Origin: a virus | IMG/VR virus record: IMGVR_UViG_3300011126_000140 | Location: 1 to 38,243 of that record | Length of the DNA: 38,243 nt | Strand: one strand, 5' to 3' | Part shown: piece by piece, positions 1-38,243 of the stretch | Numbering within the stretch: the first letter of the stretch is position 1 | How the letters are laid out: each line of letters opens with the position of its first letter | Notes under the pieces: model-generated | Seen by the model: the letters and a program-made list of their open reading frames with translations, nothing else | What the model was told of the DNA's origin: nothing | Databases searched by the model: none | Made by a program: the position numbers and the translations under genes

Positions 1-375
1 AACCCAGGTCATATAATCTAATACTGTTTGCCATAATCCATGTTCTTCCCAGTACTCATATATTTTTTCAATATCATCATTATCCAATTCACTGGATTGA
101 ATCTCTACACCACCCTTAATAGCATCCTGAATAGGAAGTTGTACTGCAGTTTGAAAAACACCGTTACCAGTATACAGATAGGTTAATATAATCCTATTTA
201 AAGTTATCAAGGAATAATTATTTGCATGTGCAATAGTATTATAACCGGATAAATAACTACCACCAGTTAGCATATTTAAATTATTTGCCACATCTGACAA
301 CCCGTTATTTCTTCTATTAGCGGGTTTTGATCTTCTCCGGTGTTGCTTTGTCTTTACGTTATCTCGTCTACTCAT
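1..375 (-). CDS. Portal protein, N-terminal part (continues at base 38243)
   Basis: This is the first 125 codons of the portal gene, starting at ATG 375-373 and running off the left edge. The frame is open to base 1 and continues in the same phase at 38243 with R-L-Y-G-G-G-A. The joined text (DYMTWV then RLYGGGAIMI) matches what is expected in the DUF1073/HI1409 portal family, so the break is only where a circular genome was opened. The basic N-terminus (SRRDNVKTKQHRRRSK) is followed by the start of the portal fold. The portal forms the dodecameric ring at one capsid vertex that docks terminase and passes DNA. The gene follows terL, as is usual for head genes. No good Shine-Dalgarno sequence precedes the ATG; a -10-like box lies just upstream. 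Confidence 0.9.
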   Translation of the reverse strand, partial: MSRRDNVKTKQHRRRSKPANRRNNGLSDVANNLNMLTGGSYLSGYNTIAHANNYSLITLNRIILTYLYTGNGVFQTAVQLPIQDAIKGGVEIQSSELDNDDIEKIYEYWEEHGLWQTVLDYMTWV

Positions 376-383
376 AATTAATT

Positions 384-412
384 ATTATATAACCTCTTAT
401 ACATCTTAACAA
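384..412 (-). promoter_or_regulatory. Candidate promoter for the portal gene
   Basis: On the minus strand, TTGTTA (412-407) is separated by 17 bases from TATAAT (389-384). The predicted start point falls within a couple of bases of the portal ATG at 375, and there is no ribosome-binding site closer than an AGAGG about 17 bases upstream. Either the message is leaderless or the box is chance in AT-rich DNA and the gene is read from upstream. Confidence 0.4.
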
Positions 413-417
413 GTTTA

Positions 418-1656
418 TTACAGTGCATCCAATATAGATACATTACCAGTTGTTTTCTCTTCTATAGCGTACCGACATGCAGCAATTGCATCATCTTTAA
501 ACTTAACAGGTTCATCCAATACGTTACCATCTCTATCCTCTTTCCACTTAAAAGATTTAACTTCTGAAGCTAAACCAGGACATTTATCAGGATCTATAAC
601 CCAATCACCACGATTTAAATAACCTATCTGCTGTCTTACACTATCAGGACCTTTAATAGCTGAGTTCATAGTATAACCATTCCGCTCCCAGTCTAATATA
701 CTTTTAGGCTCTGCACTATCAGCGGTACAAGGCTCATGTTTTTTTAACACGCCCTGTTTTTCATTCTCAATCATTATTTCATCATTAGTCATTTGCCTAA
801 CATATAACTCATCAAATGAATATTTCTTACCATCTTTAATTCCGATCTTCTGAATAGAATGATAATGGTTAAAACCAAAGTCCATACCTGTTAACACTTC
901 GTCAAAATCATCTTCAGTATAATTAACTGTTTGATATGTAACATTTCTAAATACAAGGTTTCCAATAGATCCCCATTTACCAAGTGCATAAACATCATAG
1001 TAAACCCTATCCTCATATTTTAAAGCCTCTAACTCTTCAGTATAATCCTTATCCAAAAATCTATTATCTAAGTAAGTAGATTCATGGATAGTTATTTTAC
1101 CTTTCTTAGGACCAGGATTATCAAAGAATCTATTTTTAATCCAGTGGGTATCTGATACAGGGTTAAACTGTAATATCATCTGGAATGGCTGTTTTGCCTG
1201 ACCCCTTAACCTTAGATTCAATTGGTTAAAATCTCTTTCCTGTACCTCTGTAGCCTCTTCTATGATTATATCTGTTAATGGTCCATTCTCAAAAGTAATA
1301 GACTTTATCTTTTCAATATCATCCAAACCGGTAAACTTTATCTGATTACCATTTAATATATTGGTAACTGTCATAGTACTGACATTCATTTTAAATATAC
1401 TCTGAAGGTTCCAGTCTGATATACATGACTTTAATAGTGGCCATGTACTCATCCTATTTGACTTTCCAGACTTACGACATATTAAATAATTATGACCCTT
1501 TTCCGCTGTCATCCTATAGACTACCATCCGCATGGTATCTACTGATTTACCTGACCCCGCCCCTCCTTTTTTAACTATGAATCGATTTCTATCAAACCAT
1601 AACGGATAAAAAGACTTATTAACCCATAAAGGAAGAGTAGAAAAATCAATATGCAA
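418..1656 (-). CDS. terL: Terminase large subunit (DNA packaging ATPase/nuclease)
   Basis: The protein is 412 residues, normal for the PBSX/XtmB-type large terminase. It has an N-terminal packaging ATPase with Walker A GGAGSGKS (31-38) and Walker B DIIIEEA (129-135, catalytic Glu). The C-terminal RNase H-like nuclease shows its acidic residues in TGMDFGFN (D259), TADSAEP (D313) and KFKDDAIAA (D388/D389). It docks on the portal and pumps DNA into the prohead, then cuts it. The start is TTG at 1656, chosen because AGGAG sits 7 bases upstream; the nearby ATG is in another frame. It lies just before the portal gene but about 3.1 kb downstream of the small subunit. Confidence 0.95.
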   Translation of the reverse strand: MHIDFSTLPLWVNKSFYPLWFDRNRFIVKKGGAGSGKSVDTMRMVVYRMTAEKGHNYLICRKSGKSNRMSTWPLLKSCISDWNLQSIFKMNVSTMTVTNILNGNQIKFTGLDDIEKIKSITFENGPLTDIIIEEATEVQERDFNQLNLRLRGQAKQPFQMILQFNPVSDTHWIKNRFFDNPGPKKGKITIHESTYLDNRFLDKDYTEELEALKYEDRVYYDVYALGKWGSIGNLVFRNVTYQTVNYTEDDFDEVLTGMDFGFNHYHSIQKIGIKDGKKYSFDELYVRQMTNDEIMIENEKQGVLKKHEPCTADSAEPKSILDWERNGYTMNSAIKGPDSVRQQIGYLNRGDWVIDPDKCPGLASEVKSFKWKEDRDGNVLDEPVKFKDDAIAACRYAIEEKTTGNVSILDAL

Positions 1657-1666
1657 TACATAACTC

Positions 1667-2035
1667 CTAAAGTAAAACTATATTGCTTATTGTAACACTT
1701 CCAAGATGCAAAGCAACACCCTTTGTATGTGTTACTTGATTCCTGATATATTCCTGAGCTTTAATAATATCGTCAAGATCCTTAATCTTTGAATCTGTTT
1801 TATATATTATATTTCCGACACCTGGCTTACCTTCAAGGCTCTTAGAAGAAAAATACAGAAAGTAATTATATTCTTTTTCTCCAAAACTCTTCAAAGCATC
1901 ATCTAAAAAACTTACAGCCTTTTCCTGGGTCATAAAATCATCACCATCATTAATCTTAATAGTGGTAATCCTATCACCATTCTGTACGCTTTCCGACTCA
2001 ACAATCCTCAATTCTCTTAATATTCTAAACGCCAT
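1667..2035 (-). CDS. Hypothetical protein, 122 aa
   Basis: I do not recognise this family. The protein is soluble, mixed alpha/beta and without signal peptide or membrane segment. Its middle (EKAVSFLDDALKSFGEKEYNYFLYFSSKS) could be a helix followed by a strand, and its end is hydrophobic (HLGSVTISNIVLL). It begins at an ATG that shares bases with the stop of the preceding small membrane protein gene (TAATG), so the two are probably translationally coupled. It lies directly before terL in the same transcript. Confidence 0.6.
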   Translation of the reverse strand: MAFRILRELRIVESESVQNGDRITTIKINDGDDFMTQEKAVSFLDDALKSFGEKEYNYFLYFSSKSLEGKPGVGNIIYKTDSKIKDLDDIIKAQEYIRNQVTHTKGVALHLGSVTISNIVLL

Positions 2036-2184
2036 TATTTATTCCTTTTATCCTTTATCACCAACAAACCATATATAACTATAAATATTGGAAATATCGG
2101 CCATATTCTTTTTAAAATCTCAATCCCTACCTGGTTATTAAGTTTATATAATTCTATGAATGTTAATTGACTTAAATCATTCAT
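2035..2184 (-). CDS. Small membrane protein, 49 aa
   Basis: This short gene fills the gap between the HD-domain gene and the 122-residue protein. It starts MNDLSQLTFIELYKL and has one strongly hydrophobic stretch (about 28-44: WPIFPIFIVIYGLLVI) followed by a positively charged end (KDKRNK), which predicts a single membrane span with a cytoplasmic C-terminus. The ATG at 2184 is 1 base after the TGA of the HD gene, and its TAA overlaps the next ATG (TAATG). That tight packing supports it as real. A lysis-regulator or superinfection role is possible but not shown. Confidence 0.6.
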   Translation of the reverse strand: MNDLSQLTFIELYKLNNQVGIEILKRIWPIFPIFIVIYGLLVIKDKRNK

Positions 2185-2185
2185 T

Positions 2186-2752
2186 TCACTCCAATCCTTC
2201 AATAAAGTTATACCATGTTAAATCACCTAACCCTGCCATTGAATCAGCATAAGCAACTTCTTTTAATAATTCAAAATATTCATAATTTACCAATTTACAA
2301 AACTTCGCTGCTCTCATTTCATGAAGCCTCTTAACTCTCATATGCTGACCAACTATAAAACAAACCCTATCAATAAACATAGGATTCATTCTTAACCCCT
2401 GTAATGTTTCCCTGGTTAAAGCCTCACTTTCCTTTTCATGGCCGTAAGATGTTACTTTATCACCATTAACAACAGTTGTTTTAATCTTACCAATATCATG
2501 AAATAGAGTAGCCCATAGAGTAACAGAGTTAACAACCCTTAAACTATAAAGAGCTTTTAAAGTATGATTTCCCACCATTCCTTCGGGATGAACTTTTGTA
2601 GATTGAACAACTGTTATCATTCGCCACAAATAACCAGGAGCAACAAATAGAGGTTCAATTATTTCCCTATCTTCCCCATTATCCACCATAAAATCTATTA
2701 TAGTTTTCCTAACTTCAGGCGGCTTCATGTTTTTTATATCTTCTATAGTCAT
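2186..2752 (-). CDS. HD-domain phosphohydrolase-like protein
   Basis: The protein is 188 residues from the ATG at 2752, chosen because AAGGA lies about 9 bases upstream; a longer frame from 2785 would overlap the previous gene. It carries the HD metal-binding pattern: H63 in GNHTLKAL, the HD pair in LFHDIGK (85-86), H105 in YGHEKESE, H137 in VGQHMR and D170 in AYADSMAG. The sequence around HPEG...NHTL and FHDIGK resembles the HD domain of CCA-adding/polyA polymerase-type proteins, but there is no nucleotidyltransferase domain. It probably hydrolyses a phosphoester such as a nucleotide. It sits among accessory genes between the two terminase genes. Confidence 0.8.
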   Translation of the reverse strand: MTIEDIKNMKPPEVRKTIIDFMVDNGEDREIIEPLFVAPGYLWRMITVVQSTKVHPEGMVGNHTLKALYSLRVVNSVTLWATLFHDIGKIKTTVVNGDKVTSYGHEKESEALTRETLQGLRMNPMFIDRVCFIVGQHMRVKRLHEMRAAKFCKLVNYEYFELLKEVAYADSMAGLGDLTWYNFIEGLE

Positions 2753-2756
2753 ATAT

Positions 2757-3023
2757 CTATTCCTTAACCTCAAAAATACCGTCAAGATATTCTTTCATTT
2801 TCTTCAATTCAGAAATAGGAAGATATAAATTACTTTCCTGATCCATAGAAGTAGCAGCCTTTTTAGTTATAATAGCTTCCTCACTGGATAACCTAAAGGA
2901 TATACGATAAACAGAACTATCATAACACTCTATTCCAGGCTTTTGACTCTCCCACTCTTTAAAACTTGAAATCTTATCATCGATAGGAGTTGTAATTTTA
3001 ATTGAATCTCTTAAATCAGCCAT
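2757..3023 (-). CDS. Hypothetical protein, 88 aa
   Basis: I do not recognise this family. The protein is small, charged and soluble, with no Cys pairs or membrane segment. The C-terminal part (ISELKKMKEYLDGIFEVKE) is probably helical. Its ATG is preceded by GGTGG at about 9 bases, and its stop lies 4 bases before the HD gene start, so it belongs to the same transcript as its neighbours. Confidence 0.6.
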   Translation of the reverse strand: MADLRDSIKITTPIDDKISSFKEWESQKPGIECYDSSVYRISFRLSSEEAIITKKAATSMDQESNLYLPISELKKMKEYLDGIFEVKE

Positions 3024-3025
3024 AT

Positions 3026-3808
3026 CTATTCACCACCTTCAACTTCAGGATAATTAAACACCTGAAGAAACATATCACTAACCAACTGCTCAGTTGTTTC
3101 CCTCTTCATATGCCACCAGTCAACACGCTCATAAGGAGTTGTATCAAAACCATAAATATCATCATTGCTATTTATTATTTCTTCCTGAACGTCTCTTATC
3201 ATCCATATATTTTTTATTGGTGAATAAGGTATAAACATATAAGTATCAAAATCAAAGTCATTTAAATCCTCTTTCATACTTTGCAGCATATAATTAAACC
3301 GATCTTCATACTTTAACCATTTCTCATCATAACTATCAGATTCACCCTGAAACCAGAAAAACCCTTTTATATCATAATTATCCGGCAAATTAGAAAGTAT
3401 ATTATCCATATCAGAAATATAGTTATCTCTCTTCTCTCCAACCTCTACCCAGTTCTCTATTGGTTCCCCTGGATGATTTTGCCATATAACAACAGATTCA
3501 GATAATTCATTTTTAATAGCACGGTACCAGTTTAGATTCGCATTAGATTGACCACCACAAATATATACGTCAATCATTTCAGGTTCTTCTATTATCACCT
3601 CTTCGACTATTACAGGATCTCCAACAACTTCTATTATTACAACCTCTTGAATCTCTTCATTTATCTCAATTGCATCATCTTCCTGAACAACAATTAAAGA
3701 ACTTTCCTCATTATCATCAACAACCCTACTATCTGAAACATTCAAATCACAACCTATAAACAATAAAGACACTATTAAAACAACACCTACAAATAATTTA
3801 AACTTCAT
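3026..3808 (-). CDS. Lipoprotein with SGNH/sialate O-acetylesterase-like domain
   Basis: The start is the ATG at 3808, preceded by GGTGG; a longer frame to 3874 lacks a signal and overlaps the previous gene. Residues 1-20 are a lipoprotein signal (MKFKLF, hydrophobic core, lipobox LFIG-C20). Residues 30-78 form an acidic, Val/Ile-rich linker. The rest resembles the SASA branch of SGNH hydrolases: GGQSN (85-89, nucleophile S88), WFQGESD (152-158) and DWWH (230-233, catalytic Asp/His). It would sit lipid-anchored on the cell envelope and deacylate a glycan or similar ester. That would fit altering a surface receptor or excluding other phages, which is inference. It overlaps neither neighbour and lies in a cargo block between terS and terL. 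Confidence 0.8.
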   Translation of the reverse strand: MKFKLFVGVVLIVSLLFIGCDLNVSDSRVVDDNEESSLIVVQEDDAIEINEEIQEVVIIEVVGDPVIVEEVIIEEPEMIDVYICGGQSNANLNWYRAIKNELSESVVIWQNHPGEPIENWVEVGEKRDNYISDMDNILSNLPDNYDIKGFFWFQGESDSYDEKWLKYEDRFNYMLQSMKEDLNDFDFDTYMFIPYSPIKNIWMIRDVQEEIINSNDDIYGFDTTPYERVDWWHMKRETTEQLVSDMFLQVFNYPEVEGGE

Positions 3809-3809
3809 A

Positions 3810-4034
3810 CTACCCACCACCTTTAACATTTTCACGAATTGCATCATCCCAACACTTACGGCATGAAGATTCACCAGGTATACACGGTTCTACATTGGTC
3901 ATTTCAAAATCAATAGGACAACCATCCTCTGAACCTATAATAACATCCAAGGCCTTTTCATACAGCTTATTGGATTCCTTGACCTCATTAGAGTTTAATA
4001 TTAACTCTTCATCTCTTCTGTTTTTACTACACAT
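3810..4034 (-). CDS. Small Cys-containing protein, 74 aa
   Basis: A charged N-terminal helix is followed by a C-terminal segment with five Cys (GCPID..., EPCIPGESSCRKCWDDAI). The CxxxxxxCxxCW arrangement resembles short zinc-binding phage proteins of unknown role. It begins at an ATG with a strong AAAAGGTGGAAAA ribosome-binding site, the dominant type in this genome. Its stop is 1 base before the lipoprotein start. Confidence 0.65.
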   Translation of the reverse strand: MCSKNRRDEELILNSNEVKESNKLYEKALDVIIGSEDGCPIDFEMTNVEPCIPGESSCRKCWDDAIRENVKGGG

Positions 4035-4091
4035 TATTTTCCACCTTTTTTATTATGTAAGAATATTAGTTATTAGTAATAATTATCAAAA

Positions 4092-4448
4092 CTACAAACC
4101 AACAACCTCAGACCAATTACCACACCTACTATTTCTAAAATCTATCTTTGAAGTATCTTTTTTAGAATGAGTACAATACCACCCATTTATTGAATCAGCC
4201 CAATAAGCACAATTACCACAACACCTTAATTTTTTATTTTCAGATTCCAGGTGTTGAATATATTTAATAACCTTTGCACCTTCCCCAATATCACCAGACT
4301 TATTAAAAGCAAGATTTACCATTATCTTTTTATATTCTGACTCAGTTAAAACAACTTTCTCTTTAATTCCCATCTTACACCTCATATCCCTTAAAGAATC
4401 CAGTAAATATAAATAACCATCGATATCAAAATCTTTTTCACTATTCAT
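4092..4448 (-). CDS. Hypothetical protein with C-terminal CCxNC zinc-like module
   Basis: The protein is 118 residues. The N-terminal two thirds are helical and charged. The end carries LRCCGNCAYW, then WYCTH, then SRCGNW: a four-site Cys pattern suitable for one zinc ion. The same pattern ends the gene directly upstream (4449-4727), which suggests a shared module fused to different N-termini. The ATG directly follows the previous stop (spacing 0), so translation is coupled. The function is unknown. Confidence 0.6.
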   Translation of the reverse strand: MNSEKDFDIDGYLYLLDSLRDMRCKMGIKEKVVLTESEYKKIMVNLAFNKSGDIGEGAKVIKYIQHLESENKKLRCCGNCAYWADSINGWYCTHSKKDTSKIDFRNSRCGNWSEVVGL

Positions 4449-4727
4449 CTATTTAAACCTAAACTCTTTACAATCCGTAACATCAAACGGATGATTGATA
4501 TGTATTTTTCTAAATGCACACTCACCATAAACAACAGGAGATTTACAATTAAAACAACACCTCTTAAGATGGTTCTTTTTAAATGCAGCACCCAGGACAA
4601 TACATTCAAACTTTGAGTAATTTTCGTGATATAGATTGTATAATGATTGCTCTGAAGTATTAGAAATTTCGGAAACTTCCCTTAAAGACTTTAAACCCTG
4701 TTCTTTACAAAACTTACTAACTGACAT
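4449..4727 (-). CDS. Small helix-turn-helix-like protein with CCxNC module
   Basis: Residues 10-45 (SLREVSEISNTSEQSLYNLY and following) look like a small helix-turn-helix of the phage regulator type. Residues 56-90 carry RCCFNCKS, then GECAF, then TDCKEF, the same Cys layout as the downstream 118-residue protein. It is the first gene after a good candidate promoter and has a canonical AAAAGGTGGAAAA ribosome-binding site. It may regulate the accessory operon it heads, but this is inferred from position. Confidence 0.55.
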   Translation of the reverse strand: MSVSKFCKEQGLKSLREVSEISNTSEQSLYNLYHENYSKFECIVLGAAFKKNHLKRCCFNCKSPVVYGECAFRKIHINHPFDVTDCKEFRFK

Positions 4728-4747
4728 TTTTCCACCTTTTGATATGT

Positions 4748-4776
4748 ATTATATTTCAGTATTATACATTTAGCAA
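4748..4776 (-). promoter_or_regulatory. Candidate promoter for the 4727-to-418 accessory/terminase run
   Basis: On the minus strand, TTGCTA (4776-4771), a 17-base spacer and TATAAT (4753-4748) precede the gene starting at 4727. The predicted start point gives a short leader containing AAAAGGTGG. The -10 is perfect and the -35 matches 4 of 6. It lies between terS and the accessory genes, so it could express them separately from terS. Confidence 0.55.
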
Positions 4777-4798
4777 GTTTTTTTCTTATTATTTTAGA

Positions 4799-5245
4799 CT
4801 ATTCAGGAAAAACAGCCTCTTCAGGCTTAGGAGGCGCACCAATATGTATATCACCAGTATGATTAATGTCGACCTTATCACTGTATCCAAACTGTTTCAA
4901 AAGGAAGATAGCAACGGCTTGGGGAATATTTTCATCCATAGAATTGGTTAATAATTCGCACTCTATCCACAACTTAGCACGGGCGATAATATATTCGAAC
5001 TCAGGCTTATCAGCATTATCATATATACTTTGTCTGGACTTGTATCCTAAGTGATACGCTAAACCGGCTATATGGGGTTTATTAGAGCTTAGAACAATAG
5101 GTTTACCACCCTTAACAACTATCTTATTATTTTCATCTTTAAGATATTCAGGCTTACACAGGTCAAAATATTCATTTATTTTTTCTTGCATTTCTTCAGC
5201 CGATTTAATTATAGGGGGTTTCCCTGGTCCTCTCTTGTATTCCAT
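4799..5245 (-). CDS. terS: Terminase small subunit (gp3-type DNA-packaging protein)
   Basis: The protein is 148 residues. It begins with RGPGKPPIIKSAEEMQEKI and continues with PHIAGLAYHLGYKSRQSIYD and PEFEYIIARAKLWIE. This series is typical of gp3-like small terminases: a target-recognition helix-turn-helix, then a helical oligomerisation core with LLKQFGYSDK. It recognises the packaging site and regulates the large subunit. The usual neighbour terL is about 3.1 kb away. The ATG at 5245 has AAAGGG 18 bases upstream and a TATACT box 6 bases upstream, so translation initiation is not standard. Confidence 0.85.
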   Translation of the reverse strand: MEYKRGPGKPPIIKSAEEMQEKINEYFDLCKPEYLKDENNKIVVKGGKPIVLSSNKPHIAGLAYHLGYKSRQSIYDNADKPEFEYIIARAKLWIECELLTNSMDENIPQAVAIFLLKQFGYSDKVDINHTGDIHIGAPPKPEEAVFPE

Positions 5246-5287
5246 ATGTATAGTATAAACCCTTTATTGTTATTTTTCTATTATTAG

Positions 5288-5398
5288 GGTAGTTGGAGGA
5301 ATTGAACCACCTTTGTCACAAAACAACCGAACTAGTATTAAGTTATTCTATCAAGAAATGCAACACGTTATTGCTTAGATCTACCAACCAGGACTACC
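5288..5398 (-). other. tRNA-like sequence or tRNA remnant
   Basis: Read on the minus strand, the ends GGTAGTC and AACTACC pair over 6 of 7 positions. The 3' end has a T-arm-like GGTGG-TTCAATT-CCTCC (4 of 5 pairs), and the 5' part has GGTTGGTAGATC like a D-arm. However, the element is 111 bases, the D-arm is about 4 bases short, and no clear anticodon arm with T33 can be drawn. No CCA is encoded. It may be a decayed tRNA, an interrupted one, or a tRNA-derived attachment or recombination site. It lies in the otherwise gene-free stretch 5246-5459. Confidence 0.3.
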
Positions 5399-5459
5399 AT
5401 GTATAAAATGTTTTTATGGAACACCAAAACCATTATATTAAACACTCGCCAAAGTATTA

Positions 5460-5567
5460 TTATTTTTTCCAATCAACAGGCTTTACAGGTACATATTTAC
5501 ACCCATCTTTAAACATACATTTACCATCCTGGTAATATGTACACTGTATAGCCTTGCAATCTATCAT
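5460..5567 (-). CDS. Cys-rich miniprotein, 35 aa, DUF1540-like
   Basis: The start MIDCKAIQCTYYQDGKC is followed by MFKDGCKYVPV. The four Cys spaced CX4CX7CX5C resemble the short DUF1540-type metal-binding proteins. Its ATG overlaps the upstream TGA (ATGA), a coupling signal that supports a real gene. The function is unknown. It ends the small-gene operon that starts at 7391. Confidence 0.55.
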   Translation of the reverse strand: MIDCKAIQCTYYQDGKCMFKDGCKYVPVKPVDWKK

Positions 5568-5875
5568 GAGTAATAAACCATTTCCTCTTCAGTAACAATA
5601 TTATTACTTATACAGTACTTACTTACTACATCCCGTTTCAACCACTTATATCCAGCATCTTCAGACTTATTTACAACAGAGTTCCACTTTTTATCTTGAT
5701 CCTTAATTATTGCAACCATAGCACTATTTAACTTAGCATTACGCATTTTAATAATTTCATCTATTTCTAATATTATACTTTTAACTGCTGTACCTATAGC
5801 CTCTTTAGCTTTGACCATATCACCAGACTCAAAAACAGGCTTTAAATCACTCCAATAATGTTTCGCTTTCTTCAT
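5564..5875 (-). CDS. Hypothetical helical protein, 103 aa
   Basis: I do not recognise this family. It is almost entirely charged helix (KPVFESGDMVKAKEAIG, then ILEIDEIIKMRNAKLNSAM) without Cys pairs or membrane segments. The ATG overlaps the TGA of the upstream 55-residue gene, and its own TGA overlaps the next ATG, so three consecutive genes are chained by ATGA junctions. Confidence 0.6.
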   Translation of the reverse strand: MKKAKHYWSDLKPVFESGDMVKAKEAIGTAVKSIILEIDEIIKMRNAKLNSAMVAIIKDQDKKWNSVVNKSEDAGYKWLKRDVVSKYCISNNIVTEEEMVYYS

Positions 5876-6039
5876 ATATTATTTACCTTTCTATAAGCCT
5901 TTATTATAGCTTTCCTATCTGAATACTTAGAAACAAATAAAGCCAACGGAATATTTTTATTTATTATCTCAAACATGAATAAATAAAAAATATGCTTCTC
6001 TTTTTTCTTATGCTGCTTCTTAGCCTGTCTTTTATTCAT
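5872..6039 (-). CDS. Small basic hypothetical protein, 55 aa
   Basis: The N-terminus is very basic (MNKRQAKKQHKKKEKH). It is followed by a moderately hydrophobic helix (IFYLFMFEIINKNIPLALF) and a basic end. It overlaps the upstream gene by 8 bases and the downstream gene by 4 (ATGA), which fits the operon packing. Basic miniproteins of this sort recur in phages without known function. A nucleic-acid-binding or membrane-peripheral role is possible. Confidence 0.5.
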   Translation of the reverse strand: MNKRQAKKQHKKKEKHIFYLFMFEIINKNIPLALFVSKYSDRKAIIKAYRKVNNI

Positions 6040-6373
6040 GTTCACCCCGTTCAGCTTTCAAAAATGCATCAGCAGACATAAAAGCATATTCAGCCATTTT
6101 TTCAGGACTCCAGTTAACATCTTTATTCTTGGAATGCATGTCATGCAAGTAAGAATGAGAATGTTTATACATCTCTATAGCAACTTCCCTTCTTATTCTT
6201 TTATGCCTCTTATCTGCACATTCCATAACTTCGGGATCTTTAAAAGGTGCCGCATAACAATAAACAACATCAGTACCAGCATTCACAATAAAAACACCAA
6301 TCTCACCCAATTCATCAGCTGTCATATGCTCATAGACTTCAGTTAAGAGGTTTTTTATATTATCTCTCATCAT
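6032..6373 (-). CDS. Hypothetical protein, 113 aa
   Basis: I do not recognise this family. A soluble N-terminal part contains a beta-rich stretch (ELGEIGVFIVNAGTDVVYCYAAPF), and the rest is charged helix with several His (YKHSHSYLHDMH). The start may be either of two adjacent ATG codons, at 6373 or 6370, behind AAGGGAAG. It overlaps the end of the metalloprotease gene by 14 bases. Confidence 0.6.
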   Translation of the reverse strand: MMRDNIKNLLTEVYEHMTADELGEIGVFIVNAGTDVVYCYAAPFKDPEVMECADKRHKRIRREVAIEMYKHSHSYLHDMHSKNKDVNWSPEKMAEYAFMSADAFLKAERGEHE

Positions 6374-7142
6374 CTTCCCTTTCTAACTCTTTAGAATCTT
6401 CAAAACCCTGCAGCTGTTCTTCTATCTGTTGTAATCTTTCCTGTTCTTTCTGGATTCTCTTTTCCAGTCTGGCTTTTTCTTGCATTAAAAAAGTTTCTTC
6501 GTCTACCGGATCTTTAGGCGGTTTAGCCTTTGGGATTGCTTTTTGTTCAATAGCTTCCTGTCTGACTACCGGATCTTTTAACTTAACTATATTACGTGCT
6601 AAATCACTATTGATATCTTCAGGAACATCAAAAGCATACATAGACATTATAACTTTAGCCTCTTTTTTATCTAACTGGCAAACTCTTTCTACAACATCCT
6701 CAAAAGGATAACGACGTTGTTGACATTTATCATAACAAGCAACCAGGATTTTACCAAAGTTTTTTAAAAACTTAGTATGCTCCTTACTTACATTCACAAC
6801 ATTCCTAACCTCTGGAACATCAAGAGTCTCAAAATCTCCTCCATCCATAGCCTTAACAACTAAACCATGAAGGATAATTTTAAAATCTTTATTATGACAA
6901 TGCCTATTTGATTTTTTAGGATTATTAATAAAATCTATATGGTGCGCCAATTCATGCAAAGCCGTATAAATTAAATTATTATCATCTTTAAAATTACGAT
7001 TATGTATTAAAATCTCTTTAGTTTCTTTATTATAAAGACCATCAACCTTAGAACTTTCTTTACCAGTAAATACCACCTGAAAATCTTCAACATCTTCAGT
7101 CACATACTTTAATAAAATCTCTTTAACTCTATCTTGATTCAT
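6360..7142 (-). CDS. HExxH zinc metalloprotease-like protein
   Basis: The protein is 260 residues. TALHELAHHIDF (61-72) is the zinc-binding HExxH helix with E64 as the general base, and H83 in HCHNKDF is a plausible third ligand. The layout resembles SprT/IrrE-like small metallopeptidases, not large secreted proteases. The C-terminal 50 residues are a Lys/Glu/Gln-rich coiled coil (MQEKARLEKRIQKEQERLQQ). There is no signal peptide, so it would act inside the cell, perhaps cleaving a regulator or DNA-protein crosslink. The ATG has AAGGGG upstream. It is the second gene after the structured leader RNA. Confidence 0.7.
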   Translation of the reverse strand: MNQDRVKEILLKYVTEDVEDFQVVFTGKESSKVDGLYNKETKEILIHNRNFKDDNNLIYTALHELAHHIDFINNPKKSNRHCHNKDFKIILHGLVVKAMDGGDFETLDVPEVRNVVNVSKEHTKFLKNFGKILVACYDKCQQRRYPFEDVVERVCQLDKKEAKVIMSMYAFDVPEDINSDLARNIVKLKDPVVRQEAIEQKAIPKAKPPKDPVDEETFLMQEKARLEKRIQKEQERLQQIEEQLQGFEDSKELEREDDER

Positions 7143-7145
7143 ATA

Positions 7146-7391
7146 TCACCCCTTACAACCACATTTAACCGGAATAAGGGATCCACTATGGTGGTCATAC
7201 TCTTCCTTAACTCCAGAATCTTTACACTTAGAACAAAAAGGGTTTTCTATCTTAGACTGAACAAAATTAGATTTTTTTACACAATCTAAACATTCACCCT
7301 TAACTTTTTTTACATCAAAATTAAATCTTTGATTTCTACTTTTACAATTTAAACATTCATGAGCTAATATTATTTTGTTTTCGATATGCAT
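7146..7391 (-). CDS. Double zinc-ribbon small protein, 81 aa
   Basis: Eight Cys form four close pairs: HECLNC (13/16), GECLDC (34/37), FCSKC (53/56) and CGC (77/79), enough for two zinc sites. The second half (FCSKCKDSG ... CGCKG) recalls half of a DnaJ-type zinc finger. It is the first gene downstream of the pseudoknot/terminator RNA and has GGAGG before its ATG. It probably binds nucleic acid or protein; the target is unknown. Confidence 0.65.
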   Translation of the reverse strand: MHIENKIILAHECLNCKSRNQRFNFDVKKVKGECLDCVKKSNFVQSKIENPFCSKCKDSGVKEEYDHHSGSLIPVKCGCKG

Positions 7392-7414
7392 TTATTGGCC
7401 TCCACTAACCAAAG

Positions 7415-7529
7415 TCCACATTAAAAAAAGAAACACGGGAAGAGAATGTGGATAAACTCTTTTCGGCTGCCGCCTATCCCGTGTCAAACAGATAAAAAAG
7501 TAACATTAAAAAACATTAATTTTTTGATA
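7415..7529 (-). ncRNA. Structured leader/small RNA with pseudoknot and terminator
   Basis: Read on the minus strand, the transcript from the promoter at 7564-7536 should start near 7529. The arms ACACGGGA (7484-7477) and TCCCGTGT (7440-7433) form an 8-bp helix. It encloses a short GGC...GCC hairpin and an AAGAG/CTCTT hairpin with a 12-base loop. A T-rich run (TTCTTTTTTT, 7432-7423) follows, as in an intrinsic terminator. Bases TCCACATT in the loop (7452-7445) are perfectly complementary to AATGTGGA just after the T-run (7422-7415), giving an 8-bp pseudoknot or an alternative fold. It is either a stand-alone RNA of about 107 bases or an attenuator for the operon starting at 7391. I recognise no known family. 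Confidence 0.6.
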
Positions 7530-7535
7530 AGTTGA

Positions 7536-7564
7536 ATTATAGTACTATTACTATTTATTGTCAA
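7536..7564 (-). promoter_or_regulatory. Consensus sigma70-type promoter for the structured RNA
   Basis: TTGACA (7564-7559), a 17-base spacer and TATAAT (7541-7536) on the minus strand form a perfect consensus. It lies just downstream of the methyltransferase stop. I see no other promoter between it and the gene at 7391, so that operon depends on read-through of the structured RNA or on transcription from farther upstream. Confidence 0.8.
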
Positions 7565-7586
7565 TTTTTTAAATAATTATTAAAAA

Positions 7587-8648
7587 TTAGAATAATAACG
7601 GCTGTTTTAATAACTCTCGTTCCCTATCGATTATAGTATTATAATGCTTATCATCTATCTCATAACAAACATACTGCAGCCCTAATTCAATACATGCTTC
7701 AACATCTGTACCAGAACCACCAAAAGGAATAACAACTATATCATTTTTACGTGTAGAGTTCTGCATTAACATTTTAATTAAGTTAACAGGTTTCTGAGTT
7801 TCGTGATTATAGGATCCCGATATATTTACTTGTTGACTATGATTTATTACATCAGTCATTTTTAAATCATTGATCCACGGCCGCCGAATCATTTCATTCT
7901 TATGCTTTAACTCTTCGTAATCTGATTTTAAATATCCATAAGGTTTACATAAATAATTTTTATCTTCTCCAGCATTTAACCAGGACCTTAATTTATTATA
8001 ATGACCCTCTGTTATCATTGCCGGTACAGACTTATCCAGGCTTAATACAGAACTAGCAACACCGCCGCCATTAGTAGCAGTACCCAAAACAGAGTTAACC
8101 TCTTTAAGAACTATCTTACCTTTACTTTTAATAATTTCTGACCTGATATAATCACGAACATTACCGACACATAGATCATTAGTATTTATCTCAGGATTAG
8201 AATAAAATAAGCATCTCTCTGTTACAGGTGCATAGCTTCGATAATTATCGGATCCCTTCCTCGTCTGGCAATCAGACTTTTCCCACACTAAAGAGTTTTG
8301 ATATGTAAAATATTTATCTAGTATTATTTGAGTATATGCGATATTACGAGCATGACCCCACCAATATAATGACCCGTTGTCTTTTAAGATCCGTTTACAC
8401 TCAATAACCCATTTTTCAACATCCTTCAGATAATCCTCGAAACTGGACCATATAAAATCAAAATCACCTTTAACCTGGTAGTATGGAGGATCAACCATTA
8501 AAAGACTGACAGACTTATCCGGAATATTATTACTCATCCAATCAGCATGTATAACCTTTCTAGTATAGCCTTTTGATAAATCCATAGGGTTTAATACTTT
8601 TTTACGGTTATCAACTATCTGTATATTATCTATCAATAAACTACTCAT
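7587..8648 (-). CDS. DNA N6-adenine/N4-cytosine methyltransferase (beta class)
   Basis: The protein is 353 residues. The catalytic motif IV DPPY (53-56) precedes the SAM-binding motif PFGGSGT (308-314), the order of beta-class amino-methyltransferases. ETQKP just before the SAM motif is also typical of the family. The central region (about 150-280) should be the target-recognition part. It would methylate adenine or N4 of cytosine in phage DNA and protect it from host restriction. No restriction enzyme lies nearby. It overlaps the upstream C5-methyltransferase gene by 8 bases, so the two are co-expressed. Confidence 0.9.
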   Translation of the reverse strand: MSSLLIDNIQIVDNRKKVLNPMDLSKGYTRKVIHADWMSNNIPDKSVSLLMVDPPYYQVKGDFDFIWSSFEDYLKDVEKWVIECKRILKDNGSLYWWGHARNIAYTQIILDKYFTYQNSLVWEKSDCQTRKGSDNYRSYAPVTERCLFYSNPEINTNDLCVGNVRDYIRSEIIKSKGKIVLKEVNSVLGTATNGGGVASSVLSLDKSVPAMITEGHYNKLRSWLNAGEDKNYLCKPYGYLKSDYEELKHKNEMIRRPWINDLKMTDVINHSQQVNISGSYNHETQKPVNLIKMLMQNSTRKNDIVVIPFGGSGTDVEACIELGLQYVCYEIDDKHYNTIIDRERELLKQPLLF

Positions 8649-9801
8649 TAACTACTACCCTATTTTTATAAACCAGCTTTTCCAGAAACTTCATACAATC
8701 TACAACTATAGAATTACCAGCCATTTTATACATCTGACTATTAGATATTCCAGCAGATTGTATTTTTAATATATCACTTGCGGACACACCCATTAATATA
8801 AAACACTCTGTAGGTGTTAATTTTCTAAATCTATACACAGGTTTTTCTAATATTAAATGCTCTTTTGTTATAGAAGTAGTTAGACAATTACATATATCAT
8901 CTGTTCTTTCCTTTAAGACCTTACCTCTTCTTGGACTATAATCGTTTCCGGACCGCATATTTTCACGCCGTATTCTTTTTGATTCTTCAGACCTAGCCTC
9001 TGTTAAAATAACACGTTCCACAACATGCGTCCTTCTACTCTTACCAACATCACCAGAACTTGTTCCCTTGTGATAATTTGCATCAATACAATAAGAATTA
9101 CCATCACACTCATAATTACGTTTATACCCGTTATACCCGTTATATCCTTTATCTTCCAAAGCTTTTATAAGGCTTCTAGTTTTATCTTCAGATAAATAAT
9201 ATTTTTCATCAACTTCACTTTCTAATATATTTTTAAGCCTAACACCATTATCAAAATCATCATAAAAACTAAAAGACCCATCATCATGACTTTTTAATAT
9301 AGAAACACAAAACACCCTTTCACGATTCTGAGGGATACCGCAAAACTTTGCATTTATCACCTTCCAGTAATTATTATAACCCAACTGGTCCAGAACCTTT
9401 AACCAGTTTTCAAAATCAGGCTTATGTTTTTTACCAACAAGATTTTTAACATTTTCCATCATTAAAAACTTTGGTCTTTTAAGTTCTATTATTTTCTGAC
9501 ATTCCCACAAAAGGGAAGATCTTGAACCGGTACCCTCTTTTAATCCTCGTTGCTTTCCAGCCATAGAAATATCCTGACAAGGGAAAGAATATGTAAATAG
9601 ATCCATTTCAGGCAAACACAGCCCGTTAATTTTAGATATATCACCATAGTTTTTAACTGGTCCATGTACTGCCTCGTGTGCCTGAATAGCGTATTTATCT
9701 ATTTCTGATACACCTACAATCTTATGAGGTACATTATATTTTTTTAATGCCATTGCCTGAGAACCGTATCCGGCAAATGCTTCAAATACTCTTAACATCA
9801 T
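8641..9801 (-). CDS. DNA cytosine-5 methyltransferase
   Basis: The protein is 386 residues (385 from the second ATG at 9798, which has better spacing from AAAGGTGG). It shows the Dcm/HhaI order: FEAFAGYGSQ (SAM loop), SFPCQDIS with nucleophile C75, MMENV (motif VI, 116-118), QNRER (motif VIII, 158-162) and GNSIVV near the end (motif X). The region between motifs VIII and IX, about 170-330, is the target-recognition part. It contains a short in-frame repeat (GYNGYNGYK) from a 9-base tandem DNA repeat. It probably protects phage DNA together with the adjacent amino-methyltransferase. The ATG overlaps the previous stop (ATGA). Confidence 0.93.
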   Translation of the reverse strand: MMLRVFEAFAGYGSQAMALKKYNVPHKIVGVSEIDKYAIQAHEAVHGPVKNYGDISKINGLCLPEMDLFTYSFPCQDISMAGKQRGLKEGTGSRSSLLWECQKIIELKRPKFLMMENVKNLVGKKHKPDFENWLKVLDQLGYNNYWKVINAKFCGIPQNRERVFCVSILKSHDDGSFSFYDDFDNGVRLKNILESEVDEKYYLSEDKTRSLIKALEDKGYNGYNGYKRNYECDGNSYCIDANYHKGTSSGDVGKSRRTHVVERVILTEARSEESKRIRRENMRSGNDYSPRRGKVLKERTDDICNCLTTSITKEHLILEKPVYRFRKLTPTECFILMGVSASDILKIQSAGISNSQMYKMAGNSIVVDCMKFLEKLVYKNRVVVNE

Positions 9802-10553
9802 TTTCCACCTTTTTTAATAGAACCCATAATATCTATTTTCTTACCGGTCCCCTTTTCACTGTCATTATATTGATACTTCTTAGTATCAGTCTGAACCTTT
9901 TTAACTGCACCTATAGCATCCCAAACCCAGGTATTTAATGCACCGTAATCAGACTTATATTTTTTACCTTTAGCTAATTTATAATTACTAAGCTTCTCTA
10001 TACCTTCTTTTACTTTCTTCTCTCCATAAAGATCTATAAGTTTTATATATTCTTTTTCTTGAAGAGCAACATTAGTGAAATCATAATAAGATTTTTTAGC
10101 CGGTTTTTTAGAAACTGGCTTATTATCTTTTATAATATTAGAACTAGTAGTATTATCTTTGACTTTTTTATCAATAGGGTCATTGATTTTATAATCATCA
10201 GATGTATTGATATTTAAATCATTACCCCCATTGATTAAATTATCAATAGGTATAGGATTTATAGTTAAATATCTATTTTCAACCTCTTTTGATCCATCTT
10301 TATACTTTACAACCCTATTAACATGACCACACTTAACTAAATTACTAACCCATCTTGATACAGTTTCTTTACTAACCTCATAAAGTCCAGCGAAATAGCT
10401 ATTTTTTGCATAACAATACCCATATTTATTAGATAAACATGTAATTTCTGTATACATGATTTTTTCCATAGGCTTTAATCTATTATCGTACCTTACATGA
10501 CCAGGCAATATACCGTAATAGGTAGGCTCTTCAACTTCTTTACTATTATCCAT
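9798..10553 (-). CDS. Replication-initiator-like helix-turn-helix protein
   Basis: The protein is 251 residues. The N-terminal 90 residues (GILPGHVRYDNRLKPMEKIM, then YAKNSYFAGLYEVSKETVSRW) are a winged-helix domain of the kind found at the start of phage replisome organisers and DnaD-like initiators. A polar linker rich in Asn, Asp and Lys (about 105-155) follows, then a helical C-terminal domain with SDYGALNTWVWDAI, a pattern seen near the end of such proteins. It likely binds the phage origin and recruits the host helicase loader. No other replication enzyme is visible, so the phage would use host machinery. Its ATG lies directly after the KilAC gene stop. Confidence 0.65.
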   Translation of the reverse strand: MDNSKEVEEPTYYGILPGHVRYDNRLKPMEKIMYTEITCLSNKYGYCYAKNSYFAGLYEVSKETVSRWVSNLVKCGHVNRVVKYKDGSKEVENRYLTINPIPIDNLINGGNDLNINTSDDYKINDPIDKKVKDNTTSSNIIKDNKPVSKKPAKKSYYDFTNVALQEKEYIKLIDLYGEKKVKEGIEKLSNYKLAKGKKYKSDYGALNTWVWDAIGAVKKVQTDTKKYQYNDSEKGTGKKIDIMGSIKKGGK

Positions 10554-11219
10554 TTACTCTACCAATAAGGCCTTTTTATATAAACTTTTTTCTATAGATT
10601 TTTCCTTGTCTGATTTCCATTCAGAAACTAACACACGAACTCTATCAAGACCTTTCTGACTAACAACAGTAGAAACCCTTATATTACCACCACCTTTTAC
10701 AGATTCAATTGATTTAAATAATTTTTGATTCTTATACATCTGATAAGGTTGATTATATCGAGTCAAATACTTTTTATCTCTCAATATTTTATATATGTTA
10801 TTTCTGCCACAATCAGGAACATTTAATATATCAGCAACCTCTTTCATGGTTAACCATTTGTCAGACTTAGTAACAGCATCATAAAACTCAGCCTTTGGCT
10901 TTTGTTCTATTGCAAGATTCTTAAGAGCTACTATTTCATCCTGGAGAGTTCCTATTTTTTCTTGCTGTAATAACATTGCTTGTTGTATTATAAGTTCTTT
11001 TTCTAAATTAGTTTTAGGCATATCCAACAACTTCCGACGATCATCGGAAGTAGCAATACTACTATTTTGAGATATTCTTAATTTAACAGCTGTAACCTCT
11101 ATCTCATTAAGATTTGTTGTAATACCTCTTTTCATTTTATCCGGATATAACTCTCTGATTCTTTTTTCAATAAGATCCCTACTAACATCCAAAACACTAG
11201 CCAACTCTTTTATTGTCAT
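10554..11219 (-). CDS. KilAC-domain antirepressor-type DNA-binding protein
   Basis: The protein is 221 residues. A short N-terminal helix-turn-helix (TIKELASVLDVSRDLIEKRI) is followed by a linker and a coiled coil (about 65-105, LEKELIIQQAMLLQQEKIG). The KilAC domain (about 110-210) begins KAEFYDAVTKSDKWLTMKEV and contains IYKILRDKKYL, YQMYKNQKLF and the terminal STVVSQKGLDRVRVLV. KilAC proteins in temperate phages counter a repressor or regulate early genes. GGAGGGG lies 6 bases before the ATG. A structured leader RNA precedes it (11256-11357), so expression may be controlled at RNA level. Confidence 0.85.
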   Translation of the reverse strand: MTIKELASVLDVSRDLIEKRIRELYPDKMKRGITTNLNEIEVTAVKLRISQNSSIATSDDRRKLLDMPKTNLEKELIIQQAMLLQQEKIGTLQDEIVALKNLAIEQKPKAEFYDAVTKSDKWLTMKEVADILNVPDCGRNNIYKILRDKKYLTRYNQPYQMYKNQKLFKSIESVKGGGNIRVSTVVSQKGLDRVRVLVSEWKSDKEKSIEKSLYKKALLVE

Positions 11220-11255
11220 ATTCCCCTCCAGGTATAAAAAAAGCCTACAATTAAA

Positions 11256-11357
11256 CAGTGTTCGACCGTATACATAGAAGAAAATAGAAAACCTCTAAAT
11301 ACACCACTGCTTAATAATAAGCTCTTACAATTCTATTTTATTTCATACGGGGTCGAA
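11256..11357 (-). ncRNA. Nested structured leader RNA upstream of the KilAC gene
   Basis: On the minus strand, TTCGACC-cc-GTAT (11357-11345) pairs with ATAC-GGTCGAA (11271-11261), 11 bp with a 2-base bulge. Inside it, AAAATAGAA (written on the plus strand at 11281-11289) pairs with TTCTATTTT (11331-11339), 9 bp. At the centre GCTTA-ATAA-TAAGC (11309-11322) is a perfect 5-bp hairpin. CAGTG just after that hairpin (11309-11305) can pair with CACTG directly 3' of the outer helix (11260-11256), which would make a pseudoknot. A T-run (about 11240-11234) follows before the ribosome-binding site. Candidate cis-regulator, ncRNA or origin-associated structure; I do not recognise a family. Confidence 0.5.
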
Positions 11358-11368
11358 TCCGATAAATA

Positions 11369-11400
11369 ATAATATTACAGCTAGACCGTTAAGTCTAGCT
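11369..11400 (-). promoter_or_regulatory. Palindrome with possible promoter before the KilAC leader
   Basis: AGCTAGAC and GTCTAGCT (11379-11386 and 11393-11400) form a perfect 8-bp inverted repeat with a 6-base loop, just after the stop of the nuclease gene. On the minus strand TAGACT (11397-11392), 17 bases and TATTAT (11374-11369) could be a promoter whose -35 and spacer lie in the palindrome. The palindrome may therefore be an operator or a weak terminator of the upstream operon; the tract after it is AT-rich but not a clean T-run. Confidence 0.4.
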
Positions 11401-11406
11401 ATTTAT

Positions 11407-12141
11407 TTAAATCTCTTTTACCTCTTTAACAAAAGGATTATTTTTTAATCTTCTGTTTTTCATCAGATAATAAGACTTAACCAGGTAATTAAATAAAATG
11501 GTATATCTCATTATATTTTTAAGAATAGGTTTAAAAGTTGGTTCACCTGTCTTTTTATCTAAATGGAGTATTGCAACCTTTTCAATAGGTTCCTGACCAT
11601 CCTCCAACATTTCATTATATGCCTGTTTATATGCACATAATTGATATTTCATTTCATCGTAAATACCGGATGATGTTTTAAAATCAATTAAATATCTATG
11701 TCCATTAATTTTAGCAATAGCATCGAACCGACCAGCATAACCAATAGACAGACAAAATACAGTACATTCCACTTGTTCCCATTCAACATGATTAGTTTCT
11801 TCCCATTCCTGAAAAGCTTTGTAACCAATATTAGCCTGCTCATCATCTCCCAGTATTTCGATAACCCTGGAATCCTCACCCTTAATATGTGCCTCAATTG
11901 CATTATGACACCTAGTTCCAGAAGTTGCAGCCTTATCACGTTTCTGAGCGTATGCCTTTCGTGCAGCCTGCAGAACATCTTCACCACGGTGTACATCTTC
12001 TTTATCTTGAACAACTTCAATATTTTCCTGTATGTGATCAACTGCACAATTTGAAGCCCAACTTAATAAAGCCGGTTTATCCAGCATCCCTGTAATTGTT
12101 GTAACACTTGGGTATTGAACCCCGTTTAGATCATAAGCCAT
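11407..12141 (-). CDS. PD-(D/E)XK (RecB/Cas4-like) exonuclease candidate
   Basis: The protein is 244 residues. GTRCHNAIEAHIKG (75-88) is the helix that precedes the core in this nuclease group. GRFDAIA (D140) and LIDFKTS (D153, K155) form the D...DxK metal site, followed by YQLCAYKQAY (166-175), the QxxxY-type helix of RecB/Cas4-like nucleases. It would resect duplex DNA ends to supply single strands for recombination. The Rad52-like candidate at 15016-15720 is a likely partner. It follows a DUF1351-like gene and a small Cys protein in the operon that the XRE regulator heads. Confidence 0.8.
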   Translation of the reverse strand: MAYDLNGVQYPSVTTITGMLDKPALLSWASNCAVDHIQENIEVVQDKEDVHRGEDVLQAARKAYAQKRDKAATSGTRCHNAIEAHIKGEDSRVIEILGDDEQANIGYKAFQEWEETNHVEWEQVECTVFCLSIGYAGRFDAIAKINGHRYLIDFKTSSGIYDEMKYQLCAYKQAYNEMLEDGQEPIEKVAILHLDKKTGEPTFKPILKNIMRYTILFNYLVKSYYLMKNRRLKNNPFVKEVKEI

Positions 12142-12143
12142 AA

Positions 12144-12326
12144 TTATTCCTTATCCTCTTCGTATATTATCCGGCCTTTATCTTTAGACTGGACACAGGA
12201 TATTAAACCCTGTTCATTTGCTAATTCAGTAACTTCACCACATTTTTCATCTGAAGAACTACCAATACAACCGGTACAATAATGCTCTATACCGGAATAC
12301 TCTTTATTTACAACCTTAAGTTTCAT
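12144..12326 (-). CDS. Small Cys-rich protein, 60 aa
   Basis: HYCTGCIGSSSDEKC then LISCVQS gives four Cys, suitable for one zinc ion. There is no recognisable family and no membrane segment. It sits 2 bases upstream of the nuclease gene and 3 bases after the coiled-coil gene, so it belongs to the same operon. It may be an accessory subunit of the recombination genes, judged only from position. Confidence 0.6.
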   Translation of the reverse strand: MKLKVVNKEYSGIEHYCTGCIGSSSDEKCGEVTELANEQGLISCVQSKDKGRIIYEEDKE

Positions 12327-12329
12327 TAC

Positions 12330-13664
12330 CTAAAGCTTACCAGCCATTGCAGCAATATCATTTGCAGCCTGTAAAATAACACCTGTACCATGATTTTTTA
12401 TATCAATAGAATCCTGATTTTCAAGCTGAATAATATAAGAACTAATAAAGTCAGTTATGTCAGTTGAAAACTTAACCAGCTTATCTTTATCAGATGCAGC
12501 GGCTAACTTTTTAGCTGCTTCTTTTTTCCGTTGCTCGTCCTGGTCTTTTCTGGCTTTTTCTTCTCTGGATGCAATTAAATCATTATTATTTTTAATAAGA
12601 TCTTTGAATTGCTTTTTATTGTAACCTTTTAAAGAATCGATAGAAATTGATATATCTGACTTCACATAGTTTGACCTACGTTTTTCATATCCATCAGATA
12701 TTAATTTTTGTGCAAACTCCAGAGCTTTTTCACTATCTATAATTTGCCCCTTAAGAGTTTCGAGATAACCTTTAAAAGTTTCAAGAGTAAAACTATATAC
12801 CTGGTCCTTTGTTGTGGAAACATCGATATATAAAAACTCACCACTATTAGAGTTGTATTTAAACCCTAAATCAATAAGCATTGTTTTTTTAGTTTCAAAT
12901 AACTCAGCCTGTTTTTTCTGCTTCTCTTTTTCAGAGGCTTCAGAATCTTCCTTTTTAATCTTTGCTAGATCCGTAATAGCCTTATACTCAGAATCAGTAA
13001 TTAAACCAAAGTCAATATTTTTAACATCTTCGATAAAAGGAAGTAGCTCTACAGACTCTTTTAATCTAGAATCTCTTAATTCACCTTGTTTCTGAATCTT
13101 TTCCCTCTGCAGTCTCTCTTCCTCTTCCTGTTTAAGTCTTTTTTCTATAGTAGATCTTTGACCCTCTAGGTAAGAATTAAACTCATCATCTTCCATATCT
13201 AATAAAAATCCAGGTAGATTTATATTTTCATCTAACTCCAGAAGTTTAGCTTCCCTTTTTTTAAGCCTATCTTCCTTTGCTTTCTTTTCAAGGTTTTCAT
13301 AATATAATTCAACCTCTTTTAATGAGTTCTCACGCTCTACAACTGCAAACTTTAATATATTGTTCACACCGTCAATAGCTTTACCAGCAGCGACAAAATA
13401 AGCCTTTTCAGTTTTTCTTACTTTTTCGGCTTCAATTCTAACCTTACCGATATCTAACCTTAAACGCTTTGCAGCCTTACAGGTTTCCGGCGATATCTCC
13501 ATCGCCATTACTTCAGCATACTTTTTTTCAAACCCTTCCAACATATCTGTCATTGGTTGGAATACTTTTTTAATCTGTTGAGCTTTTGACTCTTCAACAC
13601 TTCCAAGTACTTCATTAAATGTATCAGCTGTTACAGCTTCAACTTTTACCATCTCACTACTCAT
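12330..13664 (-). CDS. Coiled-coil protein, possibly DUF1351-like
   Basis: The protein is 444 residues and dominated by long charged coiled coils (about 95-205, 225-260 and 360-400). The N-terminal part (KAAKRLRLDIGKVRIEAEKV) resembles DUF1351-type phage proteins, which usually lie beside recombination exonucleases and annealing proteins. Here it is followed by a PD-(D/E)XK nuclease, as that association predicts. Its role may be structural or regulatory in recombination. The start ATG at 13664 has AAAAGGTGGAAAA upstream and overlaps the XRE gene stop by 4 bases. Confidence 0.55.
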   Translation of the reverse strand: MSSEMVKVEAVTADTFNEVLGSVEESKAQQIKKVFQPMTDMLEGFEKKYAEVMAMEISPETCKAAKRLRLDIGKVRIEAEKVRKTEKAYFVAAGKAIDGVNNILKFAVVERENSLKEVELYYENLEKKAKEDRLKKREAKLLELDENINLPGFLLDMEDDEFNSYLEGQRSTIEKRLKQEEEERLQREKIQKQGELRDSRLKESVELLPFIEDVKNIDFGLITDSEYKAITDLAKIKKEDSEASEKEKQKKQAELFETKKTMLIDLGFKYNSNSGEFLYIDVSTTKDQVYSFTLETFKGYLETLKGQIIDSEKALEFAQKLISDGYEKRRSNYVKSDISISIDSLKGYNKKQFKDLIKNNNDLIASREEKARKDQDEQRKKEAAKKLAAASDKDKLVKFSTDITDFISSYIIQLENQDSIDIKNHGTGVILQAANDIAAMAGKL

Positions 13665-13903
13665 AATTTTCCACCTTTTTCATGAAATAATATTCTCATT
13701 ATCTCATCTTTAAATAATTCACTATCACCAGTCTTATGCTCATAGTGATCCTTAATTTGATGAATCCGCAAATCGTTAATATTATCACGGTCACTTTCCC
13801 ATCTACTAACTTGATTAGGCTTAACACCCAACATAGATGCAAACTCTGTTTGATTCATCCCAATTAAATGCCTCGCATTCTTAATCAATAACCAACGTTT
13901 CAT
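13661..13903 (-). CDS. XRE-family helix-turn-helix regulator (Cro/CI-like), 80 aa
   Basis: Residues 14-40 (GMNQTEFASMLGVKPNQVSR then WESDRDN) are a textbook XRE helix-turn-helix. The C-terminal half is a short helical tail without a protease or oligomerisation domain, so it is Cro-sized. Its promoter contains a perfect inverted repeat overlapping the -10 and spacer, which makes autorepression likely. It is the first gene of the operon that continues through the DUF1351-like and nuclease genes. AAGGCGG lies just before the ATG. Confidence 0.85.
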   Translation of the reverse strand: MKRWLLIKNARHLIGMNQTEFASMLGVKPNQVSRWESDRDNINDLRIHQIKDHYEHKTGDSELFKDEIMRILFHEKGGKL

Positions 13904-13925
13904 TTAATACCGCCTTACATCCATA

Positions 13926-13954
13926 AATATATGGGATTACCCATAATATGTCAA
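13926..13954 (-). promoter_or_regulatory. Promoter with internal operator for the XRE gene
   Basis: On the minus strand, TTGACA (13954-13949), a 17-base spacer and TATATT (13931-13926) form a strong promoter. The perfect inverted repeat TATGGG-TAAT-CCCATA (13945-13930) fills most of the spacer and touches the -10. A repressor bound there would block RNA polymerase. The XRE protein encoded next is the obvious candidate to bind it. Confidence 0.75.
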
Positions 13955-13986
13955 TAATAAAAAGAGACTTTTTTAAAAAAGCCTCT
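13955..13986 (-). terminator. Intrinsic terminator of the 15924-to-14110 operon
   Basis: On the minus strand, the hairpin AGAGGCTTTT-TTAA-AAAAGTCTCT (13986-13963, one G-T pair) is followed by TTTTTATTATT. It separates the annealing-protein/HNH operon from the XRE promoter. The stretch 13987-14109 between this hairpin and the HNH stop contains no convincing gene. Confidence 0.75.
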
Positions 13987-14109
13987 AAATGACAAAATAC
14001 GAATTATACTAAAATATCTTTTTCATAAACCTCCAAAATAGATTATCAACAGTACTATTCTTTTCTCCGGTATCTGTACGGATTATATTTAAACTATCTA
14101 CGATAGCTT

Positions 14110-14490
14110 TTAAACTTTACTAGACCACAATTCATGGCTTTTGTAATCTTCTACACCTAGATCCTGGTAAATTGGCTCCAGGTGATCCCGTAATAATTGT
14201 TTCTTAGAAGTATTAATAATAACACTAGAATTACATTTACTACAGGTTATTTTTATATTGTATGGATGGTGAACAACTTCAGCACCCAATATTTTTACAT
14301 TACCCTTAATAATTATATGAGCCATTTGTGGCAACCTCTGAAGATTAAAAGGCTTATGGCAAACCTCACAGCACCCACCGGCATAATTTATCATTTGCCT
14401 TTTTTGTCTCTCTATATCTTCTTTTTCTTCATAAGAGAGTTTTTTATTTGTATAAGTTAAATCCTCCAGCTTCAAAACGTTCCCCTCCAT
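14110..14490 (-). CDS. HNH-endonuclease-like protein
   Basis: The protein is 126 residues. It has a zinc-binding frame CCEVC (40-44) and CSKC (83-86) around a beta-beta-alpha core with MAHII (H58) and HHPYN (H74/H75, then N78), the expected HNH pattern. It may nick DNA in recombination or packaging, as HNH proteins do in many phages. The first ATG (14490) overlaps the upstream gene by 47 bases. A TTG at 14475 has GGAGGGG about 7 bases upstream and may be the true start, giving 121 residues. It is the last gene before the terminator. Confidence 0.75.
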   Translation of the reverse strand: MEGNVLKLEDLTYTNKKLSYEEKEDIERQKRQMINYAGGCCEVCHKPFNLQRLPQMAHIIIKGNVKILGAEVVHHPYNIKITCSKCNSSVIINTSKKQLLRDHLEPIYQDLGVEDYKSHELWSSKV

Positions 14491-15013
14491 GCTTTCTTAA
14501 ATAATTAAAATATCCAACACTTAATAATGCAGAGTGATCACCTTCCAATTTACGCATTGACTCTTCTACTTCTTTTGGAATCTCTTCAGCCATTTTAATC
14601 TCTGATAACATGATATGTAATGATTTACATTGCTGCTTCATTGTCATATCTTCCCAGTGCCTTGGTTCTTTAACTATAAACCGATGATACTCTTCAGGAA
14701 GATTATTAATAAAAAAATCTACATCTTTTGATGTTTCACCACCAAAACTATAATATGCAGCTTTAGCATCACAACCCCAATATTTATAATACTTTTTTAA
14801 ACCATCAATAGTTCTTATCTGTCTACCATTCCACATAGAACTATAACAGCCTGAATTATACCAATGAGTTAAAAGAGCATGAAAAGCACCCCTTAAACGG
14901 CTTCTATCTCTTTCTACTTCTACAGTAACAGAAATAACCTTTTTCTCATTATCCATAATATAGTCTAATAGTTCCGGTGGAATATTTCCTTCTTTAATTT
15001 GATATTTTGGCAT
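14444..15013 (-). CDS. Hypothetical protein, 189 aa, recombination operon
   Basis: I do not recognise it with confidence. The N-terminal region carries RDRSRLRGAFHALLTHWYNSG, a basic-aromatic stretch that is reminiscent of NinB-like phage recombination proteins, though too little is shared to assign it. The remainder is mixed with several Trp and Tyr residues and no Cys cluster. It lies between the Rad52-like candidate and the HNH gene, so a role in single-strand handling or branched DNA is plausible but inferred. The ATG has GGAGC upstream. Confidence 0.55.
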   Translation of the reverse strand: MPKYQIKEGNIPPELLDYIMDNEKKVISVTVEVERDRSRLRGAFHALLTHWYNSGCYSSMWNGRQIRTIDGLKKYYKYWGCDAKAAYYSFGGETSKDVDFFINNLPEEYHRFIVKEPRHWEDMTMKQQCKSLHIMLSEIKMAEEIPKEVEESMRKLEGDHSALLSVGYFNYLRKHGGERFEAGGFNLYK

Positions 15014-15015
15014 TT

Positions 15016-15720
15016 TTAAAGCTCCGGTATAGTTCCATCAATAAAACTTTTCTTAACAAAAGTGGAAGTTTCAGCAATTAAAGATTTTTTCTTATCTTCA
15101 TCATAATCCTTTTCATCAAGAGCCTCTTTAAACTTTATATCTAATTCATCCTCAGACTTTTTATTAATATTTTCTTGTTTTTCAAGATCTATACCTGGAC
15201 CACTAAAGGGATCTTTAAAATCACCTATTTTATTATTTTCATAACTCTGTAACCCCTGAGCATCATCTGCAATACTCATATAAATATTAGATGAAAAACC
15301 TAATCTTGATAAACCTTTATTAAGTGCATCAGCAGTAAGACTTTTTTTAAATGAATTATTTAATTTACCATTAAAAGAGGTTATCTCTCTGGATGATTCT
15401 ATATATATAATACCTTCAGCACCATCATGAGGATAATACAACTCTGCGGTATAATCACAATTCAATAATAAGGTTGTATTTATATATTTCTTACCATCCT
15501 TTTCAGAAACAGAAACACTCTTACCAATTTGATACCTATCATATACAGGATTACGAACACCCCATTTAATACCCATAGGACCCCATTCATCTGTCGCCCT
15601 CATAATTTGATAAGTTGGATTTATTCCAGTTAATTCCTTACCATCTACATTAATAGGATAAGTATATTTTCCATCTGTTCCACTTACAGACTCCCAAAAC
15701 CCTAGATTATTCACTGACAT
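15016..15720 (-). CDS. Single-strand annealing protein candidate (Rad52-like)
   Basis: The protein is 234 residues. The segment NNSFKKSLTADALNKGLSRL then GFSSNIYM resembles the hallmark of phage Rad52-superfamily annealing proteins, where a residue pair before an alpha helix precedes a Gly-rich turn and 'xYxxxDD'. Here ADDAQG follows. The C-terminal 60 residues are charged and helical. An annealing protein would pair with the PD-(D/E)XK exonuclease encoded 3 kb downstream to give a lambda Red-like system. The assignment rests on a short motif and context, so it is tentative. It is the second gene of the leftward early operon. Confidence 0.5.
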   Translation of the reverse strand: MSVNNLGFWESVSGTDGKYTYPINVDGKELTGINPTYQIMRATDEWGPMGIKWGVRNPVYDRYQIGKSVSVSEKDGKKYINTTLLLNCDYTAELYYPHDGAEGIIYIESSREITSFNGKLNNSFKKSLTADALNKGLSRLGFSSNIYMSIADDAQGLQSYENNKIGDFKDPFSGPGIDLEKQENINKKSEDELDIKFKEALDEKDYDEDKKKSLIAETSTFVKKSFIDGTIPEL

Positions 15721-15924
15721 TTACACCCTCACTTTTTTATTATTCAACAATTCTACCGGATCATCAAAGTAATGATTATCAGGAATATGATTACCACAAC
15801 TACCACAATACTCATTTTCTGACCATTCCGGTGGGTCTACCCTTGTTGCTTCTCTTAAAATTATAGATTTTAAATTACTTTCACTGTGCCACTCTTGGCA
15901 ATGGCTACACCAATATACTCCCAT
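15721..15924 (-). CDS. Zinc-ribbon small protein, 67 aa (first leftward early gene)
   Basis: WCSHCQEW near the start and YCGSCGNH further on give two CxxC knuckles, a zinc ribbon. The start at 15924 is chosen because AAAAAGGTGG lies just upstream. The longer frame to 15963 would run back through the promoter -10. It is the first gene of the leftward transcript from the divergent promoter region. Such ribbon proteins often bind nucleic acid or RNA polymerase; the target here is unknown. Confidence 0.65.
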   Translation of the reverse strand: MGVYWCSHCQEWHSESNLKSIILREATRVDPPEWSENEYCGSCGNHIPDNHYFDDPVELLNNKKVRV

Positions 15925-15953
15925 TGTTTCCACCTTTTTGACTTGATAATATA

Positions 15954-15982
15954 AATATAACATACAATCTTTTTTGTGTCCA
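15954..15982 (-). promoter_or_regulatory. Leftward early promoter
   Basis: On the minus strand, TGGACA (15982-15977), a 17-base spacer and TATATT (15959-15954) lie 30 bases before the zinc-ribbon ATG. Each box matches 5 of 6 consensus bases. The -35 lies in the palindrome shared with the rightward promoter. Confidence 0.65.
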
Positions 15983-15994
15983 CAATGTTGACAC
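15976..15994. promoter_or_regulatory. Shared operator palindrome between divergent promoters
   Basis: GTGTC-c-ACA-a-TGT-t-GACAC is a 19-base inverted repeat with only one mismatched pair besides the centre. It overlaps the -35 boxes of both the leftward (15982-15977) and rightward (15988-15993) promoters. A protein bound here could shut off or choose between the two. The ribbon-helix-helix protein made from the rightward promoter is the likely binder (inference). Confidence 0.65.
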
Positions 15995-16015
15995 TGTTAT
16001 TTTTTAATGTATAAT
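15988..16015 (+). promoter_or_regulatory. Rightward consensus promoter
   Basis: TTGACA (15988-15993), a 16-base spacer and TATAAT (16010-16015) form a perfect-box promoter. It is the only convincing rightward promoter in the genome and expresses the RHH and MazG-like genes. Confidence 0.75.
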
Positions 16016-16033
16016 GAAAGATAAGAGGTTATT

Positions 16034-16183
16034 ATGGCTAAACAAAAAAAAGATGATGAAATAAAAGTTAGAGCTACAGAAGAACTAAAAAACAAAGCTC
16101 TTAATAAGGCTATGTCAAAAGGCTTAACACTTTCGGCATACGTAACAATGTTAATAACAGAAGATGTTAAAAAGGTGGATTAA
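16034..16183 (+). CDS. Ribbon-helix-helix (CopG/Arc-like) regulator, 49 aa
   Basis: DDEIKVRATEEL is the beta-strand entering helix A. LTLSAYVTMLITED is helix B with the turn motif before it, the standard ribbon-helix-helix plan in 49 residues. Such proteins dimerise and insert the strand into DNA at palindromes. The nearest palindrome is the operator 40 bases upstream, so autorepression plus control of the leftward early operon is likely. An AGAGG ribosome-binding site precedes the ATG. The next gene starts within 2 bases of its stop. It was too short to appear among the longer reading frames. Confidence 0.75.
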   Translation: MAKQKKDDEIKVRATEELKNKALNKAMSKGLTLSAYVTMLITEDVKKVD

Positions 16184-16184
16184 A

Positions 16185-16526
16185 GTGGATATTCCAAGAT
16201 TACAATTACAGGTAAATACAACAACTAAAAAACTAGGTTACACAATAACCAGAGAAACAACCATTGCAAAATTAAAAGATGAAATCAATGAGCTAGATTT
16301 TTCTAAACCAATAGATTCATGTGCATTACCTAAAATGCTTGTAGACGTTAAAAACGATGGTTTATTTTTTAAAGTCTATAAAGACCATGTAAAAGGTACT
16401 GAACTGGAAGAAATACCAGATATGTTCTTTGTCCTACTATCCTACTGTGAAGAGATAGGACTAGACTTTGAAACCCTGGCAATTGCTAAAAAGCGTTTCA
16501 ATGATTTACTTGCTGCTGAGAAATAG
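16185..16526 (+). CDS. MazG-like (all-alpha NTP pyrophosphatase) candidate
   Basis: The start is GTG 16185, with AAAGGTGG 6 bases upstream; an earlier ATG at 16164 lies inside the RHH gene. The 113-residue protein has LKDEINEL (ExxE) followed about 45 residues later by ELEEIPDMFFVLLSYCEEIG (ExxxD). This matches the EXXE...EXXD metal-binding helices of MazG-type pyrophosphatases, and the end (LDFETLAIAKKRFNDL) is also typical. It would hydrolyse nucleoside triphosphates or an alarmone. The match is short, so the assignment is moderate. Its last 29 bases overlap the end of the o-spanin gene on the other strand. Confidence 0.55.
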   Translation: MDIPRLQLQVNTTTKKLGYTITRETTIAKLKDEINELDFSKPIDSCALPKMLVDVKNDGLFFKVYKDHVKGTELEEIPDMFFVLLSYCEEIGLDFETLAIAKKRFNDLLAAEK

Positions 16527-16803
16527 CACTTTCAATTTTAGAGATTATATTTAATATAGTCTCTTTTTTTTCTTCATACTCTTCCTGAGTAATTTCACCA
16601 ACCATATATTTAACATTAAAAGACCATAAAAGCATCCTATAATAAACAAGAACTAATATAACCTTATCCTCTACAGGATCACCAGAAAGCACCGGTTTTA
16701 ATGGAACTGCTGGTAATCTTACAACATCAATAGGCTCAATAGTCCTACAACTCAGAATCATTAAAAATATAAGTAACATTACTATTAGTTTCTTTTTTTT
16801 CAT
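16498..16803 (-). CDS. o-spanin (Rz1-like outer-membrane lipoprotein)
   Basis: The protein is 101 residues. MKKKKLIVMLLIFLMILS then C19 is a lipoprotein signal with a lipobox. The next stretch contains several prolines (RLPAVPLKPVLSGDP), as expected of o-spanins, and then a helix. It pairs with the i-spanin across the periplasm and fuses the inner and outer membranes at the end of lysis. Its first 59 bases overlap the end of the i-spanin gene in another frame, a classical Rz/Rz1 arrangement. The 3' end overlaps the convergent MazG-like gene by 29 bases. Confidence 0.75.
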   Translation of the reverse strand: MKKKKLIVMLLIFLMILSCRTIEPIDVVRLPAVPLKPVLSGDPVEDKVILVLVYYRMLLWSFNVKYMVGEITQEEYEEKKETILNIISKIESAISQQQVNH

Positions 16804-17032
16804 CTTCTCCCTGGTCCTTTATATTATCTTTTATAATATCTTGTTTATGCTGCAGCTCATCATCCTGATTCGCATAATCTGCATTATTATTTATTTGATC
16901 TATATATCCTTTACATCTATCAAGTAATTTATCATTATCTTTCTTCAGATCCTTATTACTATCAATTAAAAAGATATTAACCAAAACACTAATTACCAAT
17001 AGTGCAATAATTATTATTACAAACTGAATCAT
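16745..17032 (-). CDS. i-spanin (Rz-like inner-membrane protein)
   Basis: The protein is 95 residues. An N-terminal membrane span (MIQFVIIIIALLVISVLVNIF) is followed by a charged periplasmic coil (DSNKDLKKDNDKLLDRCKGY, with one Cys) and a polar end. This matches the i-spanin plan, and the downstream lipoprotein gene overlaps it by 59 bases out of frame. Together they make the outer-membrane lysis step, which implies a diderm host. GGGGGT precedes the ATG. Confidence 0.75.
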   Translation of the reverse strand: MIQFVIIIIALLVISVLVNIFLIDSNKDLKKDNDKLLDRCKGYIDQINNNADYANQDDELQHKQDIIKDNIKDQGEDEKKETNSNVTYIFNDSEL

Positions 17033-17052
17033 ATTACCCCCATTAATTTAAT

Positions 17053-17079
17053 AAACCCTCTAACTAAAAGAGAGGGTTT
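17053..17079. terminator. Hairpin between membrane-protein gene and i-spanin
   Basis: AAACCCTCT (17053-17061) and AGAGGGTTT (17071-17079) form a perfect 9-bp stem with a 9-base loop. On the plus strand it is followed by TAAAC and on the minus strand by ATTAAATTAA, so neither side has a strong T-tract. It may stop rightward transcription entering from the MazG-like gene, attenuate the spanin genes, or stabilise the upstream message. Confidence 0.4.
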
Positions 17080-17102
17080 TAAACAAACAACAAAATAAAT
17101 AA

Positions 17103-17582
17103 TTAAGGTGCATCCCTTATTAAGTAATCATAAAAAACCTTTGTGCGCTCCATATCTATAGCATATAATATGTCATAACACGAATCCAACATTAACCCAT
17201 CTGTTATACTTACCTTTTTTAATGGACTGGCCTCTAAATCTTCTATAGTAAAAACTTTTGTATATGCAGCAATAGCATTATTTGTAATTTGCTTAACATT
17301 ATACTCTTTCAGTTCTCCTATATCTTCACTTACACCCTGAATATCTTCTTTCATCTCTCTTATTTCTGCTTTAACTACTTCAGTAATTACCGGTCTTAAA
17401 GCTTCAGCAAGAGCGACTTCTCCAGCTTCTAAAACACTTACCTCATCAGAAGCAAATCCCTTAGCAACCTCAACAGCCTGATCAACTCCAAGAATAAGAG
17501 ATAAAACCACTATTAGCGCTACTTTTCCATACTTGTTTAAAAAATTATCCATCTTTTCCCCTAGATTATTAATATATTTCAT
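17103..17582 (-). CDS. Single-span membrane protein of the lysis cassette
   Basis: There is one N-terminal hydrophobic span (KVALIVVLSLILGVDQ, about 20-35) and then a long charged helix (VVKAEIREMKEDIQGVSEDI) and a soluble end. The ATG at 17582 overlaps the holin stop (ATGA). A second ATG at 17552 has GGGGAAAAG directly upstream, giving 149 residues. It lies between the holin candidate and the spanins. It could be an antiholin, a second holin-like protein or a lysis timing factor; no family is recognised. Confidence 0.55.
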   Translation of the reverse strand: MKYINNLGEKMDNFLNKYGKVALIVVLSLILGVDQAVEVAKGFASDEVSVLEAGEVALAEALRPVITEVVKAEIREMKEDIQGVSEDIGELKEYNVKQITNNAIAAYTKVFTIEDLEASPLKKVSITDGLMLDSCYDILYAIDMERTKVFYDYLIRDAP

Positions 17583-17836
17583 CTTACACCATCCCCTCTA
17601 TTCTGCATAGCGTTAATACCATTTCTAACATTATGCTTTATAGCATTACCAAAAAGTAAATATAACCCAGTATTTGTCCAGTGTTCTATTATTTGAATAT
17701 CTATACCACTATCAGAAATAAATATTTTTACTACAGATAGCACAAAAGCCACACCCAGACATATATAACCAGAAATCTTCATTTTCCCAGTTGTTTTAAT
17801 TTTATCTTCTAAAATAGTAGTATTGCTTTCTTGCAT
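17579..17836 (-). CDS. Holin candidate with two membrane spans
   Basis: The protein is 85 residues from the ATG at 17836, preceded by AAAAGGGG; a frame from 17875 would be longer but lies inside the peptidase gene. A charged N-terminal stretch precedes span 1 (YICLGVAFVLSVVKIFI) and span 2 (TNTGLYLLFGNAI), and the tail is basic. Small size, two spans and a position directly after the endopeptidase and before spanins fit a holin, which releases or activates the lysin. No sequence family is identified. It overlaps the peptidase gene by 35 bases. Confidence 0.6.
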   Translation of the reverse strand: MQESNTTILEDKIKTTGKMKISGYICLGVAFVLSVVKIFISDSGIDIQIIEHWTNTGLYLLFGNAIKHNVRNGINAMQNRGDGVR

Positions 17837-18275
17837 CAATGCCCCTTTTCCAGCCTTTAACTGGCTTAGTACCAAAATCTAAACCCTCATGTAAATAATA
17901 GTCCTTACTATTAGTATAATACCTTTCCTGAAAAGTTCCACTTACCAGGGTATTATATGGATAAAAATTAATTCTTAATAACCACGGTATTGGATTACTA
18001 GTAAATTTAGCCTTTAAGGCCTCATACCCTTTTTCAAAATATGATAAATGACCATGCTTAGGACCGTTACCAGTATCACCCATAATAGCAATTAACTGCC
18101 CCTGTTTTACAGTGTCACCCGTTTTAACCATATTTTCCTTATTATGTCCCTGTAAAGATGCTGAACCATCAGGATAACCAATATATATACAATTACCGTA
18201 ATCATTAGAGTAAAAAGCTGTTATTACAATTCCATCATCAGGTGCATATACATCATATAAACTGCTTCTTTTCAT
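17802..18275 (-). CDS. M23-like peptidase (endolysin), apparently circularly permuted
   Basis: The protein is 157 residues and should cut peptide cross-links of the host wall. The zinc residues of M23/LytM enzymes are all visible but in the reverse order. The N-terminal part resembles the usual second half: VYAPDDGIVI, a Gly/Tyr-rich sheet, QGHNKENMVKTGDTVKQGQL (H44) and GPKHGHLSYF (H74, H76). The C-terminal part resembles the usual first half: LVSGTFQERYYTN then HEGLDFGTKPVKG with H129xxxD133. Joining the C-terminus to the N-terminus would recreate the normal order. No signal peptide is seen, so a holin is needed, and one is encoded next. A short basic tail (about 141-157) overlaps the holin start. 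Confidence 0.75.
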   Translation of the reverse strand: MKRSSLYDVYAPDDGIVITAFYSNDYGNCIYIGYPDGSASLQGHNKENMVKTGDTVKQGQLIAIMGDTGNGPKHGHLSYFEKGYEALKAKFTSNPIPWLLRINFYPYNTLVSGTFQERYYTNSKDYYLHEGLDFGTKPVKGWKRGIDARKQYYYFRR

Positions 18276-18276
18276 A

Positions 18277-20364
18277 TTATATCCTATTTTTTATTCCATC
18301 AAAAAACATTGCTGTTTTTGCTATTTGCCCCGAATCAGTAGAAGTATTAACCAACCTTATAATACCAGAACTTAACAACGAAACTGTAAAAGGTATCCCG
18401 CCCCCTATACCATCATTAGAATTTCTCAATGTAAACACCCCCGTTGACCCTATAATAAATACATCATATATTGACTGTCTTGACTGTGTTGCAAAATCAG
18501 ATCGCCTTAAAGAAACATATAAAGTTCCAACATATCCTGAGTTAGAAGTTTCATCTCCTAAACTCATGTCCAATATTCCACCATTAGGATTAACAGTTGC
18601 CCTTTCTTCCGCTTGTCTTAATTGTGGATCAAAACTATTACCACTATGTATAAGTTTTTCTCCGCTCCCTGTTTCGCTATAATTAATCAATGATGGATTA
18701 TAGTTTGCAGGAGTTACCGCATTACCATTATACAAATTACCTGTTGGTGCAAGTCCTACCTCATTATAAGCATAACCAGGATTATTTTTTGCTTCATCAA
18801 TATAATGTGTATTATTTGAAGTTACATTTCTTGAAGGAGTAAAACCAACACCCTCAATTCTTATATCATCTTGAAAATCATCATTACCATTATTTTTCCA
18901 AAAATTATTACCATCTATTATTAAACCGACTGGATCTATAGCATGCACAGCATGATCACCGCATCTCCAAAACGTATTACCCGATATTATACATTGACTT
19001 GTTGCTGCTGCTAAAAAAACACCTTTTCCAAGTATTAACGCTGGATTTCCATCAAACTCATTATTTATTATTCTTATTTGATTTTGACCTGCAGTGGCTA
19101 AATATATACCACCTAAATATCGACTACATATAAGTCCTGGATTACCGCTTATATCAATAGCCCCTGTCGTAGACCCAAAAAGTCCAATTGTAAACTCTCT
19201 TGTATGACCCCAAACATAAGTTCCAACAATAGTAGAATCTGTTAAATTATCAAATCTTATAGAGTTATTTTGTATCCAACAGTTTTCAATATGATTTAAA
19301 AAAGCTGTTGTAACTGCTCCTGTCTTTTCTAACCAAATACCACCAACGTTAACATCGGAATATTGCGAATCAATATGTCCAGACTTTACCCTACTATTCT
19401 TTATTGTAACTACCTGGGGATTGCTTAAATGTATCTCATACTTTTCCGTTAATCCTGTTACAGTTTTTTCAATAAAAACATTGTCAATTATAACATTATC
19501 AATCCTTTCAGACACACTATTTGATAATATCTCTATATCATTATCTGAATATAATTTTAAAGAATATTTTTTTCCAAGACCTTTTATGGTTATTCCCGAT
19601 TTTAAAAGCAAACTTGTATTAAGCTTATAAGTTCCACTCCCCTCAATACTTATACCAGAATCAACCATCTCTTGTAATTCATTGGTATTATTTGTTCCAC
19701 CTGATGAATCACAACCAAAAGTTCTAGGATCTGCTTTAGTTACAGAATTACTCCATTTCCATCTACCCGGGCCAACAACCGCAGTCGGCTTTATTCTTGA
19801 TCCATTATTATCATCGTCTGAATCAGAAGAATCCCAAAAATAAGGAGGCATTTGAACATCTCCAGGCAATGTATGCCCCGATAATTTTAATTCTTGACCA
19901 TCCACACCTCCTGTAAATAATCTTAAATCCGAAACGGTTAAGTTTGAATATGTTAATAATTCCCATTTATCAAGATTTTCATTAGGTTGATTTCCCTTAT
20001 TAGGTGCCAAGTCTACACCCGATATAGACTTCCATATCTTACCATCATGCAATACTAATGATATTCCGTTATAATACTCATCTTCTATATTCCATTCTGG
20101 TATACCAGACTGATACATATATTTCATATTAGTAGTTAACATAAAAAACAAACTATTCATATCTTCTGTATACGGAAGCCTACTAGTTCCTTGATCTGAA
20201 GTTATACCAAACAGCCCTAATGAATAATTAGGATCTGATTGAATATTATCAATATCTTTTGTTGTTGCTGGTAATCCGCTAGACTTCGAACCTATTATCC
20301 CAAATTCTCCAGTCCCCGCACCATCACCAAATATTTTCTGTAATGCTCTTGTTATTTTCGACAT
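18277..20364 (-). CDS. Tail spike/fibre with beta-helix domain
   Basis: The protein is 695 residues. The N-terminal 90 residues probably attach to the baseplate. Residues 90-135 (EWNIEDEYYNGISLVLHDGK then IWKSI) resemble a small carbohydrate-binding module. From about 215 to 545, repeated strands with Asn ladders (such as SGITIKG, NVIIDN, IENCWIQNN, IISGNTF and LIIDGNNF) form a right-handed parallel beta-helix of the pectate-lyase type. The C-terminal 100 residues are beta-rich and may trimerise or bind. This is the receptor-binding and possibly glycan-cleaving part of the tail. It is the last structural gene before lysis and follows the DUF2612 gene. Confidence 0.85.
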   Translation of the reverse strand: MSKITRALQKIFGDGAGTGEFGIIGSKSSGLPATTKDIDNIQSDPNYSLGLFGITSDQGTSRLPYTEDMNSLFFMLTTNMKYMYQSGIPEWNIEDEYYNGISLVLHDGKIWKSISGVDLAPNKGNQPNENLDKWELLTYSNLTVSDLRLFTGGVDGQELKLSGHTLPGDVQMPPYFWDSSDSDDDNNGSRIKPTAVVGPGRWKWSNSVTKADPRTFGCDSSGGTNNTNELQEMVDSGISIEGSGTYKLNTSLLLKSGITIKGLGKKYSLKLYSDNDIEILSNSVSERIDNVIIDNVFIEKTVTGLTEKYEIHLSNPQVVTIKNSRVKSGHIDSQYSDVNVGGIWLEKTGAVTTAFLNHIENCWIQNNSIRFDNLTDSTIVGTYVWGHTREFTIGLFGSTTGAIDISGNPGLICSRYLGGIYLATAGQNQIRIINNEFDGNPALILGKGVFLAAATSQCIISGNTFWRCGDHAVHAIDPVGLIIDGNNFWKNNGNDDFQDDIRIEGVGFTPSRNVTSNNTHYIDEAKNNPGYAYNEVGLAPTGNLYNGNAVTPANYNPSLINYSETGSGEKLIHSGNSFDPQLRQAEERATVNPNGGILDMSLGDETSNSGYVGTLYVSLRRSDFATQSRQSIYDVFIIGSTGVFTLRNSNDGIGGGIPFTVSLLSSGIIRLVNTSTDSGQIAKTAMFFDGIKNRI

Positions 20365-20375
20365 TTATCTTCCCC

Positions 20376-21104
20376 CTAATAAGTCAACCATCCACCAAAT
20401 GGATTACTAGAATAATCAACCATTCCCTGTAAAAAACTTGGTATGGCATTATTACTATAATCTATCATACCATAAATATTATTTATATCTGGTGTAAAAG
20501 TTAATAACAACCCTACAGCCATAGGTTTTGGCAGTGCATTTTCAGCCCGTGCTATTTCAACAATACGCCTTAACTGCTCATCAAAAATATATTCTACAGT
20601 CATATTTAAATTATCATTAAATATAACATTTGTACCATAAAACATAAATAATAAATCATCTATTTCCTTAGTGGAGTGATTTGAATTATTCTGTACTATT
20701 TTTAATTTTATTACTTCTCTTAACTCATCATCTGTTAATGTATAAGCTGGTTTTTGATCTGTTTCATAAGACAACAATATTGCATCTGGTATAGGATCTT
20801 GTTGATAATCAATAACACCGGCAACATCAACATAAGGCTGAGGCTCATTATAGTCAACAACACCCCAAAAGATACGGCTAAACTCAAAACGATTAACCAC
20901 CCTTCCAGCATTTACATATTTAGCCAATACATCTAACTGTACACCTACAGCAGTATCTATATTATAACCATTTTCTACAGCCTTTATTAAATCATATATC
21001 ATTGATCCGGCTACAATACTAGATATATGACCCCTAGCCTTATCTTTAGACCGATATTGAATTATTAAAAGGTTAACATAATAAGCAATAAGAATTTCAT
21101 TCAT
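20376..21104 (-). CDS. Baseplate/tail protein, DUF2612 family
   Basis: The protein is 242 residues. The motif-like start (YVNLLIIQYRSKDKARGHI) and VGVQLDVLAKYVN are typical of DUF2612, which links the baseplate wedge to tail fibres in Mu-like contractile phages. The end has tandem repeats of a 'YGxxDYSxNxxPxxxxG' kind (YGMIDYSNNAIPSFLQGMVD then YSSNPFGGWL), also seen in the middle (GVVDYNEPQP and GVIDYQQDPIPD). It overlaps gpJ-like by 4 bases and lies just upstream of the tail spike, as expected. Confidence 0.85.
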   Translation of the reverse strand: MNEILIAYYVNLLIIQYRSKDKARGHISSIVAGSMIYDLIKAVENGYNIDTAVGVQLDVLAKYVNAGRVVNRFEFSRIFWGVVDYNEPQPYVDVAGVIDYQQDPIPDAILLSYETDQKPAYTLTDDELREVIKLKIVQNNSNHSTKEIDDLLFMFYGTNVIFNDNLNMTVEYIFDEQLRRIVEIARAENALPKPMAVGLLLTFTPDINNIYGMIDYSNNAIPSFLQGMVDYSSNPFGGWLTY

Positions 21105-22282
21105 AATATAGTTATCCTTGAGACATCATTTATAAATCTATTTTTAACTGATGCTACCTCAACTATTTCAAGCCATGTTATACCGTCATCTGAAACCTGC
21201 ATACCTGTAACAATATAATTATTATTTATATCTTTTACAGCACAAATTATAGCTCCAGCATCAGCATCCTGACCGATTCCCCATAAAACATTCTTAACTA
21301 TCTGAAGCTTTATATTATCTTCATCAATAGTATCATCTGAAGTTATTGCAAATCTTATATATAAATCTTCATTTCCAGGGACATCATATTTTACAGTATA
21401 ATTTCTATTGTCTGGTCTTGGAACAAGTACCGTTTGATCACCACGCATACCGCAACCGGCTGTTTTCTTAGAATATATAACCTGGCCTATATCTGCAGGA
21501 CTTCCTCCCTCAACAATACACCATATAGTATGTGCCTCGGTTCCATCAGAATCCGTTACATTAGTATCATTTTCATAAACAATCGCTGTTGTTACACCAT
21601 CAAGATTATTTAAGGCACCTTCCAAACCATCTAAAAATCCGACTGAAGATATAGCCGTTGATATTTTACGCCGCTGCTTTAATGATGCATCTGATTCCTC
21701 ATCTTCTCCAATTGAATTAGCACCAGAAGGATTATTAATACCCGTAACACCCGCTATAACTGTTTCTGGTGTTGTTATAGTATTAACCGTTACCTCTACT
21801 TGACCTATATCAGCAGCCCTAAAATTAAAAGAGTATGTTCCAGCAGTAACTATATTTTGCGAATTAAGTAAATGAAAGACAGTACCCGCATCATCTTTTA
21901 CAGAGTATAAACCTGGCACTGATGGATTAAGTTCATTTGACTGAGAATCTAAACCGATAAGATTTAAAGCTCTATCGGTAGTTATTTCTACATTTTGAAA
22001 TGTATAAGTACCCTCATTACGTGTTATACCATTTATAGCAACCCTCTGATCTAACACACGACCTATGGCCTGGTCAGGATCAAAACCAGCGTTTACAAGA
22101 GTTAAAACCTCTCTTAAATCAATACCATTCTGAGTAAATATATCTATCTGCTGTCCATCAGGCGTATTCTGATCAACATTTATATCATTACCATATATAC
22201 CCTGAAAAGCTGCAACCAGTTCATCCCTTAACTCTGTAAAGGTTTTTGTCTGCAATCCATTTACATCTAAAATATCAGGCAT
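21101..22282 (-). CDS. Baseplate wedge protein (gpJ/gp47-like)
   Basis: The protein is 393 residues. The opening ELRDELVAAFQGIYGNDINV and TPDGQQIDIFTQNG are the conserved entry of the Baseplate_J family. A central beta domain (EESDASLKQRRKIS) and a C-terminal part with GMRGDQTV and PDNRNYTVKYD follow the same plan. It is the wedge subunit that surrounds the hub and triggers sheath contraction. It sits in the usual place between gp25-like and DUF2612. Confidence 0.93.
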   Translation of the reverse strand: MPDILDVNGLQTKTFTELRDELVAAFQGIYGNDINVDQNTPDGQQIDIFTQNGIDLREVLTLVNAGFDPDQAIGRVLDQRVAINGITRNEGTYTFQNVEITTDRALNLIGLDSQSNELNPSVPGLYSVKDDAGTVFHLLNSQNIVTAGTYSFNFRAADIGQVEVTVNTITTPETVIAGVTGINNPSGANSIGEDEESDASLKQRRKISTAISSVGFLDGLEGALNNLDGVTTAIVYENDTNVTDSDGTEAHTIWCIVEGGSPADIGQVIYSKKTAGCGMRGDQTVLVPRPDNRNYTVKYDVPGNEDLYIRFAITSDDTIDEDNIKLQIVKNVLWGIGQDADAGAIICAVKDINNNYIVTGMQVSDDGITWLEIVEVASVKNRFINDVSRITIL

Positions 22283-22291
22283 TTATAACTC

Positions 22292-23203
22292 CTACGCCAC
22301 AAGGCTCATTCCTAAAGCATTAAGATAAGCTTCAGAAAAGAAATCTTTCTCTATTATCAATATATCAAAAGTACCCCAGGCACCCATATTATTACCACTT
22401 ACATTTAATACGTTTATTCCTAAATCTGTTTTTTCCGGTATTGGATCTGGAAACGTTCTTTCATCGACATAAAAGTTAGACCCTGTTGTCATTACTCCAA
22501 AATCCTTCTTTTCTTTAAAAACCTTTCCTTCTCGTCTACTAACATATGCAAAATCACATTCGTCAGTTCCTTGAGATCTTGTGACGCCGGCCTCACCTCT
22601 AAATAAAAAGGCAACATACCCACTAGGAACAGTATATGTTAATTGCTTGCTTTGGTTAGCACCATTTACAATTCCTGTTAACACCTTAGTTAAATCATCA
22701 GGTATACCACCCGTTACAGTAGTATCATAATAAACATATACAGTGCCTTGAATATCACCTCCAGCATCCGCAGCACTTTCACACCTATGCGCCCTTACAA
22801 TATCATAACCACCAGGAATAATAACTTGTGTTTTTGTTTGCCCCTGAACCTGAAAAGGTATTGTTTCTGTTACCCAATCACTACCAATCAACTTATATGC
22901 TAATATTTCTACTATTTGATTATCTGCTGGATTACTTGAAGAAATATAAATAGGCTCACCAGCATCATTACCCCAGGGATATACTCCACCAAACTCCCAT
23001 AGTGTTTCAGGAACAGTACCAGGACTTATATTTTTATTTGCTCCAAACTTATCAACCCATGAAAACTTAGGATACAACCCCATTGTTACAGCCAATTTAA
23101 ATGGTATTGACTCAAAACTACTCGTACTAGCATTACCAATTAAAGTTGTTGCTAAGGTTCTTTTTTCATTTATCGTAACATATACATCTTTATCACTATC
23201 CAA
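22292..23203 (-). CDS. Tail/baseplate structural protein, 303 aa
   Basis: The start is TTG at 23203 with AGAGG 7 bases upstream. The protein is beta-rich. LYPKFSWVDKFGANKNISPG then TLWEFGGVYPW resembles a widespread phage virion protein domain that starts with 'DKFGxN'. Its exact role (fibre, decoration or receptor-binding part) is not fixed by sequence. It interrupts the usual adjacency of gp25-like and gpJ-like genes, so it may be a baseplate decoration or short fibre. No enzymatic motif is seen. Confidence 0.6.
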   Translation of the reverse strand: MDSDKDVYVTINEKRTLATTLIGNASTSSFESIPFKLAVTMGLYPKFSWVDKFGANKNISPGTVPETLWEFGGVYPWGNDAGEPIYISSSNPADNQIVEILAYKLIGSDWVTETIPFQVQGQTKTQVIIPGGYDIVRAHRCESAADAGGDIQGTVYVYYDTTVTGGIPDDLTKVLTGIVNGANQSKQLTYTVPSGYVAFLFRGEAGVTRSQGTDECDFAYVSRREGKVFKEKKDFGVMTTGSNFYVDERTFPDPIPEKTDLGINVLNVSGNNMGAWGTFDILIIEKDFFSEAYLNALGMSLVA

Positions 23204-23205
23204 AT

Positions 23206-23547
23206 CTAAACCTCTACTGTTCCTATTCCGTACACTGTAAAAACTTCTAAGCTTGCAGTATACTCTCTTGTTTCTCTATTTTCACCAGAAGTAAAACTTA
23301 ATATTTTTAATACTCCTTCACTCTGAAGAACAACCCTTTTAACATCTGCATCAAGAAAAGATTTTGTATTTTTATCAAGAAAATTATAATAATCAACACC
23401 CTCTTCAGGATCTTTAAAACTATCACCCTTCCAAGATTTAAGCCTTGTTCTTATATTTAGTATAACGGCATTTAAATTACTTGTATAGCATTGTAAACCT
23501 TTACCAAAAGTAAAGTCATTATCTGAATCTAAAGCTCTATGTATCAT
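23206..23547 (-). CDS. Baseplate wedge protein, gp25/gpW-like
   Basis: The protein is 113 residues. NLNAVILNIRTRLKSWKGDS and EEGVDYYNFLDK fit the gp25-like fold in which a helix with a conserved 'I..RL....G' precedes 'P..GxD'. The C-terminal half holds the expected beta strands. It overlaps the spike gene by 4 bases and comes just before the wedge genes, as in other myoviruses. Confidence 0.75.
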   Translation of the reverse strand: MIHRALDSDNDFTFGKGLQCYTSNLNAVILNIRTRLKSWKGDSFKDPEEGVDYYNFLDKNTKSFLDADVKRVVLQSEGVLKILSFTSGENRETREYTASLEVFTVYGIGTVEV

Positions 23548-24281
23548 CCTATATTTACCCCCAGGCTTCCACTATTTATTTTTCCCGAAGCAGTTACAGG
23601 AATACTCGGCACTGATCCAGGAACTAAACCATTTAAGACACTTGATACGTTTGCTATCCATGCAATAAATGCAGCATCGGTAACACCATCAATAATAGTC
23701 AAATCTTCCTTTCTCGCTGCTGGATTTAAATTAGTTGCAACACCTGTAACAATATCTACATCACCGCTTCCACCATCTATAATCGATCCATTAGATTCTA
23801 TCACAGAGCTTTTATCTGTTTTTATTTCTAATGGATACCCCGTTGCATTTAAAACCACCTTATCACCAGACAAATCTAATACTGATGTTTTAGGATTAAT
23901 ACCAACCAAAGCAAACCCATCAGACAAACTATGTTTTCTTTTTGTTGGAGGCTCTGAAACATTTGCAGTACTCCACCATGTATCAATATCCCTATCATTA
24001 AAAAACGTTAAGCAATAATCACCTGGCTTTACTGGAAACTCCAAAAAAGCACCGCCACCCTGCATAACAACAATAGGACAATCAACTAACAAAGGATAAT
24101 CAACAGTCTTAGAACCTTGAACTCTTCTTTTTACCTGGATTTTTATTTCTGCTGTTTGCTCTTCAAGATTAACAGTTTCTATTTTTCCAATCTGAATACA
24201 ATTCATTTTTGCAAATATAGAGTTTTTCAATTCTTCTAATAAATCATCTAAATCAGGTGGTATTATAGTTTGCTTAGACAT
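23544..24281 (-). CDS. Baseplate central spike protein (Gp138/gpV-like)
   Basis: The protein is 245 residues. NCIQIGKIETVNLEEQTAEI then KVQ-like strands and YPLLVDCPIVVMQGGG with EFPVKPGDYC form the OB-fold domain (Gp138_N) of membrane-puncturing spikes. After it a beta-helix-like region (VDLSGDKVVLN type strands) and a Gly/Ser-rich end follow. The hub-spike needle pierces the outer membrane when the sheath contracts. The gene overlaps the hub gene by 8 bases. Confidence 0.85.
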   Translation of the reverse strand: MSKQTIIPPDLDDLLEELKNSIFAKMNCIQIGKIETVNLEEQTAEIKIQVKRRVQGSKTVDYPLLVDCPIVVMQGGGAFLEFPVKPGDYCLTFFNDRDIDTWWSTANVSEPPTKRKHSLSDGFALVGINPKTSVLDLSGDKVVLNATGYPLEIKTDKSSVIESNGSIIDGGSGDVDIVTGVATNLNPAARKEDLTIIDGVTDAAFIAWIANVSSVLNGLVPGSVPSIPVTASGKINSGSLGVNIG

Positions 24282-25125
24282 TTACAACCTCCGTTAACCC
24301 ATTAACCCCAAAATATAACTGTATCTGTGTTACCGCATCCCCTGGAATAGCCTGAGAAATTGTTACAGAATGAGAAAAACCAACAACTTTATATGTTCCA
24401 TTATATATAGATTCTAAACTTTCTATAACACATACATTACCTACAGATATTTCAGGAAGAAATAAAACAGGTACCCACAACAAAGCATCTTGTCTTTTAG
24501 GTGTTGCAAGTAATTGCCTTGAATCCAAAACTATAGCTTTACCTTTTATTACCTCATCATCTGTCAGTATATTTACAACTTCATTATCTATAAAGTAATT
24601 ATTTTCAGAAACCTCACCTAACAATGAAGATGACTGTCCAACTAAAACCTGACCCCTTGGACTATCTCCCTCTGAAGCTGCACCAAAAACTCCGGCTATA
24701 ACATTAGGCATATCATTGATAATCTTTTTTAATATATCTTTTTTATCTGTATTTTTTTCTATAGTTGTAGAGGTAAAACCATTCTGTATAGCATCCAACC
24801 CATCAAAACACTCTATAGATGTAATCCATTCTGTTTTTTCTTTTGTGGAACTAGCCTCATAAATATTACCCTTAAAGACTTCTTTTAAACCATTACCATA
24901 TCCAGCACGTAAAGAAACAGCCCAATACTCCGTAGTAGTGAATCTGTCTTTATATATCTGACTCCTGGTATTTTTCCCAAGATTATATATCTTAATACTA
25001 CATCTATTAGCCGATGCAAGTGTATTCCTTGTTAAATTAAAAGATAGAGTTAAAGGTGGATTTATGACCAATTTCTTACCTTGCGGCGTAGTTATCTCCA
25101 ACCTATAATTTCTTTGAAACTTCAA
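24274..25125 (-). CDS. Baseplate hub protein (gpD/gp27-like)
   Basis: The protein is 283 residues. YRLEITTPQGKKLVINPPLT, TRNTLASANRCSIKIYNLGK and ISLRAGYGNGLKEVFKGNIY-type strands make the tube-like domain of hub proteins. The C-terminal part (VIESLESIYNGTYKVVGFSH then SV) is the conserved end of the same group. It connects the tube to the spike. It sits between the plug and spike genes and overlaps both by 4-8 bases. Confidence 0.75.
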   Translation of the reverse strand: MKFQRNYRLEITTPQGKKLVINPPLTLSFNLTRNTLASANRCSIKIYNLGKNTRSQIYKDRFTTTEYWAVSLRAGYGNGLKEVFKGNIYEASSTKEKTEWITSIECFDGLDAIQNGFTSTTIEKNTDKKDILKKIINDMPNVIAGVFGAASEGDSPRGQVLVGQSSSLLGEVSENNYFIDNEVVNILTDDEVIKGKAIVLDSRQLLATPKRQDALLWVPVLFLPEISVGNVCVIESLESIYNGTYKVVGFSHSVTISQAIPGDAVTQIQLYFGVNGLTEVVNV

Positions 25126-25469
25126 ATCTTAGCCCCTTCATAAGCTTCATTTATTTGCTGAACCTCTTCAGGTGTTAACACTCCAAGTAAAACCCTACCT
25201 GTTGAAAAATCATTTATTAAAAATGGTTCTGTATTATCTATAACATTTACATTTAAACCAAACGGTATTATCTTTTCAAATTGTTGCAACAAGTTTGGAG
25301 AACTACAAACCCTTAATCCATTAACAATAAAATCACCAAACTCTATATTTATATACCACATCTGAACAGCTGGTTTATAATCTAAAGTAATTACTACAGT
25401 TTCACCATTAGAAACCTGAGTATTTAAACTCTGTGTAGATAAAGCCTGTATACCTTCCAATACTTTCAT
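25122..25469 (-). CDS. Baseplate plug protein (gp-plug family)
   Basis: The protein is 115 residues. TLDYKPAVQMWYINIEFGDF, VNGLRVCSSPNLLQQFEKII and NDFSTGRVLLGVLTPEEVQQ correspond to the beta-sandwich of the cyanophage-type baseplate plug family. The family links the hub and spike in contractile baseplates. It overlaps its neighbours by 4 bases each, keeping the baseplate operon tight. Confidence 0.65.
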   Translation of the reverse strand: MKVLEGIQALSTQSLNTQVSNGETVVITLDYKPAVQMWYINIEFGDFIVNGLRVCSSPNLLQQFEKIIPFGLNVNVIDNTEPFLINDFSTGRVLLGVLTPEEVQQINEAYEGAKI

Positions 25470-26260
25470 AAAGCTCCTACCACCTGAAATAAAAAGGATT
25501 CTTCTCTCCCTTGAACCTTCCCTATATCCTCTTCCTCTACCTTCTGTATATCCACTCTTGGTATATTTGTATAATTATCAAAATCTATAGTTTCTACATC
25601 AGCAAACCTTATTTCTTTAAGAGACACAATAACATTACTTATCTGGTCACTCTCTTGACCCTGAGAAAAACCTATATTTGTAATCATCATATTATCAAAA
25701 TATCTCCACGGTGTTTGAACTGTTACAAGTTCTGAAGATCTCCAAAGAGAGAATAAATTATTAAACGCTTTTTGCTGCTCTGTTTCCTCCGGTTTTTCTC
25801 CCTGAAAAAAATCTACTACATTCTGTGTTCTATCTAATATCTGATTTATAGAACTTGCCGCAGTTTCAGTAGCACTTACAACTCTTTGAGCATCTTGTAT
25901 AAATCCTGGTGTAAAATCCCCCAAATAAGCATCAACAACCTCTAACCTATTATTTATCTCTTGTATATCCTCTTCAGTTTTTTCAGGTCCACGATAAACC
26001 AACTCACCAACAAAACCAGATAATGTTACCGTTATAGGCTTATTTATCTTATGGTCATTGATGAAACTATTATCCTCTGTAAAATGCTCTGTTATATCAG
26101 ATGATAAGTTTATATCTTCATTCTCAGGAATATCAAAAACAAAACCTGATATACCCTTAGCTGACTTTGGCTTTACAAGAGTCTGAACAGATGAATCAAG
26201 AAAACTTTCACTATTATTAGAATTAGGTACAACTTTTAAACCAACATTATTAAAAGACAT
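25466..26260 (-). CDS. Dit-like tail/baseplate protein
   Basis: The protein is 264 residues. GFVFDIPENEDINLSSDITE then DHKINKPITVTLSGFVGELV resembles the Dit-like N-terminal domain used at the tail tip of contractile and non-contractile phages. A helical middle (about 85-160, Gln/Asn/Glu-rich) follows, and then a beta-rich end with TPWRYFDNMMITNIGFSQG. It probably links the tape measure and the hub. It starts 1 base after the tape-measure stop. Confidence 0.65.
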   Translation of the reverse strand: MSFNNVGLKVVPNSNNSESFLDSSVQTLVKPKSAKGISGFVFDIPENEDINLSSDITEHFTEDNSFINDHKINKPITVTLSGFVGELVYRGPEKTEEDIQEINNRLEVVDAYLGDFTPGFIQDAQRVVSATETAASSINQILDRTQNVVDFFQGEKPEETEQQKAFNNLFSLWRSSELVTVQTPWRYFDNMMITNIGFSQGQESDQISNVIVSLKEIRFADVETIDFDNYTNIPRVDIQKVEEEDIGKVQGREESFLFQVVGAL

Positions 26261-27720
26261 TATTCATCCCTCGACAGCTGTGCAGATGTTCCCTCTATTT
26301 GATTACGCAACATCCTGGCCGCTGTATTACCTGTCTGCTCCGGATCACTAGATCCATAAACATTCATATTTATATTATTGTTCTGAGTTCTAGCCTGTTC
26401 GGCTGAAATATTCCCAAAACCACCACCTGACAACACCTGTTTCCACCAGTCAGCTTTTATTATTCCAGGTGCCGCATCATAAAAACGATCTGATCCAATT
26501 GCTGCACCAAAGAAATCCAACATATCAGCTTTTCCAGTTTCACCCGCTTCTCTAGCCTTATCGGCTGCATTGGTCATAACCTCAAAATTACCACCATCTA
26601 TTAAGTCAACTATAGCCTGTATTGTTTTAAGAACACCTTCAAGTATATCACCCCATGTACCCCATTCATCAAGAATAGCATCAATTTTAACCTGGTCAAA
26701 TCCTTTTACAGCATCAAACAACTCTTTAAATGTTTCTAATTCAGGAACCATCTGACCAAACATAGACTTCCCACCCTGAGAATAAATATATAAATCATCC
26801 ATTAAAGCAATAAGTAAAATTATTCCTGCTGTTATCATTCCAATAGGTGAAGCCAATAAATGAACATTAAGCAATGCTATAACACCTATCAAACCTTTAA
26901 CAGCATTTTCCCATCCTATAGTATTAGTTATTATTCTATCTAAACTAGTAATACTATTAGTAATAGCACCTGTAAACTTCATTACCCACTCAAAGGCTAC
27001 TTTAAAACCTTTTATTATACCCTCTTCATTTACAGATATAAACTCGGTTATTCTTTTTGTTAACTTAGTTATTTGTGGTGAAAGTCCTACAGCTATTTGA
27101 GTTTTCATATAATTTATAGCTCTAACAGTTGTATCTATATTTGCTTTAGTTTTAGTTAATGTCTCGATAGCTTTAGGATCTATTATAAAAGCCCTTGCAG
27201 CCATATCATCAAACTGCTCTTTTGACATTTCTAAAGACTGAAGTAATCCAGAACTCAAACCAAGTTGAGACAACATATTTTTTTTCATTGCCTGACTTAA
27301 ATCTCCGGTTCTATCTCTTAAATCTTCCAATATCTTAAATGGGTCCTGGTTAGGATCTATACCTAGTAATTGATATCCTGATATATCCCCCTGACCAAGT
27401 TTAATTTTTTCTCTATTGGCTGCCAATTGTTTTATTGCATCATTTACATTTTCTATAGGTTGATTAGTTTGCTCTAATACAGATTGCCACCGTTGCAATT
27501 CTGTAGTAGATGCACCAGTTTCAACAGAGAATTGTTTTAATGCTACAGCAGAATCAAGAGCATCAGAAGTGACTTTCTTTATAACTAAAGATACACCAGC
27601 GGCCGCAGCAGTTGCAGCAATCAAACCCTGTTTAACACCTTTAATAGTTCTATCAAATGACTTGGCCTTTTCTTCATCTGTTTTAAGTCCTATTCTTGCA
27701 AATAAATCAACTATTGTCAT
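26260..27720 (-). CDS. Tail tape measure protein
   Basis: The protein is 486 residues. It begins with DLFARIGLKTDEEKAKSFDR and continues with helical, Ala/Gln-rich segments and hydrophobic patches (GVIALLNVHLLASPIGMITA and IALMDDLYIYSQ), normal for this family. At about 0.15 nm per residue it would set a tail of about 70 nm, short for a myovirus (general rule, not measured). It is the longest tail gene after the spike and lies downstream of the chaperone frameshift region and a terminator. Confidence 0.85.
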   Translation of the reverse strand: MTIVDLFARIGLKTDEEKAKSFDRTIKGVKQGLIAATAAAAGVSLVIKKVTSDALDSAVALKQFSVETGASTTELQRWQSVLEQTNQPIENVNDAIKQLAANREKIKLGQGDISGYQLLGIDPNQDPFKILEDLRDRTGDLSQAMKKNMLSQLGLSSGLLQSLEMSKEQFDDMAARAFIIDPKAIETLTKTKANIDTTVRAINYMKTQIAVGLSPQITKLTKRITEFISVNEEGIIKGFKVAFEWVMKFTGAITNSITSLDRIITNTIGWENAVKGLIGVIALLNVHLLASPIGMITAGIILLIALMDDLYIYSQGGKSMFGQMVPELETFKELFDAVKGFDQVKIDAILDEWGTWGDILEGVLKTIQAIVDLIDGGNFEVMTNAADKAREAGETGKADMLDFFGAAIGSDRFYDAAPGIIKADWWKQVLSGGGFGNISAEQARTQNNNINMNVYGSSDPEQTGNTAARMLRNQIEGTSAQLSRDE

Positions 27721-27736
27721 TTAACACCTCTACCCA

Positions 27737-27742
27737 ATTATA
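27737..27742 (-). promoter_or_regulatory. Possible -10 box for the tape-measure gene
   Basis: TATAAT on the minus strand lies between the terminator at 27760-27785 and the tape-measure ATG at 27720, with GAGGTG upstream of the ATG. No good -35 lies 16-18 bases away (the tract there is T-rich). It may restart transcription after the terminator. Chance is possible in AT-rich DNA. Confidence 0.3.
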
Positions 27743-27759
27743 CTACAACATATTAATAT

Positions 27760-27785
27760 AAAAAAGAGGCTTTTTTAAAAGCCTC
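27760..27785 (-). terminator. Intrinsic terminator between chaperone and tape measure
   Basis: On the minus strand, GAGGCTTTT-AA-AAAAGCCTC (27785-27766) is followed by six T (27765-27760). The hairpin begins within the stop codon region of the frameshift extension. It is nearly the same sequence as the terminator at 13955-13986. It would reduce tape-measure message relative to tube and sheath message, so partial read-through is likely. Confidence 0.75.
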
Positions 27786-27972
27786 ATTCACCCTTATTTA
27801 ATTCAGAATAAGATTTTTGATACTTTATAGTAAAATCCTCATACTCAATTATACTAATAACATCCTCTAACGGCGCATTTAAAACCTTTCCAGGATCACC
27901 AGAGTAATAACCCTCTTTAGCAATCCGTAAGGCTATAATCCTTTCCTCTGGTGCTGTAATGTTTACTTTTGG
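27784..27972 (-). CDS. Tail assembly chaperone -1 frameshift extension
   Basis: An open frame of 62 codons (PKVNITAPEERIIALRIAKE, then GYYSGDPGKVLNAPLEDV and IIEYEDFTIKYQKSYSELNK) has no start codon anywhere near. It overlaps the end of the 27963-28406 gene in the -1 frame and ends at TGA 27786-27784. The shift would occur around TTTTTCCAAAAG just before the upstream TAA, giving a longer fusion as in lambda gpG-gpGT. The position right before the tape measure is the classical place. The slippery site is not a perfect heptamer. Confidence 0.7.
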   Translation of the reverse strand, partial: PKVNITAPEERIIALRIAKEGYYSGDPGKVLNAPLEDVISIIEYEDFTIKYQKSYSELNKGE

Positions 27973-28406
27973 AAAAACTCCTTCAGTTTTCCCGCACCCT
28001 GAAACAGAAAACTGAGGCCGGCGAAAAAAGGCATTAAATTAACCTTCAGTACTTCAACCATTATAGGATAATAATATTGTCTATTATCTGGATCATCAAA
28101 AAACTCTTCATTGATTAAATCTTTTTTAGATCCCCATAATGCAACACCTTCACAACAATCAAATAAATATCTTTCTATTTCTTCACTTTCAGCAAGTGAT
28201 AAAACTATATTTATAATCTTAGGAATAACATCATCTGATAAATCTGACTTCATAATATCTTTATTATCAATTTTTATATCAGATATACCGATATCAATAC
28301 CATTCTCTTTTAATGCCTTAAATACAGACCTCTTTAATGCAGATGCATTTTTATATTTTGAAGCCTGTATTTGCAGCATATTGCCACCTATATTAACGCT
28401 ACCCAC
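27963..28406 (-). CDS. Tail assembly chaperone (gpG-like)
   Basis: A helical protein of 147 residues from GTG 28406 (overlapping the tube gene stop as TAGTG), or 138 residues from the ATG at 28379, which has AGGTGG upstream. NGIDIGISDIKIDNKDIMKS, LDCCEGVALWGS-like text (YLFDCCEGVALWGSKK) and the hydrophobic end (FFAGLSFLFQGAGKL) fit a tail chaperone. It would hold tape-measure protein while the tube polymerises. The -1 extension described at 27784-27972 gives a second, longer product. Confidence 0.7.
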   Translation of the reverse strand: MGSVNIGGNMLQIQASKYKNASALKRSVFKALKENGIDIGISDIKIDNKDIMKSDLSDDVIPKIINIVLSLAESEEIERYLFDCCEGVALWGSKKDLINEEFFDDPDNRQYYYPIMVEVLKVNLMPFFAGLSFLFQGAGKLKEFFQK

Positions 28407-28858
28407 TATGATAACGCCCTATCATTATTAGCAAAGCCAATAGTATAAATAGAAACACTTTGTTCAGTGTCACCCTCTACATTTTCTTTACTTCCAGGAG
28501 GTTTCATTATTACACCACCATCCATTTTATAAACAATGTTAGTAATATTTCCCTGACCGTCACCGACTCTTTTAACAAACTCACCTTCTAAAAATATAAA
28601 TGATGGTGGATCTAATAAAAACTCTTGATACCTTGAATTAAGATATTTATCATCAGCAGAACCAGCAACAACACGAATAGTTACATTAACTGTTTTACCA
28701 GTTGAATTAAACGCATATAAAGCATTCCCGTTCTTACCTTTCTTCATGGAAACGGAATCATTAGGAAACTCTAAAACCGCCGTATCTCCATCCGCTAAAT
28801 CTTGTAGGATTCTAGTGTCTAATAACAAAGTATCCTTTCCGCTTAATGCTACACTCAT
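28406..28858 (-). CDS. Tail tube protein (DUF3277 family)
   Basis: The protein is 150 residues. SGKDTLLLDTRILQDLADGD, DSVSMKKGKNGNALYAFNST and TNIVYKMDGGVIMKPPGSKE are the layout of DUF3277 tube proteins: a beta-barrel with long loops. It stacks as hexamers inside the sheath to form the DNA channel. The gene follows the sheath by 10 bases, as in all tails of this type, and overlaps the chaperone start. Confidence 0.88.
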   Translation of the reverse strand: MSVALSGKDTLLLDTRILQDLADGDTAVLEFPNDSVSMKKGKNGNALYAFNSTGKTVNVTIRVVAGSADDKYLNSRYQEFLLDPPSFIFLEGEFVKRVGDGQGNITNIVYKMDGGVIMKPPGSKENVEGDTEQSVSIYTIGFANNDRALS

Positions 28859-28868
28859 ATACTACCCC

Positions 28869-30338
28869 TTAAGCCTCTACCAATACGGTAACATCGGAAC
28901 TATGAAAGGCTCCTGTTTCTTTACCGGCAATTTGTACCACTGGTGCAATCCTTGCCTCTCTCTCAGATTGTGCCTGTTGTGCAATAGGCAATGAATATAA
29001 ATAATATCCATAATCTGCAATATTTCGTATATGATCTTCAGGCTTACCAAATGTGGTAGAACTATTCCAAGCTCCTGGACCCAAAGTACCATTAGTAACA
29101 AACAAAGCCATTACCGCACGGTATGTACCTTTTAAAGCTGTTAACCCTGTTTCAGTCTGTGGTATTTTATCGTTAGTCTGTTTAAGAAAATTAAAACCAG
29201 CTATTTGCAACCTTACTTTTAATGCAAGTCTACCATATACCTGATCAAAAAATTGATTTATACCAGAAGTAGAAAGACCAGGAACACCATAATCAGCATA
29301 TACATCAACACCATTCTGTTTAGCACTATCAATTACAGACTGTGCAAGTCCTTCACCTGTTAACCCTATAATCTCTTTTAAGTTCATTGTCTGACTTGAT
29401 CCAGGTGCATCATAATCAGTAGATAAACCACGAGAGGCATATCCAGCAGCAAAATCCAAAGCTTTAGCCTCTGAATCAGAATAATACAAACATCTTGTAT
29501 GCGTAAAACCACTATCAAGTATAGTTTTAAATACCCCTATTATATCTGCAACTAAGTTAGATGATGCAAATAACAACTTATCTAAACCCTGTATTGTCTG
29601 TGCTAACTCTAATAAATTAGCATCTGTTTGTTTTTCATTAAGAACAATACCAAAATAATCAACAGAACTTTGAGTTCTTAAAACAGTATCTTTAACTCTT
29701 TCAAGACCTGTATCAGCACCAGCAGCAAGACCATTAATACCAAGTATAGAAAGTAAATCTGTTCCACTTGCGGGAATTCCTATCTCAATACTTTTTGTTG
29801 CTCCGGTTGCTATTGTCTTTAAAGTTATCTTTGCAGCTGCTAACTCTCCAGTTATAGAAAAAACTAAACCAGCACTTGTAACCGCTGCATTATTTAAAGA
29901 AGTTAATACTGTAGATAAATCAGTGGTATCTATCGTACCAATAACTATATCCGCAGCACCTGAACCATCAACATCTACATTAATAGTATAATCTGTCTCA
30001 GATAAAGAGGTAAGATTTACAACCTCAACACCTTCCAATACTGCCGGCTGTGCCGCTGCAGCCTGATCTCTAGGAATAACAACTAAATAACCTTTACCTG
30101 ATAATATATTTTTTTGCTGTGAAAATATTATTTCAGATAATGCAAATGTATCACTATTACTACCAAAGTCCTGTTTTACACCTTCCGCATTTAAATACGT
30201 TCTGGAAACTCCAAAATCTCCAGGAATAGGCGCTTCATCTGTAATAATAGCCAATGCCGATGTATTTACGTTTGCTAGCCCTCTTAAGGCTGACAAGAGC
30301 GTAACCCTAACCACATTACCTATGTCAACTTTACTCAT
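28869..30338 (-). CDS. Contractile tail sheath protein (DUF3383 family)
   Basis: The protein is 489 residues. DIGNVVRVTLLSALRGLANV opens the family, and SRTYLNAEGVKQDFGSNSDT then EIIFSQQKN follows. The core and C-terminal parts carry GLSTDYDAPGSSQTMNLKEI and TDKIPQTETG-type stretches typical of DUF3383 sheath proteins. This single gene shows that the phage has a contractile tail. It overlaps the upstream neck gene by 8 bases. Confidence 0.92.
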   Translation of the reverse strand: MSKVDIGNVVRVTLLSALRGLANVNTSALAIITDEAPIPGDFGVSRTYLNAEGVKQDFGSNSDTFALSEIIFSQQKNILSGKGYLVVIPRDQAAAAQPAVLEGVEVVNLTSLSETDYTINVDVDGSGAADIVIGTIDTTDLSTVLTSLNNAAVTSAGLVFSITGELAAAKITLKTIATGATKSIEIGIPASGTDLLSILGINGLAAGADTGLERVKDTVLRTQSSVDYFGIVLNEKQTDANLLELAQTIQGLDKLLFASSNLVADIIGVFKTILDSGFTHTRCLYYSDSEAKALDFAAGYASRGLSTDYDAPGSSQTMNLKEIIGLTGEGLAQSVIDSAKQNGVDVYADYGVPGLSTSGINQFFDQVYGRLALKVRLQIAGFNFLKQTNDKIPQTETGLTALKGTYRAVMALFVTNGTLGPGAWNSSTTFGKPEDHIRNIADYGYYLYSLPIAQQAQSEREARIAPVVQIAGKETGAFHSSDVTVLVEA

Positions 30339-30822
30339 CTATCAATACCTCCGGTTTTTGATATTCTTCGTAATAACTTGTATCACTTTTAATAATTTCA
30401 ATATGATTAATAATAACAGGTATCCTGTAACGGTGCAATGAAGATCTGCCCTCTATAAAAGAAAGGTCTTGTATTGTTTTAGTTCTAAAGATCCTTATAT
30501 TATTTTCTTCCATTTTATTTATAGCTTCATTTGAATTAATGGCCATTAAAACTTCATGTCGTCTTAATTTAGCAGATGTATCCTGACTTGTTATTTCTAC
30601 AATATATTCCGTATTCATAGTTAAAAACTGTTCTTGTTGTTTAGTTTCATTATTAAACTTATTTACATTTGAAATTATAGTATCTAACCCTGTAGAAATA
30701 ACAACATAAATAGCCTTATCGCTTGGCGCTTTAAAGTTTTGATCATATAAAACAACTCTACCAGTAGGCAAGTTTAATCTATCTTGAATAATTTGCGCTA
30801 ATACTTTATCAGGTTGACTCAA
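30331..30822 (-). CDS. Tail terminator / neck protein candidate
   Basis: The start is taken as TTG 30822 because GGTGGAGG lies 6 bases upstream; longer frames start at 30843 or 30864 inside the previous gene. The 163-residue protein has an alpha/beta start (KVLAQIIQDRLNLPTGRVVL) and strands SDKAIYVVIST and TEYIVEITSQD, then RRHEVLMAINSNEAIN and a terminal beta pair. The position directly before the sheath gene is that of the tail terminator in Mu-like and related myoviruses. Family match is moderate. Confidence 0.6.
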   Translation of the reverse strand: MSQPDKVLAQIIQDRLNLPTGRVVLYDQNFKAPSDKAIYVVISTGLDTIISNVNKFNNETKQQEQFLTMNTEYIVEITSQDTSAKLRRHEVLMAINSNEAINKMEENNIRIFRTKTIQDLSFIEGRSSLHRYRIPVIINHIEIIKSDTSYYEEYQKPEVLIDE

Positions 30823-31153
30823 TATAATCCTCCACCGCTTCATATTTTTGAAAACCTGACTCACTCCAATTATTAGCAGATTCTATTCTATATCGAATAT
30901 TGTCTTTTATAATTACATCATCAGTTTTTAATAATGGTCCATCTTCTACAATTATAGACCACCATGTCCACGTCCTTTGTTCTTCAGGCTTTCTATTAAC
31001 CTTAGCGGCCGGCATAGGTTGAAAATTACAATCTAAGACCGCATCAGCTTCAGCCTCTACAGTTTCAAAATCAACCACTGACTGAGTAACTATTTTAACA
31101 TTAGTTTTTTTAGTCCAACCCCTTAAGGTTTTCTTCATCCAAGGAACTGCCAT
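30809..31153 (-). CDS. Head closure / head-tail joining protein candidate
   Basis: The protein is 114 residues. The N-terminus is basic (KKTLRGWTKKTNVKI). The core has beta strands with WTWWSIIVEDGPLLKTDDVI, IKDNIRYRIESANNWSESGF and QKYEAVEDY, which is the pattern of small head-closure proteins ('..DxIxxxxxxYRVxxxxxWSxxGYxxYxxx'). It closes the head after packaging and joins the neck. It lies between the gpG-like and terminator genes. Confidence 0.65.
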   Translation of the reverse strand: MAVPWMKKTLRGWTKKTNVKIVTQSVVDFETVEAEADAVLDCNFQPMPAAKVNRKPEEQRTWTWWSIIVEDGPLLKTDDVIIKDNIRYRIESANNWSESGFQKYEAVEDYIEST

Positions 31154-31656
31154 TATTTACCCACCTTTGAGGTTATGGATTTTCGAAGTGTTCCATCAAC
31201 TATTAGTTTAGCAGTTGAACCACCCTTACCCTTAATTGTTGATTCTGCTAAATCAGGCCATTGACCAAATCCACCAGTATCAAAAGCCTCTTGTATTCTT
31301 GCCTCTCCAGCAATACCAATCAACTTAAACAAACCCTCTATGTTACTTTCTTCTAAAAACTTTTGTACTTTTGGTGATATACTTTTTTCTATCTCTGAAC
31401 CACCTGTTTCAAGTGGCATTTTAATAAATGACCTTTCAGGAATAACAGTACCCCTATTCCTTCCAGCCTTATCAGTTCCAAACTCATGAACAGCACCAAC
31501 ACCAGCAACAGTTAAATCACCCTCTACGGTTGCACCCTGTTCACCTAAAATACCAATATCAACATAGTAATTGGTTTCCAACTCTTTTATTAAGTTTTCA
31601 AGACCTGAGAAATCACCCTTTACATATGATTCACCATTCTTAATATGAAAACTCAT
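31153..31656 (-). CDS. Virion morphogenesis / neck protein (gp10-gpG-like)
   Basis: The start is ATG 31656, overlapping the previous stop (ATGA); a longer frame to 31776 is unlikely. The 167-residue protein shows VGAVHEFGTDKAGRNRGTVI then PERSFIKMPLE, the hallmark of phage morphogenesis/HK97 gp10-like neck proteins, and ends with GQWPDLAESTIKGKGGSTAK and LRKSITSKV. It helps to complete the tail or neck. Its neighbours are the DUF4054 adaptor and the head-closure protein. Confidence 0.85.
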   Translation of the reverse strand: MSFHIKNGESYVKGDFSGLENLIKELETNYYVDIGILGEQGATVEGDLTVAGVGAVHEFGTDKAGRNRGTVIPERSFIKMPLETGGSEIEKSISPKVQKFLEESNIEGLFKLIGIAGEARIQEAFDTGGFGQWPDLAESTIKGKGGSTAKLIVDGTLRKSITSKVGK

Positions 31657-32075
31657 GGTTGAGTTGCACCTCCTACAACGTAAACAGCACCATCTATATA
31701 CGGCTTTGCTAACATTATATATTTTTGACCATAATAAGTAGTTGAATATAGAGCATAATCCCCGCTGGTCATCCATTCGGGAACAACAAGGGATTCAGAT
31801 ATACCATCAGCTGACCGGCTGGCCTGGTTAAATGCAGCCTGACCACCTGAATCAGCAGCATCCAAATCATTAGTTAAAAAATGTGCTGTTAAATATAATA
31901 AGGCCTGTTTACAGGTTGCCTCATCTGGGAATAGGTTTTCATTAAAAGTTGCAACGGCTTCAGCTATAGCCTGATCAATGTCTTTATCTCTTACATCTGG
32001 CAAAGTCTCGCTATATGTAAATTGACCCCTATCAAAGTAATCCTTAAACTCTGTAGCCGTTATAGTGCAACTCAT
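31653..32075 (-). CDS. Head-tail adaptor protein (DUF4054 family)
   Basis: The protein is 140 residues. TATEFKDYFDRGQFTYSETL then PDVRDKDIDQAIAEAVATFN and EATCKQALLYLTAHFLTNDL are the helices of DUF4054 adaptors. The C-terminal half (MTSGDYALYSTTYYGQKYIM) is the usual loop-sheet region. It attaches under the portal ring and starts the neck. Confidence 0.88.
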   Translation of the reverse strand: MSCTITATEFKDYFDRGQFTYSETLPDVRDKDIDQAIAEAVATFNENLFPDEATCKQALLYLTAHFLTNDLDAADSGGQAAFNQASRSADGISESLVVPEWMTSGDYALYSTTYYGQKYIMLAKPYIDGAVYVVGGATQP

Positions 32076-32314
32076 TATTTTTTACCTTTCTGCTTTGCAG
32101 CTTCCTTGTCAAAAGCTTCTTTTTTCTGCTTCTCAATCTCTGCTAAATGCTTTTTATAATCATCCTCAGATACAGCAGCCGGAAACTTATCAATAATTTT
32201 CTTAGCTTCATCGGTACCAAATGTTAAACCCTTCCCAGGATGTATACACTGATGACCGTCAAAAGTTCTATTATAGATTATAGGCTTCTTACCCTTATTG
32301 AATACTTTTGGCAT
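32075..32314 (-). CDS. Small head/neck-region protein, 79 aa
   Basis: NKGKKPIIYNRTFDGHQCIH followed by PGKGLTFGTDEAKKIIDKFP is a small beta domain that also occurs in the gene just upstream (32314-32748). The end is Lys/Glu-rich helix (EIEKQKKEAFDKEAAKQKGK). The two are probably paralogues that arose by tandem duplication. The domain type, with 'PGxxLxx.xxxAxxxxxxxP', is common in phage head modules without known function. Confidence 0.6.
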   Translation of the reverse strand: MPKVFNKGKKPIIYNRTFDGHQCIHPGKGLTFGTDEAKKIIDKFPAAVSEDDYKKHLAEIEKQKKEAFDKEAAKQKGKK

Positions 32315-32748
32315 TACTTACCACCTTTATCCGCTTTTAACTCTGAAATCTCTTTTTCAAGTTCTGCAACCTTTTTAGTTGAAGTTTCTAAATCTTCAGT
32401 CAACATTTTGTTTTCTTCAACAAGATCCCCGTTTGCTTTTTCAAGTTCTGCAACCTTTTTAGTTAAAACACCTGTATCAACTTTTTCAGAGTCAGATACT
32501 AAATCTTTAGCATACATAAAATCCCGTGGATATCCGTCTACCATCTTAGCAGCAGAATCCACATCAAGAGAAAGGCTTTTACCTGGATTACTTACAACCT
32601 TTTCATACTGAGGCACATCAGTTTCAACCTTAGCACCTTCAATAGTCTTAGTTTCCTTTTTCATTCCAATAAACTTATTTAAAGGCCATGTTCTCTTACC
32701 TTTATTATAAATACTAACTGTTTCAACAGACTTTTTATTTTTAGCCAT
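32314..32748 (-). CDS. Head-region protein with coiled-coil tail, 144 aa
   Basis: The N-terminal 80 residues (SIYNKGKRTWPLNKFIGM, then NPGKSLSLDVDSAAKMVDGY and PRDF) match the domain of the 79-residue protein downstream. The C-terminal 50 residues are a coiled coil in which TKKVAELEK occurs twice, 33 residues apart by count of the two copies, reflecting an internal DNA repeat. It may be a minor head or neck component. It starts directly after the Rossmann-like gene. Confidence 0.6.
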   Translation of the reverse strand: MAKNKKSVETVSIYNKGKRTWPLNKFIGMKKETKTIEGAKVETDVPQYEKVVSNPGKSLSLDVDSAAKMVDGYPRDFMYAKDLVSDSEKVDTGVLTKKVAELEKANGDLVEENKMLTEDLETSTKKVAELEKEISELKADKGGK

Positions 32749-33236
32749 TATACCACCCCATAAATACGGTCTTTAAAAAATATTCGTGACTCTTCAGGTA
32801 TTATTATTTCAATCCCCAAAGCTTCAGCCCTACCAATCATATAAAACAATGTATCCCTTTGATTAACGTATTCCTCTTTAGAGGCCATATCTAAACCAAA
32901 CAGATATATTTTCTCATACTTATATTCTATAGCCAATGCCAACATCCAAGATACAGAGGAACCAAAAACAGGACCATATTTATCTAACATGTTTTTTACT
33001 GGATATACATTATCACCAAAAGGAAAAGCAGTTACAACCTGACTCTTAATATCAGTTAACCACTTTTCCCATACATCCGGTTTATGAAGATTAAAAACTA
33101 AATCAACTTTATCCGGTATCATTTTTTCATAAATAGAGGACACCACCCAGGTATCCCCCTCTACAGTATAACACCCATCATATCCAGCACTACGGCCAAC
33201 AATACAAAGGGTATTACTTTTAGGTTGCTGTTTCAT
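32748..33236 (-). CDS. Rossmann-like protein of the head module, 162 aa
   Basis: The start is ATG 33236, preferred over an adjacent TTG. NTLCIVGRSAGYDGC is a nucleotide-binding-like first strand and loop. VDLVFNLHKPDVWEKW, VFGSSVSWMLALAIEYKYEK then IYLFGLDMA and IIIPEES follow. This combination recurs in phage and gene-transfer-agent head regions with unknown function. It overlaps the capsid gene by 17 bases. It could bind a nucleotide or be a chaperone; neither is shown. Confidence 0.6.
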   Translation of the reverse strand: MKQQPKSNTLCIVGRSAGYDGCYTVEGDTWVVSSIYEKMIPDKVDLVFNLHKPDVWEKWLTDIKSQVVTAFPFGDNVYPVKNMLDKYGPVFGSSVSWMLALAIEYKYEKIYLFGLDMASKEEYVNQRDTLFYMIGRAEALGIEIIIPEESRIFFKDRIYGVV

Positions 33237-34293
33237 CAAGATACAACACTTCTCTTTTTCTATTGATAAGAGTACCAGAATACTGACCGTAACCCGCCTG
33301 TATCCAGTTAATCTTATTTGTAGTATCTGCCTCTAATAAAGTAAGATCTACAGGAATAGACATTTTTAATGTCTCTGGATCATACTTGTAAAGAGCATAT
33401 CTGTTTTTAGAAATACCTCTTGAAGCATTTCTTGCAGAATCAGAATAAGATAAACCAAGAACCTGAAAACCTTCATTCTGTGTTGTTTTTCTCATAGCAT
33501 TTAATAAATACTCTAATTTAGAGATATTAGGAAATGATGGAGAATAAGGCGCAGACATACCAAGATAATCAGAGTTTGGCATAACAAACGTGTCAGGCAG
33601 TGCCGTATCGTTTGAGTTTGCAAAATATGCCGGTAAAATACCAGCAACAAAAGCGGTAAACTCTGTTTCTGTCATCTCACTTAAAGGCTTAGTGATAAGG
33701 GTAGTATTAATATTAACCTCATCATCATTTAAAAGACCTTTTAAAGCTGTAGTCACAGGATGACCAAGGAAACAAGTTTCCTGAATACCTAAATCCCAGT
33801 TTTTCTTTAAAGACTTCATTTTCCCACTTACAACATCCCAGTTGTTAGCGGCCGCAGCCTTAGATATTTCCATGATTGTCCAGCCACATTGTTTAGCCCA
33901 CGTTTTAACAGGCATAGATAATTTATCTAAACCAGCGCCAACCTGTGCAAGTCTGGAAGTTTCTGTTTGAATATCTACATCACCTTCGTAGAATGATCCA
34001 CCAGTATGGAAAGTAAGGTTTTGAACAATATCTTCCATCCAGGAACCTTCACCAACATCTACAGGAACAAAATCAGCCGGCGCAATCTCGTAAAACTTCT
34101 GTTCTACAATTTGTGACCGGATATGTGTCAGAGTATCAATAATATACTGAAAACCTGAACTTGATGTATCAATATCACCATTTGCATTTAACAGCGTATA
34201 TCTTCCATTTCCAACAGTAGCCGGCAATCCTAAAGGATTCCGCATACCATTAGCATTTTTAAGGGTTTTCCCTAAAACTTTAGACTTTTTCAC
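33220..34293 (-). CDS. Major capsid protein (DUF2184-type)
   Basis: The protein is 357 residues from GTG 34293, with GGGGG 5 bases upstream. FYEIAPADFVPVDVGEGSWM, HTGGSFYEGDVDIQTETSRL, KTWAKQCGWTIMEISKAAAA and CFLGHPVTTALKGLLND are typical of DUF2184, an HK97-fold capsid family. The protein builds the head shell together with the decoration protein and DUF2213 scaffold upstream. It is the expected third gene after the MuF protein. Confidence 0.9.
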   Translation of the reverse strand: MKKSKVLGKTLKNANGMRNPLGLPATVGNGRYTLLNANGDIDTSSSGFQYIIDTLTHIRSQIVEQKFYEIAPADFVPVDVGEGSWMEDIVQNLTFHTGGSFYEGDVDIQTETSRLAQVGAGLDKLSMPVKTWAKQCGWTIMEISKAAAANNWDVVSGKMKSLKKNWDLGIQETCFLGHPVTTALKGLLNDDEVNINTTLITKPLSEMTETEFTAFVAGILPAYFANSNDTALPDTFVMPNSDYLGMSAPYSPSFPNISKLEYLLNAMRKTTQNEGFQVLGLSYSDSARNASRGISKNRYALYKYDPETLKMSIPVDLTLLEADTTNKINWIQAGYGQYSGTLINRKREVLYLDETAT

Positions 34294-34294
34294 A

Positions 34295-34765
34295 TTAACC
34301 CCCTATTAGAACCCTAATTAACTGGTCGGCTGCTGTAGCCTTATCCAGAGCAACACCTAGAACCGTTTCGGCTGTAGTTGTTACAACATTACCAGGAGTA
34401 GCAAGAACTAAGGACACATTTGCACCCCTTGCAATTGCAGCACCAGCATTTAACCACATAACTGCACCTTTTCCAGCAGCCTGAACAATATTACCTTTTT
34501 CGGTAGTATTCTTTTTAGTATTAAATACATTAACACCAAAAATAGCATCTGCATCAAGACCCCTAACATCTACGATAGGAGGAACACCAGCAACATCATT
34601 TCCAGCAAGATCAATAAGCTTTAAACCTTCACCTGGAACAACTCCAGCACTTGCCGACTCAGGAGAAAGAAGAACAGTAAAAACCGCCGCATTATTTCCA
34701 GTCTGAAGATCTAACTCACCAACAACATTACCCTGTTTAAATTGATTCATATTAACTGTAGACAT
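34295..34765 (-). CDS. Head decoration/cement protein
   Basis: The protein is 156 residues, rich in Ala, Val and Gly, with beta strands and no enzymatic motif (NAAVFTVLLSPESASAGVVP, then KGAVMWLNAGAAIARGANVS). Position between the protease/scaffold and the capsid gene and the composition fit a capsid cement or head-stabilising protein. The ending IRVLIGG is typical of small capsid-bound beta barrels. Confidence 0.7.
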   Translation of the reverse strand: MSTVNMNQFKQGNVVGELDLQTGNNAAVFTVLLSPESASAGVVPGEGLKLIDLAGNDVAGVPPIVDVRGLDADAIFGVNVFNTKKNTTEKGNIVQAAGKGAVMWLNAGAAIARGANVSLVLATPGNVVTTTAETVLGVALDKATAADQLIRVLIGG

Positions 34766-35778
34766 TATTTACCTGCCTTTTGTCTTATGGATGAACCATA
34801 ACGGGATATACCCTTATTAACTCTATCCTCAACTGTATTAACTACAATTTTAGGACCCTGCTCTTCGCTGGATGCTGCATTTTTAATTTTAATAAAATGC
34901 TTTTTCCCCTCTTCTTTCTCTTTCACAGAGTTTTGACGGGTTTCATCAATAACATCTTCAGCAACTTCATCCTGTGGAGGTTCAGCATTTTCCATGCTTT
35001 TACACATATTATACATGTCTTTAATGGTCATCTTCTCACCATCAACCTCAATCTCATCATCCATACTAAACACAGTTTCAGAATCTGAGTTTTCCACTGA
35101 CTCGGATTTTTTAGCCTTATACATCTCAATTAGTTCAGATAATGGTATTTCTGTACCATCCTCTAATTGGACAACACCATCTTCCATGTTCTCTAAAACT
35201 TCGTCATCCTCTTTCTTTGGAGGCTCCTGATTTTTTAGAGGCGTTTTCTTTTTTCTTTTAAACATAAGCTTAAACCCTTCCCCTTTGGTTTTACTATTTT
35301 TTATTATCCAGGCCTTTTCATACCTCGGATTAGGAACAACAGCCATATGAATATACTCACCGTTTAATACTTCCTCGTCATAATCCACGTTGTGAACTGT
35401 TCCACCTTCAGTACTTGCCTCGGTTACATCATAGGCACAAGAGACAGAAAAACCCTCATTATCTATATTATTCTGAGTTTCTTCATCCCAAATCATCATA
35501 TCGACCCAGTACCAACCGCTTTTTTCATCATAACCACTATCTGAGACAACGCCGTCCGCAATTTCTTCCTTTTCCTCAACAGACATATTAAATAAATCTT
35601 CTGGCCTTTTGTCTGTATGTTCAAAGTTTACGACTGGCATACCTACAAAAGTCGACATCATTCGATCAAGTGCAGCTTTCTGCACGAGAACAACCCCGAT
35701 TCCTTCAGCGGTATAGTCTGCTAATCCTGGTTCTATGTAATAAGCTCTGTACTTTCTAGGTACCGAATTCTTTCTCAT
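34765..35778 (-). CDS. Head protease/scaffold (DUF2213 family)
   Basis: The protein is 337 residues. The N-terminal 170 residues form the protease-like part: VVNFEHTD (H53), EGFSVSCAYDV (Ser near 109) and HMAVVPNPRYE match the DUF2213 pattern. The C-terminal half is acidic and Glu/Ser-rich (SESVENSDSETVFSMDDEIE) with helical segments, fitting an internal scaffold that is later cleaved. It assembles the prohead with the capsid protein. A consensus promoter lies directly upstream. Confidence 0.88.
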   Translation of the reverse strand: MRKNSVPRKYRAYYIEPGLADYTAEGIGVVLVQKAALDRMMSTFVGMPVVNFEHTDKRPEDLFNMSVEEKEEIADGVVSDSGYDEKSGWYWVDMMIWDEETQNNIDNEGFSVSCAYDVTEASTEGGTVHNVDYDEEVLNGEYIHMAVVPNPRYEKAWIIKNSKTKGEGFKLMFKRKKKTPLKNQEPPKKEDDEVLENMEDGVVQLEDGTEIPLSELIEMYKAKKSESVENSDSETVFSMDDEIEVDGEKMTIKDMYNMCKSMENAEPPQDEVAEDVIDETRQNSVKEKEEGKKHFIKIKNAASSEEQGPKIVVNTVEDRVNKGISRYGSSIRQKAGK

Positions 35779-35784
35779 AAAAAC

Positions 35785-35812
35785 ATTATACTCCTATTTT
35801 ATCGATTGTCAA
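35785..35812 (-). promoter_or_regulatory. Consensus promoter for the capsid block
   Basis: TTGACA (35812-35807), a 16-base spacer and TATAAT (35790-35785) on the minus strand are perfect boxes. The -35 overlaps the stop of the MuF gene, and the predicted start is at or next to the ATG at 35778. It could give a leaderless message for the scaffold, decoration and capsid genes. AGGAG in the spacer could serve read-through transcripts instead, 12 bases before the ATG. Confidence 0.65.
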
Positions 35813-36810
35813 ACAACTAAAGGTATGCTACTACAACGGCAACCAAACTCCTGCCCTGGATGTTTTCCACCAGCACCAATATTTAATTTACTTTTCCATT
35901 TACCCTTCTTAGCATCATCAATACTATCAGCGTAAACCGTTGGATCTTTCAATTGACATACTTTACCTTGCATCATCCAATGATTACCGTGACCCTCTGT
36001 AGGTTTTGGGTATAATCCACCAGGATTACCAACAACCTTAATATCGTTAGAAGTTGACCATTTATACCATTCTAATCCAGCATCAATATATCTTTCATCT
36101 CGAACCTCTGCAAGAAAAAGAGAGGTTTCCTGTCTGGCTAAAAACTTAGCTTTATTTTTAGTAACATCATATTCAACCTGGATAGAGTCAATTAAATCTT
36201 TCCTGTTATATCCGGATAAAACATTCCGCTCTACCATATCCCGTAAACGCTCTGTTTGCACTTCAGTCCAGTTAGTTATATTAATTTGTTGATTATTAGT
36301 ATAATTATCTTTCAATCTTTCTGATAACTCTGGAGACATATCTACAGATACACCAATAGAGTTTAATGTTTTATCAGCCTCTTTATTTATCTGATATAAA
36401 GGCTTATCAATAGAAAACTCTAAATTATCAATTACTGATTTTACCCTATCCGGTATTTTATCTATTAGAAACTTTATCTTTTTATTTAACTTCTCAGCTT
36501 TAGAGTTAGCAACTACAGAAGCAGCCAACACATCAGGAGGCGCAAGTCCTTCCCATTTCTTAGTACGCTTATTAAACTTTGCAAACTTTGATAGTTCCCG
36601 TGATATCCTAGAATTGAAACTTCCAGAAAAAAGACCATTTTTATAATATATCTTTCCGGTTCTTAATGCTGCTATTAGTGCATTGTTAGAATTAAGTAAA
36701 TAGTAAGGATCTTTAAGAGCTTCAAATATATCCTTCCAATACAGTTCATAGAAATAATAATTTAGGTCTTTTTCTACAGGCTTATAATAAGCCTCTTTCA
36801 TTTCTAACAC
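35809..36810 (-). CDS. Minor head protein (MuF/SPP1 gp7-like)
   Basis: The protein is 333 residues from GTG 36810, which overlaps the portal stop (TAGTG); an ATG at 36801 is the alternative. KAKFLARQETSLFLAEVRDE, then GLEWYKWSTSNDIKVVGNPG and GKHPGQEFGCRCSSIPLVV are the conserved core and Cys-rich end of MuF-like head proteins. They bind the portal inside the prohead and help DNA ejection. It directly follows the portal gene. Confidence 0.88.
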   Translation of the reverse strand: MLEMKEAYYKPVEKDLNYYFYELYWKDIFEALKDPYYLLNSNNALIAALRTGKIYYKNGLFSGSFNSRISRELSKFAKFNKRTKKWEGLAPPDVLAASVVANSKAEKLNKKIKFLIDKIPDRVKSVIDNLEFSIDKPLYQINKEADKTLNSIGVSVDMSPELSERLKDNYTNNQQINITNWTEVQTERLRDMVERNVLSGYNRKDLIDSIQVEYDVTKNKAKFLARQETSLFLAEVRDERYIDAGLEWYKWSTSNDIKVVGNPGGLYPKPTEGHGNHWMMQGKVCQLKDPTVYADSIDDAKKGKWKSKLNIGAGGKHPGQEFGCRCSSIPLVV

Positions 36811-38243
36811 TACAACTTTTTACCCTTACGCTTTTCAAGTAGTTTTTTAAGCTTATCAATAGTTACTATCTTCATACCACCAAAAAACCCGTCTTTATTA
36901 TAATGATCTCTATAAGCCTTTTCAGCCTCTTCCTTGGAGTTAAAACCTAGCATAACCTTATCCTCGTCATACTTTCCGGTTTCTGGCACATTCTGCCTAA
37001 TTATATAGGCTTTTTCTGCTTCAGACTCACCACCTAGATAACAGTCAACATGATCCCCGTCAACTCCAATAGATCCCCTTATATAGCCATAAGGATATTT
37101 AAACTTAGTTTTCCAGGCCTTACCATCAACATCAACACCCTCACGAATACTACCAGGTTTATTCTCAATAGAAATACCTAATCCCTGAAACTTATCTTTA
37201 CCCTGAAGTTTATGTCCGGAATAAGTTAAACTATTAGTTACAATATCTGATTCCTCACTAAATGAAGATGGTGCCGGTGGTTCTGGATCTGGATTTAATC
37301 CCTGTTCGGTTTTAGTCTCAATCTGAACTATTCCGGTTTTTCTACACATTTGCATATATTCTTCAGATGTAATTAAACCACGGTCATACATTCCGGTTAA
37401 TCTATTATATTCGCTATTCTTAACATTTTGCTCAACTTCCGCAGTCATTTCCCTTAATGGCTTAAACTCAAAAGAGAATGAAGGTTCATAACCAAATAAA
37501 TGAGCAGTTGTTAATTTAAGCAATTTTCTAACTACAGGTTTAATCTGTGTTCTAACTTCACTTTCAACCATAGAGTTATAATTTTCTAGGTCTGATTCTC
37601 CAGTATTAAAACCTGAAGCAGAGATCCCAAACAGTTTAGTTTCAGGCATACGGATTGCAGCAGCTAAACCCATTCTATTCTGATTCATAACATCAGATAA
37701 ACCAGAAAAGTTAATGACTTTCTGCATATACTCTTCGTTACTATCCAATACTAAAGCATTATTAAAGTTCTTTATCTGGTTAGCACTCTGTATTCTACTG
37801 GTAATAGAGGCAACACCACCCTTTTGTAACATCTTCTGAGCTAATCCGTTAATCTTGTAAACATCTATTTTAGCTTCGTCTATAAGTTCAAATGAGGAAT
37901 CCTGTGTTTTGATATACATATTTATATCCCTGATCATCCTCTCACCCTCAGACATTCCCCAGCCTCTTAATTGTCTACGGACATAATTAGGCGCTTTTTT
38001 ACCGTAACCACGCAATAATCTTGACTGGTGAACCTTTTCACCGTAGATATAAGCATAATCAGAATTATCCAGACCATTAGTGAATTGACCCTGGTAATCA
38101 TCATAGAGCGGTAAATTAGTATCTAACTGCCACCGGTCCAGGTCATAAAAAGCCAATTCCCCACGGTCTAACCCTTTATAGGTTAATGGTTTCTCAGGGT
38201 TTTGATATGAGTTAATCATAATAGCACCACCACCATACAATCT
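36810..38243 (-). CDS. Portal protein, C-terminal part, with pyrophosphatase-like domain
   Basis: This is the larger part of the portal gene whose first 125 codons lie at 1-375. The joined protein is 602 residues. RLYGGGAIMINSYQNPEKPL, the CCA-like internal loops with MAAAIRMPETKLFGISASGF-type text (LAAAIRMPETKLFGISASGF) and MTAEVEQNVKNSEYNRLTGM belong to the DUF1073 portal family. From about residue 465 a second domain starts: GLGISIENKPGSIREGVDV, YPYGYIRGSIG, DGDHVDCYLGG (520-530) and KYDEDKVMLGF. The DGDxVD motif matches the signature of inorganic pyrophosphatases except for one residue. It is the domain often fused to MuF proteins, here fused to the portal. The stop overlaps the MuF start. 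Confidence 0.9.
   Translation of the reverse strand, partial: RLYGGGAIMINSYQNPEKPLTYKGLDRGELAFYDLDRWQLDTNLPLYDDYQGQFTNGLDNSDYAYIYGEKVHQSRLLRGYGKKAPNYVRRQLRGWGMSEGERMIRDINMYIKTQDSSFELIDEAKIDVYKINGLAQKMLQKGGVASITSRIQSANQIKNFNNALVLDSNEEYMQKVINFSGLSDVMNQNRMGLAAAIRMPETKLFGISASGFNTGESDLENYNSMVESEVRTQIKPVVRKLLKLTTAHLFGYEPSFSFEFKPLREMTAEVEQNVKNSEYNRLTGMYDRGLITSEEYMQMCRKTGIVQIETKTEQGLNPDPEPPAPSSFSEESDIVTNSLTYSGHKLQGKDKFQGLGISIENKPGSIREGVDVDGKAWKTKFKYPYGYIRGSIGVDGDHVDCYLGGESEAEKAYIIRQNVPETGKYDEDKVMLGFNSKEEAEKAYRDHYNKDGFFGGMKIVTIDKLKKLLEKRKGKKL

Follow-up and report, generated by a model that had tools for sequence, protein, structure and literature searches.

The RNA encoded on the minus strand at positions 7485-7432 of the phage DNA analyzed here (IMGVR_UViG_3300011126_000140, 38,243 nucleotides; this whole stretch is called the window) is a divergent member of int-alpA, a known orphan RNA family. 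Its fold is a three-way junction followed by a U-run, and across the family the loop of the third hairpin (P3) is complementary to two downstream sites, one of which lies at the Shine-Dalgarno (SD) position of the next gene. We consider it probable that the RNA is a cis-acting leader of the phage late operon, one that joins an intrinsic terminator to a pseudoknot formed with the SD or, alternatively, with a decoy.

An int-alpA RNA in front of the late genes

The features of the RNA and its surroundings are collected in Table 1. The segment 7424-7486 (−) folded with a minimum free energy of −19.4 kcal/mol (z = −2.9; 1 of 200 shuffles was as stable) and the stretch ahead of the T-run at −17.7 kcal/mol; the longer leader (7392-7530) folded no better than shuffles (z = −0.86). 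The outer helix P1, GACACGGGA/UCCCGUGUU, has 9 bp when its A-U and G-U ends are counted, and is followed by UCUUUUUUU. Within the P3 loop, TCCACATT (7452-7445) is exactly complementary to AATGTGGA (7422-7415) over 8 bp, and the window has no minus-strand copy of this full 8-mer partner outside the leader itself; complementarity between the loop and site 2 amounts to only 5 bp here. Taken alone, the loop pairing of the window gave p = 0.008 when the downstream DNA was shuffled and p = 0.005 when the loop was shuffled. Thus, three claims of the original prediction were borne out: a multibranched RNA with an outer helix and a T-run, eight loop bases complementary to the stretch past the T-run, and a perfect TTGACA-N17-TATAAT promoter, which matches the consensus at 12/12 positions (7564-7536, −). 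The P3 loop also holds TTATCCACA (7447-7455, −), which contains TTATNCACA, the sole DnaA-box-like word of the window. An RNA/DNA origin element was considered and rejected; the word is probably a chance occurrence, because about 0.5 such words are expected by our own estimate.

Table 1. Features of the leader RNA on the minus strand of the window, and genes that follow the RNA in other members

Feature	Position	Strand	Evidence or remark
-35 hexamer TTGACA	7559-7564	minus	sequence
-10 hexamer TATAAT, spacer 17	7536-7541	minus	sequence
int-alpA match (RF02996), 36.3 bits	7419-7484	minus	Rfam scan, gathering score 35.8
P1 5' arm GACACGGGA	7477-7485	minus	fold; same helix in Rfam alignment
Junction J1/2, UA	7475-7476	minus	fold, Rfam alignment, member comparison
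P2 hairpin GGC-GGCA-GCC	7465-7474	minus	fold, Rfam alignment
Junction J2/3, GAAA	7461-7464	minus	fold, Rfam alignment, member comparison
P3 hairpin AGAG / 12-nt loop UUUAUCCACAUU / CUCU	7441-7460	minus	fold, Rfam alignment
P3 loop 8-mer UCCACAUU	7445-7452	minus	complementary to site 1, or via UCCAC to site 2
P1 3' arm UCCCGUGUU	7432-7440	minus	fold, Rfam alignment
U-run UUUCUUUUUUU	7423-7433	minus	with P1 intrinsic-terminator-like; sequence
Site 1 (decoy) AAUGUGGA	7415-7422	minus	loop complement, begins 31 nt 5' of start codon
SD GUGGAGG	7399-7405	minus	sequence
Site 2, GUGGA in SD	7405-7401	minus	begins 14 nt 5' of start codon
81-aa protein gene, CxxC...CxxC motifs	7146-7391	minus	first gene past RNA
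Next gene in L144			NUMOD4-HNH endonuclease
Next gene in L189			HNH_repeat protein
Next gene in L160			GIY-YIG protein
Next gene in L164			AP2-domain protein (weak)
Next gene in L147			DUF1376
Next gene in L139			tail-chaperone-like protein (weak)

The original prediction had also held that the RNA matches no RNA family, and had suggested an Rfam search. The search overturned this claim, giving RF02996 (int-alpA) above the cut-off by a margin of 0.5 bit (E = 1.1e-7 for the whole record), though not with default filters: the match emerged with laxer ones, and a default-filter scan of the whole window missed it. The RF02996 alignment retains UAG, which consists of J1/2 and the first P2 base and recurs in other members, and CGAAAAG. 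The window RNA has the P1/P2/P3 junction of int-alpA with its UAG and GAAAAG letters, and a P3 loop that is complementary just past P1 (8 bp, UCCACAUU/AAUGUGGA). Two P3 pairs are non-standard in the alignment, but AGAG/CUCU does pair in the window fold. The motif, reportedly described by Weinberg in 2017, takes its name from its position between an integrase gene and alpA. This context is absent from the window, which has a DNA methylase before the RNA and the CxxC protein after it; RF02996 is defined by its covariance model rather than by gene context. A literature search of partial coverage turned up neither a functional study of int-alpA nor a published description of its two-site arrangement, and the accessible part of an E. 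coli survey mentions int-alpA by name only (PMC12370729).

The promoter and the RNA sit in a 195-bp gap between the methylase gene (7587-8648) and the CxxC protein gene. The transcript would start near 7529 (−), about 45 nt 5' of the folded RNA, and the compact fold begins about 50 nt 3' of the −10 box. Three perfect promoters of the TTGACA-17-TATAAT form occur in the window, against 0.08 expected from dinucleotide shuffles. The other two, at 35812 (−) and 15988 (+), contradict the earlier claim that there is no other promoter, and the former (35812-35785) lies within the late block, just ahead of a gene start. An 11/12 sigma-70 type promoter at 13954 (−) stands before an HTH repressor-like gene (13661-13903), and SD-like words were found ahead of 36 of the 55 ORFs of the window phage.

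Past 7391 come, among others, genes for an SprT-like protein (weak), a GP3-type packaging protein (4799-5245) and the large terminase (418-1656), and from 38240 towards lower coordinates the same strand carries the portal, protease, sheath and tape-measure genes. Terminase and portal adjoin in the relative G047 (described below), so the window record probably represents a phage genome that is circularly permuted. We infer that the RNA heads a late operon joined across the record ends, directly past the replication/methylase block. A terminase relative with 70% identity (L110, 10001-11224) occurs in a MAG labelled Bacteroidetes, which is possibly mis-binned given the SD-like words and sigma-70 type promoters of the window phage. 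The 81-aa protein itself had no Pfam or PHROGs match. Among viral contigs, a single-sequence search found no relative of it and a two-sequence profile found only that in G047, with 74% identity over residues 11-45; the two cysteine modules lie apart in G047 (520-416 and 34833-34735).

A strong promoter and a terminator (the latter by sequence only) right before the late genes would also be found in a lambda-type late leader, with a constitutive promoter, a short terminated RNA and a processive antitermination factor, to which the loop complementarity would be secondary. In lambda, the 6S RNA runs from pR' to tR', and the antitermination factor loads at the promoter. The perfect promoter of the window, the terminator-like end after about 105 nt and the position between the replication/methylase and terminase-portal-head-tail blocks all agree with such a leader. 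However, no Q-like protein was found in the 30 ORFs examined with Pfam or the 29 distinct ORFs examined with PHROGs (the two sets differ and are parts of the 55 ORFs in total, and a diverged Q could escape such scans). Moreover, the promoter at the orthologous place in G047 matches at only 9/12 positions, which 45% of shuffles of its own upstream sequence equal, and family members precede many kinds of genes, mostly without a strong promoter: a match of at least 11/12 precedes the RNA in just 3 of 22 members, among which an independent upstream promoter is not general. We regard a leader of the lambda type as unlikely.

Relatives with the same junction

G047 (IMGVR_UViG_3300024518_004253; 38,549 bases) is collinear with the window and was reached via the terminase; BLAST and exact-sequence searches for relatives found nothing, and an exact 20-mer search of viral contigs gave 0 hits. 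Between the C5-methylase gene of G047 and its counterpart of the CxxC gene, the orthologous gap holds the same junction with different helix letters: UCAAGGA / UA / GUUUUAAGC...GCUUGGAAU / GAAA / AAGUUGG-12-nt loop-CCAGCUU / UCCUUGG, then U5. The layout shared with the window is GGA-UA-P2-GAAA-P3-UCC-U-run. The P3 loop of this RNA complements the SD region of the CxxC gene in G047, and a long helix that would sequester the ribosome-binding site was set aside, being this loop-SD pairing in nested form. The RNA of G047 gave no Rfam hit, RF02996 included. A strict descriptor picked out the window and G047 sites alone in 1.33 Mb of fetched sequence, and with a relaxed descriptor 1.11 Mb yielded 4 sites and one shuffled copy of it 0; these counts are post hoc, because the descriptor was derived from the two sequences. 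In the methylase genes of G047 we also observed an in-frame TGA in the otherwise alignable frame of the N6/N4 DNA methylase (L087, 1768-1770), which may reflect a broken gene, a sequencing error or recoding, and an in-frame insertion of about 350 nt in the C5 methylase relative to the window protein (L093, 1109-1467, −).

From the window and G047 RNAs we derived a search pattern, which gave at least 121 instances in at least 119 stretches, and 11 distinct loci were retained by structure among the matches listed. Duplicates were set aside (L124 is identical to L136, and L173 nearly identical to L147); seven matches passed a filter, of which L176 (at a contig end) and L122 (no P2) were not used. 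Members were chosen by structure after some complementarity had already been seen, and the enterobacterial and Bacillota members are the only ones identified independently of the window-derived pattern. Enterobacterial members were fetched via the Rfam consensus; the E. coli loci have an integrase ahead of the RNA and, after it, an unannotated gene of about 300 aa followed by an HTH regulator. RF02996 was found above the cut-off in 2 of 398 genomes of one phylum and 0 of 395 of another. Among the matches listed, 5 of 12 scanned loci, all five viral, belonged to RF02996 (37.2-55.3 bits, above the cut-off). L189, L144, L136 and L164 were not recognized, nor was G047; therefore, the model covers part of what appears to be a single family. 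A model built from the window sequence alone (R1) matched the window itself, whereas 46 related records and 6 more gave no match. The phage record of L136 contains a second, weaker junction-like match (7753-7824, −; 14.5 bits with R1).

The genes that follow the RNA are diverse (Table 1), the remaining ones being unknowns, some of roughly 300 aa, and an integrase precedes the RNA in L136 and L189. The nuclease-type next genes of L144, L189, L160 and L164 suggest that the RNA and homing endonuclease genes may move together.

The junction letters UAG and GAAAA are near-invariant, while the helices and the loop vary freely. Such constancy would be expected if the junction were the pocket of a ligand riboswitch that chooses between pseudoknots, and translational riboswitches usually act through two exclusive pairings with an SD. 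However, AUAG and GAAAA were imposed on the viral set by the search pattern. In addition, the next genes (nuclease-type, DUF1376, tail-chaperone-like and the unknowns of about 300 aa) share no pathway. A ligand riboswitch of this kind thus seems decidedly unlikely to us.

Two sites complementary to the P3 loop

In four members outside the definition of the loop pairing, the pairing was significant (Fisher p = 5.8e-5). All 16 members with distinct loops, viral and enterobacterial, have two non-overlapping sites complementary to the P3 loop, one beginning at −46 to −21 and the other at −16 to −7 from the start codon; the next start codon lies 27-60 nt past P1 in 20 of 20 members. In these 16 members, complementarity scored 185 in the stretch after P1, against 126.3 (s.d. 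8.5) with swapped loops, and 237 in the stretch from −22 to +3, against 167.9 (s.d. 9.1), with 0 of 2000 swaps reaching the observed score in either case. The swapped-loop control removes the trivial effect of an anti-SD resemblance common to all loops. The score of the second site was 217 against 145.1 (s.d. 8.5; 0/2000; n = 16), and 188 against 127.0 (s.d. 8.9; 0/2000; n = 14) without the window and G047. A control stretch upstream of P3 gave no signal (169 against 164.8 with shuffled loops; s.d. 7.6). An immunity RNA of the P4/P1 type was also considered and rejected, as this upstream control stretch held no partner.

When the whole P3 hairpin was used without chosen loop borders, in 19 members including one Bacillota locus, the score was 262 against 207.5 (s.d. 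7.3; 0/1000). In this test 17 of the 19 members had a site that began no earlier than −16, the exceptions being L139 and L136, and in some enterobacterial members the pairing with the SD site partly uses the hairpin arm. Which site is stronger varies: it is the SD in G047 and L181, and the decoy in the window and L136. The two-site tests omitted three loci: L252, which is spurious; L253, which exceeds the RF02996 cut-off but has no clear second site; and L255, which scored below the cut-off and in which the core was not found. L246 and L251 entered the U-run and promoter tallies only, and L249 and L250 were absent from the whole-hairpin test. Kinship was handled only by taking distinct loops or one enterobacterial type. 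Statistically, predicted pairing of the loop with both sites holds across the family.

These statistics also bear on the possibility that the RNA is an ordinary intrinsic terminator with complementarity by chance. The pairing within the single sequence reaches p of only about 0.005-0.008, and the long leader is no more stable than its shuffles, as such a terminator would allow. However, the Rfam match, the junction in G047 and the family-wide pairing disfavour it, and we consider it highly improbable.

A U-run of at least 5 is present in 2 of 9 enterobacterial members and missing in 7, so that termination looks optional; its occurrence in every pattern-selected viral member follows from the pattern, which demanded it. 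Judging from the sequences, termination looks like an option and the loop/SD arrangement like the rule. The window has a strong promoter and U7, and an attenuator role is likely there.

The U-run is also relevant to a trans-acting function, in which the terminated RNA would pair with the SD of read-through or host mRNAs. The terminated RNA ends before site 1, and therefore its loop would be free; in the window and the pattern-selected viral members, the U-run would release a free anti-SD loop. Rfam types the family as 'Gene; sRNA', and in the window the full 8-mer partner occurs on the minus strand in the leader only. However, the enterobacterial members that lack the U-run keep the loop/SD complementarity where tested, and in every case the matching sites lie in cis, immediately downstream. 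We find a trans-acting RNA quite unlikely.

A proposed gate and its parallels

In the cis-acting gate that we favour, the strong sigma-70 type promoter would start the transcript of the late operon, and the RNA would fold as a three-way junction (P1, UA, P2, GAAA, P3) with the U-run behind P1. Many transcripts would probably stop at the U-run, giving a short RNA of about 105 nt. Upon read-through, the 12-nt P3 loop could form a pseudoknot with either the decoy AAUGUGGA or the late-gene SD GUGGAGG, the two pairings being mutually exclusive; loop-SD pairing would block translation, and loop-decoy pairing would leave the SD free. The next gene would thus be under a two-layer gate of termination and SD/decoy choice. 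The comparisons establish family membership, the junction and the two complementary sites across the family; termination, SD occlusion, the default state and the trigger of the switch are inferred. The original prediction of an RNA that folds as a terminator or a pseudoknot was right in outline, and the loop pairing recurs with other letters in relatives, but the second site at the SD had been missed, as had the identity of the operon as the late operon. Among the roles proposed there (riboswitch-like attenuator, ribozyme or independent sRNA), the attenuator fits better, and no evidence for a ribozyme was found: Rfam matches to E = 10 within 7300-7700 included no ribozyme family.

More broadly, int-alpA RNAs might be widespread switches of mobile elements that sense a ligand or a protein with the invariant core of their three-way junction and direct the loop to the SD or the decoy, with the window RNA as a terminator-coupled version gating a late operon; this generalization is tentative, and we hold it to be possible rather than probable. 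With paired loop-complementary sites, one at the SD position, an orphan family typed as sRNA becomes a concrete, testable gate. It also extends int-alpA from integrase-alpA cassettes to the leaders of nuclease-type genes and a phage late operon.

Compared with RF02996 as described in Rfam, the window RNA shares the P1/P2/P3 junction and a loop complementary to sequence behind the U-run (model loop CCuU, tail AgGG). Unlike int-alpA, it has no integrase or alpA neighbour, heads a late operon and has its own perfect promoter; its junction starts with AUAG rather than CUAG, and its loop is UCCACAUU rather than of the CCUUA type. The RF02996 structure line contains no pseudoknot, and the model stops short of the SD. 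The lambda pR'-tR' leader likewise combines a strong promoter with an early terminator ahead of late genes, but it is not known to include this structure or the SD pairing, and no Q-like gene was detected among the window ORFs scanned. Viral exonuclease-resistant RNAs (xrRNAs) are three-way junctions as well, in which the loop of the third hairpin pairs just past the closing helix. The window RNA resembles them by topology alone, with no sequence or family match, and an exonuclease-resistant RNA was kept as a topological resemblance only.

A functional parallel may be drawn with the T4 homing endonuclease genes (I-TevI, segB, mobE), which, according to the accessible part of one report, are held down by terminators and RNA structures that mask the ribosome-binding site (PMC2988022). 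As in the window, RNA structure before a phage gene can mask the SD there, and mobE and segF carry terminators; however, the T4 structures described in that part are mostly simple hairpins bypassed by a later promoter, whereas the window has a three-way-junction loop with two alternative partners (PMC2988022). In Clostridioides difficile, a leader RNA ending in a terminator limits abiF: as far as the accessible text describes it, RCd22-abiF consists of a promoter, a structured RNA of about 100 nt, an intrinsic terminator and a promoterless gene (PMC12373285). This order of promoter, RNA, terminator and gene is shared with the window, although RCd22 belongs to a different family, RF03085, and its RNA, in the same text, also binds the protein product (PMC12373285).

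Follow-up and report, generated by a model that had tools for sequence, protein, structure and literature searches.

An apparent M23 endopeptidase gene in a phage genome raises the question of whether the two halves of this fold have exchanged places within one chain, or whether the reversed order of its zinc motifs is only apparent. The window, as the whole analysed stretch of 38,243 nucleotides (IMG/VR record IMGVR_UViG_3300011126_000140) is called here, carries this gene on the minus strand at 18275..17802; it encodes 157 amino acids from an ATG start, and its TAA stop lies at 17802-17804. The earlier note had placed the gene correctly at 17802-18275, missing its strand, and the residue numbers given there for H44, HGH (74-76) and HEGLD (129-133) were exact. 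By the Pfam, EnvC and model alignments, residues 8-99 (17979..18254, minus) are the part of M23 that normally follows HxxxD, through the C-terminal NPxPWL. Within this part, His44 (18144..18146, minus) is the counterpart of the catalytic His located about 30 residues before HxH, according to the position rule of PMC9662197, and the HxH motif H74-G75-H76 lies at 18048..18056 (minus). Directly after the domain end NPxPWL comes the segment YPYNTLVSGTFQE...HEGLDFG, which is normally first in M23. This moved N-terminal segment (YP..NTLVSGTF...HEGLDFG, residues 100-140; 17856..17978, minus) was assigned by profile matches to canonical strand 1, loop 1 and strand 2, and it contains the HxxxD motif H129-D133 (HEGLD; 17877..17891, minus). 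The linker from NPxPWL to YP is about 5-7 residues long, and a C-terminal extension, W..GI.A...YY (residues 141-157; 17805..17855, minus), ends the protein. Its N-terminus is without a hydrophobic stretch. A single M23 match and no second M23 piece were found in the window record, and the seam of the genome is far away in the portal gene, as had been claimed, with a 604-residue portal frame crossing the end-to-start join.

Against the Pfam M23 profile (PF01551, cut-off 28.7 bits), residues 8-78 of the window protein matched profile positions 15-86 of 96 with 57.5 bits, without the HxxxD start. When the halves were rejoined in the usual order, the score increased to 68.6 bits and positions 2-86 were matched unbroken. 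EnvC was the best sequence match among solved structures, and its alignment with the window protein extends through the domain end (NPQPWL versus NPIPWL). In tblastn searches of annotated phages, query coverage of at least 80% was obtained in 79 of 274 records for the rejoined protein, as against 0 of 138 for the native order. Both zinc motifs of PF01551, H(x)nD and HxH, are present (H129/D133 and H74/H76), and so is the catalytic His, H44 being 30 residues before H74. However, the order of the motifs, HxxxD and then HxH in PF01551, is reversed in the window protein, and because of this reversal the protein is filed, on its sequence, as a permuted M23 variant rather than an ordinary member. 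In the family search only M23 and weak barrel-sandwich families matched the window protein, and an NlpC/P60 match was absent.

The same permuted protein was present in four more IMG/VR phage contigs, a wider family that the earlier note had missed. L005 (3300005264_000201; 44% identical to the window protein) was found through a search with the neighbouring baseplate J protein, L106 (3300033145_000312; 45%) and L113 (3300043219_000190; 48%) by the DNA pattern of the tail, and L123 (3300027985_000858; 32%) by a four-protein profile. Their PF01551 scores, 72.3, 60.3, 60.5 and 59.2 bits, respectively, are all above the cut-off. An identity-based scan with the window protein, in which the peptide patterns were too strict, found no viral relative; a CAC-codon version of the tail DNA pattern found no permuted relative, and one scan of bacterial genomes gave only two Bacillus proteins, both canonical. 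In the alignment of the five members, H44, H74, H76, H129, G131, D133 and F134 are invariant, and the linker is similarly short. The tail motif YP.NT.VS..F.E.Y...HEG.DF is conserved in four members, and the fifth reads YP..N..IS..YGR..HMGVDF. The C-terminal extension is likewise conserved in four of the five; the L123 protein, from which it is missing, stops two residues past the HMGVD aspartate (HMGVDFV). Each of the five records holds one M23 domain, and every gene frame is intact. Among 114 distinct M23 cores from the fetched loci, a sample selected for resemblance to the window protein and not a census, the motif order was canonical in 107 and permuted in five, the other two being fragments. 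Because four other phages carry the same order, the permuted order is, as far as the sequences speak, a real and inherited rearrangement and not a sequencing error. The reversed motif order noted at the outset is confirmed, and the circular permutation proposed with it is borne out by the sequence, by the profile matches and by its conservation across five phages.

The structure of the window protein was predicted with AlphaFold from an input alignment of 35 rows, of which two were permuted proteins and the others canonical fragments, 29 of the core and four of the N-terminal part. This alignment was selected from randomly drawn row sets for having the canonical N-parts placed on the tail by MAFFT; the first large structure alignments, in which MAFFT set the canonical N-terminal fragments onto the core, were discarded. 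Because the rows were chosen to put the N-parts on the tail, the model is a test of whether a one-chain domain is plausible in the permuted order, and not independent proof of the tail's homology or place. The mean pLDDT was 79.8 and the pTM 0.76 for one chain, and at this level the two incomplete, non-assembling domains that would have spoken against the permutation were not predicted. By residue, the pLDDT exceeded 90 at 11-70, was about 80 at 101-110, below 60 at 111-130, about 75 at 131-140 and below 50 at 145-157, so that the moved segment (101-140) had middling values of 56-80. Strands were predicted at 126-128 and 132-135, flanking HEGLD. Single-sequence AlphaFold, run with no alignment, gave a pLDDT of 35.6 and nothing usable. 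In Foldseek and VIA-align comparisons, which run along the chain and confirm the core only, model residues 6-101 matched lysostaphin 289-384 (Z 13.0, rmsd 1.5, 93 residues, 30% identity), and residues 5-102 matched LytM 218-316 (Z 12.2, rmsd 1.8, 95 residues), a delimitation that leaves residues 103-140 as the moved segment. Since the zinc ligands of lysostaphin are His279, Asp283 and His362 (PMC4286107), the aligned core begins just past HxxxD and ends at the domain end. In EnpA, the zinc ligands are on strands 2 and 10, loop 1 links strands 1 and 2, and the conserved core sheet consists of strands 1, 2, 10 and 6 (PMC8269130). By analogy, the permutation would have broken the chain between strands 2 and 3 and fused strand 1 to the end that follows strand 11.

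In the window, the end of the M23 gene is overlapped by a gene for a holin-like small membrane protein (17579..17836, minus). Its counterpart in L002, the closest relative by baseplate J, comes after the lysin slot and shares 38% identity with it. Next in the cassette is a membrane-anchored protein (17103..17582, minus) with an L002 homologue at the same place. It is followed by an inner-membrane-spanin-like protein, recognised from its sequence and its L002 homologue, with one hydrophobic stretch and a charged remainder (16745..17032, minus), and by an overlapping gene for an outer-membrane-spanin-like lipoprotein (16498..16803, minus) with the lipobox MILSC and a 70% identical L002 homologue. 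The holin-like and spanin-like genes of the window had no Pfam or PHROG match, and we infer that the small membrane protein is a holin. In L106, the gene after M23 overlaps its stop codon and encodes a GTA-type 3TM holin, with PF11351 above the cut-off; the gene after M23 in L005 matches holin PHROG 3427, and a weak Rz-like spanin match (E 0.0036) follows the M23 gene in L113. Holin or spanin neighbours, as looked for beside an endolysin gene, are present by family in L106 and L005, and only by sequence in the window. These surroundings suggest that the permuted M23 protein would be a holin-released endolysin in a phage of a Gram-negative host, and the label of endolysin in the earlier note stands as far as gene neighbourhood carries it. 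L002 has kept the membrane-protein and spanin-like set with a different protein in the M23 slot. This protein (L002:13883-14371), with 'GHFKSFDHDPW' and a 'S.RYYKRL' end, had no Pfam or PHROG match, and it is possibly a C39-like cysteine peptidase lysin. L106 (3851-4561) and L113 (4998-5642), otherwise dissimilar phages, also each encode, near their lysis genes, a multi-pass membrane protein whose C-terminus carries a LuxR-type helix-turn-helix, with a weak GerE match in L106.

The contig is metagenomic, and an assembly artefact or a hidden frameshift might conceal a canonical gene. However, five contigs, each from a sample of its own, show the same order with intact frames and a single M23 match each, and the close neighbours are intact. 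Five separate metagenome assemblies exclude in practice the misassembly or hidden frameshift that had been named as a danger to the permuted reading, and the probability of this explanation is negligible. It is also very improbable that a partial M23 core is followed by an unrelated truncated C-terminal region in which HxxxD occurs by chance. Searched by itself, the tail has no match in Pfam or PHROG, as would be expected of such a region, but its motif is conserved in four members, with a variant form in the fifth, and its resemblance to the canonical N-part exceeds that of nearly all shuffled tails. Using canonical profiles built from 59 canonical M23 domains out of the fetched loci, the window tail scored 9.1 bits against the N-part profile, which was equalled by 2 of 3000 shuffles; for the tails of L005, L106 and L113, 0, 1 and 0 of 3000 shuffles, respectively, were as good. 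When tail and core were rejoined, the full-domain score of the window protein increased from 82.9 to 96.4 bits and none of 1000 shuffled tails was as good, and likewise none of 1000 shuffled-tail versions reached the real score of the rejoined L005 protein. The rejoined order scored higher than the native one in all four long permuted members (window, L005, L106 and L113). Furthermore, a profile of four tails aligned with canonical positions 3-43 of 132 (P = 2.6e-5, profile-profile), exactly the missing segment.

Other alternatives concern the working form of the permuted protein. A swapped dimer, in which each core would be completed by the tail of a partner chain and the active site would lie between molecules, is unlikely: the short linker may strain docking within one molecule and the confidence of the tail in the model is modest, but the canonical M23 domain folds as a monomer, and a linker of such small length, kept similar in the five members, suits the joining of neighbouring termini. 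We consider it quite unlikely that the protein has lost its catalytic activity or acts as a regulator, like the degenerate LytM factors that activate amidases, and that lysis is the work of another enzyme. Several LytM proteins are indeed non-enzymatic, including EnvC, the closest solved structure by sequence. However, degenerate LytM domains are without the catalytic motifs (PMC9662197), whereas the zinc ligands and both catalytic His residues are kept in the five members, down to 32% identity, and the lysis region of the window showed no further gene recognisable as a lysin candidate. The window protein is very probably a zinc endopeptidase of the M23 (LytM) type in circularly permuted form, with the role of phage endolysin.

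For the permuted endopeptidase, the following working is proposed. The break in the chain would fall in the loop that leads from canonical strand 2, the carrier of HxxxD, to strand 3, and the old C-terminus NPxPWL would have been joined by the short linker to the old N-terminus YPxNTLVSG, placing strand 1, loop 1 and strand 2 last. In the folded protein, zinc would be held by H76, H129 and D133, and H44 and H74 would act as general catalytic residues activating water, following the residue roles in M23, with its catalytic His about 30 residues ahead of HxH (PMC9662197). A holin would let the enzyme out of the cytoplasm, and the enzyme would then cut the peptide cross-links of peptidoglycan.

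The history of the permutation was addressed with a tree from which the moved segment was left out, so that only the shared core was compared. All five permuted proteins fell on one side of a branch with an SH-aLRT of 76, a value that is not decisive, and four of them grouped together with 97. The permuted label needed one change on this tree versus a mean of 4.9 for shuffled labels, and 0 of 500 shuffles reached one change. Because the five permuted proteins group on the core tree, a single origin of the permutation is favoured and is probably correct, though not proven. In the most diverged permuted member, L123 (7983-8399), the DG of the first strands is seemingly followed by a gap of about eight residues. 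The L123 core is closer to canonical tape-measure M23 domains (47-51% over short stretches); L123 may be an independent second permutation. Within the fetched stretches, the window and L005 share most structural genes. Beyond M23, the overlap of the window with L106 is limited to three genes, small or of the DNA-metabolism type, and no genes common to the window and L113 or L123 were found in these stretches. This little gene sharing with L106, L113 and L123 points to horizontal spread of the permuted M23 gene. In addition, HNH-like and recombination-type genes at 14110-15720 of the window are common to L002, L005 and L106, and the tail genes of L106 differ, a picture of mosaic exchange. Another fetched locus, L010, has two adjacent, overlapping canonical M23 genes (914-1753 and 1746-2309). 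Fusion of such a tandem, followed by trimming, could give rise to a permuted gene.

To our knowledge, all described M23 members have the order HxxxD and then HxH, and reviews define the family by its motifs and not by their order. The window protein is like M23B (PF01551; LytM, lysostaphin, EnvC and phage M23 lysins) in having H(x)3D and HxH, the extra catalytic His and the beta-sheet core. It differs from M23B in the place of HxxxD behind HxH, in the C-terminal position of strand 1, loop 1 and strand 2, and in the extension W..GI.A..YY of four of the five permuted members. The lysins of Staphylococcus phage 2638A (6yj1) and Thermus phages (8s3m), which were among the structural matches, also use the M23 fold in phage lysis, but in the canonical motif order. 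Permuted NlpC/P60 families, YaeF/G6R and LRAT-like, are described in the passages of PMC6403190 that cite Anantharaman and Aravind (2003), and they resemble the present case as a natural circular permutation in a peptidoglycan hydrolase fold with the order of catalytic residues swapped; unlike the window protein, they are cysteine peptidases of a different fold and not zinc-dependent. When the window, L005, L106, L113 and L123 proteins were searched by tblastn against 50,697 annotated phage records, no convincing full-length match was obtained. Two long-coverage annotated matches, the Adaia lysin and MT837655, and strong plasmid matches (Vibrio campbellii, Sphingomonas and Rhodococcus) were rejected, with motifs in the canonical order. 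Against annotated phages, the window tail alone had no credible match and the L005 tail alone only chance-level endonuclease matches. An M23 review covering 90,000 sequences (PMC9662197) does not use the word 'permuted'. It is likely that these proteins are an undescribed clade of active permuted M23/LytM endolysins, the first known permutation of the fold, with a single origin, passed between otherwise unrelated phages and with new termini beside the active-site strand.

M23 endopeptidases are among the commonest peptidoglycan hydrolases, and in the open-access literature that was searched no permuted form of M23, LytM or an endolysin was described. Linear profiles call such proteins truncated M23 and would judge them inactive, as HxxxD seems to be missing, which is a warning for annotation. 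The free ends at a new place would be useful for fusing lysins to other domains, and the permutant is a ready test of folding and of the loops that matter for substrate choice. If the predicted site assembles, this natural permutant means that the zinc site of the M23 fold survives a chain cut beside one of its ligand strands.
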